A stretch of DNA of 53,133 nt, from positions 1 to 53,133 of the forward strand of contig JBFMDH010000044.1 of NCBI GenBank assembly GCA_040754075.1. The letters run 5' to 3'. Below, piece by piece: positions 1 through 53,133 of this stretch (the stretch's first letter is position 1; each line of letters opens with the position of its first letter). Under the pieces are notes generated by a model. That model was not told the origin of the DNA. It worked only from the letters and a program-made list of their open reading frames with translations, and did not search any database. Origin of the DNA: Acidobacteriota bacterium. GTDB taxonomy: Bacteria; Acidobacteriota; Blastocatellia; UBA7656. Position numbers and translations under genes: made by a program.

Positions 1-69
1 AGAAGGTGAAAGGAAAAATTTAAGTGTAAAATTTGCAATGCCTGATAAGTTGCCAAGAAAATATCTACT

Positions 70-432
70 TATGCCAGTTACGCTTATGACGAGCTTGGCA
101 ATCAAGTGTCGCAGACCGACGCCTTGAACCGGGTGACGCGGTTCGAGTACGACAAACTCGGCAGGCGAGTGAAGCGAACGCTGCCGCTTGGACAAGTGGA
201 GAGCTACTCCTACAACGCGGTGGGCAATCTCACTTCACGAGTTGACTTTAAAGGCAAGACGACGAGTTATGCCTATGACACGATGAACCGCTTGCTCACC
301 AAGACGCCGGATGCGAGTTTGAGCGAGCCGCAAGTCGCGTTCACTTACAACGCGCTCGGATAGAGACTCACGAGGGGTGATGCGAGTGGCACGACCACCT
401 ATGGGTATGACACCCTCAAAAAATGTATTTAA
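70..432 (+). pseudogene. RHS/YD-repeat protein remnant
   Basis: The plus frame encodes YD-type repeats (YAYDELGNQ, RFEYDKLGRR, YSYNAVGNL, YAYDTMNRL), the hallmark of RHS/wall-associated proteins, which are large secreted or toxin-carrying shells. The frame closes at a TAG at 361-363 just where RHS proteins normally read YNALGQRL. The same frame then continues with recognisable sequence (RLTRGDASGTTTYGYDTL) to a TAA at 430-432, so the TAG looks like a nonsense mutation of a Gln codon. On the 5' side the homology starts abruptly near position 70 after AT-rich sequence, and a stop lies at 46-48. It is therefore a fragment broken at both ends, not an intact gene. GTG at 106 could nominally start an 85-residue peptide, which is unlikely to be functional. 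Confidence 0.8.
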
Positions 433-435
433 AAA

Positions 436-1833
436 TCAGGTTAATTCGACTTCATCCAGATAATTCGGTATTGCCACGTTCCAACCCAGTTCTGTGATGA
501 TTTTCTGACGGAGCGCATTCATTGAGGCTTCTTCGCCGTGAACAATGAAAGTCGTTTTAGGTGGACGTTTAAAACTCGATAGCCATCGCAGCAGTTCGTT
601 GGCATCGGCATGTGCCGAAAGACTGCCGACGCTTTCAATACGCGCCCGCACCGGAACCATCTCACCATGAATTTTTATTTCCTTCTCGCCATCCTGTAAC
701 CGCCTGCCGCGTGTGCCTGCTGCCTGATAGCCTACGAAAATCACAGAGCTTGCCGGGTCGGGTAAGTAACGCGATAGATGATGCAGGACGCGACCGCCGT
801 TTGCCATGCCGGATGCCGAAATGATAATCGCCGGACCGCGTAAATCATTGAGCGCCTTTGAACCTTTGCGACCGCCGACCAGCGAAAAAATATTGGTGGT
901 CAACGGATTGCGCCCGGCGCTTTGAATTTCGCGCATATCCTGGTCATGGTCGTCTTTGTGCTTCATATATAGTCGGGTTGCGCCTGACCCCATCGGGGAG
1001 TCGACAATCACCGGTAAAATCGGTATGCGGTCTTCCTCTTCCAACTCTCGCAGGTAATAAACCAGCAGTTGGGTTCGCCCGACAGCAAAAGCCGGAATGA
1101 TGATTTTGCCGCCCTGTTTTGCGGTTTCCGTGATAATCTCTGCCAGTCTTTCTTTGGGATTGGTCTGATCGTGAATGCGGTCTCCGTAAGTCGATTCAAC
1201 CAGCAGATAATCGGCTTCATCAGCCGGTGACGGGTCATTTAAAATCGGTTCATCATAACGACCGACGTCACCCGAAAAGATAATCTTTATCGGCGCTTGA
1301 TCCGGGTGGTCGATATTGACTTCAACATAGGATGAGCCGAGGATGTGACCCACAGACACAAATCGCGCATGGATAAATTTATTCAAACGGACAGTTTCGT
1401 TGTAATCGACGCTTTGAACCTGCTGCAGGGCTTTTCTGGCATCGGCTTCGGTGTATAGAGGCAATGCCGGATGGTGTTTTGAATAGCCTTTGCGATTGGC
1501 ATAATCGGCTTCTTCTTCCTGAAGTTTGGCGGAATCGGGAAGCATGATTTCCAGCAACGCCTCGGTGGCTCGCGTCGCATAAACCGGACCCTTAAAGCCA
1601 TCACGCACGAGTCTCGGTAAATAGCCGGTGTGATCAATGTGCGCGTGCGTAAGCAATACCCAGTTAATCGATTCGGGATTGATGGGTAAGGGATTCCAGT
1701 TGCGTTCACGCAAATCTTTGAAGCCTTGAAATAGTCCACAATCAATCAGGGTTCGGGTGCCGTTGACCTTTAACACGTATTTCGAGCCGGTTACGGTTTT
1801 TGCCGCGCCTAAAAATTGCAGGGTCGTCATCAT
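436..1833 (-). CDS. beta-CASP metallo-beta-lactamase fold RNA-processing hydrolase
   Basis: The 465-residue protein belongs to the MBL-fold beta-CASP family (CPSF73/YsgA-like RNA nucleases). Visible features in order are: N-terminal LQFLGAAKTVTGSKYVL, the zinc-binding HAHIDHTG at residues 63-70, the GHILGSSYVEV strand, FSGDVGRYDEPIL, the ESTYGDRIH motif, the beta-CASP segment with PAFAVGRTQ, and the C-terminal SLSAHADANE and VHGE motifs. These fit a two-zinc phosphodiesterase that cleaves RNA in the cytoplasm; the exact substrate cannot be read from sequence. It starts with a double ATG and is divergent from the tetR-type gene. Family assignment is firm; the RNA-specific role is inferred from the family. 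Confidence 0.92.
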   Translation of the reverse strand: MMTTLQFLGAAKTVTGSKYVLKVNGTRTLIDCGLFQGFKDLRERNWNPLPINPESINWVLLTHAHIDHTGYLPRLVRDGFKGPVYATRATEALLEIMLPDSAKLQEEEADYANRKGYSKHHPALPLYTEADARKALQQVQSVDYNETVRLNKFIHARFVSVGHILGSSYVEVNIDHPDQAPIKIIFSGDVGRYDEPILNDPSPADEADYLLVESTYGDRIHDQTNPKERLAEIITETAKQGGKIIIPAFAVGRTQLLVYYLRELEEEDRIPILPVIVDSPMGSGATRLYMKHKDDHDQDMREIQSAGRNPLTTNIFSLVGGRKGSKALNDLRGPAIIISASGMANGGRVLHHLSRYLPDPASSVIFVGYQAAGTRGRRLQDGEKEIKIHGEMVPVRARIESVGSLSAHADANELLRWLSSFKRPPKTTFIVHGEEASMNALRQKIITELGWNVAIPNYLDEVELT

Positions 1834-1881
1834 GCCCTGACACTAACAAAGGAAAGAGAAATGTGGCAACTGAAAATAAGA

Positions 1882-1910
1882 TTGACAGCAACTCGACCAG
1901 TCTTTATATT
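1882..1910 (+). promoter_or_regulatory. sigma70-type promoter for the TetR gene
   Basis: TTGACA at 1882-1887 and TATATT at 1905-1910 are separated by exactly 17 bases, close to the sigma70 consensus. Transcription would begin near 1917, leaving only about ten bases before the ATG at 1927. If this promoter is used, the upstream in-frame ATG at 1861 cannot be the start on this transcript. Confidence 0.6.
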
Positions 1911-1926
1911 AACACCGTTAAGTAAA

Positions 1927-2565
1927 ATGACTTCGTTAAATATTCCAAAAGGGGCAGGGCCAAGAGCGCGACGCGAGCGTGAAAAGGAACAACTGCGCCA
2001 GACCATACTGGATGCAGCCCGCGAATTGTTTTTGAATGAGGGTTACGAAAATGTCTCCATGCGTCGGATTGCCGAAAAGATAGAATACTCCCCTACCACC
2101 ATTTATCTATACTTCAAAGATAAAACCGAACTGCTGTTCGCCATCTGTGATGAAACCTTTGCCAAACTCTCCAAAAAAATGGCATCCATTTCTCAGGAAA
2201 ACCAGGACCCTGTAGAGTCTCTGCGAAAAGGTTGTCGTTCCTATGTCGATTTCGGATTGAAGCATCCCAACCATTACAAGGTCACGTTTATCAATCACTC
2301 CGAACTCCACCTTGGCAAAGAGCATTATTTAAGAAAAGGTTCCAAAGGGATGGAAACTTATGGTTATCTCTGTCGCGCCGTTGAAGTCTGCGTAAAAGAG
2401 CATCGCCTGCGCGAAACCGATGTCGAGGCGATCAGTCAAATGCTTTGGGCAGTTATCCATGGCGTCACCTCTTTATTGATTACCAAACGCGATTTTCCCT
2501 GGGTGAAACGCGATAAATTGATCGACCTGACCATCAATGCCGCAATCGATGGTCTGCTGGTCTAA
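1927..2565 (+). CDS. TetR/AcrR family transcriptional regulator
   Basis: This is a 212-residue one-component repressor. The N-terminal TetR helix-turn-helix is clear at about residues 24-66 (TILDAARELF, then VSMRRIAEKI and SPTTIYLYFKDKTELL), followed by an all-helical ligand/dimer domain. Length and helix position match the family when ATG 1927 is used. An in-frame ATG at 1861 has a better Shine-Dalgarno (AAAGGAAAGAGA) and would add 22 residues, but it lies upstream of the consensus promoter at 1882-1910. The gene sits directly before an ABC exporter operon, and the gap between them holds repeated GTTTAC/GTAAAC motifs, so it probably represses that exporter and responds to one of its substrates. 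The ligand is unknown. Confidence 0.88.
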   Translation: MTSLNIPKGAGPRARREREKEQLRQTILDAARELFLNEGYENVSMRRIAEKIEYSPTTIYLYFKDKTELLFAICDETFAKLSKKMASISQENQDPVESLRKGCRSYVDFGLKHPNHYKVTFINHSELHLGKEHYLRKGSKGMETYGYLCRAVEVCVKEHRLRETDVEAISQMLWAVIHGVTSLLITKRDFPWVKRDKLIDLTINAAIDGLLV

Positions 2566-2585
2566 AATTTTTTGCTTTTTTACTT

Positions 2586-2650
2586 AACAGTGTAAACTTT
2601 TTTAAGGGCGTTTACGTACAAAGCAGCGTTTACAGATTAAACACTGTAAC
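2586..2650. promoter_or_regulatory. putative operator cluster upstream of the ABC exporter
   Basis: Related short motifs crowd this stretch. ACAGTGT (2587-2593) is matched by its reverse complement ACACTGT (2641-2647). GTGTAAAC lies at 2590-2597, and GCGTTTAC occurs twice, at 2608-2615 and 2626-2633, 18 bases apart. Such inverted and direct repeats between a TetR gene and an efflux operon are typical of TetR-family binding sites. No convincing -35/-10 pair was found downstream; TATAGA at 2673-2678 is a possible -10. Confidence 0.45.
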
Positions 2651-2718
2651 CTTTTTGCAGGTTGAATCGTGGTATAGACAGGTCGTATTAAAAAACCGTA
2701 AGTCGGGGAGTCGGAAAT

Positions 2719-3843
2719 ATGCCATCACTGGCAAGGCGAAATCTGTTTCACGATAAAGTGCGTTTGACCGTTACGCTCACGGGCGTAGTTTTCGCAGTGG
2801 TACTGATTACCGTTCAACTTGGATTATTTGTCGGCTTTGCCTCTACGACTTCCAATATTATCGATCATTCGGGCGCAGACCTCTGGATTGCCGCCAAAGG
2901 CATTCGCAATTTTGACCAGCCTGCCCCGTTTTCCGAGCGCAAGCTTTATCAAATCCGCGCCATTGACGGCGTCGCTTCCGCAGAAAAATACATCGTTCAA
3001 TTCAGCCGCTTAAAGCGCACCGATGGTGGAGAAGAAGGCGTGGGAATTGTCGGCTTTTCGCTTGATTCAAAACTTGGCGGACCCTGGAATATCACCGCCG
3101 GCACACTGGATGATTTAAAAACCGAAGACACCGTAATGGTTGATGAACAGTACCTGCAAAAACTGGGGATTACTCACCTCGGGCAGAGTGTTGAAATCAA
3201 TAATCATCGCGCCAGGGTGGTTGGCTTAACCAAAGATGTGCGGTCGTTTACCACCAACCCCAGAGTGTTTACGTCATTTAAAAATGCCCAGAATTACGCG
3301 CGACTGGCTGAAGACCAAACCTCTTATATTTTTGTAAAAACCCATCCGGGAGTTGACTTGCAACAACTCAAAAAAGCCATAGCCGCTCGCGTCGAAGATA
3401 TAGAGGTTTATACCACTCAGGAGTTTTCGCGAAAAACTCAGGTTTACTGGATGTTCAATACCGGCGCGGGCGTCGGCATTTTAATCGCTGCGGCAATGGG
3501 GTTGATTGTCGGCGTGGTCATTGTCGCTCAGACGATTTATGCAACTACTATCGATCACATTCGCGAATTCGGCACCTTGAAAGCGATGGGCGCGTCAAAT
3601 GGTTATATCTATCGCGTGATTATTAAACAGGCATCCATCAGCGCTTTTATCGGATATGTGTTTGGCATGGCGGTCAGTTTATTAGTGGTTAATTTAAGTC
3701 GAAACGGCGGCGCATCAATTCAAATGCCGACCGAGATGAGCGTTTTGATGTTCTTCTTAACCTTTGCGATGTGCATTGGCGCTTCAATCGTTTCGATAAA
3801 CAAAGTGACCCGCATCGACCCGGCGATGGTCTTCAAAGGATAG
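2719..3843 (+). CDS. DevC-like ABC exporter permease (FtsX/MacB type)
   Basis: This 374-residue inner-membrane permease has one N-terminal transmembrane helix (about 18-40), a periplasmic domain of roughly 200 residues (MacB_PCD-like, with DLWIAAKG and VGIVGFSLDS), and three C-terminal helices (about 250-280, 310-335 and 345-370) containing the FtsX-type stretch EFGTLKAMGAS. This is the DevC/MacB architecture, in which ATP hydrolysis drives a periplasmic adaptor rather than transport through the membrane. The start ATG follows GGGGAG. Five bases separate its stop from the ATPase gene, which is followed by an adaptor gene, giving a DevC-DevA-DevB order. The substrate (lipid, glycolipid, peptide or drug) cannot be told. 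Confidence 0.88.
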   Translation: MPSLARRNLFHDKVRLTVTLTGVVFAVVLITVQLGLFVGFASTTSNIIDHSGADLWIAAKGIRNFDQPAPFSERKLYQIRAIDGVASAEKYIVQFSRLKRTDGGEEGVGIVGFSLDSKLGGPWNITAGTLDDLKTEDTVMVDEQYLQKLGITHLGQSVEINNHRARVVGLTKDVRSFTTNPRVFTSFKNAQNYARLAEDQTSYIFVKTHPGVDLQQLKKAIAARVEDIEVYTTQEFSRKTQVYWMFNTGAGVGILIAAAMGLIVGVVIVAQTIYATTIDHIREFGTLKAMGASNGYIYRVIIKQASISAFIGYVFGMAVSLLVVNLSRNGGASIQMPTEMSVLMFFLTFAMCIGASIVSINKVTRIDPAMVFKG

Positions 3844-3848
3844 AAATA

Positions 3849-4583
3849 ATGATTGCGATTTCTGTAGAAAACTTATCGAAAGTTTATGGACAGGGCGCTG
3901 CCTCTGTTCATGCGCTTGCCGATGTGAATTTCAAGGTCGAAGGCGGCGAAGTGGTTTTATTGATGGGACCGTCAGGAAGCGGAAAAACCACGTTACTTTC
4001 CATTATGGGATGTATTTTGCGTCCAAGCGGCGGGGTCATCAAAATTCAAGGAAAGGATGTTACGGGACTGAGCGAACGGCTGATTCCCCATATTCGTTTG
4101 CGCCACATCGGTTTTATTTTTCAGGGCTTCAATCTCTTTCCGACGCTGACGGCGGGTGAAAATGTTGAAATTTCTTTAGACCTTCACGGGGTTCGCGGAA
4201 AAAAAGCCCGGCTTCGCGCCGCAGAACTTTTGGAACAGGTGGGGCTTTCGGAAAAATACAAAGCCTATCCGGCGGATTTGAGCGGCGGACAAAAACAACG
4301 TGTGGCAATTGCCAGAGCTTTAGCCGGTGAACCTGACATCATTCTGGCGGATGAACCAACTGCCGCGCTCGACTCAACCAGCGGGCGAATGGTGATAAAG
4401 ATGCTTCAGGATTTGGCGCATCAACGCGGTCGCGCGGTGGTGATTGTGACCCACGATAACCGGGTTTTGGAATATGGTGATCGAGTTGCGCATATCGAAG
4501 ATGGAAAAATTTCCGAATCCCAAGCGCAACTGGGCAATTTGCTTACCGTGTCCGGTCAACCGGAATCGTATTCGTTGAACTGA
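3849..4583 (+). CDS. DevA/MacB-like ABC transporter ATPase
   Basis: This 244-residue nucleotide-binding subunit has Walker A GPSGSGKTT at residues 40-48, a Q-loop (FIFQGFNLFPTLT), the signature LSGGQKQR, Walker B ILADEPTAALD and the switch histidine in IVTHD. It belongs to the MacB/LolD/DevA clade. ATG 3849 is chosen because AAAGGA lies just upstream and homology begins at once (ISVENLSKVYG); a longer frame reaching back into the permease gene has no support. It sits five bases after the permease gene and energises it in the cytoplasm. Confidence 0.92.
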   Translation: MIAISVENLSKVYGQGAASVHALADVNFKVEGGEVVLLMGPSGSGKTTLLSIMGCILRPSGGVIKIQGKDVTGLSERLIPHIRLRHIGFIFQGFNLFPTLTAGENVEISLDLHGVRGKKARLRAAELLEQVGLSEKYKAYPADLSGGQKQRVAIARALAGEPDIILADEPTAALDSTSGRMVIKMLQDLAHQRGRAVVIVTHDNRVLEYGDRVAHIEDGKISESQAQLGNLLTVSGQPESYSLN

Positions 4584-4666
4584 CATTTTAACTAACCGTT
4601 TGGATGCGGTCTTGAACTGAACGCTGGAGTTTGAGGCCGCTCCAAAACGGATTTTGAGGCACAGAG

Positions 4667-5716
4667 ATGAAACGCTCTAACTGGATTTTAATTTCGATAA
4701 TGATGATCGTCGGCATTATCGCCGGTTGGTTTACGATGTATAAAGTCCGCAGTTCACCGCCATCGGCATTGTCTCAGGTAAAAGCAACCGACGCCACTGG
4801 CACGAGCCTGGTTGCTGCGCCGGGTCGCGTCGAACCGATTTCGGAAGAGATCAAGGTGAGTTCGGAAATTCGCGGCAAGTTGCAAGAGGTTCGCGTCGAA
4901 GAGGGCGATTTAGTCAAACGCGGGCAAATCATCGCGGTGCTGGTCAATGACGATTATCAAGCCGAAGTTGATTCCGCAGTGGCTCAACTCAAACAAAAAG
5001 AAGCCGAGTTACGTCGCGTCATTAACGGGGCGCGCCAGCAGGAGCGACGGGAAGCCTGGCAGGGCGTTGAAGAAGCCAAAGCGCAAATGGAAAATGCCCA
5101 GGCGGAAATGAATCGTCGCCGGGCGCTTTATGAAAAAGGGGTGATTGCCAGAGAAGAATCCGACAGGGCAGAGCGCGAATTTAAAGTCACCAAGGCACGA
5201 TTCGATGCCGCAGCCGAGCGTCATTCGTTCGTTGATGATGAAGCGCGCGAAGAAGACCGCGCCAAAGCCGAAGCCGAAGTTGCCCTGTCACGCGCCCGTT
5301 TGGATGAAGTGAAAGCGATACTGGAGAAGTGTTTTGTGCGCGCCCCGATTGATGGGGTGATTTTACGAAAACATATGAAAAGCGGAGAGAGCGTTTCTGA
5401 AATGCGGGAAAACCCGATTGTGACGATGGCGGATATTTCAAAGTTGCGAGTCCGTGTGGATGTTGATGAAGCCGATATTGGCAAATTGCAAATCGGGCAA
5501 CGCGCTTATGTGACGGCGGAGGCTTTTGCGGGAGAAAAATTTTACGGTCGCATCGTTCGCATCGGACAGCTATTGGGTAAAAAAAATATTCGCACGGACG
5601 AACCGACCGAACGGGTTGATACAAAAATTTTGGAAACTTTAATTGAACTCGAAGACGGTCAAAAACTGACTCCGGGTTTGCGAGTTGATTCTTTCATTAT
5701 CGTTTCAGCGAACTGA
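4667..5716 (+). CDS. HlyD/DevB-like periplasmic adaptor (membrane fusion protein)
   Basis: The 349 residues open with a single membrane anchor (about 7-25), followed by the first half of a lipoyl-like domain (VAAPGRVEPISEEIKVSSEIRGKL, with EGDLVKRGQII). A long helical hairpin rich in Ala, Glu and Arg follows (about 98-215), then the second lipoyl half (KCFVRAPIDGVILRKHMKSGE) and a beta-barrel (RVDVDEADIGKLQIGQRAYV). This is the HlyD/DevB family fold, bridging an inner-membrane ABC pump to an outer-membrane channel. It is third in the exporter operon, and a TolC-family gene follows 0.85 kb downstream. The start is preceded by GAGGCACAGAG. Confidence 0.9.
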   Translation: MKRSNWILISIMMIVGIIAGWFTMYKVRSSPPSALSQVKATDATGTSLVAAPGRVEPISEEIKVSSEIRGKLQEVRVEEGDLVKRGQIIAVLVNDDYQAEVDSAVAQLKQKEAELRRVINGARQQERREAWQGVEEAKAQMENAQAEMNRRRALYEKGVIAREESDRAEREFKVTKARFDAAAERHSFVDDEAREEDRAKAEAEVALSRARLDEVKAILEKCFVRAPIDGVILRKHMKSGESVSEMRENPIVTMADISKLRVRVDVDEADIGKLQIGQRAYVTAEAFAGEKFYGRIVRIGQLLGKKNIRTDEPTERVDTKILETLIELEDGQKLTPGLRVDSFIIVSAN

Positions 5717-5816
5717 ATCGGTCGCTGGTAGAAAATGGCGCGGTTTACTTTCTCGTCCCGGAAGTCGTGTGAATCTAGCCCCGCCGAAAAATAAAATTGA
5801 GTAAAGGAGTGACTCT

Positions 5817-6167
5817 ATGAAAAAAACAATTTATGCAATGGTTGCGAGTTTCGCATTAGTTCTTTCCCTTGCTTTATCCAATGTTGCTGCGGATGTGACC
5901 AAATCGTTCACCTTAACCAGAGACAGCAAAATTAAAGGACAACCGCTGACCAAAGGGGATTACTCGGTAAAATTTGCCGATGATAAAGAGGGTGAACTGG
6001 TGGTGATGAAAGGCAAAAAAGAGATTGTCAAATCCACTTATAAAATTATCACCTTAAATGAAGCGCCATCGGATAACAAAATTGCTTATACGGTTTCCGA
6101 AGATGGCTCATTCACCGTTAAACGAATTGAATTTAAAGGCTCAAAAACTGCCATTTCATTTGAGTAA
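5817..6167 (+). CDS. small secreted protein of the exporter locus
   Basis: This 116-residue protein has a clear signal peptide (MKKTIYAMVASFALVLSLAL, cleavage after about residue 25) and a lysine-rich, beta-strand-predicted body of about 90 residues (LTKGDYSVKF, GELVVMKGKKEIV). No cysteine or catalytic motif is seen. I do not recognise a named family; a protein of similar style is at 42924-43442. A strong Shine-Dalgarno (AAAGGAGTGACTCT) precedes ATG 5817. It lies about 100 bases after the adaptor gene and before the TolC-like gene, so it may be a periplasmic accessory or simply a co-transcribed envelope protein. Confidence 0.7.
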   Translation: MKKTIYAMVASFALVLSLALSNVAADVTKSFTLTRDSKIKGQPLTKGDYSVKFADDKEGELVVMKGKKEIVKSTYKIITLNEAPSDNKIAYTVSEDGSFTVKRIEFKGSKTAISFE

Positions 6168-6570
6168 GCGCGACATTAACAGGGATGTCAGAGGCGGGTT
6201 TTTTAAGAACTTTTTACTCGTGTCATCTGCCCATCCCTGTTATTAATTTCACAGGGAGCGACGCGAAAGTGAACATCAGGTGTTCATTTCCGGTCGCTCT
6301 GTTTATTTTATAGTATGCAAGATTCACTTTAGCCTCTTTGATAACAGCTTTTAGAGAAGCGCTTTAGATTGGCACAGGGATTGTAGATAATATTTTCGGG
6401 AGGTTGGGTTTGAACGGCTAGGCTGAAACTTTGCAGGCGGATAAAATTATGAAACGAGAGGTGCGACCTGCTCGTAGTAGGCTGTGATTCAAAAACAATT
6501 TGCCAAAAAAATTTGTTGGGTCAAGAAATATTTTTGTTTGAGTTTAGAAGAAAAGGTATCGAGAGGAACT
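6168..6570. other. gene-free stretch with two inverted repeats before the TolC gene
   Basis: There is no credible coding here. It holds an 11-bp inverted repeat, TAACAGGGATG at 6177-6187 and CATCCCTGTTA at 6232-6242, enclosing 44 bases, and then the terminator-like hairpin at 6252-6310. The remaining 260 bases should carry the promoter of the TolC-family gene. The only notable motif is a near match to a sigma54 site at 6369-6385, whose -12 dinucleotide is GT instead of GC. Confidence 0.6.
6252..6310 (+). terminator. long stem-loop terminator after the small secreted protein gene
   Basis: CAGGGAGCGAC near 6252 pairs with GTCGCTCTG ending at 6301. Inside it, GAAAGTGAACA pairs with TGTTCATTTC around a short loop. 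The stem is followed by TTTATTTTA, so this works as a rho-independent terminator read rightwards. It would end the exporter operon before the TolC gene. Confidence 0.65.
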
Positions 6571-8457
6571 ATGAATTTAATGTCAGATAAGCGCCACAAG
6601 ATGGTCAGTTTCCTTGTGGTAGTGGCGATGATTGGGTCTTTATCAATATCAGCTTTTGCGCAAGATGGCATTGTCGCCCTTGAAAATCGGGTTTCACCAG
6701 CGCAAAAAAATAAAGCGCGAACCGTAGCGAATAAAAAAGCGCCGGCTAAAGCCGTTAATCACGAAGAAACTGAAAAAAGTAAGGTTGCCGAAACCGCAAC
6801 CGTCAGTGATGAACCGAAAGCTGAAAAGGCAGAGGTCGTCACTACTGCACCGGCGATTTCAACCGAAACTCAAGACCCGCAAACTCAGAATCCCATCACC
6901 CAACCACTGGCGCTCTCGCCGGAAATCGGCACCCAGCGCGTTGGGGTTCGCGAAGATTTAAAGCAGGTTCTCGCCTTGCAGGAAGCCATCGCTATGGCGC
7001 TGCAAAATAACCTCGATATTGAACAAAATCGCCAAACCGTAAAAATCTCTCAATATAATCTTTTCGCGTCGTATGGTGTATACGACATTGCCACCATTGC
7101 CGACATCAATTTCCGAAGCCAGACCTTCCCGGTTGCCAATATCTTCCAAGGTGGTAACGCCAACGCTTCGTTGACGCAAAAAATATTGACGTACAATTTC
7201 ACCACTGAAAAATTCCTCGAAAAAGGCGGCGGATTATATCAAATCAATTTCAATAATACGCGGACGAATACCAGTTCAACCGCAGCAACTTTGACCACGC
7301 AATACAACCCGTCGCTTTCGTTGACCTTTACGCAACCCTTGATGCGAAATTTCAAAATTGACGCCAATCGTCGAGCCATTCAAATCAATAAAAAACAACT
7401 CGACCTTTCCGACAGTCAATTTCGCCAGCGCGTGATTGAAATCATTAACTCTGTGCAACGCGCCTATTGGGATTTGGTCTTTGCCATTCGCAACGAAAAA
7501 ATCGCCCGCGAAACCGTTGAACTCACGCGCACGCAACTTTTGAATAACCAGAAGCAGGTTGAAGCCGGAACCCTCGCGCCAATCGAATTGCGCTCAACGG
7601 AAGCAGCATTGGAATCGCGCAAGGGCGATGTCATCACAGCCATGCAAACGATTACGACCTCGGAAAACACTTTGAAGGGGCTGTTAATGAAAGACCCCAA
7701 TGATAAGATGTGGGATGCGCAAATTGTTCCCACAGACGATCCGAGTTTGAATCCCTTGACCTTTAATTTTCAGGAATCGCAAAATCTGGCGTTGAAAAAT
7801 CGCCCGGAACTTGAACAATTACGCCTGCAATCGCAGCAAAAAGAGATTGACCTCAAATATTACAATAACCAGTTGAAACCGCAGATCAATCTGGTAGGCA
7901 CCTATTCAAATACCGGGTTGGCTGGTGCGCCATCGGCGATTGCCACACAAAATGGCGTAACGGTTCCTGACCGTTTTGTCGGCGGCTATTTTAGCGCCTT
8001 GCGAAATTTGTTCAGCCAGGATTTCCGAACCTATCAAGTGGGGGTGTCGATTAACTTCCCGTGGCGCAATCGCACAGTTGAAGCCAATATCGGTCGGACG
8101 ATGGCGGAATCGGCGCAACTCGACGCCCGTCAACGCCAAACCGTTCAGAACATTCAAATCGAAGTTCGTAACGCCTTACAGGCGGTTGAATCAGCGCGTC
8201 AACGATTTGAAGCGCAACGCGCCAATCGCATCGCTGCTGATGCGCAATTGAAAGGTGAAGAAGAGAAATTTCGCGCCGGTCTTTCAACCAACTTCTTTGT
8301 TCTGCAACGGCAAACCGATTTATCGGTAGCCAGAGGCAATGAGATTCGCGCCCTGACCGATTACAATAAGGCGCTCGCCGATTTGCAAAGAGTAACCGGT
8401 ATTTCGCTGGTCTCAAATAATGTCCAGGTTACGGCAATTGAAAATACCAAACGCTAG
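6571..8457 (+). CDS. TolC-family outer-membrane efflux channel
   Basis: This 628-residue protein has a signal peptide (about residues 1-30, ending SISAFAQ) and a low-complexity Ala/Lys/Glu/Thr/Pro linker of roughly 100 residues. Then come two OEP repeats with typical helical phrases: LQEAIAMALQNNLDIEQNRQ, LTFTQPLMRNF, then NLALKNRPELEQLRLQSQQK and FRAGLSTNFFVLQRQTDLSVARG near the C-terminus. TolC proteins form trimeric outer-membrane ducts, here probably for the DevBCA-type pump upstream. ATG 6571 is chosen because GAGAGGAACT sits directly before it and the signal peptide follows; a GTG at 6484 would add 29 unlikely residues. It ends at a strong bidirectional terminator. Confidence 0.9.
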   Translation: MNLMSDKRHKMVSFLVVVAMIGSLSISAFAQDGIVALENRVSPAQKNKARTVANKKAPAKAVNHEETEKSKVAETATVSDEPKAEKAEVVTTAPAISTETQDPQTQNPITQPLALSPEIGTQRVGVREDLKQVLALQEAIAMALQNNLDIEQNRQTVKISQYNLFASYGVYDIATIADINFRSQTFPVANIFQGGNANASLTQKILTYNFTTEKFLEKGGGLYQINFNNTRTNTSSTAATLTTQYNPSLSLTFTQPLMRNFKIDANRRAIQINKKQLDLSDSQFRQRVIEIINSVQRAYWDLVFAIRNEKIARETVELTRTQLLNNQKQVEAGTLAPIELRSTEAALESRKGDVITAMQTITTSENTLKGLLMKDPNDKMWDAQIVPTDDPSLNPLTFNFQESQNLALKNRPELEQLRLQSQQKEIDLKYYNNQLKPQINLVGTYSNTGLAGAPSAIATQNGVTVPDRFVGGYFSALRNLFSQDFRTYQVGVSINFPWRNRTVEANIGRTMAESAQLDARQRQTVQNIQIEVRNALQAVESARQRFEAQRANRIAADAQLKGEEEKFRAGLSTNFFVLQRQTDLSVARGNEIRALTDYNKALADLQRVTGISLVSNNVQVTAIENTKR

Positions 8458-8472
8458 ATCATCATCCACGGC

Positions 8473-8516
8473 AAAATAAAAAGGGCGACTCAACAATGAG
8501 TCGCCCTTTTTATTTT
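8473..8516. terminator. perfect 20-bp bidirectional terminator
   Basis: AAAATAAAAAGGGCGACTCA (8473-8492) is repeated exactly as its reverse complement (8497-8516) around a 4-base ACAA loop. The A-rich and T-rich flanks give a U-tract in both directions. It sits between the convergent TolC-family and PilZ-like genes and can end both transcripts. Confidence 0.92.
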
Positions 8517-8534
8517 GCTAAAAATTTGAATTGA

Positions 8535-8852
8535 TTAAGCGCGAGCCCAGTTGTTTATCTGTTCGCCGTCTTTTTCAGATAAATTGATAAAATTGATTTT
8601 GTATCCTTCTTTAAACTGATGATGGGTGACAATGGCTTGGGTTGAGATGTGATAGCCGTTTGGTAAATTAAATTTTATATCGACCTGTGCGCCGGTAAGT
8701 GCCGGAATAAAACTTTCGACGAACAAACCGTTTTCGTTCAAATGATGGACGCGACATTCGCGATTCAATCCATCAACAAAGCAGTTCGCGCGAATTTCAT
8801 TTTTGGAATTAACATCCCGTTCGATCTTTTGACGAACTCCGATAGCACTCAT
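8535..8852 (-). CDS. PilZ-like domain protein with degenerate c-di-GMP motif
   Basis: This 105-residue single-domain protein has a PilZ-like pattern of strands: RANCFVDGL, then HLNENGLFVES (compare the family's DxSxxGxxV), VDIKFNLPNGYHISTQAIVTH, and KINFINLSEKDGEQINNW. In PilZ proteins that bind cyclic di-GMP, the [D/N]xSxxG motif and an upstream RxxxR are required. Here the corresponding residues read HLNENG and no clean RxxxR is seen, so it may not bind the nucleotide. The start has AAAGGAG at good spacing. It is monocistronic, convergent to the TolC gene and separated from it by the bidirectional terminator. Confidence 0.7.
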   Translation of the reverse strand: MSAIGVRQKIERDVNSKNEIRANCFVDGLNRECRVHHLNENGLFVESFIPALTGAQVDIKFNLPNGYHISTQAIVTHHQFKEGYKINFINLSEKDGEQINNWARA

Positions 8853-8950
8853 AGAGTTTTCTCCTTTCAGCAGTTATTACACCTTCTATTGAGCCTTAAA
8901 GCATACACCACACTTAATCGGAAAACAATTGTCTTGAAGTAAAAATATTG

Positions 8951-9514
8951 CTAATTGGTTGATTCTTCGGGTTTGGGTTCTGCGGTTTCATTTTCATCCG
9001 AAGTCTTCTGCAAAGCTCTTTTGGTAGCCCGAAAAGCATTACGAATAATGCCATGTTTGGGTGGTTCTTGGTGAGATTCCCGTTGCGCTTCAACTTCGAT
9101 AGCCGCGAAAAATTGGGCTGCCATCATCCTCGCCGCGCCTTGAATCATTCGCTGACCAACGCTTGCGAGTGTGCCACCAACCTGTGCATCGCCTTCGTAT
9201 TTCACCAAGGTGGTTTCGCCGCGTTCTTCCAAATCAAGGTTGCCGGTTCCCTTAATAAACCCCGGTTGCCCCTTGCCTTCAATCACCATTCGGTAATGCG
9301 TCGGCGGTTGCATATCTTCTATGCGAACCTTGCCGGTGAAGACGCCTTTAATCGCGCCAATCCCTGTGCGAAGGGTTGCCGCATAGGCATTCTCGTCGGT
9401 TTGCTCTAATTTTTCACAACCCGGAATACAGCGTTGCAATACTTCAGGGTCAAGCAAAACTTCATAAACCCGCTCACATTGCGCGCGAACTTCTTGTGTG
9501 CCTTCGATTTTCAT
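8951..9514 (-). CDS. CoxG-like SRPBCC protein (CO dehydrogenase subunit G family)
   Basis: The 187 residues cover a CoxG domain (about 1-145) of the SRPBCC fold, with the family phrases VYEVLLDPEVLQRCIPGCEKL, GIGAIKGVFTGKVRI and KGTGNLDLEE, and a charged C-terminal tail of about 40 residues. CoxG proteins are encoded with molybdenum hydroxylases and are thought to help anchor the enzyme at the membrane. Here it is the last gene of a minus-strand coxS-coxL-lipoprotein-coxM-coxG run. The 59-base gap to CoxM is occupied by a heptamer palindrome. No membrane helix is visible in the tail. Confidence 0.88.
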   Translation of the reverse strand: MKIEGTQEVRAQCERVYEVLLDPEVLQRCIPGCEKLEQTDENAYAATLRTGIGAIKGVFTGKVRIEDMQPPTHYRMVIEGKGQPGFIKGTGNLDLEERGETTLVKYEGDAQVGGTLASVGQRMIQGAARMMAAQFFAAIEVEAQRESHQEPPKHGIIRNAFRATKRALQKTSDENETAEPKPEESTN

Positions 9515-9522
9515 AAGTTAAA

Positions 9523-9579
9523 GTGATGGGGAATAAGTGATGAGTGAAATAGCGATGGCTCATCACTCATTCCTCATTG
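9523..9579. repeat. heptamer-arm palindrome A (coxM-coxG gap)
   Basis: The left arm is a run of 7-base units, GTGATGG GGAATAA GTGATGA (9523-9543). The right arm is CTCATCA CTCATTC CTCATTG (9559-9579). 9526-9543 pairs with 9560-9577 over 18 positions with two mismatches, around a 16-base loop. The right arm contains the coxM stop codon (TCA at 9574-9576, read on the minus strand). Confidence 0.75.
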
Positions 9580-10431
9580 TATTGCCGCTTCAATCGCTCG
9601 ACGGGCGTAAACCGCAACCAGGTGGCGGCGATAATCTTCCGAAGCGTAAATGTCGCCATTCACATCAATGCCATCGGCTGCTGATGCCGCGGCTGCGGCA
9701 ATCGTCGTTGCATCGAGGGCGTTGCCAACCAGCGCGTTCTCTACACTGGTCGCACGGTAAGCCTTCGATGCCGCGCCGGTGACCCCGATGCTTGCCGCTT
9801 CGCATTTGCCGTCTGCATCTTTGACGATATGCGCGGCAACGCCGACCACTGCAAATCCTGAAGCGGGTTGCGCGGCTTTGCGATACGCCTGACCGTAATT
9901 GCCCGCAGGTTTATTGATGCGAATTTCGCGGAGGATTTCATTCGGCTCAAGCGAGGTGGTCAGCAAATCGACAAAAAAGTCATCGATGTTTATGATGCGC
10001 TCACCCTTCGCACCGACTACGACGATTTCAGCTTTTAGGGCAATCATTGCCGCGGGCCAATCCGCTGCCGGGTCAGCGTGCGCGAGACTGCCGCCAAGTG
10101 TCCCTTTATTGCGAACCTGCACATCGCCGATTTGCGCGGCGCATTCCGGCAGCATCGGGCAAACGAGTTTGAGCAAATCCGAAGATTCAATCTGGTAATG
10201 CGTAGTCATCGCGCCGATACGGATTTGCCCACCGTCTTCGCGGATATAGGACAAGTCTTTAATGCGACCAATATCAATCAGCAGCGCGGGTTGCGCGAGC
10301 CTGAGTTTCATCGCCGGGATGAGGCTGTGTCCGCCTGCTAAAATTTTAGCACTGTCCTGGTTTTGCGAGAGCATGGCAAGGGCTTCATCCAAGGTGCCTG
10401 GGGTTACATAATCAAAAGCTGTTGCAATCAT
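9574..10431 (-). CDS. FAD-binding medium subunit of xanthine dehydrogenase/CoxM family
   Basis: This 285-residue flavoprotein subunit of a molybdenum hydroxylase has the FAD-binding motif AGGHSLIPAMKLRL (about 32-45), the second motif TLGGSLAHADPAADWP (about 113-128) and a C-terminal CO_deh_flav_C domain (AAHIVKDADGKCEAASIGVTG). It passes electrons from the 2Fe-2S subunit to an acceptor. AAAGGAG precedes the ATG. It lies downstream of CoxL and a lipoprotein gene on the same strand. Length and motifs are complete. Confidence 0.92.
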   Translation of the reverse strand: MIATAFDYVTPGTLDEALAMLSQNQDSAKILAGGHSLIPAMKLRLAQPALLIDIGRIKDLSYIREDGGQIRIGAMTTHYQIESSDLLKLVCPMLPECAAQIGDVQVRNKGTLGGSLAHADPAADWPAAMIALKAEIVVVGAKGERIINIDDFFVDLLTTSLEPNEILREIRINKPAGNYGQAYRKAAQPASGFAVVGVAAHIVKDADGKCEAASIGVTGAASKAYRATSVENALVGNALDATTIAAAAASAADGIDVNGDIYASEDYRRHLVAVYARRAIEAAIQ

Positions 10432-10638
10432 GAGTTCTTCTCCTTTAAAAATAAGGGATTGATTGGTAGAGGATTGATTTGAATGAAATTCTCCTCAGTG
10501 TACCTGATGCCGAATTTTTTCAGCACAACTCCGATATTTTTGTAATCTCTGAAAGCCATTATTTTTCCTGCTAAATTAATATCTCACCATCGAATCGGGA
10601 ATTGCTAAAATCGCTCCGGCACCCTCGCTCGCACTCCT

Positions 10639-11076
10639 TTAATCAATCGGTGTAATGGATTTGATGTCCTCCAAAGTTCCCGCCCAAAGCCCATCTTTAC
10701 CTTTATTGTTTAATTTGAAGGTGGCTTCAACGGTGATGTGTTTTTTATCCAATCTATTGCCATATTCTTTGAAGAATTTTTCGATGGTGGTTGGCAAATC
10801 AATCCAAATGCCTTTTTCGTTTCTGCCCGATGTTTCCTCTTGAGCATCAGGAAAAATTACATATTTCCCATTACCTATCCGCGCATATCCTTTAACGATC
10901 ACCTGCTGCCCATTGAGACTATCGCGATTGTCCAAGAGATAATTTAGCGGAATGGTTCTCGCTTCATCCATCATCCGATTTAAAAAGTCACTCGGTTTAG
11001 GCTGATATTTTCCGCACCCTGCGATACCTGATATAAGCAGGCTCAGGGCAAAAATGTAGCTCAAACGGTTCCGCAT
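10639..11076 (-). CDS. OB-fold-like lipoprotein inserted in the Cox operon
   Basis: The 145-residue product has a lipoprotein signal (LLISGIAGC, Cys at about residue 20). The mature part reads like an OB-fold beta-barrel: NGQQVIVKGYARIGNGKYVIF, KGIWIDLP, KKHITVEATFKL, WAGTLEDIKSI. ATG 11076 is chosen because AAGGAG lies in front of it, overlapping the coxL stop region, and the signal peptide follows at once. The gap to coxL is only 11 bases, so it is co-transcribed and perhaps translationally coupled. A lipoprotein is not a standard member of cox/xdh operons. Whether it serves the oxidase or is a passenger is not known. Confidence 0.75.
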   Translation of the reverse strand: MRNRLSYIFALSLLISGIAGCGKYQPKPSDFLNRMMDEARTIPLNYLLDNRDSLNGQQVIVKGYARIGNGKYVIFPDAQEETSGRNEKGIWIDLPTTIEKFFKEYGNRLDKKHITVEATFKLNNKGKDGLWAGTLEDIKSITPID

Positions 11077-11087
11077 AAACCATCTCC

Positions 11088-13457
11088 TTAATTTTGGGTG
11101 TGCAAAATTCGCCAAATCTTTTCCGGTTTGAGCGGCATATCCAGATGGCGCACGCCGAAAGGTGACAAAGCATCTACAACCGCGCCGACGATTGCCGGGG
11201 TTGCGCCGATGGTTCCGGCTTCGCCTACGCCTTTTGCGCCGAGCGGATTTACAGGCGTTGGGGTTTCGGTTTTATCCAGTTCGAGGCGCGGAATCATCGC
11301 CGCTTTCGGCAACGCATAATCCATCAATGTGCCGGTCAATAGTTGCCCGTTCTCATCATAAACCACTTCTTCGTACAAAGCCTGCCCAACGGATTGCACG
11401 ATGCCGCCGTGTACCTGACCTTCGACCAGCAACGGATTGATTTGTTTGCCACAATCATCAACTGCGACATATTTCAGGATTTTTATATCGCCGGTTTCTT
11501 TATCAACCTCGACAACGCAGATATGTGTGCCGAACGGGAAGGTGAAATTTTCCGGCTCGAAGAAATGTGTCGCCGAAAGTCCCGGTTCAAGTCCCGGCGG
11601 AATTTCTCTGGCAAGGTGCGCGGCAAGCGCCACCTCTTGAATGGTGATTTCGTTTCTTGGCACCGCGTCACCGGTTGTCGTTCCGCCGTTGCCTGCAACC
11701 GCAGAAGCGGCTGCTGTAGCCGTTTTCGTGAACTTGCCTTCTTTGAATGAGACATTCGCTACATCGGTTTGCATCATATGGGCGGCGATTTTCGTGGCTT
11801 TCTCTTTCAATTTCTCAGCCGCTTTGTAAACCGCAGTGCCGCCGACCGCAAGCCCTCTCGAACCGAAAGTGCCGATGCCATATTGCACAATCGCCGTATC
11901 GCCGTGGATGACCGTCACATCTTCAAGCGCCACGCCAAATTCATCCGCAACGATTTGTGCAAATGAAGTCTCTTCGCCCTGCCCGTGCGGAGAAACGCCC
12001 GTCAATACAGTGATTTTACAGGTTGGTTCAATGCGCACCGTCGCGCTTTCCCAACCGCCCGCAGGCATCGCTTGCGAAGGACCGAGCGCGCAAATCTCTA
12101 CATAGGTTGAAACGCCTATACCAACGAGTCGCCCTTCATCGCGCGCTTTTTTCTGCATCTCGCGAAGCCCGGCATAATCAGCGTTGGCAATCGCTTTGTC
12201 GAGCGCGGCTTCATAATTGCCGCTGTCATAAAACAACCCGGTCTTGGTCGCAAAAGGAAACTCTTCGGGTTTCGGAAAATTTTTACGACGCACTTCCGCG
12301 ACATCCATACCGAGTTCGGCAGCCACCAAATCCATCGCCCGTTCGATGACATAAGTTGCTTCGGGACGACCTGCGCCACGATAGGCATCCGTCGCCACCT
12401 TATTGGTGAAGCAAGCAGTGATGTTCATTTGAATCGCCGGGATTTTGTAACAGCCCGATAGCATCAACCCCGTGAGCGTGGGAATCGCAGGGGTGAGCAA
12501 TTGATGATACGCGCCCATATCCGCGAATACGTTGTAGCGCAGCCCGGTAATCGTTCCGTCATTTTTACAACCGATTTCGATATAGCCGACCTGCCCGCGT
12601 CCGTGAATCGTCGCCTGAATATTTTCGCGGCGTGTTTCAATCCATTTCACAGGCTTATGCAGTTGCATCGAAATCCAGCCAAGCAAAGCTTCTTCGGCAT
12701 AGACATTGAGTTTTGAACCGAACCCGCCGCCGACTTCCGGGGTGATGACCCGCAATTTGTTTTCCGGGATGCCAATCATCAATGCAAGTTGAGTGCGCAA
12801 TAAATGAGGAATCTGAGTGGAAGACCAGACGGTGAGTTCCTGTTCACCGGGTAAGTATCTGGCGAGCACGCCGCGCGGTTCCATAGCAATCGGCGCGAGT
12901 CGTTGATGAACGACGCGCTGTTTAACAACGCGATCAGCCGCCGCAAGTCCCGCTTCGATGTCGCCTTCACCGGAAGTTAAGCGATAGGCGATGTTGTTGC
13001 CATATTCTTCATAAATTAATGGCGAACCCGCTTCGGCAGCCTGTTCAACATCAACGACGGCAGGCAACTCTTCATAATCAACCATGATTAAATCCACCGC
13101 GTCACGCGCTGCATAACGGTCGGTGGCGACGATTGCGGCAACCGGTTGACCGACAAAAACCACATGGTCTTTAGCTAATACGCGATAATCCGGGACGCGC
13201 AAATCCGGCAAAGCGCCGGCGCAGGGAACCTGCCCAATACCAGCGACATCCGCGCCTGTATAAACCGCGACCACTCCGGGCGCGTTGGCGGCTTCGCTGA
13301 CATCGATGCTGTTGATGCGCGCGTGCGCGTACATCGAACGCAAAAAGACGACGTGCAAAGTGTCGGGCAATTTAATGTCATCTACATAATGTCCGATGCC
13401 TTGAATCAATCGCGGGTCTTCCGTGCGTTTTACTCTTTTACCAACATAATTGCTCAT
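11088..13457 (-). CDS. molybdopterin-binding large subunit, CoxL form II / aldehyde-oxidase type
   Basis: This 789-residue catalytic subunit of the xanthine oxidase family has the N-terminal hammerhead (GKRVKRTEDPRLIQGIGHYV), Moco-binding TPEVGGGFGSK (about 239-249) and DAYRGAGRPEA (active-site loop AYRGAGR at 358-364), and the catalytic Glu in GVGEAG (E746). AYRGAGR is the form II signature; true aerobic CO dehydrogenases (form I) carry AYxCSFR. It is thus a complete molybdenum hydroxylase whose substrate (aldehyde, purine, other heterocycle or CO at low affinity) cannot be read. GGAGG precedes ATG 13457. It is encoded between CoxS (upstream) and CoxM (downstream). No maturation genes (XdhC, CoxD, CoxF) are in the window. 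Confidence 0.93.
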   Translation of the reverse strand: MSNYVGKRVKRTEDPRLIQGIGHYVDDIKLPDTLHVVFLRSMYAHARINSIDVSEAANAPGVVAVYTGADVAGIGQVPCAGALPDLRVPDYRVLAKDHVVFVGQPVAAIVATDRYAARDAVDLIMVDYEELPAVVDVEQAAEAGSPLIYEEYGNNIAYRLTSGEGDIEAGLAAADRVVKQRVVHQRLAPIAMEPRGVLARYLPGEQELTVWSSTQIPHLLRTQLALMIGIPENKLRVITPEVGGGFGSKLNVYAEEALLGWISMQLHKPVKWIETRRENIQATIHGRGQVGYIEIGCKNDGTITGLRYNVFADMGAYHQLLTPAIPTLTGLMLSGCYKIPAIQMNITACFTNKVATDAYRGAGRPEATYVIERAMDLVAAELGMDVAEVRRKNFPKPEEFPFATKTGLFYDSGNYEAALDKAIANADYAGLREMQKKARDEGRLVGIGVSTYVEICALGPSQAMPAGGWESATVRIEPTCKITVLTGVSPHGQGEETSFAQIVADEFGVALEDVTVIHGDTAIVQYGIGTFGSRGLAVGGTAVYKAAEKLKEKATKIAAHMMQTDVANVSFKEGKFTKTATAAASAVAGNGGTTTGDAVPRNEITIQEVALAAHLAREIPPGLEPGLSATHFFEPENFTFPFGTHICVVEVDKETGDIKILKYVAVDDCGKQINPLLVEGQVHGGIVQSVGQALYEEVVYDENGQLLTGTLMDYALPKAAMIPRLELDKTETPTPVNPLGAKGVGEAGTIGATPAIVGAVVDALSPFGVRHLDMPLKPEKIWRILHTQN

Positions 13458-13470
13458 AATTCCTCCTTCA

Positions 13471-13702
13471 ATTGCGGATTGCGGATTATTGAACTTAGGA
13501 ATCGTTCAATGGAAAATTGCTACGGATGTTATGAAAATGTTGCCGGCAAAACCGTGAAAAAACTTGCAATTTCGCAATTTTTTCTCAAAAACATTTTCTT
13601 AAAACCTATATTGATGACGGATTGCCAATCAGGAATGCGTGAAAGCATCATGTGCATTGACGCGGTGGCAAAATCCGCAATCCGCATTTCGCAATTCCTC
13701 AA
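13471..13702. repeat. heptamer-arm palindrome B filling the coxS-coxL gap
   Basis: ATTGCGG ATTGCGG ATTATTG (13471-13491) faces CCGCAAT CCGCATT TCGCAAT TCCTCAA (13675-13702). The arms are complementary over about 17 bases at the outer heptamers, with about 180 bases of AT-rich DNA between them. One end touches the coxS stop codon and the other lies beside the coxL ribosome-binding site. No reading frame is convincing inside. Confidence 0.65.
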
Positions 13703-14181
13703 TCTCCGCTTGCCGCCAGCGTTTTGTTGGCGGCGTATTTCACCGCTTCGACAATATTTTGATAGCCGGTGCAGCGGCAAAGATTGCCTTCCAGCCCGTG
13801 ACGAATCTCTTCATCCGTCGGGTTCGGATTGCGGTCTACCAATTGCGCGCTAGACATAATCATTCCCGGCGTGCAATAACCGCACTGCAAACCGTGGCAT
13901 TCCCAGAAACCTTCCTGTACAGGATGAAGCGCGCCATTCGCGGCAAGCCCTTCGATGGTTGTGACACTCAGTCCATCGGCTTGCACAGCAAACATGGTGC
14001 AGGATTTTACCGACTGTCCATCAAGCAAAACCGTACACGCGCCGCAAATCGAGGTCTCGCAACCAACGTGTGTGCCCGTAAGCCCAAGGGCATCGCGCAG
14101 GAAATGCACCAGCAGCAAGCGAGGTTCAATTTCCGATGTATGAGTTTTTCCGTTGACGGTAATACTGACAGCTTTTTTCAT
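13699..14181 (-). CDS. 2Fe-2S small subunit of xanthine dehydrogenase/CoxS family
   Basis: This 160-residue iron-sulfur subunit has a plant-type ferredoxin cluster (C41, C46, C49, C61 in [21 protein letters not shown]) and a helical domain cluster (C100, C103, C135, C137 in CGYCTPGM and CRCTGYQN). Both cluster sets are complete. It shuttles electrons from the molybdenum site of CoxL to the FAD of CoxM. It is the first gene of the minus-strand operon, about 60 bases from a well-formed promoter. The gap to coxL (241 bases) holds palindrome B. Confidence 0.95.
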
Positions 14182-14243
14182 AAAGCCACCTCGTTATTTT
14201 GAATTTGGGTGAGAAAACTTAAAGAGCTATAAACTGGCTAAAA

Positions 14244-14272
14244 TTTATACATCTTGATTGGGTGAGTTACAA
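14244..14272 (-). promoter_or_regulatory. sigma70-type promoter of the cox operon
   Basis: Read on the minus strand, TTGTAA (14267-14272) is followed after 17 bases by TATAAA (14244-14249). This gives a start near 14237 and a leader of about 55 bases to the coxS ATG at 14181. It is the best promoter match in the gap. Confidence 0.55.
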
Positions 14273-14346
14273 CTTAAAACGAAGAAAAATTGTTTACAAA
14301 ATTTGTGCGGCGAGCATTATCGTCTGCCTGACTATTGCAGATGTTC

Positions 14347-14973
14347 TCACGCTTTACGTGGCTTCTTTTTTCGCGTTGCTTTGATTAGCGATTTCTTTTC
14401 GGGGAATTTGACGCGCTCGTAAATTTCGGCAAGCGATAACATACAGCCAATCGAAGGGATGCGAATTTTGTTTTTTAACTCGCTGACGATTCTAAGATTC
14501 CATGAGCCGTCTTTTTGTTTAGAGAAATGTTCGATGCGCGGCTCGTCCTGGGCTATCAAAACGTAATCGGTGAATGACTCAATGGTTCGGTAGCGGGCGA
14601 ATTTGCTGCCGCGGTCGTAAGCTTCCGTAGAAGGCGAAAGCACTTCAAAAATCACTTTGGGGTTGGTGCAAACATCTTTACTTTTTTTGTGCAAAATCAG
14701 ATTGCCGCAAACGATTGAGGCATCCGGGTAGAAAAAAAAGACTGAACTGGCGGGACCCACCTTTAAGCCCTTATCGAATGGCTGGCATCGTTTGCCGCGT
14801 AACGCGGTTCTCAACTCACCAGTCAGATTGATGCTGATGATGCTATGGTCGGGGCTGCCGTTTGCCATTGCAAATATCTCGCCTTCAAGATACTCACTGC
14901 GATACTCGGCAACGCTTTCGAGTTCGAGATATTCTTCGGGCGTGTAATAACGCTGTTTAATTTGTGAACTCAT
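14347..14973 (-). CDS. Uma2 family (DUF820) restriction-endonuclease-like protein
   Basis: The 208 residues match Uma2/DUF820, a PD-(D/E)xK nuclease fold abundant in cyanobacteria and other phyla: YTPEEYLELE, EYLEGEIFAM, GLKVGP, the core YPDASIVC with NPKVIFEVLSPSTEAYDRG, and KFARYRTI. The Asp of YPD and the E in FEVLS are the likely active-site acids. Biological role is unsettled for the family. The C-terminus is Lys/Arg rich (TRKKKPRKA). Its start codon overlaps the mazG stop by one base, so the two are co-transcribed. Confidence 0.9.
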   Translation of the reverse strand: MSSQIKQRYYTPEEYLELESVAEYRSEYLEGEIFAMANGSPDHSIISINLTGELRTALRGKRCQPFDKGLKVGPASSVFFFYPDASIVCGNLILHKKSKDVCTNPKVIFEVLSPSTEAYDRGSKFARYRTIESFTDYVLIAQDEPRIEHFSKQKDGSWNLRIVSELKNKIRIPSIGCMLSLAEIYERVKFPEKKSLIKATRKKKPRKA

Positions 14974-15803
14974 TATTCACCCTCTTTTTCTTTTGCCTTG
15001 GCTTCGTCCCAATAACGATTCATTTCAATATGGTCGGAATCCGCAGGCTTGCGTCCTTGTTTGCGTAGACGGTCTTCGATGTAACGGAAACGGCGGCGGA
15101 ATTTTCGGTTCGAGGCTTTCAAAGCACTCTCCGGGTCAATACCTGAAAGTCTGGCAACATTGACGGCGACGAAAAGTAAATCGCCGACTTCGTCGCTGAC
15201 ACGTTGATGATTGGTGGCGTCGGTGGCAATTTCGTGTTTGAGTTCATGCACCTCTTCATCCAATTTTTCCAGCACTTCGCCGACGTTTTGCCAATCGAAA
15301 TCCACACGCGAAACTTTGGTGGTCATCTGAAAAGCTTCCATCAACGCGGGCAGATTTTTCGATACGCTGTCGAGCATCGAGCCTTCTTCGACCTTTTTGC
15401 CTTTGGCTTGGAGTTCGGCTTCTTTAATGGCTTCCCAGTTGCGCAACACCTCGTCGGAGGTTTCCGAAGTATCATCGCCGAAAACGTGCGGGTGACGACG
15501 TATCATTTTTGATGAGACGCGCTCAAGCACCTCGCTGATATTAAAGCGCTTTTCTTCGATACCGATTTGCGAATGGAAAACCACTTGTAAAAGCAGGTCG
15601 CCGAGTTCACCGATTAACTCTTCATCATCGCGCGCATCAATGGCTTCGAGGGTTTCATAAGCTTCTTCGAGCAGGAAGGGTTTGAGGCTGTCGTGCGTTT
15701 GTTCTCTGTCCCAGGGACATCCGCCGGGCGCTCGAAGTTCGGCGATGATTTCTACTAACCTGATAAATTTTTCACCTGCATCATGGCTTGACGAATTGAA
15801 CAT
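14973..15803 (-). CDS. mazG: MazG nucleoside triphosphate pyrophosphohydrolase
   Basis: This 276-residue protein has tandem MazG domains. The first shows GGCPWDREQTHDSLKPF, EEAYETLEAID and ELIGELGDLLLQVVFHS; the second shows LDEEVHELKHEI and DEVGDLLFVAVNVARL, then RFRRRFRYIEDRL. The ExxE...ExxD helices bind magnesium and hydrolyse NTPs to NMP and pyrophosphate, housekeeping against aberrant nucleotides. Length fits the E. coli-type enzyme. Divergent from the DUF1844 gene. Confidence 0.93.
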   Translation of the reverse strand: MFNSSSHDAGEKFIRLVEIIAELRAPGGCPWDREQTHDSLKPFLLEEAYETLEAIDARDDEELIGELGDLLLQVVFHSQIGIEEKRFNISEVLERVSSKMIRRHPHVFGDDTSETSDEVLRNWEAIKEAELQAKGKKVEEGSMLDSVSKNLPALMEAFQMTTKVSRVDFDWQNVGEVLEKLDEEVHELKHEIATDATNHQRVSDEVGDLLFVAVNVARLSGIDPESALKASNRKFRRRFRYIEDRLRKQGRKPADSDHIEMNRYWDEAKAKEKEGE

Positions 15804-15955
15804 AACTCGAATTTACTGAACCGGGAATAAAAAGGCAAAGTTGATTGCGCCTATCCTGACAGGCTATTTGGTCTTGCAACGATTCTTTGCTAGCATGAAC
15901 ATTTTTAAGACAAACCAATATCGAACACCTTAACTGAAAGGGAGAATCTGAAGAA

Positions 15956-16573
15956 ATGGCAGACGAGAAAGAAAAGACTTTTAAAATCTCTGATCGACGA
16001 AGATATAATCCGGATGGCTCTCTGCGTGAAGAATTCGCCGAAGAAGCGCCAACCCCATCACCAGCGGATAGCCAAGCCGTGCCCGCTGAATCGGTTGAAC
16101 AAACTGCCCCGGCGGATAACATCGTGGCATTTCCGGGAGGCGTCAATAAATCAACCGGTAATGAAGACGAAATTGAACCGGAACCCGCACCGTCTCAAGT
16201 CAAAGCTGCCGCAGCAAGCGCCAGCGCCTCACCGCCCACCGCGCAGCAATCACAACAAGCGGCACAGGCGGCAGCCGTTGAAAATGCTTACAATCAAGCA
16301 TCGGGCGGCGCTGACCCTTCACAATCCAAAGCCATGTTTTTAAGCCTGCTGAATATGCTTGCCGTCGAAGCGGCAATGAATATGGGACTGATGGAGATGC
16401 AACCCGGGGTTCGTTCGCAAGTTGACCTGGAAGCCGCAAAACAGGTCATCGATATGCTGGGCGTCCTTAAAGAAAAAACCCGTGGCAACCTATTAAAAGA
16501 CGAAGAGACGATTTTCGAGCAGGTGCTCGCGGATTTGCGTATGCAATTCGTGTCGCTTTCCAGAAGCAAATAA
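15956..16573 (+). CDS. DUF1844 domain protein
   Basis: This 205-residue cytoplasmic protein starts with a short conserved head (EKTFKISDRRRYNPDGSLREE). A disordered Ala/Pro/Gln-rich middle (about 25-115) follows, and then a C-terminal DUF1844 domain (LLNMLAVEAAMNMGLMEM, DLEAAKQVIDMLGVLKEKT, EETIFEQVLADLRMQFV). No function is established. It carries no signal peptide. AAAGGGAG precedes the ATG. The next gene, a PhnP-like hydrolase, is 110 bases away across palindrome D. Confidence 0.85.
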   Translation: MADEKEKTFKISDRRRYNPDGSLREEFAEEAPTPSPADSQAVPAESVEQTAPADNIVAFPGGVNKSTGNEDEIEPEPAPSQVKAAAASASASPPTAQQSQQAAQAAAVENAYNQASGGADPSQSKAMFLSLLNMLAVEAAMNMGLMEMQPGVRSQVDLEAAKQVIDMLGVLKEKTRGNLLKDEETIFEQVLADLRMQFVSLSRSK

Positions 16574-16584
16574 ATTTCCGTATT

Positions 16585-16683
16585 TTGTGCTTTGTGCTTC
16601 GTGCTTGGTCTATTGAATACGCCGGTGAATACGGTAAATAAAGACCAGGCACGAAGTACCAGGCACAAAGTACAAATTACTAC
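16585..16683. repeat. heptamer-arm palindrome D abutting the PhnP-like start codon
   Basis: Left arm: TTGTGCT TTGTGCT TCGTGCT TGGTCTA (16585-16612). Right arm: AGACCAG GCACGAA GTACCAG GCACAAA GTACAAA TTACTAC (16642-16683). The arms are complementary over about 28 bases with few mismatches, around a loop of about 30 bases. The last heptamer touches the ATG at 16684. The units are related to those of palindrome G. Confidence 0.8.
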
Positions 16684-17442
16684 ATGAAAATCACTTTCCT
16701 CGGCACAGGCACATCGGTTGGCATCCCCAGCATCGGGTGCGATTGCGATACTTGCCTGTCCGATGATGGGCGAGATAAAAGATTGCGGGCATCGATTTTG
16801 ATTGAACACCACGAATACAAAATTGTCGTGGATACTTCGACCGATTTTCGTTATCAAGCTTTGAGAATCGGGTTGAAGCGGTTGGACGCGGTTTTATTTA
16901 CCCACGCCCATGCCGATCATTGTTTTGGCTTGGACGATACGCGCCCGTTGATGTTTCGCAATAAAACTGCGATTCCGGTTTACGCGACGGCAGTAACCTG
17001 GGAAGGCTTGCGCCGGGTTTATGCTTATGCCTTTCAACCCTCGCTTTCCGGGGTGCCACAAATTATTCCGCACCTCATCGAAAAGCCGTTCCCTCTATGC
17101 GGACTCGATATTTTGCCGCTCACCGTGATGCATGGCGATTTGCCGGTCACCGCATTTCGCATCGGCGGGTTTGCCTATGTCACCGATTGCAATGTGATTC
17201 CCGATGAAACCTTAGCTGAATTGCGTGGACTGGATATGCTGGTGATTGACGCTTTGCGTTTCAAAAAACATCCGACGCATATGACCCTTGATGAGGCGCT
17301 TGATTACATCAAATTTTTAAAACCGCACAAGGCATTGCTAACGCATATCTCGCACGATATTAAGCATCAGGAGACCAGCGGACATTTGCCTGAACATGTG
17401 GAAATTGCTTATGACGGATTAGAGGTTGAACTGAACGGATGA
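16684..17442 (+). CDS. MBL-fold hydrolase, PhnP-like cyclic phosphodiesterase
   Basis: This 252-residue protein has an N-terminal FLGTGTSVGIPSIGCDCDTC, the metal motif HAHADHCFGLDD (about 76-87), a further histidine in MHGDLPVTAFRIGGFAYVTD and a C-terminal LLTHISHDI. It resembles PhnP/YycJ-like phosphodiesterases acting on cyclic phosphates such as phosphoribosyl 1,2-cyclic phosphate. There are no other phn genes nearby, so the in vivo substrate is open. No Shine-Dalgarno is visible because the palindrome arm fills the leader up to the ATG. Its end overlaps ribF by four bases (ATGA). Confidence 0.85.
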   Translation: MKITFLGTGTSVGIPSIGCDCDTCLSDDGRDKRLRASILIEHHEYKIVVDTSTDFRYQALRIGLKRLDAVLFTHAHADHCFGLDDTRPLMFRNKTAIPVYATAVTWEGLRRVYAYAFQPSLSGVPQIIPHLIEKPFPLCGLDILPLTVMHGDLPVTAFRIGGFAYVTDCNVIPDETLAELRGLDMLVIDALRFKKHPTHMTLDEALDYIKFLKPHKALLTHISHDIKHQETSGHLPEHVEIAYDGLEVELNG

Positions 17443-18395
17443 TTATTTGTCGAGATATAAATTCCTGTGAGTTGCGCACCCCGACGATTTTAACCTTCGG
17501 GGTATTCGATGGGTTGCACCTTGCTCATCAAGCGATTATGCAAAAGGTTGTCGAACGCGCCAAAGCCACTGGGTTTGCGGCAACCGTTGTCACCTTTGAT
17601 CCGCATCCGCGCGCCTTGCTGCACCCTGAAAGCGCGCCGCCTATGCTTCATACCTTTGAACAAAAGATGGAAGGCTTGGAGCGACTCGGCATTGACCAGA
17701 CCTGCGTGTTGCATTTTACGAAAGAGTTTGCCAGTCAACGCGCCGAGGATTTTTTAACTGAACTGATTTTCGGAAAACTCAATGCGCAAGAGGTCTACCT
17801 GGGCGAAGGCTTTGCCTTTGGTTACAAACGACAGGGAAATTTTCAGTTATTGAAAGCGGTTGCTGAACGGTTAAATCGTCGTGCCGAAGAGGTGCCGGAA
17901 ATTTTATTGCGCGGCAAACGTGTGAGTTCGACGGCAATCAGAAATCTGCTGAGAGCCGGGCACATAAACTTAGCGCGGCGGATGCTTGGTCGCCCTTACG
18001 GAGTTGAAAGCCGCGTGGTCGAAGGCAGCAAAATCGGCAAGGCAAAACTGCATTATGCGACGGCGAATTTGAAACCCCATAATGCGGTGTTGCCCGTAAA
18101 CGGCGTTTATGTGACGCTGACGTTGATTGAAGGCGAGTGGCATCGTTCAATTACCAATGTCGGTGTGCGCCCGACGGTGAGCAATGACAATCAAGTAACT
18201 GTTGAGTCCCACATTATGAATTTCGATGGCGAGTTATACGGTGAAAAAATCCGTGTGCGCTTTTTGCATCGGTTGAGAGGCGAAAAAAAATTCGCTTCGC
18301 TTGATGAGTTGAAAGGGCAAATCGACCGCGATTACCAACGCGCCGTCCGCTATTTTGAACGTGTCGTGGTGAAACGCAATTTTGCGTTCCTGTGA
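17439..18395 (+). CDS. ribF: bifunctional riboflavin kinase / FAD synthetase
   Basis: The 318 residues match RibF. The N-terminal adenylyltransferase shows LTFGVFDGLHLAHQ (HIGH-like), VVTFDPHPR, GEGFAFGYKRQGNFQLL and SSTAIRNLLRAGH. The C-terminal flavokinase shows the GRPYGVESRVVEGSKIG loop, LPVNGVYV, ITNVGVRPTV and the closing LHRLRGEKKFASLDELKGQI. It phosphorylates riboflavin to FMN and adenylates FMN to FAD, which the CoxM subunit also needs. It overlaps the PhnP-like gene by ATGA, so translation is probably coupled. Confidence 0.95.
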   Translation: MIICRDINSCELRTPTILTFGVFDGLHLAHQAIMQKVVERAKATGFAATVVTFDPHPRALLHPESAPPMLHTFEQKMEGLERLGIDQTCVLHFTKEFASQRAEDFLTELIFGKLNAQEVYLGEGFAFGYKRQGNFQLLKAVAERLNRRAEEVPEILLRGKRVSSTAIRNLLRAGHINLARRMLGRPYGVESRVVEGSKIGKAKLHYATANLKPHNAVLPVNGVYVTLTLIEGEWHRSITNVGVRPTVSNDNQVTVESHIMNFDGELYGEKIRVRFLHRLRGEKKFASLDELKGQIDRDYQRAVRYFERVVVKRNFAFL

Positions 18396-18478
18396 TATTT
18401 TCCAATCCGGTTTTCAGGAACAAACAGATTGCCCGTCAATGATTGACTCTGCTGCGCATAACTTCATATCATCCAGCT

Positions 18479-18766
18479 ATGAGTAATCAAGTAATCATCG
18501 AAGATTTGCCATTGACGCCGGAGATGGCAGAAAAGTTCGAGAAAGCGAAACGCAATGTAAAATGGTTCAACGACCATGCTATGGAACTCGAAGTTTTCAA
18601 GCGTTATCGCGGCAAGTATGTTGCGTCGTCGGGCGGCGAGCTGTTTGTTGCCGACACTGCCGAAGAGGTTCGACGGCTTGCCCATGATAAATATCCTGAC
18701 GATTTACCGCATATTCGTTACATCCCGAAAGAAAAGTTGAGCCGAATCTATGCGTGTCAACGGTGA
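18479..18766 (+). CDS. DUF5678-like small protein
   Basis: This 95-residue protein has a helical first half (EMAEKFEKAKRNVKWFNDHAMELEVFKRY) and then a DUF5678-type core, RGKYVASSGGELFVADTAEEVRRLAHDKYPDDLPHIRYIP. ATG 18479 is used; an upstream in-frame ATG adds twelve residues without support. It overlaps the following retropepsin-like gene by 17 bases, so the two form a translationally linked pair. Function unknown. Confidence 0.75.
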   Translation: MSNQVIIEDLPLTPEMAEKFEKAKRNVKWFNDHAMELEVFKRYRGKYVASSGGELFVADTAEEVRRLAHDKYPDDLPHIRYIPKEKLSRIYACQR

Positions 18767-19193
18767 ATGGTTGCTTTGTGACGATGGCATAATCCGACCA
18801 AGCGTTTCGGGTTTGGTACAGGCATCAAACGGAGAATGGATTGAAATCACCTTCCTACTGGATTGTGGAGCAGATAGAACTGTCTTGAGCGCCGATTTTC
18901 TCAGCTTGTTACATGGGTTGGCGAGTTCTGACGAAGAACAGTTTTATCTGGCGGGTGTCGGCGGAACCGTGGGTTCGATTACCGTCGCTACTTCCGTCGG
19001 CTTAGTCAGAGATGACGGGCGCGTCGCGCAGGTGCGCGGACACTTCGGAGTTTTTACGGAAAGCGAGAGCGGCGAGTTGTCTGTGCTTGGACGCGATGTG
19101 ACCAATAATTTCGGGGTAATTTATGATTATCCCAATCAAACGGTCGCGTTACTCGCCCCGCCACATTTTTATGAGACTAAAATTCAAGATTGA
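18750..19193 (+). CDS. retropepsin-like aspartic protease domain protein
   Basis: This 147-residue protein has the retropepsin-like motif FLLDCGADRTVLS (the family's D-[TS]-G-A reads D-C-G-A here), a glycine-rich flap-like loop (LAGVGGTVGS), and the second hydrophobic-hydrophobic-Gly pattern SVLGRDVTNNFGVIYDYPNQTV. Single-domain retropepsin-like proteins would act as dimers. Cys in place of Thr/Ser after the catalytic Asp is unusual, so activity is uncertain. It is encoded in overlap with the DUF5678-like gene, and the two probably work together. No signal peptide. Confidence 0.75.
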   Translation: MRVNGEWLLCDDGIIRPSVSGLVQASNGEWIEITFLLDCGADRTVLSADFLSLLHGLASSDEEQFYLAGVGGTVGSITVATSVGLVRDDGRVAQVRGHFGVFTESESGELSVLGRDVTNNFGVIYDYPNQTVALLAPPHFYETKIQD

Positions 19194-19255
19194 TGCCTGA
19201 GTTTGAAGGCGTTGCGGTGAAAAGCAGATTTGAGTTTCTTTGATTAGGATATTGA

Positions 19256-19363
19256 ATGGACACTTTTTCGGCAGCGATGATGTTACTTTTGAGTATGCGC
19301 CCGATTGGCAACGTGCCGATATTTCTCGATGGCGTCGGAAACTATCTCAGCGGAAAAATGTAG
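19256..19363 (+). pseudogene. probable MarC/YhgN-family N-terminal stump
   Basis: A 35-codon frame starts at ATG 19256 and reads SAAMMLLLSMRPIGNVPIFL. This resembles the first helix and the DPxGNxPIF loop of MarC/YhgN membrane proteins, with Asp changed to Arg. It then departs from the family and stops at TAG 19361. I take it as a fragment left by a deletion; the alternative is a chance frame. It fills most of the gap before the cupin gene. Confidence 0.4.
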
Positions 19364-19370
19364 GAGTCAT

Positions 19371-19736
19371 ATGAAGGCAATCAATCTCGAACAAAAATAC
19401 ACAAAATTCACCGACCACTGGTCGCCGAAAATCATCGGTGAAATGAACGGACAATACATCAAACTCGCGAAAGTGCAGGGCGAATTCGTCTGGCACACGC
19501 ACGAAAATGAAGATGAATTCTTTCTCGTCGTCAAAGGCAAATTGACAATCAAAATGCATGATGGCGATGTTGAATTAAAGCCCGGTGAAATGTTTGTCGT
19601 CCCCAAAGGTGTTGAACATTGTCCGGTTGCCCAAGAAGAAACTCACATCATGTTGATTGAACCACAAGCCACAACTCACACCGGCGATGTCGAAAGCGCC
19701 TTGACTGTGGCAATCGAAGCGCAGGATTGGATTTAA
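19371..19736 (+). CDS. cupin domain protein
   Basis: The 121-residue single-cupin protein carries both cupin motifs. Motif 1 is WHTHENEDEFFLVVKGKLTI, with metal ligands His, His and Glu; motif 2 is PGEMFVVPKGVEHCP, with the third His. The fold suits a small metalloenzyme or sugar/metabolite-binding protein; no specific substrate can be named. ATG 19371 has TAGGAG just upstream. The longer frame starting at 19305 overlaps the MarC-like stump and is not supported. Confidence 0.88.
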   Translation: MKAINLEQKYTKFTDHWSPKIIGEMNGQYIKLAKVQGEFVWHTHENEDEFFLVVKGKLTIKMHDGDVELKPGEMFVVPKGVEHCPVAQEETHIMLIEPQATTHTGDVESALTVAIEAQDWI

Positions 19737-19808
19737 TTCAGGTGAGAGGGATGGAATATCGGGTTTCAAGGATTGCCTCACCTGATGATATGAAAATGAA
19801 AAGCGCTA

Positions 19809-19882
19809 TTCACCGCAGAGAACGTAGAGAATGCGCAGCGATGCTTCAAACTTTGGGTAATCTCTGTGTCCTCTGCGGTGAA
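19809..19882. repeat. palindrome E with 9-base units
   Basis: TTCACCGCAGAGAACGTAGAGA (19809-19830) is matched at 19861-19882 by its near reverse complement: 22 positions, three mismatches, 30-base loop. The left side continues as roughly 9-base units, GCAGAGAAC GTAGAGAAT GCGCAGCGA. It lies in the gap between the cupin and SDR genes, both on the plus strand. Confidence 0.8.
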
Positions 19883-19987
19883 AAATATTTAAAGTAAGAT
19901 TTCTTCTGCTGAGGTAGAACTTCTTTTGCCATTCCTTGAGCAAGTATTTCTGGTAATCATAGATTCTTAACAGGAGATAAAAACGCA

Positions 19988-20839
19988 ATGTTTCAAACCG
20001 ATTTATTGAAAGACAAAGTCATCATCATCACAGGCGGCGGCACCGGGCTTGGTCGCGCAATGGGCGAACGCTTCCTCGAACTCAGCGCGAAGGTGGTTAT
20101 TGCCAGTCGCCGTCTTGAACTTTTAGAAAACGCAGCAAAAGCGATGCAGGAAGCTAAAGGCGGCGAAGTTTTACCGCTTGCCTGTGATGTCCGCGATTAC
20201 CCCCAAATCGAACAGATGATCGAACGCGCCTGGCAGCATTTCGGCAAAGTCGATGTATTGATTAACAATGCCGCAGGCAATTTCGCTTCGCCTACCGAAC
20301 GGCTTTCACATCGCGCCGTAGATGCTGTGCTTGGCATAGTGCTTCACGGCTCATTTTATTGCTCGCTGGCGATGGGGAAAAAATGGATTGCTGAAAAACA
20401 CCAAGGCACCATGCTCAACATTCTCGCGACCTATGCGTGGACGGGTTCGGCTTATGTGGTGCCGTCAGCAGTTGCCAAAGCTGGGGTGATGGCGCTGACG
20501 CAATCGCTCGCGGTTGAATGGGCGAAATACGGCATGCGGGTGAATGGCATCGCGCCGGGACCTTTCCCCACAGAAGGCGCGCAAAAAGGATTGACACTTT
20601 CGGGCGATTTCAGCACACATATCACCGAGCGTAATCCAATGAAGCGGGTCGGCAAACTTGAAGAACTGGCGAACCTCGCGGCTTATCTGATTTCCGATTA
20701 TTCGGAATATATCAACGGCGATGTAGTGACCATTGATGGCGGCGAATGGTTAGCCGGCGCGGGCGAATTCAGCGCCTTGGAAAAACTCACGTCGGAAGAT
20801 TGGGACAGATTGGAAGCGCAGGCGCGCAGTCGAAAATAA
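19988..20839 (+). CDS. short-chain dehydrogenase, 2,4-dienoyl-CoA reductase type
   Basis: This 283-residue SDR has the nucleotide motif GGGTGLGRAMG (about 16-26), NNAAGNF and the AKAGVMALTQSLAVEW helix. The region around ATYAWTGSAYVVPSAVAKAG resembles the 2,4-dienoyl-CoA reductase (DECR/FadH2-like) subfamily, in which the usual YxxxK is altered. It most likely reduces unsaturated acyl-CoA with NADPH in fatty-acid degradation. No other beta-oxidation gene is adjacent. Start ATG follows AGGAGATAAAAACGCA. Confidence 0.85.
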   Translation: MFQTDLLKDKVIIITGGGTGLGRAMGERFLELSAKVVIASRRLELLENAAKAMQEAKGGEVLPLACDVRDYPQIEQMIERAWQHFGKVDVLINNAAGNFASPTERLSHRAVDAVLGIVLHGSFYCSLAMGKKWIAEKHQGTMLNILATYAWTGSAYVVPSAVAKAGVMALTQSLAVEWAKYGMRVNGIAPGPFPTEGAQKGLTLSGDFSTHITERNPMKRVGKLEELANLAAYLISDYSEYINGDVVTIDGGEWLAGAGEFSALEKLTSEDWDRLEAQARSRK

Positions 20840-20869
20840 TTTGCATCTTCAAACCAAAGTAAAAGTCAT

Positions 20870-21631
20870 ATGCGAGCGATAACCCGCGAAATCAGCCCGA
20901 ACATCAAGGATTGCGAACTCACGCATTTCCGGCGTGAAGCGATTGATTTGCCGTTAGCTTACAAACAGCATCGACAATATGAAGACGCCCTGAGAGAACT
21001 CGGCTGTGAAGTGATGGCGCTTGCAGCCGAACCCGATTTCCCCGATTCGGTTTTCGTTGAAGACACCGCTTTAGTATTCGACGAACTGGCGATAATCACG
21101 CGACCGGGAGCGAAGTCGCGAAGACCTGAAACCCAATCCATTGCTAAGGCAATAGAACCATTTCGTAAACTCCAGTTTATCAAGTCCCCGGCAACCCTTG
21201 ATGGCGGCGATGTGTTGACCATTGATAAACAGATTTTCATCGGACGCTCAAGTCGCACAGATACACTCGCGATTGAACAGGCGCGGACGATTCTCGCGCC
21301 GTTCGGATACGATGTGCGCAGCGTAGAGGTTAAACATTGCCTGCACCTGAAATCGGCGGTTTCACGGTTGGCGAAAAACACCCTGCTCATCAATGCCAGT
21401 TTCGTTGACCGGGCGGCTTTTGCAGGCTTCGATTTTATTGAGGTTGATGAGCGCGAACCGTTCGCAGCGAACGCTTTGTTGATTCAGGACACGGTTATCT
21501 ATCCCGCAGATTTCCCGAAAACCCGGATGAAAATCGAAGCTGCCGGTGTACAGGTAGAAGTGGTTGAGATGTCGGAACTCATCAAAGCCGAAGGCGCGGT
21601 CACTTGTTGCAGCCTGATTTTCAGGCGATAA
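20870..21631 (+). CDS. DDAH/amidinotransferase superfamily hydrolase
   Basis: This 253-residue guanidino-group-modifying enzyme of the dimethylarginine dimethylaminohydrolase type shows FVEDTALVFDELAIITRPG (substrate acid E/D), LDGGDVLTIDKQIFIG, the catalytic-His strand VKHCLHLKSAV, and the C-terminal nucleophile in GAVTCCSLIF. The pattern fits hydrolysis of N-methylated arginines to citrulline and methylamines, although citrullinases of this superfamily look alike. It is 30 bases after the SDR gene and 12 before a methyltransferase-like gene. Confidence 0.88.
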   Translation: MRAITREISPNIKDCELTHFRREAIDLPLAYKQHRQYEDALRELGCEVMALAAEPDFPDSVFVEDTALVFDELAIITRPGAKSRRPETQSIAKAIEPFRKLQFIKSPATLDGGDVLTIDKQIFIGRSSRTDTLAIEQARTILAPFGYDVRSVEVKHCLHLKSAVSRLAKNTLLINASFVDRAAFAGFDFIEVDEREPFAANALLIQDTVIYPADFPKTRMKIEAAGVQVEVVEMSELIKAEGAVTCCSLIFRR

Positions 21632-21643
21632 AGGACACACGCG

Positions 21644-22120
21644 ATGCTTTATTTGAAGTCGCTGTTTTTCACCATTATTGCGCCCGGTAGTCTCACGCTG
21701 CTGATTCCGTTCTTCATTTTGCGTTCACGCGCCAATCTTTTTCCGGCGGTCTGGAACGGCTTCAATTATGTTGGCATTTTAATCATGGTTACTGGCATCA
21801 CTATTTATTTCTGGTGTGTCGGGGAATTTATTTCAAGCGGGAAGGGAACTCCCGCGCCATATGACCCGCCAAAATATTTAGTGGCGCAGGGACTCTATCA
21901 ATACTCACGCAACCCGATGTATGTCGGAGTATCGAGCATCATTCTGGGTGAAGCCGTCTTCTTTAAATCCGTGTGGATGATTATGTATATCCTGGTCGTC
22001 CTCCTGGCTTTTCATTTGCGAATCATTTATTACGAAGAACCTACGCTCAAAAAACTATTTGGCGCATCATTCGATGAGTATTGTCGGCGAGTGCCGAGAT
22101 GGATTGGTTTAACGAAATAG
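21644..22120 (+). CDS. isoprenylcysteine carboxyl methyltransferase-like membrane protein
   Basis: This 158-residue polytopic membrane protein has three or four helices (from about residue 5, 38 and 108) and the conserved C-terminal ICMT/PEMT motif: GLYQYSRNPMYVGVSSIILGEAVF, then EEPTLKKLFGASFDEYCRRVPRW. Bacterial members methylate small molecules or lipids with S-adenosylmethionine; the substrate is unknown. It follows the DDAH-like gene by 12 bases and probably belongs to its transcript. Confidence 0.85.
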   Translation: MLYLKSLFFTIIAPGSLTLLIPFFILRSRANLFPAVWNGFNYVGILIMVTGITIYFWCVGEFISSGKGTPAPYDPPKYLVAQGLYQYSRNPMYVGVSSIILGEAVFFKSVWMIMYILVVLLAFHLRIIYYEEPTLKKLFGASFDEYCRRVPRWIGLTK

Positions 22121-22185
22121 TTTTATTCCTGCAAAAAGCCTGAAAATCGCAACGCATCCGCCATTTTCTACGGTTATCGAAAAAA

Positions 22186-23904
22186 ATGGGCGATCACAAT
22201 TCGGAAAGACATTCAAATATTAAAAAGTATTTCGGAAATTGGTTGCGACAAAATGGAATTGTCGTTGGCATCTATCTTCTGGCAACCATATTGACCGATG
22301 CATTTTTCATGGGCGACACCATCGATTATGCCTATTCGGCGATAACCGGAATCGAATTCTGGGAATTCGGACATCTGCTGTGGCGACCGATGGGATGGGC
22401 GCTCTTCCAAATTTTTCATCCCGTAACGGAAAAGTTAGTTGGGGCAAATCCCCGAACCGAAATCACTTTGTTATTCATCGTCGTGAATTGGCTTGCGGGT
22501 CTTACCGGCGTCTTGCTGCTGCGGGCGTTTCTGTACCGCTTTATCAAGCAAACCTGGGTCATCAATTTGACGACGATTGCCTTTATTTTTTCTCAGGCGT
22601 TTTTGAATTACTCGCAAAGCGGCAGTTCATATGTTCCGGGACTCACGATGCTGATACTCGGGTTTTATTTAATGACCGCAGATTATCCCGATTATGGTTG
22701 GCAACCGGCGCTGGGCGCGGGCGTGGCGCTTGCGCTGGCGTTTTGTTTCTGGGGTATTTATTTGTGGGGAATCCCGGCTGCTTTGCTTTCACCACTCATT
22801 CTTTTTGAATTCAATAAACGAACGCTGCGTTTCGTTTTAATCGCCGCAGTGAGCTGTGCATTGGCTACGGCATTGATTTATTTGAGCGTTCTCTGGCATC
22901 TTGGCATCACCAATGTCGAAGGCGCAAAAAACTGGGTGAGCGCGTCATCACAGTTGATGAAGGTCACCAGCCTTTCGCGTGTGGCGTTCGGCATTCCGCG
23001 TTCCCTCATCAATCTCGGCAACGATGGCATTTTATTCAAACGATTTTTATTGAAAGACCCGTTTAACCCGGTAAGCGTTAGCGACCTGTTTTTTCACAGC
23101 CTCTGGAAATTATTGTTTTTTTATGGAGCGATTTTTTTGGTCGTCATTACTTTAATTCGCTCGAGAACCGGCAGGCGGGTATTGGCTTTACTGGCAATCA
23201 ATACGCTCACGATTGGGGCGTTTGCGATGTTTGTGGATGGCTCGGCGGTTGAACGATACTTTCCGCTTTACCCTACCCTGTTTCTTGCCATTGGTTTCGC
23301 GCTTGCAACCGAACAGCTCAAACGTCCGGTGAAATTTTTCATTCTTGGCTTTGTTATTTTTATGATTGCGGTGAATTATGGCGCGATGGCGAACTGGCAG
23401 TTGAATGCCAGACAGGATGCGGCGGCAAAACGCCTCAGCCCATTATTAAAAGACTCGTCAACCCCGCCGTTGATCTTCACGGTTAATCAACAGGATGAGT
23501 TGGTCAATTTCAGCCGCAGTTTTCCATTTCACTCATTGAACCAATCGGCGAATCTAAATGTTCGTCCGTTGCTTTTCATCAACATGACACAGGTTGACCG
23601 GTGGCGCGAAGAATTTGCTGAAGGGGCGTTGGAAACCTGGAAGCAAAACGGTGAAGCCTGGATTTCGATGCGGGCGCTTCAAGAGCAACCGGTGAGTGAA
23701 TGGAACTGGGTTGAAGGCGAAGATAAACGCATTGATTGGCGCGCTATTCCGAAATTTATTTCACAGTTTGAACTCGGGCAAACGGCGGGCGGCGATGATG
23801 GTTTCATCAAGCTGGAAAATTCAACCGCGAACCAGGCAAAGTTACAGTCTTTCATCCCTTCAAAATCTGAGAAACCGGAAATCGGGTTGCTGCCCTCGCA
23901 ATGA
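22186..23904 (+). CDS. polytopic membrane protein, possibly GT-C glycosyltransferase-like
   Basis: The 572-residue protein has about ten hydrophobic segments between residues 25 and 400, followed by a soluble region of about 170 residues. The first extracytoplasmic loop (FFMGDTIDYAYSAITG and FGHLLWRPMG) carries acidic residues in the position typical of GT-C/ArnT-PMT glycosyltransferases. The overall resemblance is weak and I do not recognise a named family. It is on the same strand as its neighbours, 65 bases after the methyltransferase-like gene. Expressed protein is likely; function is open. Confidence 0.7.
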   Translation: MGDHNSERHSNIKKYFGNWLRQNGIVVGIYLLATILTDAFFMGDTIDYAYSAITGIEFWEFGHLLWRPMGWALFQIFHPVTEKLVGANPRTEITLLFIVVNWLAGLTGVLLLRAFLYRFIKQTWVINLTTIAFIFSQAFLNYSQSGSSYVPGLTMLILGFYLMTADYPDYGWQPALGAGVALALAFCFWGIYLWGIPAALLSPLILFEFNKRTLRFVLIAAVSCALATALIYLSVLWHLGITNVEGAKNWVSASSQLMKVTSLSRVAFGIPRSLINLGNDGILFKRFLLKDPFNPVSVSDLFFHSLWKLLFFYGAIFLVVITLIRSRTGRRVLALLAINTLTIGAFAMFVDGSAVERYFPLYPTLFLAIGFALATEQLKRPVKFFILGFVIFMIAVNYGAMANWQLNARQDAAAKRLSPLLKDSSTPPLIFTVNQQDELVNFSRSFPFHSLNQSANLNVRPLLFINMTQVDRWREEFAEGALETWKQNGEAWISMRALQEQPVSEWNWVEGEDKRIDWRAIPKFISQFELGQTAGGDDGFIKLENSTANQAKLQSFIPSKSEKPEIGLLPSQ

Positions 23905-24033
23905 TGGAAACCCATAATCGGTTTTGAAGGCGTTAATGTCAGGCGCAAAATTGTGGGCATCCTTTTAAAGAAATCCCGGCATTCCGCTTGCCGAATCGCT
24001 TTTGGGTTGTGATAGATTTGTTGGGGTTTATTT

Positions 24034-25200
24034 ATGAGCACAACTCGAATTTCAAAAATCGCCATTGTCATTTTCTTTAGTTTACTTTTACTCACACCGC
24101 AATCGTTTGCCCAACAAAAACCTGAACAGGATTATCTGGTTTATGTGGTATGCGAATCGGCAGACAAAATCGTGCAAATCCGTTTTGGTCCCAAAGGCAT
24201 CAAGATTGAAAAAGAGATTCCGACAGGAATGATGTTTCCCGATATAGATGGGCCACACGGTATCGTCGTGTCACCCGATAAACAGTTCTATTACGTTTCC
24301 ATCGGGCACGGCAGACCTTTTGGTTCGGTTTGGAAATATTCCACCAAAGATGATTCGGTAATTAAACGCATCACGCTTGGTTATTTTCCCGCGACTATGG
24401 ATATTTCACCCAACGGCAATTTTCTTTATGTCGTCAACTTCAACCTGCATGGCGACATGGTTCCCTCTTCGGTTTCAATCGTTGCTACCGAACCCATGTT
24501 GGAAATTAGCCGACTTACGACCTGCACCATGCCGCATGGTTCGCGCATCAATCCGCAAGGCGATAAACAATATTCAGCCTGCATGATGGACGATATGCTG
24601 GTTGAAATTGATATGAACAAATTCACCGTATCACGCCATTTTATGCTCACCAAAGGGAAAGAGATGGGAATGAGCGGCGCGCCCGCCGGGATGGGAACGG
24701 GTCAACATAAACACGATTCGAGCGGGCATGGTTCGGAACCGCCCAAGCCGGGTGACGTCGGTTGTTTGCCGACCTGGGCACAACCCTCTGCGGATGGCAA
24801 ATTCGTTTACGTCGCCTGCAACAAGAGCAGCGAAGTTGTCGAAGTCGATGCCGCGACCTGGAAAGTCACCAGACGATTGCCGGTACGCGATGGCGTTTAT
24901 AATCTGGCAGTAACCAAAGACAATCGTTTAATCACGACCAATAAACGCGACCAGTCGGTATCGATTGTCGATTTGAAAACCGGCAAAGAACTGGCGCGCA
25001 TCCCTACGAAACGTAAAGTCGTTCATGGCGCAGTTGTAACCCCGGACAATCGTTATGCGTTTATCACGGTTGAAGGCATTGGCGCGGAACCCGGCACCGT
25101 CGAGGTGATTGATTTGGAAGCATTGAAAAATGTAGCGACCATTGATGTGCCCGAACAAGCTGCCGGAATTGATTTTTACAAAACCGAACCGGTGCGTTAA
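24034..25200 (+). CDS. secreted YVTN/YncE-type beta-propeller protein with His-rich insert
   Basis: This 388-residue exported protein has a signal peptide (about 1-27, ending PQSFAQ) and repeated propeller blades (GIVVSPDKQFYYVSIGHG, ATMDISPNGNFLYVVN, QPSADGKFVYVACN, NLAVTKDNRLITTN, GAVVTPDNRYAFITVEG), i.e. six or seven YVTN-type units. Between blades lies a histidine/glycine loop (GMGTGQHKHDSSGHGSEP) that could bind metal. Such proteins act as periplasmic binding or scaffold modules. The lipoprotein gene that follows is probably co-expressed. Confidence 0.82.
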   Translation: MSTTRISKIAIVIFFSLLLLTPQSFAQQKPEQDYLVYVVCESADKIVQIRFGPKGIKIEKEIPTGMMFPDIDGPHGIVVSPDKQFYYVSIGHGRPFGSVWKYSTKDDSVIKRITLGYFPATMDISPNGNFLYVVNFNLHGDMVPSSVSIVATEPMLEISRLTTCTMPHGSRINPQGDKQYSACMMDDMLVEIDMNKFTVSRHFMLTKGKEMGMSGAPAGMGTGQHKHDSSGHGSEPPKPGDVGCLPTWAQPSADGKFVYVACNKSSEVVEVDAATWKVTRRLPVRDGVYNLAVTKDNRLITTNKRDQSVSIVDLKTGKELARIPTKRKVVHGAVVTPDNRYAFITVEGIGAEPGTVEVIDLEALKNVATIDVPEQAAGIDFYKTEPVR

Positions 25201-25289
25201 AAATGTCGTTTCTCCTGAAATTCATATTCGAGAAAAAATTTATGTTGAAAAACTGTAATCAAAATTCATCAGTCTCACGAATTCTTTCA

Positions 25290-26078
25290 ATGCTGCGTTT
25301 GAAGCAATTATTTTGGTTGATAACGGGTGTGGTGCTCATTTCATTTTTAAGCGCCTGTAAAGAAAATCCGCCGCCAACCGGAAATCCAACCGCCTCACAA
25401 CCTCCGGTAACCACGCCAACCCCAACCCCACCTGCTCCGCAACCGAATAGCCAACCAACACAGCCGTCACCTGTAGGCGCGCCGATTACAATGGAAGTCG
25501 CCAAAGCCGTGATGGTGACGGTTGAGTTGGATTTTGGCAAAAGCAAGTTGCCAACGATTGCCGAAGCCTTAAAGCAGATTGAACGGCAATACAAACCCGA
25601 TGATGGCGCGGGGCGCACCTTTGCGATATTGGATGCTTATGGTGAACCGACACCGGATGGCAAGCTGTTGCATATGCAGATGCACGTGAGCAGCGAAAAA
25701 CCCGGCAAAGGCAAATTGATATTCAAACGCACGGGCGAAGTTTTATGGGATGCCACGATAACCCCTATGTCAACGCCGATGCCGCAAAAAACTTTGCGGG
25801 TGTTGATGTCGCCATCTTACACCATCGATGTTTCAAAAGCCGATAAAGTGCCGATTCTCGAATCGCCGGTGTTTGGGCAAAACAAGTTGGTGAAAGATAT
25901 GTGGGAAGATGGCGGCGAACGTGAAATCACCTTTATTTTCAGCGCCTGTGGCTGTCCTGTGAAATCGATGGTGAAACGGGTTGGCAATAAAACTCAGCGG
26001 TCAACCGATATGCCCGTGATGTTCCCGGACGACCCCGAAGCTTATCAGGTGATTGCGAAATTAATGGGCTGGTCATAA
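25290..26078 (+). CDS. proline-rich lipoprotein of unknown function
   Basis: With ATG 25290 the product is 262 residues, beginning with a lipoprotein signal (LITGVVLISFLSAC, Cys at about 22). A Pro/Thr/Gln-rich linker of about 40 residues follows, and then a globular domain of about 190 residues (VMVTVELDFGKSKLPTIAEA, HMQMHVSSEKPGKGKLIFK, FIFSACGCPVKSMVKR). Two cysteines in ACGCP may bind metal or form a disulfide. An earlier in-frame ATG at 25203, three bases after the propeller gene, would hide the signal sequence and is less likely. Family not recognised. Confidence 0.7.
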   Translation: MLRLKQLFWLITGVVLISFLSACKENPPPTGNPTASQPPVTTPTPTPPAPQPNSQPTQPSPVGAPITMEVAKAVMVTVELDFGKSKLPTIAEALKQIERQYKPDDGAGRTFAILDAYGEPTPDGKLLHMQMHVSSEKPGKGKLIFKRTGEVLWDATITPMSTPMPQKTLRVLMSPSYTIDVSKADKVPILESPVFGQNKLVKDMWEDGGEREITFIFSACGCPVKSMVKRVGNKTQRSTDMPVMFPDDPEAYQVIAKLMGWS

Positions 26079-26845
26079 CGTATTGGAATGATAAGTAAAA
26101 AATATCAGGAGGTTTCTAAACAACTGAAAATTTTTGAGGTCGTTGCAAATCATCCGAAATCAAGTCAGATTTCATGAGATAAATTTATTCTCCTCCACCG
26201 CTTTTTGCCTATACGTCTCATAAGTGGAATTACGTCGGATTCAAACATAGGTGATGTTATCCGCACTCTAACGCCTCAACGCCGATTTCACGCCACACCT
26301 TGGCTTACAAAAAAATATTCTTTAACCAGTTGCCTTTTTGCAGAATTTTCTTCTCACCTGGCGCCCAAAGAAATAACCGGGATACTTTCGAGTATCGGTG
26401 ACCAGTTTTATCGCATAATTAATAACTGAAGCCATTCTAAATTCAGTTAAGCATTTTTTTACAGACCCTGATTTTGCTGTTCAAAGAGCGCCATAGGTTT
26501 CCTCCTCACCTGACGGCAGCGTAGAGCTTACTGTGGCTTGTGCTCGCGGTGCATAGGTTAGACCGATTAATATTTTTGGAGGCAATAATGACTGACCCTC
26601 TCCCAGCCGATATTTATTGGCTGGTTATTGAAGCTTATGAAACAGGATGCACGGTTCATGCAAATCTCGAATTAACTCGTGAAAATTTCACCTCACGAGT
26701 TATGGCAAGGCGGCTTTGATTCAAATCAACAAGTTCAAGCTGCCGCTTCTATTGCAACAATGAAAACCCCTGTTGCTTATATGAAAACAGCATGACCCTG
26801 CCAACTCGTAAGGCGAAACCCGACGCAAACGGGTTGCGAATTGAC
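26079..26845. other. degraded 770-bp region with no intact gene
   Basis: Short frames occur (for example 26088-26177 and 26205-26429), but none has family features or consistent codon use. The only part with a start context worth noting is the frameshifted stump at 26588-26795. The base composition is more AT-rich than the flanks. Read together with the serine hydrolase, LysR stump and IS remnant that follow, it looks like the edge of a decayed insertion. Confidence 0.5.
26588..26795 (+). pseudogene. frameshifted small gene remnant, unrecognised
   Basis: GGAGG precedes ATG 26588, and a 43-codon frame reads DIYWLVIEAYETGCTVHANL and further to a TGA at 26717. In the next frame, coding-like sequence continues (ELWQGGFDSNQQVQAAASIA) to TGA 26793-26795. 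A single-base indel near 26690 would join them into a protein of about 68 residues. I cannot name the family. The good ribosome-binding site is the main reason to think it was once a gene. Confidence 0.3.
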
Positions 26846-28324
26846 TTAACGCTTGGCGTTTTGCGTCACCTGTCCTGCCATCACCAGTTCGCGAATCTTT
26901 TCCGTCACCGGAGTGGCAGCCAAACCATAGTTCGACATCACCGCTGCCGTGTAACCGTTGTTCAAAAACATATCCAGATTCGAGCTGATGCCCGGGAACC
27001 CGCCGCCGTGCCCGGCGATGGAAAGCTCTTTATCGATCTGAAACCCATAGCCGTACTCGGGGGAGTTGAGTTCCGGTTTTGCCGAGAGCAGCGTCTTTAC
27101 CATCTCCTGCCCGACCAGTTTGCCCGAACGCAATGCCACGTCGAATTTAAATAAATCATCAACTGTGGAGTAGCCGCCGCCGGCGGGGCCGCCGCGCATC
27201 ACATGTTGGAAGATGTTATTGGAAAAGTGGATGCCGTCGTCGGCGTACGCTTTTTCATAGCCGACCGCGAGGTTCGTGTTCACTTTGTCGAGTTCGTAAC
27301 AGTCCGAGTTGGTCATTCCGGCAGGTTTGTAAATGTTTTCGCGGATGTAATCGAAATAGCTCTGCCCGGTGACTTTTTCGATGACCTTGCCGAGCACGAG
27401 CATCCCGGTGTTGCTGTATGCCCACCGGCTGCCGGGTTCAAACTGTAACTTCTCACCCTCGGCGAGCTTCATCATGTCGTCAACGGTTCGGTAATTTTCC
27501 CGCGACGATTCAAAGAATTTTTGGTTGAAATAGCTGCCCAATCCCGCCGTGTGCGAGAGCAGCTGTTTGATCTTGATCTTCTGCGCCGACTCTTTATCGG
27601 GGTAGTCGGGGAGGAATTTAGCGAGCGGGTCATCGAAAGAGAGTTTGCCGCGTTCGACCAATTGGGCGATGGCGACCGAGGTGAACATTTTGTTCATCGA
27701 GCCGAGGTTGAATTTGGTGTCAATGCGGTTGGGGACGTTGAAATCTTTATTGGCGACGCCATAGACCTTGCGGAAAAACGGCTTGCCGTCTTTGGCGACC
27801 AACACGGTTCCAGAGAAGAGATCATTGGCGGCGAGTTTTTGCAGGTAGGCGTCGAGTTCTTTGGCGATCTCTTCATTCGACAGTTTTTTAGTCAGCCGAG
27901 TGTTTTCCGGGCCGATCGGCTTACCGAAGCCAAATGCGGAGATGCGGTTCGGGGCTTCAGGCTCGACACGTGCGATGATGACCGTCCAGCCGGGTAATCG
28001 GTTTTTAAAATAGACCCTCACCTCATTCGACTTCTGTTCCTTGATACTGTGGAAATCCAATCCGCGCGACCAGTCATAACGCTGCGAAATGAAGTCCAGG
28101 ATTCGATCCATACGCCCTTGTAAATAAGACGGCGCGAAATTTTCCGTAACATATTTCTTTGCCTCGACGCGATTGCCGGCGCTGATGACGCGCGCCAGTT
28201 CGAGTGCCCGGCGCAGGGCGGGGCTGTCGGGGGACGGGGTCTGCGCCGCTTGCCCCATCGCCAGCGACGGCAAAAGGGATAGTGAAATCAGTAACGACCC
28301 GATTTTTGATGAAAATCGTTTCAT
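26846..28324 (-). CDS. serine hydrolase, beta-lactamase class C / DD-peptidase fold
   Basis: This 492-residue exported protein has a signal peptide (about 1-24, ending SLAMGQ) and an N-terminal DUF3887-like segment of about 120 residues. The catalytic domain carries the SxxK motif S209-M-N-K212, the Y303-S-N motif and HGGG at 439-442. All three class C/PBP4 motifs are present, so it should be an active serine hydrolase (esterase, peptidase or beta-lactamase-like). ATG 28324 follows AAAGGAG and starts the signal peptide. GC content is visibly higher than in the neighbours, and a truncated LysR gene is divergent from it, suggesting acquisition together with its regulator. Confidence 0.88.
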   Translation of the reverse strand: MKRFSSKIGSLLISLSLLPSLAMGQAAQTPSPDSPALRRALELARVISAGNRVEAKKYVTENFAPSYLQGRMDRILDFISQRYDWSRGLDFHSIKEQKSNEVRVYFKNRLPGWTVIIARVEPEAPNRISAFGFGKPIGPENTRLTKKLSNEEIAKELDAYLQKLAANDLFSGTVLVAKDGKPFFRKVYGVANKDFNVPNRIDTKFNLGSMNKMFTSVAIAQLVERGKLSFDDPLAKFLPDYPDKESAQKIKIKQLLSHTAGLGSYFNQKFFESSRENYRTVDDMMKLAEGEKLQFEPGSRWAYSNTGMLVLGKVIEKVTGQSYFDYIRENIYKPAGMTNSDCYELDKVNTNLAVGYEKAYADDGIHFSNNIFQHVMRGGPAGGGYSTVDDLFKFDVALRSGKLVGQEMVKTLLSAKPELNSPEYGYGFQIDKELSIAGHGGGFPGISSNLDMFLNNGYTAAVMSNYGLAATPVTEKIRELVMAGQVTQNAKR

Positions 28325-28452
28325 GGTAAAACTCCTTTGTCGGTTAAGTACGGCGATTAAGTTTCCAGCTAATTTTATGCTCACGGCGAAGGGATTAGCG
28401 CCTGTTTTAATTATTTGTTTGATGGATTATTATGATACCCGCTATTCACATC

Positions 28453-28569
28453 ATGAATTTAAGAACTCTGGATTTAAATTTCCTGCTGGTTTTCAAGGCA
28501 CTGATGGATGAGCGCAACGTCACGCGCGCCAGCCAACCGAAAGAGGGTTCTATAGCTTTAAGAAAATGA
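28453..28569 (+). pseudogene. LysR-family regulator stump cut by an insertion
   Basis: From ATG 28453 the frame reads NLRTLDLNFLLVFKALMDER followed by NVTRAS, the classic LysR helix-turn-helix start. The homology ends at about 28535, just before the recognition helix, and the frame stops at 28567. The gene is divergent from the serine hydrolase, as ampR is from ampC. The IS630-type remnant lies directly downstream and is the probable cause of the truncation. Confidence 0.8.
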
Positions 28570-28996
28570 TTTCTTGAGAAATCGGATTGTAAAGTCAAAG
28601 CCTAAGGCAAAAGCCGAATAATGCCAGAATCTTTTGGCGCATTGGCAAATTTCACCAGCGCCTGCTCGACCTTTTCTTTCAACGATTCAAAGGCGGAGAG
28701 TAATGCAGGTGGGTTTCTGGCTCTTTGATTTTCTTCCACAGTCTCTCTATCGGGTTGAAGTCCGGCGAGTAACTCGACAACTGATACACCGTCAGGCGGT
28801 CAGCGTGTTGAGCAAAAAATTCCTGCATCGCCTTCGAGGTGTGATAGCGTGCCCCATCTTGAATCAAGACGATGAGTCGGTCACTTTGCGCCAACACCTG
28901 AGTCAGGAATTGTTGATAACTGGCTGAGGTCAAGCGCGCTTTAGCTAATCGTAATTTCATTGACGACGCGACGCGCGCCTTTAACTGTAGCGGCAA
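28545..28996 (-). mobile_element. IS630-family transposase remnant
   Basis: The minus strand encodes the C-terminal half of an IS630-type DDE transposase. LIVLIQDGARYHTSKAMQEF contains the second Asp and its GARYH motif, and SPDFNPIERLWKKIKE contains the catalytic Glu. The N-terminal half with the first Asp and the DNA-binding domain is missing. Near 28690 the frame breaks: the family's next segment continues in another frame (LKEKVEQALVKFANAPK), and a second shift follows (ILALFGFCLRL). The element is therefore dead, truncated at its 5' side and frameshifted at least twice. Clear terminal repeats could not be found. Confidence 0.85.
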
Positions 28997-29093
28997 TTTT
29001 TAATGAAATTATTGATGTATGACAACCCATCATCTTGTTCAAAAAGGATGTATAAAAAACAACCACGACGGTTTTTCATCCATCGCCAAAAGA

Positions 29094-29133
29094 AAAGAGC
29101 AAGGTCTGTGCCAATTGCCAGACCTTGCTCTTT
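29094..29133 (-). terminator. rho-independent terminator downstream of the Ig/LVIVD gene
   Basis: AAAGAGCAAGGTCTG (29094-29108) pairs perfectly with CAGACCTTGCTCTTT (29119-29133) around a 10-base loop. Read on the minus strand it ends in a T-rich run and lies 35 bases after the stop of the Ig/LVIVD-propeller gene. Confidence 0.88.
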
Positions 29134-29167
29134 GTTCAAGCAAGGAAAAATTAAATCGAATCTTTAA

Positions 29168-31165
29168 TCAGGGCGTGGTTGTCGAGCCTTTAAATTTTGG
29201 TTTTCCTAATTTGGTAATCCAGATGCCGGTGTTGACATCGTTGAAGAAAACCATGTCTTTGTAAGGTTGCGCGCCCCAGCAAAATGCCTGATTAGGATGG
29301 AAGCCATCAAGCGCCCCTGTATAAACTTTGGCAATCTCGCGTCCTTGACGATAGAGGTCGCCGCGAAGTTCTCCCGATACATCTACAACGCGACCGCCGC
29401 CGCCATAATAACCCATGTACATAATGTCATCTTTCACCCACATATTGTGTGAACCCCATTCGGGCACCGCGTACTCTGCAACTTTTCGCGGTTTGGTAAT
29501 GTCGGACACATCGATGATGTGAACAATGCCGCGCGCCGGGAAACGCTCTTTACTCTCGAATAAATTGCCTGCAATCGGGAATACTTCATCGCCAAGAAAG
29601 ACATAGTTTTTGTAACGATAGACCGCGTGGGTTCCGGCTATCCACCCATCGCCATAAAGTTCCGAATGGTTGAAACGATACTGACTGACGAGTTGCGGAT
29701 TTTCCGGTGAACCGCCTTTGATGCCTTTGCCAACATCCAAAATCACCAACCCATCACGCCAGTATGCGAGATATGCCAAACCATCAACCACCTGAACATC
29801 GTGCAGGTAACGACCGGCAAGCCCTGCGCCGCCTTCAGCATCAACCGGTTTAATAACCGAATTCACTTGCCAGCGCGCGACCTCTTTGGGATTCTTCACA
29901 TCTTTGAAATCAATCACCCGCATCGAACCCGTCGCATCATCGGTTAGATAAACATAGTGACCATCAACAAAGGCGCTATGCACGCCGCCGGAAACAGTTT
30001 CCGTGTATTCGCTGATTTTTTTCGGGTGCGCCGGGTCAGAGGTATCGAAAAAGACGATGCCGTTTTTGCGATTGGATGCGCCTTCGCGTGACATCACGGC
30101 GATTTTGAAATCGGCAGTAGTGCTGATGTCATTAGTAATTCGCGCATCGACTTCGATGCTGTCTGTGAGTTTCGGTTTCGTCGGGTCGGAAATATCATAG
30201 ACCAGCAGTTTATTGGTGATGGTTGAAAGGTAGGCGTAGTTGCCGAAAATCCATTGTTCGGCAGCCATAAAATCTTTCACCGGGGCGCGACCGACGACTT
30301 CGATTTCGCGTTCGGCATTGCGCGGCACAACGACCACTGAAGCCGTTTCTACCTTATTGCCGCTGATTGCGGTGATGATGTAAGTGCCGGGCGTTTCGGC
30401 TACGAATGCGCCATCGGCTTCAATCATCGCGCCATTGCCGCTCACCGCCCAGCGCACCGAAGGATTGGCAACCGCAGCGCCTTTCACATCTCTGGCGTTG
30501 ACTTTGAATCGCACCACGTCGCCGGTGCGCACGTTGATGGATTGCGGTTCGACCGCAAGTTTTTGCACAGGGTTGGCAACCACATCAATATTGATTTCAC
30601 CGGCACTGGTGTCGGTGCTGGCGGTGAGTTTGGTTTTGCCGGGTTTAATGGCGGTGATGACACCTGCGCCATCGACCGTGGCAATTGCCGGATTGCTGGA
30701 TGCCCATTTGAAGGTCACGTCGCTACGCGGATCGCCATTTGCGGTGCGCGCTGTGGCGTGGAGTTTGGCATTGCTGCCGACGGTTAAAGGCACAGTGAGT
30801 GATTCGATTTCAATTTTGGTCACGCGACCGGGTTTGGCGCGAACTTTCGCATAACCGATCTGTCCACCAATGACTGCGCCGACGGTAACTTCGCCGGAGG
30901 TAAAGAAAGTGACATTGCCGTCTTTATCTGCGCCAGCGACATCCGATGGTAGGGCGAACCAGAACAGGGCTTTATCGGTGACCCCCTTTCCCGATTCATC
31001 TTTGCCAACGGCGGAAAATTTAATCTGCTGTCCGACTTCATATTCGGTGTTGTTCGGAGTCACTTCAACTTTTTTAACCTTGCTTTGCTGGGCGAAGGCA
31101 AAGCCGGATAGGTTAAAAATCAATAGTGAAAACAAGGTGATAGTAGAAAACAATTTTCTTTGCAT
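29168..31165 (-). CDS. secreted protein with Big_2 Ig-like domains and LVIVD beta-propeller
   Basis: The 665-residue exported protein has a signal peptide (about 1-25, ending SGFAFAQ). Three bacterial Ig-like modules follow in about residues 28-290 (VEVTPNNTEYEVGQQIKFSA, TVPLTVGSNAKLHATARTAN, LAVEPQSINVRTGDVVRFKV, with the Big_2 phrase NPAIATVDGAGVITAIKPG). The LVIVD-type propeller occupies about residues 300-660 (LLVYDISDPTKPKL, VFFDTSDPAHPKKISEY, MRVIDFKDVKNPKEVARW, HIIDVSDITKPRKVAEY). It probably acts in surface binding or as a scaffold. ATG 31165 follows GGAGAGAG. Monocistronic with its own terminator. Confidence 0.88.
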   Translation of the reverse strand: MQRKLFSTITLFSLLIFNLSGFAFAQQSKVKKVEVTPNNTEYEVGQQIKFSAVGKDESGKGVTDKALFWFALPSDVAGADKDGNVTFFTSGEVTVGAVIGGQIGYAKVRAKPGRVTKIEIESLTVPLTVGSNAKLHATARTANGDPRSDVTFKWASSNPAIATVDGAGVITAIKPGKTKLTASTDTSAGEINIDVVANPVQKLAVEPQSINVRTGDVVRFKVNARDVKGAAVANPSVRWAVSGNGAMIEADGAFVAETPGTYIITAISGNKVETASVVVVPRNAEREIEVVGRAPVKDFMAAEQWIFGNYAYLSTITNKLLVYDISDPTKPKLTDSIEVDARITNDISTTADFKIAVMSREGASNRKNGIVFFDTSDPAHPKKISEYTETVSGGVHSAFVDGHYVYLTDDATGSMRVIDFKDVKNPKEVARWQVNSVIKPVDAEGGAGLAGRYLHDVQVVDGLAYLAYWRDGLVILDVGKGIKGGSPENPQLVSQYRFNHSELYGDGWIAGTHAVYRYKNYVFLGDEVFPIAGNLFESKERFPARGIVHIIDVSDITKPRKVAEYAVPEWGSHNMWVKDDIMYMGYYGGGGRVVDVSGELRGDLYRQGREIAKVYTGALDGFHPNQAFCWGAQPYKDMVFFNDVNTGIWITKLGKPKFKGSTTTP

Positions 31166-31441
31166 AACTCTCTCCAAATGGGCTGGTGTGTTCCGAGCCA
31201 TTCTATGGGGTAATGCCTGAGCCGCGCAAATCATTTGCGGTTACTCGGGAGTGCTCGCTTTTTGTAAATCAACTCTACGCAAATATTTTCTTTAGGGTTT
31301 CTCAAATATTTTTATCTGAGCCTTGCTACATCGCTTCCTGTTCTGTATTTTTCCCGTGCTTCACCCGAAAAGACTTGATGCATAGCTGAGTCTATCAGGC
31401 TCAGTAAAGTTTGTCTGTAAACAAAAATGGAGGAAATTTAA

Positions 31442-31708
31442 ATGGGTATTTTGGCTTTGCTGTGCCAACTAGGCTCACTCGTTTGTTTAATCATGGTTGT
31501 TGTGAAAATGTTTCAAACCGAGGGGCCAATCAAGGCGATTCTTGGATTTATCTGTGGCATTTATGGATTCATCTGGGGATGGATGAATTCGGATAAGGTC
31601 GGAAAGAATTTGATGCTGGCATGGACAGCGTTGATTATTCTGGCGATTGTCTTCGGCGTGCTCAGTGGTGGATTCAGCTACAGTTACAGCGTTGGCAATG
31701 TGAATTGA
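31442..31708 (+). CDS. small three-helix membrane protein
   Basis: This 88-residue protein has three hydrophobic segments (about 3-22, 30-46, 58-77) separated by short charged loops (KMFQTEGPIK, NSDKVGKNL). GGAGG precedes the ATG at good distance, and a terminator follows, so it looks like a real single-gene unit. Family not recognised; no catalytic residue stands out. Confidence 0.7.
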   Translation: MGILALLCQLGSLVCLIMVVVKMFQTEGPIKAILGFICGIYGFIWGWMNSDKVGKNLMLAWTALIILAIVFGVLSGGFSYSYSVGNVN

Positions 31709-31740
31709 GACTCCCCGAATCCAAATTCTACTTGTGAACG

Positions 31741-31793
31741 AAGAGATGCAGGAACAAAGCAACAACATCCTTCCTGCATCTCTTTAATTTCTT
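31741..31793. terminator. bidirectional terminator between the small membrane protein and subtilase genes
   Basis: AAGAGATGCAGGAA (31741-31754) and TTCCTGCATCTCTT (31771-31784) form a perfect 14-bp stem with a 16-base loop, followed by TAATTTCTTTT. It lies between convergent genes and can serve both. Confidence 0.85.
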
Positions 31794-31798
31794 TTAGC

Positions 31799-33316
31799 TC
31801 AATAACGATAAATCACAGGTTCCGAGCGGCGGTCTTTGCTGCGGTTGTAAACCGTAATGCTCAAATCCACTCCACCGGGAACCGTTGAGGTTGTTTGTCC
31901 TTTGGCTAACAGATAAGTCGTCGTGCCGTTGGGCAGGAAAAATTCCGCAGGGTATTTCATCTTCGCCACCGCTACGCCATTCACTTCAATCACCGCATCA
32001 CCGGGAATAAAATTTTCGCCTTCGACAATCAATTTACCCGCGCCCGGTTTGAACTTCACAAAGGTAATGCGCGGCGGTTGGTCAGTAGATTCAAGCGCCG
32101 CGATGGCTTTTCGTAAATCTGGACGGGGTCCAATCACTTTATTGCCGGTTTGCAAGGTTCCGGTTGACCTGAACAATGAACGCATCTGCTGCGAGGTGAG
32201 CGGTTGCAGACCGCGTTGTTTGATGATGCTTTGTAAAACCGCTGCAGCACCGGCAACCATCGCGCTTGCCCCCGAAGTGCCGCCGAATTTCGAGGTATAA
32301 AAATTATTTTCTCCATCACTATTTTGCAAATCGCCAAACCCGCAGGTGACAATGCCGCGTCCCCAACCCTGCACATCGACACGCGAACCGTAATTCGATT
32401 CATCGGTCGCCGAGAGATTGGTTCCGCGCGCAAAAAAATTCACAGGCGGAAATCCTGCGCCGACCAGTATCGCACCGGAATCGCGATTGCGATTGAATAA
32501 ATTGTTATAGATTGGGTCATCGAGATTTTCCGCGCCATTGCCCGCCGGTTCAATCACCACAATACCACGGTCGGTGGCGTCTTTAATCGCAGTATAAACA
32601 TCCTGTTCATATTCGATGGGCAAAAGCCCTGTACCGGTTTGCGGATTCAGCCTTGGCCCTTTGGCGGACTGGTCTTCGATTAACAGGATGTCACCGGCTT
32701 GCAGAGCGCGAGCCGCCTGATTGATGGCAGCGGCGATTTGCGAGACCGAGCCTTGTTGCGGTAAGGGATTAATCAATCCGATATGGGCGCGAGGGGCAAT
32801 GCCGGTTACGCCTATGCCATCATCTGCGGCAATGAGTTCACCGAGCACGGCTGCGCCGTGGTCTTTTGTGAGTTCGGGATGCGGGTCAAACCCTTCGACA
32901 AAAAGCAGCGGATTTGCAGTGGGCGTAACCAAATCGTTATGCCGAAGATTCCAATTGACCTCTATATCAATGATGCCGACGTTTTCAGCTTTTCCACCGG
33001 CAAGCGTCCACGCATAACGTACATCCATGCCGTCCGGCGCGGCATCGAGATAGCCTTGTAACAGTTCAAAATTTGCCTCACTTTGCGATGCCCTCACCGC
33101 CGGGATTGGAAGTGGAAGCGCGGTGGCGGTGATAAAAATGAAGAGTAAAAAAACAGTGAAGATGAAACGATACAAAGCGAAACCTCGAATGGATGATTGG
33201 AAACGGGAGCGTTGCACTGGTGATTTTAGGCTTTTGCAAATTTTAACGTCAAGCAAACCCAGCGAATGAATCTTGCAAATAACTTCGTGAACTTTCAAAA
33301 TCGGCGCGTCGTACAT
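31799..33316 (-). CDS. S8 family serine peptidase (subtilase), exported
   Basis: The subtilase catalytic residues are in place in the 505-residue reading: D117 (GIIDIEVNW), H153 (DHGAAVLGE), oxyanion N260 (EPAGNGAE) and S348 (GGTSGASAMVAG). A hydrophobic export segment lies at about 50-75, and a C-terminal IPT/TIG-like beta-sandwich at about 405-505 (ITFVKFKPGAGKLIVEGENF). The N-terminal 33 residues before a GTG at 33217 look non-coding, and the true start may be that GTG, although no Shine-Dalgarno is clear at either. The His-containing motif lacks the usual HGThVAG wording, which places it in a divergent subtilase group. Confidence 0.85.
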   Translation of the reverse strand: MYDAPILKVHEVICKIHSLGLLDVKICKSLKSPVQRSRFQSSIRGFALYRFIFTVFLLFIFITATALPLPIPAVRASQSEANFELLQGYLDAAPDGMDVRYAWTLAGGKAENVGIIDIEVNWNLRHNDLVTPTANPLLFVEGFDPHPELTKDHGAAVLGELIAADDGIGVTGIAPRAHIGLINPLPQQGSVSQIAAAINQAARALQAGDILLIEDQSAKGPRLNPQTGTGLLPIEYEQDVYTAIKDATDRGIVVIEPAGNGAENLDDPIYNNLFNRNRDSGAILVGAGFPPVNFFARGTNLSATDESNYGSRVDVQGWGRGIVTCGFGDLQNSDGENNFYTSKFGGTSGASAMVAGAAAVLQSIIKQRGLQPLTSQQMRSLFRSTGTLQTGNKVIGPRPDLRKAIAALESTDQPPRITFVKFKPGAGKLIVEGENFIPGDAVIEVNGVAVAKMKYPAEFFLPNGTTTYLLAKGQTTSTVPGGVDLSITVYNRSKDRRSEPVIYRY

Positions 33317-33397
33317 CGAGGCGTAGCGGTCAAAGCAAGTGTGCTACCAGCCACAATTCACAGCACACCGCTCAGGAAAATAAGGAGTTTTAAAGTC

Positions 33398-33574
33398 ATG
33401 TTCAATTTGCTTCTCACAATTATCATCATCGTTTTGGATGTCATCGCTATCAGCAATGTGCTGAAATCGCGTCACGATAATTTCACCAAAGCGGTGTTAA
33501 TTGTTCTTATACTATTTTTCCCGTTTATTGGCGCGGGCGTCTATTTGTTGGTCTTCCGCGATAAGGGATATTGA
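33398..33574 (+). CDS. PLDc_N-like two-helix membrane protein
   Basis: The 58 residues form two transmembrane helices (about 2-20 and 32-53) with the phrase FFPFIGAGVYLLVFRDKGY, as in the phospholipase D N-terminal (PLDc_N) module found alone in many bacteria. AAGGAG lies 11 bases before ATG 33398. Upstream in-frame starts are not supported. Function of the stand-alone form is unknown. Confidence 0.75.
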   Translation: MFNLLLTIIIIVLDVIAISNVLKSRHDNFTKAVLIVLILFFPFIGAGVYLLVFRDKGY

Positions 33575-33581
33575 TTCGCTA

Positions 33582-33651
33582 AATCGTCAGGAGAGCAAAT
33601 TCGCCAAGCGGGTTATTAAATATTTTTGGCGAATTTGGCGTCCTGACGATT
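33582..33651. repeat. two-part palindrome between convergent genes
   Basis: AATCGTCAGGA (33582-33592) pairs with TCCTGACGATT (33641-33651). Inside, AAATTCGCCAA (33597-33607) pairs with TTGGCGAATTT (33626-33636), giving two perfect 11-bp stems around an 18-base loop. There is no long T-tract, so it is either a terminator of unusual form or a dispersed palindrome. It fills the gap between the PLDc_N-like and PfkB genes. Confidence 0.75.
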
Positions 33652-33656
33652 CAGGA

Positions 33657-34714
<1,058 letters not shown>

Positions 34715-34716
34715 AT

Positions 34717-35400
34717 TTATTGTCCAACCGCATTGTTGGTATAGAGCCGGATTTCGACGCGGCGATTTTGCATGCGCCCTTCTTTGGTTGAATTGTCTGC
34801 AACCGGACGGCTCACGCCAAAACCGATGATCGAAATGCGAAACAGCGGGATGTTATGTTTTTCGGCAAGGTATCGCTTCACCACTTCCGAACGCATATTG
34901 CTCAGTTGTTCATTGAGTTCCATTTTACCTTCCGATGAAGCAAAGCCTTGAACTTCGAGCAGGTAGCCGTTTTTGCTTTTGATTTGCGAAGCCAATTCAT
35001 CGAGCGCCGCCATCGCTTCGGGCAGGAGTTCGGCTTTGTTGGCTTCAAAGAGCACCGTCACATTTTTTTGCAGGGTGTATTTATCGAGGTTGGTGCGTAA
35101 ATCATCGACATTTTTTTCAACCCCGGCGACGCGGGTGTTGGCTTGTTCGGCAGCCGATGCAGCGCGGTCAGCCTGTTCCTGCGCGCGGTCTGTGCGTTGT
35201 TTCAAATCTTCGACATCGCGGGAAATGCGACTGATTTCCTGCGTATTGCGACGCGACGTTTCTTCCAATTCGCCCGTGCGATTTTCGAGCGGTGCAGCGC
35301 GTTCATTGACGCGATTGCGAACATATTTTTTGGTGGCGCAGGCATTCACAAATAACAATGCAAAAAAAACTGCGACCAGAAGCAGCGCTTTTGATTTCAT
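34717..35400 (-). CDS. OmpA-family peptidoglycan-binding lipoprotein
   Basis: This 227-residue lipoprotein has signal LLFVNAC (Cys at about 21). A coiled-coil of about 75 residues follows (NERAAPLENRTGELEETSRR and DLKQRTDRAQEQADRAASAA), then an OmpA-like C-terminal domain (about 115-222: NVTVLFEANKAELLPEA, VQGFASSEGKMELNEQLSNM, GFGVSRPVADNSTKEGRMQNRRVEI). It is anchored in the outer membrane and likely ties it to peptidoglycan. ATG 35400 is preferred for its spacing to CGGAG; ATG 35412 is in frame and would add four residues. Confidence 0.92.
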   Translation of the reverse strand: MKSKALLLVAVFFALLFVNACATKKYVRNRVNERAAPLENRTGELEETSRRNTQEISRISRDVEDLKQRTDRAQEQADRAASAAEQANTRVAGVEKNVDDLRTNLDKYTLQKNVTVLFEANKAELLPEAMAALDELASQIKSKNGYLLEVQGFASSEGKMELNEQLSNMRSEVVKRYLAEKHNIPLFRISIIGFGVSRPVADNSTKEGRMQNRRVEIRLYTNNAVGQ

Positions 35401-35557
35401 AAAGAATCCCATCTCCGTTTTACTAGATTGATTTTTTCATTGAGGCAAATGCGGCAATTATTCCGACACGGGCTTGTAAGGTGCGTTTGCCGTTGAATCT
35501 CACAGTCAATTATACTTTTTGATTGCAAGCTAAGTTTTTACACCAGGAGTCAAGACA

Positions 35558-36337
35558 TTGGCAAGAAACATTTCAGCCCTTATTTTATCGGCAATTTTGC
35601 TGTTTTCATCGTTGACCACGGCAACCCGGAGAGGCAACGACTGCACCGCGCCTGAATTGATTTGCAAAGCCGCCGCCAATCAAGACCGTTCGCTCTATGT
35701 GCGTGACCGTTGTCGTTATGAACAGAAAATTCGCGTTGAACGATTTAAATTAAAAGACGGCAAAGAGCAATATGACGAGATACGCGAAACCACAGTGGTC
35801 GTGCAACCGCAAATGCAACCCGATAAAACCGGCAAAATTCCGGTTGATGTGCAGGTCGTCGAAGACACCGATAAAAAAGGTAATCCCAAAGACCGCATCA
35901 ATCCCGAAGAGAAAACTTTGTTATCATTTGGCGCGGTTTGGGATTTGGCATTCTTCCCGCTGCTCCCGGAAAAGTTGCAGTTTTACAATTACCAGGAAGT
36001 TGTCGCTGAGCGGAAAAGCGAAAAATGGTATCGCTTTATTCCCAAGCCCGAAGTTTTAGACCAACCGCTTGCCGCAGGCGTTGTGATGTTAGACCCGGCG
36101 ACCGGCGAGGTGCTGACCATCAAAATCGAATCGCTTCATAACCTCAATGTCCTGGATAAAAACGCCGCCAAACTGCGAACTTTTTACGCGACCATTGATT
36201 ATTCACAATTTGAAGGGGCGCTGCGAATCCCGACCCTCGCATCAGGTGGCGGCGTATCAGAGATTCCCAAATTCGGCGGCAATTTCCGCTTTAAATTCGC
36301 CGAAGGCAAATACCGACCCGTGGCAAAGATTGATTAA
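35558..36337 (+). CDS. exported protein of unknown function
   Basis: The 259-residue product starts at TTG 35558, preceded by CAGGAG at good spacing. A signal peptide covers about 1-23 (ALILSAILLFSSLTTA). The mature part holds two early cysteines (NDCTAPELIC), a third in RDRCRYEQK, and beta-rich sequence (RVERFKLKDGKEQYDEIRE, FYNYQEVVAERKSEKWYRF). It resembles outer-membrane-associated acidobacterial-type hypotheticals but I cannot name a family. It lies upstream of uvrC on the same strand, with palindrome G between them. Confidence 0.75.
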   Translation: MARNISALILSAILLFSSLTTATRRGNDCTAPELICKAAANQDRSLYVRDRCRYEQKIRVERFKLKDGKEQYDEIRETTVVVQPQMQPDKTGKIPVDVQVVEDTDKKGNPKDRINPEEKTLLSFGAVWDLAFFPLLPEKLQFYNYQEVVAERKSEKWYRFIPKPEVLDQPLAAGVVMLDPATGEVLTIKIESLHNLNVLDKNAAKLRTFYATIDYSQFEGALRIPTLASGGGVSEIPKFGGNFRFKFAEGKYRPVAKID

Positions 36338-36340
36338 AAT

Positions 36341-36422
36341 TTGTACTTTGAACTTCGTGCTTTGTAGTTCGTTATGGGAGCCAGTAAAGCACAAAGTACA
36401 AAGTACAAAGTACAAAGTACAA
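36341..36422. repeat. heptamer-arm palindrome G abutting the uvrC start codon
   Basis: Left arm: TTGTACT TTGAACT TCGTGCT TTGTAGT TCG (36341-36371). Right arm: AAGCACA followed by four exact AAGTACA (36387-36421). The arms pair over about 28 bases with four mismatches, around a short loop. It begins four bases after the stop codon of the preceding gene and ends one base before the uvrC ATG (36423). Confidence 0.9.
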
Positions 36423-38264
36423 ATGACCCTTTCAGAAAAACTCGCTAACCTGCCAATTCAGCCCGGTTGTTACATCTATCGCGATGAACGCAATAAAATA
36501 CTCTATGTCGGTAAGGCGAAAAATTTGCGCAATCGGGTGCGCCAGTATTTTCAAAACTCGCGCCATCACGACGCTAAAACCAATGAACTGGTTTCGCGCA
36601 TCGCCGATTTGGAATTGATTGTCGTAGATAACGAAATCGAAGCCCTGGCGCTCGAATGCAATCTCATTAAAAAACACCGCCCACCTTTCAACATCATGTT
36701 GAAAGACGACAAACAATACCCGCACATTAAAATCACCAATGAACGCGCGCCCCGCGCCATCATTGCTCGTAAAATTTTAAAAGACGGCTCGCGTTATTTC
36801 GGACCTTTCTTGCCGCCGTCGCTTGCCTATCAAACGCTCGACATCATCAATCGCAATTTTCAATTGCGCACCTGCACTATGGAGATTGATGGCAAAGCCG
36901 ACCGCCCCTGTCTTGAATACCATATCAAACGTTGCTTGGGTCCTTGTGTGAAAGACCTCTGCACCATCGAACATTACAACGAAGCGGTGCAGGACGTTGA
37001 ACTATTGCTCGAAGGCAAAACCGCTGCGGTTATCGAGACTTTGCAGGAACGCATGATGCGCGCCTCAGACGAAATGCGCTTTGAAGCCGCTGCCCGTTAT
37101 CGAGACCAGTTAAAAGCCCTGTCAAAACTCGGTGAACAACAAAAGATGATGACGGTGTCCGATGATGACATAGACATTTTCGGGTATTACCGCGAATCGC
37201 ATCAGTTGGCGCTTGCGTTGTTTACCATGCGCGAAGGCAAAGTAGTCGGTAAACGCGAATTTTACTGGGAAGACATCCTAGACCCGTTTGACCCCGCGAC
37301 CTTTATTCAACAGGCTTTGAAACAATATTATGCCGGAAGTGATTACGCGCCGGGTGAAGTTCACACACCGGTGGATTTTGAAGACCGCGAATTGCTCGAA
37401 GAATTTTTAACGACGCTACGCGGACGCCGGGTTCGCATCATCTCGCCGCAACGCGGGGTGAAGCGCGATTTGATTGATCTCGTGGAAAAAAATGCGCGCC
37501 TCAATTTCGATCAGCGCTTTCGTGTGCAACGACCCGATATGAGCAAGGTGTTGCAGGAACTTCGCGACGCGCTGGAACTGCCGGAACTGCCTGAGCGCAT
37601 CGAATGCTTTGATATATCGAATATTCAAGGGGATGAAAATGTGGCTTCGATGGTGGTGTGTGTCGATGGTGAGATGAAAAAGAGCGATTACCGCAAATTC
37701 AAAGTCCGTTCGGTCGAAGGCGAGGCAAACGATTTTCAATCCATGTATGAAGTGGTCGGGCGTCGTTACGGTCGGCTGTTGAAAGAAGGGCGACCGATGC
37801 CCAATCTGGTGTTGATTGATGGCGGCAAAGGGCAACTCGCAGCGGCAGCCAGGGCGTTGCACGAACTTGGACTTGAAGCTTTGCCCACGGCGTCGCTTGC
37901 GAAAAAAGAGGAGTTGTTATTTGTGAAAGGTCGCAGCGAGCCGGTGCGCATCGACCATCATTCACCGGTGTTGCATCTGGTACAGAAGATTCGCGATGAG
38001 GCGCATCGGTTCGCCGTCACCTATCATCGCAAGCGCCGGGCGATGCGCGATTTTCAATCGGAACTGACTTCGATACCGGGCGTCGGTGAAAAATTGAAAG
38101 AGCGATTGCTGCGCAATTTCGGCAGTTTAAAGCGCGTATCGGAGGCAAGCTTTGCCGAACTTCGCCCCTTCGTCGGCGAAACCCAGGCACAGCGTATCGT
38201 CGAACATTTCGAGAACCTGCAAAAACAAATCGCTGAAGAACAACGCGAGTCTGATTTCGAGTAG
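36423..38264 (+). CDS. uvrC: excinuclease ABC subunit C
   Basis: This 613-residue UvrC has an N-terminal GIY-YIG nuclease (PGCYIYRDERNKILYVGKAKNL), a cysteine cluster (RTCTMEIDGKADRPCLEYHIKRCLGPC), a UVR motif (ETLQERMMRASDEMRFEAAA), the RNase H-like 5' nuclease (ECFDISNIQGDENVASMVV, IDGGKGQL) and a C-terminal helix-hairpin-helix pair (LTSIPGVGEKLKERLLRNFG). It makes both incisions around UvrB-bound DNA lesions. ATG 36423 is set by homology; the frame is open upstream through the palindrome but encodes repeat-derived sequence (KVQSTKYKVQ). No Shine-Dalgarno is visible in front of it. Confidence 0.96.
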   Translation: MTLSEKLANLPIQPGCYIYRDERNKILYVGKAKNLRNRVRQYFQNSRHHDAKTNELVSRIADLELIVVDNEIEALALECNLIKKHRPPFNIMLKDDKQYPHIKITNERAPRAIIARKILKDGSRYFGPFLPPSLAYQTLDIINRNFQLRTCTMEIDGKADRPCLEYHIKRCLGPCVKDLCTIEHYNEAVQDVELLLEGKTAAVIETLQERMMRASDEMRFEAAARYRDQLKALSKLGEQQKMMTVSDDDIDIFGYYRESHQLALALFTMREGKVVGKREFYWEDILDPFDPATFIQQALKQYYAGSDYAPGEVHTPVDFEDRELLEEFLTTLRGRRVRIISPQRGVKRDLIDLVEKNARLNFDQRFRVQRPDMSKVLQELRDALELPELPERIECFDISNIQGDENVASMVVCVDGEMKKSDYRKFKVRSVEGEANDFQSMYEVVGRRYGRLLKEGRPMPNLVLIDGGKGQLAAAARALHELGLEALPTASLAKKEELLFVKGRSEPVRIDHHSPVLHLVQKIRDEAHRFAVTYHRKRRAMRDFQSELTSIPGVGEKLKERLLRNFGSLKRVSEASFAELRPFVGETQAQRIVEHFENLQKQIAEEQRESDFE

Positions 38265-38463
38265 ACGGGCAGGGTGTATTTGCCTCTATCTCTAATAGTC
38301 ATACCTAGATATTTATCTGGTAAAAACTTCATTATTGAATTCTAAATTTCTTTAACCCTTTAACAAATTCAACGAAAAAAAGCAGTAAGATACCCGTCTG
38401 TTATTCATTTTCCTACTTGTGTATGTAGTGGCGGATTTTTGCGATTAGCCTATAGTTTGGCAC

Positions 38464-38477
38464 GGAGTTGCAACTCC
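38464..38477. promoter_or_regulatory. perfect 14-bp palindrome upstream of the caspase-like gene
   Basis: GGAGTTGCAACTCC is an exact palindrome lying 34 bases before the ATG at 38512. It sits where a regulator could bind near the transcription start. No clear -35/-10 pair was assigned. Confidence 0.35.
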
Positions 38478-38511
38478 ACGAAAAGAATAAAAAAACAGAG
38501 GAGAAAACAGT

Positions 38512-39426
38512 ATGGGAGCAACACTACATATAGCGAATATGAACGGTTCGCAAATCATTAAAGAGTTTTATCAACGGTGCGGAACCGAAATTATTGACGG
38601 GGTCGCCACACCGATTAGCGATATTCTGAGCTTTTCAAATTTGGAAGAGTTGTTCGACAACATGATTGCCCATGACAGCACCCATGTCATTATCGCGCAT
38701 GGCAATGCCGAGCAGGGGTTGCTCATCAAATTCGCCAGAGAGTCATTTCGCAATGCCACCGGGTTGATTATGAGTGATTTCGCCACGCTTGCCGAACAAT
38801 TCCCCCTGGGAAAATTTTTGAAGCAAATAAAGGTTGATATAACTGACCCACGAATCAAAAATCTGGCGCAGGCAATGGGCGTTCGCGTGACAACGCTGGC
38901 GCGGCTTTTTGAACAACTGGGGATTATCAGAAATCACAAATACAACATTGCTTTTCGCGGCTGCAATGTCGGCAACAACCCCGATTTGTTAAGGCTTTAC
39001 AAAAAAGCTTTGGGTGCGTCCAAAGTTTCGGCTCCGGCGTGTCGCAATTTGTTCTTACGAATCAAACCCGGCAAACCGCCGTTTCAAACCACGATGGGAA
39101 CCCTGACTTCGAGCGCCACGCAACCGACGACCCCGAAAACCCGCCGACGGGCATTCTTTGATCCGACTTATGGCGTAGCTTACGGTGAACCGATTGTCAT
39201 TGATGTTCAAGACCTCGACGGACATACCAACGTGTCATCGAAATCATTTATGAACCTGCCAAATTACGCATCAGGTTGGGGCAAAGAACTCAACCTCGAT
39301 TGGAAACAAGCGCCCGCCGGGACAGGCAACAATCAGTTCATATTGCAGGTGATGTGGGATGATTTGGAATCAAGTTATCATTGCCGCAAAGACCAGAGCT
39401 ATCCATTCAAAATAATCTCGGTGTAA
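38512..39426 (+). CDS. unknown protein with caspase/CHAT-like His-Cys pattern
   Basis: The 304-residue protein has no signal peptide or membrane segment. Two strand-end motifs resemble the catalytic dyad of clan CD (caspase/CHAT) peptidases. THVIIAHGNAEQGLL has H63, compare the family's hhHxxHG. KYNIAFRGCNVGNNPDLLRLYKKALGASKVSAP has C151, compare the LSACxTG strand followed by a helix and GAxxVxxs. The C-terminal 120 residues are of different character (FDPTYGVAYGEPIVIDV, QFILQVMWDDLESSY). The start has AGAGGAG. It is a single gene between uvrC and uvrA. The peptidase idea is inference from motif layout only. Confidence 0.6.
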   Translation: MGATLHIANMNGSQIIKEFYQRCGTEIIDGVATPISDILSFSNLEELFDNMIAHDSTHVIIAHGNAEQGLLIKFARESFRNATGLIMSDFATLAEQFPLGKFLKQIKVDITDPRIKNLAQAMGVRVTTLARLFEQLGIIRNHKYNIAFRGCNVGNNPDLLRLYKKALGASKVSAPACRNLFLRIKPGKPPFQTTMGTLTSSATQPTTPKTRRRAFFDPTYGVAYGEPIVIDVQDLDGHTNVSSKSFMNLPNYASGWGKELNLDWKQAPAGTGNNQFILQVMWDDLESSYHCRKDQSYPFKIISV

Positions 39427-39478
39427 TTCAACAGCGTTTCTTGCGCCGAAAAACGAAGCTGCTTAAATTGAGAATGGT

Positions 39479-39513
39479 TTTGTGTGAGGAGATACTTTAT
39501 CGACTCACACAAA
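39479..39513 (+). terminator. stem-loop after the caspase-like gene
   Basis: TTTGTGTGAG (39479-39488) pairs with CTCACACAAA (39504-39513) with a 15-base loop. There is no strong T-tract downstream, so termination is only possible. Confidence 0.4.
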
Positions 39514-39638
39514 GTCATTGCCTCCCAAGCCGCGCCATAAATCAACTCGTCCCTTTCCTTGAACTACCGATTCACCGTCCGCTAAAATCTCTTGTTTAAT
39601 GTTGGGGCACTATTCTTGACTGACAAGCAAGGGATTTA

Positions 39639-42482
39639 ATGGCAATTAATAAAATCACAGTTCGTGGAGCGCGTCAGCATAATCTCAAAAACATCTCACT
39701 GGAAATTCCGCGCAATCAATTGACCGTCATCACCGGGCTTTCCGGTTCCGGCAAATCGTCGCTCGCCTTCGATACCATTTACGCCGAAGGTCAACGCCGT
39801 TACGTGGAATCGCTTTCCGCCTATGCGCGGCAGTTTTTAGACCAACTCGAAAAACCCGATGTCGATTCGATAGACGGGCTTTCACCGGCGATTTCGATTG
39901 AACAAAAAACCACTTCACGTTCACCGCGTTCGACCGTCGGCACCGTCACCGAAATTTACGATTACCTGCGATTGCTTTTTTCTTCAATCGGACAACCCCA
40001 TTGCCACATTTGCGGCAAACCGATTTCGCGCCAATCCGTAGAACAGATTGTCCAGAATTTGAACCAGTTGAAAGAGGGCGAACGGGTGATGGTGCTCGCG
40101 CCGATTGTGCGCGGGCGCAAAGGCGAATTTAAAAAAGAACTCGATAAACTGGCGCGTTCGGGTTTTACCCGCGCTCGCATCGATGGCGAACTCCGCCAGC
40201 TCGATGAAGATATACGCCTCGATAAACGGCGCAATCACACCATCGAAGTTGTGGTTGATCGCCTGCTGATTAAGTCCGGCGTGCAAAAACGTCTTGAAGA
40301 TTCCGTAGCCACGGCTGCGAAACTGACCGATGGGCAGGTGTTGATTTCGATTATCGATGGCGAAGAGACCCTGTATTCGGAAAAGATGGCTTGCCCGAAT
40401 TGCAATATCTCGATTCCCACACTCGAACCGCGTTCGTTTTCATTCAATAGCGCATATGGCGCTTGCAAAACCTGTCATGGTCTTGGCGTGAAATCCGAAA
40501 TTGCTCCGGCAAAACTCATCAGCGATCCGACCACGCCTATCAAAGAACAGGAAATGTTTATGGCAGATTTGGGCATCAACAATCATTTGCGCGCCGTGTT
40601 GAAAGCCTTAGCCAATGCCGCTGGCTTTGCCGATGATCGCCCGTTCAGCGAGTTACCGCAAAAAGTTCAGGATGCCTTTTTTTACGGGCAAAAAGAGAAA
40701 GTCATTCTGCATTTCGGCAATTACGAATACAAGACCGAATGGAAAGGCGCGATTCAATATTTAGCCCGCACCAGTCGCGATGCCAAAACCGAATCCATGC
40801 AGGCGGCTTACGAATCACTCATTTCGCAAAGGGTTTGCCCCGATTGCAACGGGCAACGTCTGCAACCCGCTTCACTTGCGGTGCGGGTCGCCGGTCACAC
40901 CATCGCCGATTACACGACCTTGCCCATCAAACAGGCGGTCAAAGTTTTTGGCGATGTAAAACTCACACCCAGAGAAGAAAAGATTGCCGGACTGATTTTG
41001 CGCGAAGTCCGCGAACGCTTGAATTTTCTCGAAAAAGTCGGGCTGGGTTATCTCACCTTGGACAGAGCCTCGGCGACGCTTTCCGGCGGTGAAGGGCAAC
41101 GCATCAGACTGGCGACGCAAATCGGTTCGCAACTGCGCGGCGTGTTGTATGTTCTGGATGAACCGTCGATTGGTTTGCATCCCCGCGATAATTTGAAATT
41201 GCTTGATACCCTCGAACGTTTGCGGGATTTGGGCAACACCGTGCTTGTGGTTGAACATGATGATGAAACCATTCGTCGTGCAGACCATGTGGTTGATTTG
41301 GGTCCCGGCGCGGGTGCGCACGGCGGACACATCGTTGCCGAAGGCACGCCCGATGATGTGACGACCTCGCCCGATTCGTTGACCGGACGTTACCTTTCCG
41401 GTGATTTGCAAATTACCATTCCTGAAGCCCGTCGTCCGTCGAATGGCAAAATGATTCGTGTGCTCGGCGCGCGCGCCAATAATTTGAAAAACATCGATGT
41501 GACCTTTCCTCTGGGGTTGTTCATCACCATCACAGGGGTTTCCGGTTCCGGCAAATCAACTTTGATTGACGATATTTTGTATCGCTCTCTGGCGAAAAAT
41601 CTTTATCGCAGTCTGCTCGAACCCGGTGAGCATCGCGCCATCGAAGGCATCGAAAATATTGATAAAGTTATTGAAATCGACCAGTCACCGATTGGTCGCA
41701 CACCGCGTTCAAACCCGGCGACCTACACAGGGGTGTTTACCTATATCAGGGAGTTATACGCGATGTTGCCGGAATCGAAAGAGCGCGGTTATAAACCCGG
41801 GCGCTTTTCGTTCAATGTCAAAGGCGGGCGATGCGAAGCCTGCGAAGGTGACGGGTTGAAACGCATCGAGATGAATTTTTTGCCCGATGTTTACGTGTTG
41901 TGTGATGTGTGCCGAGGGGCGCGTTACAATCGCGAAACCCTGGCGGTTCGTTACAAAAGCAAATCCATCGCCGATTTGTTGGACACGACAATCGAAGAGG
42001 CATTGCCGCCTTTGGAAAACATTCCACAAATCAAAAACAAATTGCAAACTTTGCTGGATGTCGGACTCGGTTACATCAAACTTGGGCAATCAGCAACGAC
42101 GCTATCGGGCGGCGAAGCGCAGCGCATCAAACTCTCCAAAGAGTTATCGAAGCGGGCAACCGGCAGGACGCTTTACATTCTGGATGAACCGACGACCGGT
42201 CTCCATTTTGAAGATGTGCGAAAACTGCTGGAAGTTTTGCATCAACTGGTTTCTTTGGGAAATACGGTGCTGGTTGTTGAACACAATCTTGATGTGATTA
42301 AGAGCGCCGACTGGATTATCGATTTGGGACCGGAAGGCGGCGAAGAAGGCGGACGTATCATTGCCGAAGGCACTCCCGAAGAGGTCGCCCGCGTGCGCCG
42401 TTCCCACACCGGACAGGCGTTGAAAGCTCTATTGAATGGGAATAACAAAATTAAATCAGTACGCTCTATGAATACTAAATAA
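39639..42482 (+). CDS. uvrA: excinuclease ABC subunit A
   Basis: This 947-residue UvrA ATPase has Walker A GLSGSGKS (33-40), the UvrB-binding/insertion region, zinc-finger cysteines ([30 protein letters not shown]), ABC signature [12 protein letters not shown], second Walker [11 protein letters not shown]-terminal zinc finger CEACEGDG with CDVCRGARY, and second signature [11 protein letters not shown]. It recognises DNA damage and loads UvrB. AAGGGA precedes ATG 39639. The last residues (after LKALLNG) differ from what a second copy of the 3' end at 42790-42857 encodes, so the present C-terminal tail of about 13 residues appears to be a replacement. Core domains are intact. Confidence 0.97.
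42397..42440 (+). repeat. direct-repeat copy 1 (within the uvrA 3' end)
   Basis: A 44-base segment starting GCCGTTCCCACACC and ending in AATGGG is repeated, 37 of 44 identical, at 42790-42833, 393 bases downstream in the same orientation. The copies bracket the small AT-rich gene at 42526-42747. Confidence 0.8.
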
Positions 42483-42525
42483 TTTTGCTAGAATAGCAGT
42501 ATTCTGCAAACGAGGTGAGACTGTA

Positions 42526-42747
42526 ATGACTCCTAACGTCGCCTTAATTTCCGCTGCAATCGCGATATTGGCACTAGTGATTTCTATCTTCGGTGCCTCA
42601 TGGTTAAATCAGCGAGCTACGGAAAAATTAATTGATCAATTAGAGAAAAGATTTGATCAACGATTAGGAGCAATAGAACAAAGGTTGGATAGAATTGAAC
42701 GCCAACTCGAAGCTGTCTTCAAACCTGTCTTACCACCTCGAACCTAA
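42526..42747 (+). CDS. small membrane-anchored coiled-coil protein
   Basis: The 73 residues form one N-terminal helix (about 5-27, VALISAAIAILALVISIFGA) followed by a charged amphipathic coiled coil (KLIDQLEKRFDQRLGAIEQR and LDRIERQLEAVF) and a proline tail (KPVLPPRT). GAGGTGAGACTGTA precedes the ATG. It lies between the two copies of the uvrA 3' end and is clearly more AT-rich than uvrA, which points to insertion. Similar small anchor-plus-coil proteins exist in several phyla without known function. Confidence 0.65.
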   Translation: MTPNVALISAAIAILALVISIFGASWLNQRATEKLIDQLEKRFDQRLGAIEQRLDRIERQLEAVFKPVLPPRT

Positions 42748-42789
42748 AAACCGTTTGGAATTTAGTGAGCAATCCTGAAAAGCGTAAGA

Positions 42790-42857
42790 GCCGTTCCCAC
42801 ACTAGGCAGGCGTTGAAAGCTCTGCTCAATGGACGACTCAAACGAAAGCCTGCGTGA
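42790..42857 (+). pseudogene. displaced second copy of the uvrA 3' end
   Basis: The frame reads [21 protein letters not shown] and stops at TGA 42855-42857. It matches the uvrA C-terminus [14 protein letters not shown] and supplies a natural basic tail of the kind UvrA proteins often have. Weak similarity extends upstream (NPEKRK against TPEEVARVR). It has no start of its own. It is best read as the former end of uvrA, cut off by insertion of the 393-base unit, or as a duplicated end. Confidence 0.75.
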
Positions 42858-42923
42858 TTGGCAAAATCAGCAGTTGTGCGGCTCATTCGCGGATTTTGGT
42901 TAATCCATAAACCGCATATCGCA

Positions 42924-43442
42924 TCAGGAAGCGAATTTGCAATCAATGGCGAAGCGTCCAATCAGCATGGTGAAGGCGCCTTTGTCGGGCAGGTTAATCC
43001 AGAATGAGCGAATCGCTCCGCGCCGGTTGCCGCGCTGGGCTTTGGCGCTGCCGACCAATCGCCCGTTTGCCGCGACATAAAATTTGACCTCCAGAGTTTC
43101 ATCATCTACACGTTGAGAGCCGAAGACATATTCGCCGCGTGGCAAAGTAAAATCGCCAACCTGAATCGGTGTTTGCACGGTCAGAAAGTGCGAGTATTTT
43201 CCTTCGGCGGCATATCCCGCGGTAATCATTAAAATGCCGGCGATGAATTTGCCGCGCCCGTCGGTGATGCCTGCGGCAGTGCGAAATTCGGTTTCAATGC
43301 GCTCTTTTTCAACCGGCGCGCGCGCTGGCAAAACGACTTTCAATTCTTTTTCAGAAGCCTGTCGCCAATTGTTTTGAGCCATGACCGGCATGCAAAAAAT
43401 TACCAGGAGAAAAAAATGCGATGTTCTGATGAAAAGCTTCAT
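42924..43442 (-). CDS. exported protein of unknown function
   Basis: This 172-residue protein has a signal peptide (about 1-19, HFFLLVIFCMPVMAQ). The beta-rich mature domain (FLTVQTPIQVGDFTLPRGEYVFG, TLEVKFYVAANGRLVGSAKA, KGAFTMLIGRFAIDC) recalls the style of the small secreted protein at 5817-6167. ATG 43442 follows GAGGG at good spacing; ATG 43454 would add four residues. It is downstream of the response-regulator gene on the same strand (26-base gap), so it may be co-transcribed with it. Confidence 0.7.
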   Translation of the reverse strand: MKLFIRTSHFFLLVIFCMPVMAQNNWRQASEKELKVVLPARAPVEKERIETEFRTAAGITDGRGKFIAGILMITAGYAAEGKYSHFLTVQTPIQVGDFTLPRGEYVFGSQRVDDETLEVKFYVAANGRLVGSAKAQRGNRRGAIRSFWINLPDKGAFTMLIGRFAIDCKFAS

Positions 43443-43468
43443 ATCTACCCTCAAACTTTTATGAATTA

Positions 43469-44101
43469 TTAATCCAGATGAATGATGCCGTGTTGCAGAG
43501 CATAGGTTGTCGCCTGCGTGCGGTCATTGACGCCGAGTTTACTTAAAATATTATTGATGTGAATTTTGATGGTGCCTTCGGCAACCCCTAAATCCGCAGC
43601 AATCATTTTATTGCTCTTGCCTCTGGCAATTAATTTCAAAACTTCCAACTCTCTGGCGCTCAATTCCGAACGAAACATGCGCTCGGCAAGACGGTTGGCA
43701 ATTTCGGGAGGAATCCGCCGCCCACCCGCGTGAACCGTTCGTATGGCATCAATCAAACTATCGCCCAGCATATCTTTTAAAAGGTAAGCGCGCGCGCCTG
43801 CCTGTAAAGCCCGATAAATATCTTCGTCGCCGTCAAAGGTGGTAAGCACGATAAACCGGCTGTTGGGAAATTCCTGACGAATTGTGGCGATGGCTTCAAC
43901 ACCCTGGATTTGCGGCATACGCAAATCCATCAAGGTGACATCCGGTTGATGTTGACGAAACAGTTCAATTGCCTGCTGCCCGTTGGTCGCTTCGGCAATC
44001 ACGCACATATCCGATTGGGTATTAATCATTGCTGCCAGCCCCATGCGAACAACGAAATGGTCGTCAACGATTAAGATGCGTATCGGCTTTTCTTTGCTCA
44101 T
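43469..44101 (-). CDS. NarL/LuxR-type response regulator
   Basis: The 210-residue regulator has a receiver domain (RILIVDDHFVVRMGL, phospho-acceptor D59 in DVTLMDLRMP, switch residues in VLTTFD, Lys in YLLKD) and a C-terminal LuxR helix-turn-helix (ELSARELEVLKLIARGKSNK, GVAEGTIKIHINNILSKLGV). ATG 44101 starts the receiver; the longer open frame upstream is not supported. The partner kinase gene ends 65 bases upstream on the same strand. Targets are unknown. Confidence 0.95.
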   Translation of the reverse strand: MSKEKPIRILIVDDHFVVRMGLAAMINTQSDMCVIAEATNGQQAIELFRQHQPDVTLMDLRMPQIQGVEAIATIRQEFPNSRFIVLTTFDGDEDIYRALQAGARAYLLKDMLGDSLIDAIRTVHAGGRRIPPEIANRLAERMFRSELSARELEVLKLIARGKSNKMIAADLGVAEGTIKIHINNILSKLGVNDRTQATTYALQHGIIHLD

Positions 44102-44166
44102 AACCCACGCCCTGTTTGACTCACCAAAGATTTTTGATAATTCAATCGCGACTTGCAACGCCAGAT

Positions 44167-47100
44167 TTATTTTACCGGAACCACGGCAATCACTTCGGTG
44201 CCGCTGCCCGGTGCGGTTTGAAATCGCAATTCGCCTTTTAACCATTCAATGCGTTCGCGCATGCCGATTAAACCGAAATGACCTTCATCTGCCGAGGCTA
44301 CATTTTTACAATCAAATCCGCAACCATCGTCAATCACCCGCAAACGCACAAGGTCTGGTTCATACGCGAGTTCAATTTTGATGGTTTGGGGTTTGGCATG
44401 TTTGAGCGCATTGGTGATGGCTTCCTGCCCGATTCTGAGCAGATTATTTTCCAAACTGCTTGAAAGGGTTTGCGGCACACCGCTAACCCTAACCTCGGTC
44501 TCAACCGCCGACCCTTGGGATAATTGTTTAGCGGTTTCCGACAATGCCGCCGCGAGGTCACTTTTTTCAAGCGCCTGCGGGCGCAAATTCCAAACCGAAC
44601 GGCGCGCTTCGGCAAGGCTGTGGGTGACCATCTTCTGGGCAACATCGAGATGGTGTTGCGCCAATTGCGGCGATTCTTTCAACATTTTGCCGACTGCCTG
44701 TAATTGCAAACCGATGCCGACGAATCCTTGTGCCAGCGTATCGTGGATTTCGCGCGCCAGACGGTTGCGTTCAGCCAACACCGCAGAAAATTGCGCGCGC
44801 ACCTGTCGAATTCGGAATTGATAAAACCCCAAGCCAACCAGCACACAACCCAAACCAAGTAATAGATAGAACCAGATGGTTTGATAGAAATAGGGTTTCA
44901 GATAAAACATAAACGAAGCGCCCGTTTCATTCCACACCCCATCGTTATTGCAGGCGAGCACCTGAAAACGATAATCGCCCGGCGGAATGTTGGTGTAATA
45001 AGCCACGCGACTTGTCCCTGCATCGCGCCAGTCTTTATCGAAGCCTTCGAGTTTATATTTGAAGCGCACTTTTTCGGGAGCGACGAAACTGAGTCCGGCG
45101 AAATGAAATTCAATTCTTCCAAGCCCCGCGCTTAAATCTCCTTTTCTGCCAATCTCAAGCGAGGTCTCATCGGCAACCACCTGTTCAATCACCACCGGCG
45201 GCGGTTGGCGATTGATTTTGAGGTTTTGCGGGTCAATCATGGCAAAACCTTTGATGGTCGGAAACCAGAGCTTGCCATCAATGCTTTTGTATCCGGCGGG
45301 TTGCCCGCCTGTGCATTCGCGGGTTTGCATGCCATCGGCAATGCCATAAGAAATCGAATTGACTGACGAAATTTTACCGTTGGCAAAATCGTTCAACTCA
45401 CCAAGACTCACGCGAAAAACACCTTTGGTGCTGCTCATCCATAAATTGGCATTGGCGTCTTCGAGAATTTGAAAGATGCCATCGTCAAACAAGCCGTCTT
45501 TGGTTGAAAGGGAAGTGACTTTGCCATCTTTGATACGACTCAACCCGCCATTGCGCGTACCTGCCCAAATCGCCCCATCTCTATCTTCGTAGATTGAGCG
45601 GATGCTGCTATCGAGCAAACCATGTTCAATGGTGTAGGTTTTGAATTGTCCATCTTTCAATACGTTCAATCCGCCATTGCGTGTGCCGATCCACAAATTG
45701 TTATGACGGTCGGCATAGAGCGCCAGGATGCGGTCATCCGACAAGCCATCCTGGGTGGTGAAAACCCTGAACCGATCTTGTTTAATTGCGGTCAAGCCGC
45801 CGAGTGTGCCAATCCAGATTATTCCTTCGCGGTCTTGATGAATTGCCCAGACGGCATTATTGGATAATCCGTCTTCAATGCGATAGGTGGTGAATTGACC
45901 ATTCTTTAGTTGCGTCAGACCTGCGGGCGTACCTATCCATAATCTGCCTTCGCGGTCTTCGCAAAGCGCGCGAACGATATTGCTGGCTAACCCATCTTTG
46001 ACGGTGAAGGTGGTAAATTTTCCGTCTTTGAATTTCGATAAACCTTCCTGTGTGCCAATCCAAAGGCTGCCATCACGACTTTCGCAAATCGTCCAGGTTG
46101 TGTCACTCACCAAGCCCTCTTTTGCCGTGAAGGTGGTAAATTTCCGGTCTTTGAAAAGATTCAATCCACCGGCTTCCGTGCCAACCCACAGGTTGCCTTC
46201 TTTATCTTCGAGAATCGCCAACACAACATTGTTTGAAAGCCCGTCTTTGGTGGTGTAGGTCGTGAAGCGTTCGCCTTGCAACCGTGACAAGCCGCCCGGC
46301 GTGCCAATCCAAAGCGTGTGGTTGCGGTCTTCAAAAATTGAAAAGACGGTGTTGTCGGAAAGACCGCTTTGCATTGTAAACGCGGTGAATTGATTATCGC
46401 GAAATCGGCTCAAGCCGCCATCCGTACCAATCCATAAGGTGCTGTTTTGGTCTTCGTGGATTGACCAGACTTTGTTATTCGCTAAACCGTTTTCGGTGGT
46501 GAAAACCTGAAAGCGTTCGTCTTTAAAGCGAATGAGTCCGTTTGATGAACCGAACCACAAATCGCCGTTACGGGTTTGATAAATCGGCGCGAAGTTGCTG
46601 GCAGGCAATCCCTCAATGATTGTGTAGTTGGTGAAAGTCGAACCATCAAAACGACTCAGCCCTGCTGAAGTGCTGATCCAAAGCTTGCCGGAATTGTCCT
46701 GGTAAATCATCCCGATGCTGTTATCGGGAAGCCCGTCATTCATCGTATAAATGGTAAATTTCTGTTCGCGGAAACGATTCAATCCATTCACGGTGCCAAT
46801 CCACAACTCACCGTCGCGGCTTTCATAAATCGATTCAATCTGGTCGCTCGATAAGCCGTTGCCCGTCGTGTAGGCATTGAATTGTTCATTGTGCCAGCGA
46901 ATCAAACCGTTTTCAGTGCCGATCCATAAATCGCCTTGTGAATCGGCAAAGAGCACGCGAATCGAATTGCTTTTGAAAGCAGGGGTGTTTTGTTTATCGA
47001 ATACGCGAAAGCGAATGCCATCAAATCTTGCAAGTCCTTCTTCGGTCGCCAGCCAGATGTAGCCATTATCGGTCTGCACAATTGAACGGACGTTGTTTTG

Positions 47101-47244
47101 CGGCAAACCATTTTCGGTCTGCCAGACCTCGTGTATGTAAAATGAGATGGGATGTTGTGAATCAAGCGCAAGCGCAGGGCGGTTTAAAGTGAGAAATACG
47201 ACAGCCAACAGGCAGACAAATTTTAGACAACCGGGTTTGACCAT
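44167..47244 (-). CDS. propeller sensor histidine kinase (Reg_prop, Y_Y_Y, HisKA_3)
   Basis: The 1025-residue kinase has a signal sequence (about 1-26) and at least thirteen two-component-propeller repeats of about 42 residues (YIWLATEEGLARFDG, LWIGTENGLIRWHN, LWIGTVNGLNRFRE and on to IWAGTRNGGLSRIKD), forming two seven-bladed propellers. A Y_Y_Y domain follows (IEFHFAGLSFVAPEKVRFKY, GDYRFQVLACNNDGVWNE), then one transmembrane helix (about 780-800). The cytoplasmic HisKA_3 has H834 (REIHDTLAQG), and HATPase_c has N-box EAITNALKHA and G-box DDGCGF. In Bacteroides this architecture senses polysaccharide fragments; here the ligand is unknown. Its NarL-type partner follows. Confidence 0.95.
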   Translation of the reverse strand: MVKPGCLKFVCLLAVVFLTLNRPALALDSQHPISFYIHEVWQTENGLPQNNVRSIVQTDNGYIWLATEEGLARFDGIRFRVFDKQNTPAFKSNSIRVLFADSQGDLWIGTENGLIRWHNEQFNAYTTGNGLSSDQIESIYESRDGELWIGTVNGLNRFREQKFTIYTMNDGLPDNSIGMIYQDNSGKLWISTSAGLSRFDGSTFTNYTIIEGLPASNFAPIYQTRNGDLWFGSSNGLIRFKDERFQVFTTENGLANNKVWSIHEDQNSTLWIGTDGGLSRFRDNQFTAFTMQSGLSDNTVFSIFEDRNHTLWIGTPGGLSRLQGERFTTYTTKDGLSNNVVLAILEDKEGNLWVGTEAGGLNLFKDRKFTTFTAKEGLVSDTTWTICESRDGSLWIGTQEGLSKFKDGKFTTFTVKDGLASNIVRALCEDREGRLWIGTPAGLTQLKNGQFTTYRIEDGLSNNAVWAIHQDREGIIWIGTLGGLTAIKQDRFRVFTTQDGLSDDRILALYADRHNNLWIGTRNGGLNVLKDGQFKTYTIEHGLLDSSIRSIYEDRDGAIWAGTRNGGLSRIKDGKVTSLSTKDGLFDDGIFQILEDANANLWMSSTKGVFRVSLGELNDFANGKISSVNSISYGIADGMQTRECTGGQPAGYKSIDGKLWFPTIKGFAMIDPQNLKINRQPPPVVIEQVVADETSLEIGRKGDLSAGLGRIEFHFAGLSFVAPEKVRFKYKLEGFDKDWRDAGTSRVAYYTNIPPGDYRFQVLACNNDGVWNETGASFMFYLKPYFYQTIWFYLLLGLGCVLVGLGFYQFRIRQVRAQFSAVLAERNRLAREIHDTLAQGFVGIGLQLQAVGKMLKESPQLAQHHLDVAQKMVTHSLAEARRSVWNLRPQALEKSDLAAALSETAKQLSQGSAVETEVRVSGVPQTLSSSLENNLLRIGQEAITNALKHAKPQTIKIELAYEPDLVRLRVIDDGCGFDCKNVASADEGHFGLIGMRERIEWLKGELRFQTAPGSGTEVIAVVPVK

Positions 47245-47451
47245 GCATTGAATCCAAAGTTGAATGGGCTTTGCGAACCAGTACGTTTATTAAAGCTTGA
47301 TTATCACCCGTGAATTTAAACCGTGTCCATCGGGATTGAGGCGTCTCAGGCGGAGGTTCGATGGACACCCACAATCGGTATAAATTGGGTAGAAAGTCAT
47401 ACGCCGAACCACTTTGCTATAGGGAAGAAAACATGAATGAGAAAATAAAAA

Positions 47452-47490
47452 CGCCCGCATAGTTTTCCGAAACTACAGCGGGCGGTTATT
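47452..47490 (+). terminator. orphan terminator-like hairpin
   Basis: CGCCCGC (47452-47458) pairs with GCGGGCG (47478-47484), and TAGTTT with AAACTA inside, around a TCCG loop; GTTATTAAAT follows. No annotated gene runs into it from either side. A 9-codon frame (47433-47462, MNEKIKTPA) with AGGGAAGA upstream ends inside the stem. Confidence 0.55.
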
Positions 47491-47618
47491 AAATCGGCTT
47501 TGATAAAAATGTTTCGCTCACAATAAAGAGATAACCATCTAAAAATCAGAACTGCTTACCTCGCGAGAGACTATAACCCAGACTCAAATTATTGTTCTTA
47601 AACCGTTGTTCGATGAGT

Positions 47619-47640
47619 GACTATAACTTTAGTTATAGTC
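47619..47640. promoter_or_regulatory. perfect 10-bp inverted repeat, candidate operator
   Basis: GACTATAACT and AGTTATAGTC are separated by two bases. GACTATAAC also occurs once more about 50 bases upstream. The spacing suits binding of a dimeric regulator in the kinase/hydrolase intergenic region. Confidence 0.4.
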
Positions 47641-47885
47641 AGCGGAAGTCCGCATTAAAAACCGATGCTTAAACTCTCAGGGTTCGCAAATGCAATGAGA
47701 TTTTGTCTATCGACACGAAGTTTTGTATTATTGTGCGGCTTCTCAACAGGCACTGCATAATCGGTCAGGGGATTTAGAATTGAAACAGGCTTTTTTTGAC
47801 ACCGGATTATCAGGCTGCCGCATCATCATAAAATATTAATTTGATGAGAGTTTGAAACGAACTCTCGAATTAGAGGATTGATTCG

Positions 47886-48743
47886 TTGGAACCGATTTCA
47901 CATTACTATTATTCGCATCGCCTGCGATTGCATTTCTGGGATTGGGGGCAGGATGGCAAACCGGCATTGATTCTGGTGCATGGTGGACTCGACCACGCGC
48001 GCAACTGGGATTGGGTAGCGCGCGTTTTGCGCGAACATTTCCATGTCTATGCGGTTGATTTGCGCGGGCATGGCAACAGCGAGTGGACGCATGGGGCGCT
48101 CTACAGCATTGCTGAATACATTCTCGATTTATCGGCGCTCGCGGATATCATCAATGCCTTTCCGATTTATCTGGTCGGGCATTCATTGGGTGGGGTGATC
48201 GCCTCGCTCTATTCGGGTGTCTATCCTGAGCGTGTGAAAAAACTGGTATCCATAGAAGGTCTGGGACCGCCCGCCGGGCATCGCATTCATCGCCCCGCGC
48301 CCGAACGAATGCGCGCCTGGATAGAAGCGATTCGCGACCTTGAACATAAAAAATCACGCAGCTATCCGGGACTTGCAGCGGCGGTTGCGAGAATGAAAGA
48401 AGCCAATCCGCATCTTTCCGATGAAGTCGCCGAACACCTGACTTTGCATGGCACGAACTGGAATGCCGATGGCTCGCTGGTGTGGAAGTTCGATAATTAT
48501 GCGCGCCCGTTTGGCCCTTACGGACAGAATTTGCAGGATGTTCGCGACACTTTCAGTCAGATTGCCTGTCCGGTTTTATTATTCTGGGGAATGGAGAGTT
48601 GGGCATCAGACCCGGAAACCGATGACCGCGCCGCGATGATTAAAGACCGGCGCATCGTTAAGGTTCCCAACGCCGGCCACTGGGTGCATCACGATCAACT
48701 GGAAGTTTTTTTAAACGCAACCCTGCCATTTTTACTTGAGTAG
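47886..48743 (+). CDS. alpha/beta-fold hydrolase
   Basis: The 285-residue hydrolase has an oxyanion-hole HGG motif (ILVHGGLDHARNWDW), a strand VYAVDLRGHGNSEW, the nucleophile elbow VGHSLGGVIA, the acid in the WASDPETDD region and the catalytic His in NAGHWVHHD. The triad appears complete; substrate unknown (ester, lactone or haloalkane type). The start is TTG 47886, supported by AGAGG about ten bases upstream and by immediate homology; no ATG is available. No signal peptide. Confidence 0.88.
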   Translation: MEPISHYYYSHRLRLHFWDWGQDGKPALILVHGGLDHARNWDWVARVLREHFHVYAVDLRGHGNSEWTHGALYSIAEYILDLSALADIINAFPIYLVGHSLGGVIASLYSGVYPERVKKLVSIEGLGPPAGHRIHRPAPERMRAWIEAIRDLEHKKSRSYPGLAAAVARMKEANPHLSDEVAEHLTLHGTNWNADGSLVWKFDNYARPFGPYGQNLQDVRDTFSQIACPVLLFWGMESWASDPETDDRAAMIKDRRIVKVPNAGHWVHHDQLEVFLNATLPFLLE

Positions 48744-48854
48744 GTATGCGATAGGAAAATGTAAAATTGTTTACGGATATTGAATGGATTAACCGGGAGC
48801 AGGTGTTGATCGCTCCCTCAACGGGATGCATTGAGGAGAATTTGCCAAACCATT

Positions 48855-49472
48855 TCACTCTTCCAACAACGCGAGAAAGTCGCTGAGCATACGTTCGGTC
48901 ATTCCCCAGATTGGCCCATGTTCAGACGGGTAAGCAGGCCAACGGCGCTCTTCGCCTCCAATAAAAAGCCGGAATTCGTCGGACAATCCTTCGGTTTTTA
49001 AATAATCAACCGAGACCCAGAAAGCTGCCGCCACCTCATGATTAATCTCAAGCAAGGGTGAAGACTCACTTTCTTTGAGGATATGAAAAGCTTTCGGAGC
49101 CGAAAAAATAAATGGCGACACATCGACTTTTGGAATCAAGGGATTTCGCGGTTTCAAAGTTTCGAGTTGTCCGAGTACCTCTCCGCCCAGGGATAAATCA
49201 ATGCCGATTTCTTCGTGAGTTTCGCGAATCGCCGTGTGCAATAAGTTGGCATCTTCCACTTGCCATCGACCGCCCGGCAGCGCCAGATTGCCAGACCAAT
49301 GATCGCCCGCGCGAACCGCGCGTTTAATAACCAACAGTTCAGCGTTGCCGAGATTTTCGCGCAGGATAAGCGCCACAGCGGCGTGTTGGCGTGTGTTGGT
49401 TATGGATTGAATATCGCTGCCGATATTCAGCTTGGATTTTACCTGTTCGCAGAGTCGTGCAAAATTTGTCAT
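48855..49472 (-). CDS. NUDIX hydrolase, CoA-pyrophosphatase (NudL-like)
   Basis: This 205-residue protein carries the Nudix box of the CoA-pyrophosphatase group, LPGGRWQVEDANLLHTAIRE followed by THEEIGIDL, with the metal-binding REthEE core. The flanks (LILRENLGNAELLVIKRAVR, FIGGEERRWPAYPSEHGPIWG) are typical of CoA-cleaving Nudix enzymes that yield 4'-phosphopantetheine and 3',5'-ADP. ATG 49472 is used; a TTG at 49490 would add six residues. No strong Shine-Dalgarno at either. Single gene, convergent to the alpha/beta hydrolase. Confidence 0.88.
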   Translation of the reverse strand: MTNFARLCEQVKSKLNIGSDIQSITNTRQHAAVALILRENLGNAELLVIKRAVRAGDHWSGNLALPGGRWQVEDANLLHTAIRETHEEIGIDLSLGGEVLGQLETLKPRNPLIPKVDVSPFIFSAPKAFHILKESESSPLLEINHEVAAAFWVSVDYLKTEGLSDEFRLFIGGEERRWPAYPSEHGPIWGMTERMLSDFLALLEE

Positions 49473-49755
49473 ACAGTGAAAGCAAGCCAATTATTTAAAC
49501 ACCGATTGTAATCAATGACCGGAATGATGTGAATTGCAAAATGCATCGGTGGGTTCGTCTTTAGCCGTTGTAAGCGGCAATAAAAATAAATGGTCGATTC
49601 GGTTTTCCTTTTTCAAGTCAGGATTAATTTTAATCGGTGTTGAGTTGCGAATTGTCCGCCTCATGCTTATGATTGCGCCACAGTGGTCAGAGAATCAGTT
49701 CTCGCAAACCAACGGGTTTGCAAAATCTTTTTCCAACAATAAGGAGAAATGAAAG

Positions 49756-51303
49756 ATGAGAATCAATCGCTTGGTTGCTGCCGGTATGGCTATGTTGGTC
49801 AGCGCCTGTTTGACGTTGGCACAGGGAAATTTTCAACGCGGCGCGCAATCGCAACAACCGCAGACGCAACCGCAATCCGAACCGGGACAGCGCCGCGCGC
49901 CAATGCCTGAAGAAAAATCATCGGTCACTAAACATAGCGCGCGCATCGGCGGGCAGCAGATTAACTACACGGCAACGGCTGCGACCTACAACATCAAAGC
50001 CGATGATGGCACGCCCAAAGCCACTTTCTTTTTTGTCGCCTACACCAAAGATGACACGACAGAATCAGCAAAACGCCCGCTGGCATTTGTCTATAATGGC
50101 GGTCCCGGTTCTGCTTCTTCGTACACCCACATGGGATTAGGTCCCAAACGTGTGTTACTCACAGATGACGGGCGCGGCATGCCTGCGCCTTATGCGGTGG
50201 TTGAAAACAGTGATTCATTTCTCGATGCCACCGACCTGGTTTTCGTCGATGCGATTTCAACCGGATACAGTCGCCCCGCGCCGGGTGAGAATACTACGCA
50301 GTTTTATGGGCTTGAACAGGATGCCAGTTATTTTGCCGATTTCATCTATCAATACATCACGCGCAATGAACGTTGGGCGTCACCGAAATTTTTGATTGGC
50401 GAAAGCTATGGCACGACGCGGTCGGCACAACTCTCTTACACGTTGCAACGGCGACATCAAATCTATTTGAACGGCATCGTGCTGGTGTCGGCAGTCGGAT
50501 TTGGCAATTGGGGAAGCGATGACCGGACGATTTTCTTTCTGCCAACGCTGATTGTGTCAGCGTGGTATCACAAAGCCCTGCCGCCCGATTTACAGAAACT
50601 GAGTGTCGAAGAACTGGCACACCAAGCCAGACAATTTGCGCACGGCGAATATGCGGCGGCGCTGGAAAAAGGCGATGAAATATCGCCAGCCGAATATCAG
50701 AAAACCGTCAAAAATTTAGCCCGGTTTACTGGGCTTTCGCCAAGATACATCGAGCAAACCAATTTGCGCGTCAGCCCGCAACGCTGGTTCAAAGAATTGC
50801 TGCGTGACCGGCGGCAAACCCTCGGTCGCATCGATTCGCGATTCCTTGGAATGGATGCAGATGCGGCGGGTGAACGTTATGAATATGATTCGAGCCTTGC
50901 GTCATACGATGGCGCTTACGTTGCGATGTTTCAGGATTATGTGCGCCGCGAACTCAAATGGAATACGGAAATGTATTACACCTTGAGCGGGCGTGTGCAA
51001 CCCTGGGATCAGGGGCAGCCCGGACAACCGGCTGAAGCTTTGCGTTCGGCAATGACCCAACAAGGCAGTTTGAAAGTGCTGGTGGTAAGTGGTTATTACG
51101 ATGTTGCGACCCCGTTTAATGGCATCGAACATACGGTCTCGCATATGAATCTGGAACCGGCGATTCGCAAAAACATCAGCTTCACTTATTACGAAGCCGG
51201 ACACATGATGTACATCGAAAAGAAATCACGCGAGAAGTTGCATAAGGATGTCGCGACGTTTATCAATGGCGCAGCCAAAACCGAAGTCGTGAGTAAACAG
51301 TAA
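49756..51303 (+). CDS. S10 family serine carboxypeptidase, exported
   Basis: This 515-residue peptidase has the substrate-binding YNGGPGSASSYTHMG (about 113-127), FVDAISTGYSRP, nucleophile S217 in GESYGT, a late Asp in VVSGYYDVATPF and the catalytic His in YEAGHMMY. The S10 triad is complete. The N-terminus is an export signal; VSAC at 15-18 fits a lipobox, so it may be a lipoprotein. A Gln/Pro-rich linker (about 26-55) follows. AAGGAG precedes ATG 49756. The M1 peptidase gene follows across palindrome H, suggesting a joint role in peptide use. Confidence 0.92.
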   Translation: MRINRLVAAGMAMLVSACLTLAQGNFQRGAQSQQPQTQPQSEPGQRRAPMPEEKSSVTKHSARIGGQQINYTATAATYNIKADDGTPKATFFFVAYTKDDTTESAKRPLAFVYNGGPGSASSYTHMGLGPKRVLLTDDGRGMPAPYAVVENSDSFLDATDLVFVDAISTGYSRPAPGENTTQFYGLEQDASYFADFIYQYITRNERWASPKFLIGESYGTTRSAQLSYTLQRRHQIYLNGIVLVSAVGFGNWGSDDRTIFFLPTLIVSAWYHKALPPDLQKLSVEELAHQARQFAHGEYAAALEKGDEISPAEYQKTVKNLARFTGLSPRYIEQTNLRVSPQRWFKELLRDRRQTLGRIDSRFLGMDADAAGERYEYDSSLASYDGAYVAMFQDYVRRELKWNTEMYYTLSGRVQPWDQGQPGQPAEALRSAMTQQGSLKVLVVSGYYDVATPFNGIEHTVSHMNLEPAIRKNISFTYYEAGHMMYIEKKSREKLHKDVATFINGAAKTEVVSKQ

Positions 51304-51310
51304 ACGGTAA

Positions 51311-51424
51311 TTGAATTGAACAACGCGCGCAATTTTCAGCCTGCGATTTTATTCGGCAAATGAAAATCGCAAGCCGCTTTGAATTGAAGATGAGGGATGA
51401 AAATTGCGCGTTATTGAATTGAAA
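51311..51424. repeat. nested palindrome H (S10-M1 gap)
   Basis: CGCGCAATTTTCA (51326-51338) pairs exactly with TGAAAATTGCGCG (51398-51410). Inside, GCGATTTT pairs with AAAATCGC. TTGAATTGAA occurs three times (51311-51320, 51379-51388 and 51415-51424). It lies between two genes on the plus strand and ends just before the M1 ribosome-binding site. Confidence 0.75.
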
Positions 51425-51432
51425 GGCGTTTG

Positions 51433-53055
51433 ATGCGAATGAAATGGTTGTTTCAGATGTGTCTCTCTTTTTTTATGGCGATAACCTATTGTCTGGCGGC
51501 GCAAACTCCAGCCCCACAACAACCGTCGCGCGCCGATATTTTGCGCGGCGAATACAGCCAGTGGCGCGCCAATAATGATTTGCTGGCTTACGATTTGGAT
51601 ATTCGTGTTGACCCCGATAAAAAATTCATCAGCGGAAAAAATACCATTCGTTTCAAAATGCTCAAGGATGACACCCGCATTCAACTCGACCTGTTTGCCA
51701 ATCTCAATGTCGATAAAATTCTTTATAAACAAATGCCGCTCAAATACACCCGCGAACTCGGAACCGTGTTTGTCGATTTTCCTGCGCCCCTCAAAAAAAA
51801 TTCCATTCAATCCATTGAATTTTATTATTCGGGCTATCCGCAGGAAACCGGGCGGTTCGGCGGCATCAGTTTTCGCAAAGACCCGGCGGGGCGTCATTGG
51901 ATAACCACCGCCTGTCAGGGAATCGGCGCGAGCATCTGGTGGCCCAATAAAGACCAGCAACGCGATGAAGTTGAAAATATGCGACTCAGGGTTGCGATTC
52001 CCGGTTCACTTACCGATGTATCGAACGGACGGTTCGTAGGGAAAACCGATTTAGGCGATGGTTACACGCGATATGATTGGGCGATCAATTATCCGATTAA
52101 CAATTATTGCGTTTCGCTCAACATCGGAACCTACGAACATTTCAACGAAAAACTCGGCGATTTAACCATGGATTATTATTGTTTGCCGGAAAATCTTGAG
52201 AGAGCTAAACGCCAGTTCGCACAGGCGAAACCGATGATGGAAGCCTTTCAAAAATATTTCGGCGAGTACCCGTTCAAAAAAGACGGGTACAAATTGATTG
52301 AAGTGCCCTATTCGGGAATGGAGCACCAATCGGCAGTCACTTACGGCAACCGCTTTGCCAACGGTTATCTCGAACGCGATTGGACAGGCGTCGGCGTCAG
52401 TTTGAAATTCGACTTCATCATCATTCACGAAAGCGCCCATGAATGGTTCGGCAATGCCATCACTGCAAGCGACGTATCGGATGAATGGATTCACGAAGGC
52501 TGGGCGACCTACGCCGAATGTGTTTATGTGGAGGCGCTGTTTGGCAAAGCAGACGCGCTCAAATATACCAACGGTTACAAAGCCAAAGTGCGAAACCGTC
52601 AACCGATTATCACCACGCGAGGCGCGAATCAAACGCCATCGCAGGATATGTATTTCAAAGGGGCATTGTTTTTAAATACTCTGCGTTCAGTGGTTGATAA
52701 CGATGAATTGTGGTGGAAAACGGTGCGCGATTATGCGTTAAAGTTTCGCTATCAAAATATTCTGACCGAAGACCTGATTAAATTTTTCAATGAACGCGCG
52801 GGTAAAAACTTGACGCCTATCTTTGACCAGTATTTGCGCGAGGCGGCGCTGCCGGTGCTTGAACTGCGCTTTCAGGAAAACGAGGTGGCTTATCGTTGGC
52901 AAGCCGCAGTGAAAGCGTTTGCCATGCCGGTTAAGGTTGGCAGTAAAACCAACTGGCAGGTCATTCGACCGACCACTGAATGGCAAACCCTGAAGACCGA
53001 TTTGACTAATACACCGTTTTTTAAGTTTTGTTATATTTCTGATTGTCTGCATTGA
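51433..53055 (+). CDS. M1 family metallopeptidase, exported, C-terminus probably truncated
   Basis: The 540-residue protein has a signal peptide (about 1-22), an N-terminal M1 beta domain, the exopeptidase-loop equivalent YSGMEHQSAVTYG, and the zinc motif HESAH (332-336) with the third ligand E355 in HEGWATYAE. Catalytic residues are complete. ATG 51433 follows AAAGGCG. The last residues (after LKTDLTN) turn into unrelated TPFFKFCYISDCLH, where relatives carry a hydrophilic beta ending. The switch coincides with a drop in GC, suggesting an insertion or deletion just inside the window edge. Activity may survive. Confidence 0.88.
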   Translation: MRMKWLFQMCLSFFMAITYCLAAQTPAPQQPSRADILRGEYSQWRANNDLLAYDLDIRVDPDKKFISGKNTIRFKMLKDDTRIQLDLFANLNVDKILYKQMPLKYTRELGTVFVDFPAPLKKNSIQSIEFYYSGYPQETGRFGGISFRKDPAGRHWITTACQGIGASIWWPNKDQQRDEVENMRLRVAIPGSLTDVSNGRFVGKTDLGDGYTRYDWAINYPINNYCVSLNIGTYEHFNEKLGDLTMDYYCLPENLERAKRQFAQAKPMMEAFQKYFGEYPFKKDGYKLIEVPYSGMEHQSAVTYGNRFANGYLERDWTGVGVSLKFDFIIIHESAHEWFGNAITASDVSDEWIHEGWATYAECVYVEALFGKADALKYTNGYKAKVRNRQPIITTRGANQTPSQDMYFKGALFLNTLRSVVDNDELWWKTVRDYALKFRYQNILTEDLIKFFNERAGKNLTPIFDQYLREAALPVLELRFQENEVAYRWQAAVKAFAMPVKVGSKTNWQVIRPTTEWQTLKTDLTNTPFFKFCYISDCLH

Positions 53056-53133
53056 CCTTCTCATAATGCCTGTTCAATTTGCTTCTTGCAGACTCTATGG
53101 AAAATTGCCAATCTATTTTTATCTGTTTTTCTT

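Follow-up and report, generated by a model that had tools for sequence, protein, structure and literature searches.

The DNA analysed here (the window, 53,133 nucleotides) is one whole contig (C44) of the 7.58-Mb genome of a bacterium of the Acidobacteriota, class Blastocatellia (genome G000). It carries a uvrC gene whose nearest protein relatives also belong to the Blastocatellia (Acidobacteriota), and the whole gap between the stop codon of the co-directional upstream gene and the start of uvrC is filled by a palindrome built of tandem heptamers. The features of this region, together with further palindromes of the window, are given below; IVP stands for the 23S rRNA-intervening-sequence protein (PF05635).

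9526..9577, no strand: short GTGATGA-type palindrome (arm match to IVP locus L247, score 16)
16580..16680, no strand: second palindrome of the AAGTACA/AAGCACA family, between co-directional genes (inverted-repeat and family search)
33657-34589, minus strand: pfkB-family gene (gene call and domain search)
34590..34713, no strand: AGTAGGC palindrome next to the pfkB-family gene, touching its start codon (arm match to IVP locus L215, score 23)
35612..36337, plus strand: co-directional gene before uvrC, 241 aa when read from the called start (gene call; the longest open reading frame runs from TTG 35558)
36335..36337, plus strand: stop codon of the upstream gene (from the sequence)
36339..36424, no strand: AAGTACA palindrome, most likely a gene-less (empty) IVP-type element (inverted-repeat search, fold, and arm match to IVP locus L134)
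36339..36366, no strand: left (5′) arm, GTACTTT-type units read on the plus strand (inverted-repeat search)
36394..36421, plus strand: right (3′) arm, four exact AAGTACA units (exact heptamer search)
36423..38264, plus strand: uvrC, 613 aa (UvrC domain matches and relatives)

The four exact AAGTACA units lie on the plus strand at 36394, 36401, 36408 and 36415; the last one ends at 36421, and a single A (36422) separates the array from the uvrC ATG at 36423. A sequence-only reading of this DNA had placed the array at the same positions and had proposed that it pairs with an opposite arm in a stem of about 28 bp, and our search recovered this stem as 28-nt arms that are 89% complementary (36339-36366 and 36397-36424, loop 30 nt), with 34-nt arms of 85% complementarity (36339-36372 and 36391-36424) as the alternative. 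The extent of the element was corrected to 36339-36424, so that it begins one base past the stop codon and reaches into the ATG. The arms have a period of 7 (lag identity 0.81), and Tandem Repeats Finder gave the array at 36386-36423 a score of 69, the top of 23 rows in the window. The leader RNA (36320-36460) folds at -37 kcal/mol with a z score of -3.54, and none of 200 dinucleotide shuffles was as stable. Further AAGTACA copies in the window are at 36342-36348 (minus strand, in the opposite arm) and 16668-16674 (plus strand); by count alone the heptamer is unimpressive in the window, with 6 occurrences against 2.3 expected and as many in 4 of 100 shuffles. A scan of 33500-38500 against Rfam returned no family at gathering level; the weaker matches were all to eukaryotic microRNA models and fell far short of the gathering scores of these.

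The sequence-only reading had also drawn attention to the lack of a GGAG-like site before uvrC, and the 20 nt preceding the ATG indeed hold no AGGA, GGAG, GAGG or AGGT. Since a Shine-Dalgarno-like 4-mer precedes just 113 of the 278 called genes that encode 150 aa or more, this lack is ordinary and does not mark uvrC out. Among relatives, G003, G004 and G007 (which has no palindrome there) likewise lack such a site before uvrC, and G001 has AGGA. ATG 36423 is the start that UvrC proteins conserve, most relatives aligning with the protein from residue 1 onwards. The upstream gene, which had no Pfam match, adjoins uvrC also in G001, G003, G004 and G007.

Inverted arrays, mainly of period 7, fill stop-to-start gaps throughout this Blastocatellia genome and some of its relatives. 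In 446 kb of G000 we found 38 hairpins with arms of at least 20 nt (16 of period 7, 3 of period 8 and 19 without a period), and three dinucleotide shuffles per stretch yielded 12 hairpins in all, with period 7 absent. When intergenic arrays of periods 4 to 12 were collected, 31 of 35 had period 7; inside genes there were eight more, three of period 7. In the six palindrome-bearing genomes, with genes called by our own gene caller and gaps of 60 nt or more considered, a palindrome of period 7 or 8 was present in 31 of 252 gaps between co-directional genes, in 6 of 55 between convergent and in 5 of 65 between divergent ones; neither G002 nor G007 had any. Often the palindromes span the whole distance between the stop and the start codon, and the stop codon itself forms the beginning of several arrays.

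The arms of these palindromes are oriented. Among 74 period-7 palindromes of the six genomes, 16 exact units were found more than once and each kept one polarity, and the 5′ arm was the G-rich one in 64 cases against 8 (38 against 25 for hairpins without a period). The same bias was seen in the IVP loci described below (57 against 6). A telomere-like healing of ends, an idea prompted by this bias, was dropped after the link to IVP had emerged; the bias itself stands. A period of 7 may also put stop codons into every reading frame.

The AAGTACA arrays are tandem heptamers, intergenic and present at multiple loci, as in STRR-like dispersed repeats. Genome-wide, this family comprised 19 loci, grouped by hand: 13 palindromes, 1 locus with an IVP gene and 5 one-sided matches, at least two of which show a weak second arm by eye. 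Fourteen of the 16 loci with both neighbours called sit between co-directional genes, and the polarity was the same in all 14 two-armed loci. Comparison by eye showed no loop or interior conserved within a family.

Other repeats were noted alongside. The stretch L117:13551-13621 (contig C2 of G000) belongs to a palindrome around GTTCAGAGTTACGC/GCGTAACTCTGAAC that occurs at more than 15 places in G001; in G000 it is enclosed by heptamer arrays. Nested palindromes at L117:7556-7681 (with perfect 50-nt arms), L125:19569-19720 and L128:3021-3171 have inner and outer arms of different units and look like one element inside another. The window also holds, at 8471-8518, a perfect 22-bp hairpin with a 4-nt loop and a T-rich 3′ arm, terminator-like and between two convergent called genes, and, at 19809-19882, a palindrome TTCACCGCAGAG.../...CTCTGCGGTGAA that belongs to a repeat class of lower regularity (period 9 at 0.54 in the arms).

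The AAGTACA locus that bears a gene is L134 (G000:C35:16580-17059), where arms in two successive gaps enclose a reading frame that encodes a PF05635 protein (E 6e-26). A second case, L114 in G013, was spotted by eye. A PF05635 profile search of 58 genomes found the family in 40 of them, with 13 copies in G000. For Acidobacteriota, 72 IVP loci were assembled: 30 from the search, 40 from among the matches listed (chosen with their flanks still unseen) and, as discovery loci, L134 and L114. A locus was taken as positive if the inverted match between its 500-600 nt flanks scored at least 13, with a best period of 6-10 and a lag identity of at least 0.6. By this measure, IVP genes lay between inverted arrays at 65 of the 72 loci (51 of period 7, 9 of period 8 and 5 of period 9). 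None of 94 same-size control genes passed, 9 reaching the score alone and none having such a period. The failing Acidobacteriota loci were L216, L223, L231, L235, L241, L259 and L262, three of which have degenerate arrays just under the thresholds. IVP genes were also flanked in genomes where a single stretch of 18.5-20 kb showed no palindrome, among them G017 and G031. That G031 has 14 IVP genes and yet no palindrome in its one 18.5-kb stretch counts against the link between IVP and gene-less copies.

In other phyla, arrays flank IVP genes at 29 of 34 loci: 3 of 4 on cyanobacterial plasmids, 23 of 23 in Chloroflexota (six genomes), 3 of 3 in Bacteroidota (one genome) and 0 of 4 in Bacillota (L295, L296, L297 and L303). 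In the test on Chloroflexota, Bacteroidota and Bacillota, 0 of 90 shuffled flanks passed. The array-less genes of Bacillota perhaps represent another life style of the family. The idea that array-less IVP genes are rRNA insertions was rejected, no Rfam rRNA match having appeared in the 8 of 12 such loci scanned, which include the Bacillota four. Searches for IVP relatives in phage records found none, and five pattern hits in viral contigs could not be confirmed.

The enclosed genes have a preferred position. The upstream neighbour was on the IVP strand at 60 of the 61 loci where one was called, and an arm lay within 25 nt of the upstream stop codon at 50 of 60 loci; the downstream neighbour was on either strand (27 same, 30 opposite). 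The cyanobacterial L285, whose upstream gene lies on the other strand, is an exception to this orientation rule. The arms hold 3-5 units at 48 of the 65 loci.

A separate observation concerns two cyanobacterial plasmids with a type I-D CRISPR operon, in which the junction of cas6 and cas4 is occupied by an IVP gene flanked by inverted heptamer arms (L284:1995-2354, NZ_CP112875.1; L286:1977-2345, NC_019429.1). The junction is the same in both, and the units are different (AGCTTTT and ACAGGTG, respectively).

Repeat period and unit follow the IVP tree, though imperfectly. For the period, 6 changes suffice on a tree of 65 IVP proteins, against a shuffled mean of 13.4 (0 of 200 shuffles as low), and period 8 alone needs 2 against 8.6. 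With other phyla added, in a tree with many unresolved forks from which one long-branched row was left out, the period needs 10 changes against 19.9 (again 0 of 200 as low). Period 9 alone is unclustered, 57 of 500 shuffles being as low on the 65-protein tree and 500 of 500 on the tree with other phyla. Three octamer copies of Chloroflexota fall in the octamer clade of Acidobacteriota, and three (L308, L314 and L319) fall outside it. Between genomes, arms were shared in 14 of 77 comparisons of proteins at least 55% identical, in 6 of 208 at 45-55% and in 33 of 1682 below 45%; when arm similarity was set against IVP identity, none of 2000 permutations reached the observed mean. At the level of the exact unit the link is loose: L261, L250 and L251, whose proteins are closest to that of L134 (66-76% identical), have other heptamers. 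Two full copies in G003, L254 and L256, are 94.9% identical over 447 nt including the arms, with no other similarity within 700 nt.

The uvrC palindrome has no PF05635 gene between its arms, its loop being only 30 nt, and it was thus filed as an empty relative of the full element. Its arms match those of L134, the IVP-bearing element of the same genome, with a score of 22 and in the same polarity, a connection beyond the view of the sequence-only reading; of the 19 AAGTACA loci in G000, L134 alone carries the gene. The same holds more widely. Palindromes matching an IVP arm of their own genome numbered 17 of 38 in G000, 5 of 10 in G001, 13 of 28 in G003, 2 of 3 in G009 and 5 of 6 in G013; size-matched sets of foreign IVP arms matched 1-12% of palindromes on average, and matches of opposite polarity were absent from all six genomes. 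None of the 12 palindromes of G004 matched, with 2 of its 6 IVP copies compared, and 21 of the 38 in G000 matched no arm, with 10 of its 13 IVP copies compared.

The gap before uvrC holds a palindrome in four genera, each with its own unit: AAGTACA in G000, and AGGACTA, GACTCCA and AACCCCC in G001, G003 and G004, respectively. The gap before the neighbouring pfkB-family gene is also filled in all four, with AGTAGGC in G000 and GTCCGTT, an octamer and AAAGCAG in the others. In G007, of the same order, both gaps are present and neither has a period-7 palindrome. That an element may have replaced the native leader of uvrC, as the sequence-only reading had put it, is therefore borne out in so far as a dispersed repeat occupies the entire leader and three sister genera hold a palindrome of another unit there; what does not stand is any special relation to uvrC, many other stop-to-start gaps being filled likewise.

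One could suppose instead that an intercistronic hairpin before uvrC is itself selected, for attenuation, processing or translational control, with its sequence drifting, and that the arrays beside IVP genes are regulatory in the same way. All four genera that have the gene pair do keep palindromes before uvrC and the pfkB-family gene, the uvrC leader fold is unusually stable (z -3.54), and across orthologous gaps presence is associated (18 both, 15 one, 47 neither; pooled odds ratio 19, from pairs that are not independent). Single genome pairs, however, give only p 0.03-0.2, and the units differ wholly between genera, yet are common to other loci of the same genome. The palindrome-free gap of G007 also speaks against selection, as do other orthologous gaps in which an element faces a tight junction (93 versus 9 nt; 406 versus -4 nt), differences that show gain or loss of elements. 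Taken together, the gap pattern agrees no less well with repeated insertion into permissive junctions than with a conserved hairpin, and we consider the selected hairpin improbable. No target-site duplication was readable in the gaps compared, in which the relatives are strongly diverged.

A somewhat better, though still unlikely, alternative is that these are simple repeats without a helper, in which polymerase slippage builds the heptamers, hairpin-templated copying mirrors the second arm, and IVP tolerates or collects the result. Slippage is among the sources proposed for heptamer repeats, as cited in the excerpted text of PMC4679880, and several properties of the arrays agree with it: in the 74 period-7 palindromes, unit variants across the two arms were mirrored in 368 cases, swapped in 88 and otherwise arranged in 22, the number of units varies, and the loops are unique to each locus. 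Against it stand the flanking of IVP genes (65 of 72 against 0 of 94 controls), found even in genomes without palindromes in the stretch seen, as well as the sharing of units by loci within one genome, the association of arrays with the IVP protein tree and the near-identical full copies L254 and L256 at two places.

Movement by a Y1 (RAYT) or other DNA transposase, as for REP/BIME-like or MITE-like elements, seems least probable, with only a very slight chance of being right. The palindromes are dispersed and extragenic, and G000 has 5 Y1 genes; but arrays occur near only 1 of these 5 loci, the interior is not conserved, and abundance did not go with the Y1/RAYT gene among the genomes compared, element-rich genomes having 4-11 Y1 copies and genomes without palindromes in the stretches seen having 0-14. 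A reverse transcriptase (PF00078) was rejected as well: none was above threshold in the element-rich G001 and G006, and six matches were found in G002, which had no period-7 palindrome in 40 kb at the detector setting used. Loss of SbcD as the reason why the palindromes survive was also dismissed. SbcD was above the cut-off in 3 of 19 genomes (G013, G002 and G017) and is not discriminating, since it is present in the element-rich G013 and also in G002 and G017, which had no palindrome at that setting.

The closest known system is the intervening sequence (IVS) of 23S rRNA with its S23/IVP reading frame, which, as described in excerpts of PMC4990558, likewise has a PF05635-type gene inside terminal inverted repeats that form a long stem. 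The IVS is transcribed in sense with the host RNA (PMC4990558), as the IVP genes here lie in sense just behind an upstream stop codon, and it is called a selfish element whose 28 bp terminal stem is cut by RNase III. That cutting was demonstrated for the IVS (same source), whereas here it would be a proposal by analogy. Unlike the IVS, the elements described here occupy gaps between protein genes and not 23S rRNA, and the uvrC palindrome likewise lies between a protein gene and uvrC; each of their arms is built of tandem 7-9 nt units, which vary between copies, and gene-less copies are common.

The TAACTGA arrays of Beggiatoaceae, cyanobacteria and Bacteroidetes also have a period of 7, are intergenic, often abut start codons and are accompanied by few Shine-Dalgarno sites; PMC4679880 describes them mainly as direct repeats and without a partner gene, whereas the arrays here form inverted pairs that go with IVP genes. 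Heptamer arms were seen at three IVP genes of cyanobacterial plasmids, so that some of these repeats may be the same thing. The cyanobacterial STRR are heptamer repeats of the same kind as the TAACTGA arrays, and for the heptamer repeats of bacterial gaps we know of no agreed origin.

REP, BIME and REPIN sequences with their RAYT genes, in the excerpted account of PMC3733652, are similarly dispersed extragenic palindromes that depend on a helper gene elsewhere, but the AAGTACA arms have neither the fixed palindrome nor the GTAG or CGTC tag described there. A single GTAG does occur at the inner end of the left uvrC arm (36364-36367). The helper proposed here would be IVP rather than a Y1 transposase. 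In MITEs, gene-less copies share their ends with a gene-bearing copy, as they do here; in the present elements, however, the interior is not conserved (by eye), no transposase was found, and no target-site duplication was seen between the diverged relatives.

Given these data, the most likely explanation, to which as a whole we give a probability of about 0.78, is that the element in front of uvrC belongs, as a gene-less and non-autonomous copy, to a class of dispersed IVP elements. Members of this class would be bounded by inverted arrays of short period (mostly 7 nt, sometimes 8 or 9), and in their full form they would enclose a single IVP gene. The PDB relatives of IVP, 2gsc (E 1e-38) and 2rld (8e-16), have five chains each, and the Xanthomonas protein is a homopentamer of four-helix bundles (PMC4990558, in excerpt). 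Going by these structures, by the selfish IVS and by the association of arms and gene, an IVP oligomer may bind the repeat units in its own arms, as hairpin RNA or as single-stranded DNA. It would then promote the spread of its own element and, in trans, of gene-less copies into stop-to-start junctions, mainly co-directional ones. The AAGTACA family would have taken the uvrC junction in this genome, other families having taken the same junction in sister genera.

As for uvrC itself, the hairpin, if it acts at all, would be a processing or pausing site between two genes. An intercistronic hairpin of this kind could be cut by a double-strand-specific RNase, leaving a nearly leaderless uvrC message, and it is probably tolerated there rather than being a dedicated switch.

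The rRNA IVS elements, the heptamer repeats and the oligomeric IVP protein are already known separately, and the function of the IVP/S23/"four helix bundle" proteins is stated as not known in the excerpts of PMC4990558. In the literature searched, the scope of which excluded preprints and most subscription journals, we recognised no paper linking IVP genes to heptamer arrays and found no statement that repeat unit and IVP protein vary together. More tentatively, and with somewhat less than even odds, IVP proteins may be the specificity factors of minimal mobile elements across phyla, which would have neither a transposase nor a reverse transcriptase themselves. Each IVP oligomer would read its own 7-, 8- or 9-nt repeat, perhaps with one unit per protomer of a pentamer (the arms holding 3-5 units at 48 of 65 loci), and protein and repeat would spread jointly and in trans into stop-to-start junctions.

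If this is true, many orphan genes for "four helix bundle" proteins would form a single system with the heptamer repeats found in cyanobacteria and other phyla, each being one half of it. Should arms and protein indeed belong together, the likely binding site of each IVP could be read from its own flanks, and dozens of natural protein-repeat pairs would make the specificity testable. It would also account for intergenic hairpins that persist from one sister genus to another although their sequence is entirely replaced, and it would be a warning against taking such leaders as regulatory RNAs of the following gene. The IVP family and an old class of bacterial repeats would thereby gain one shared, testable explanation.
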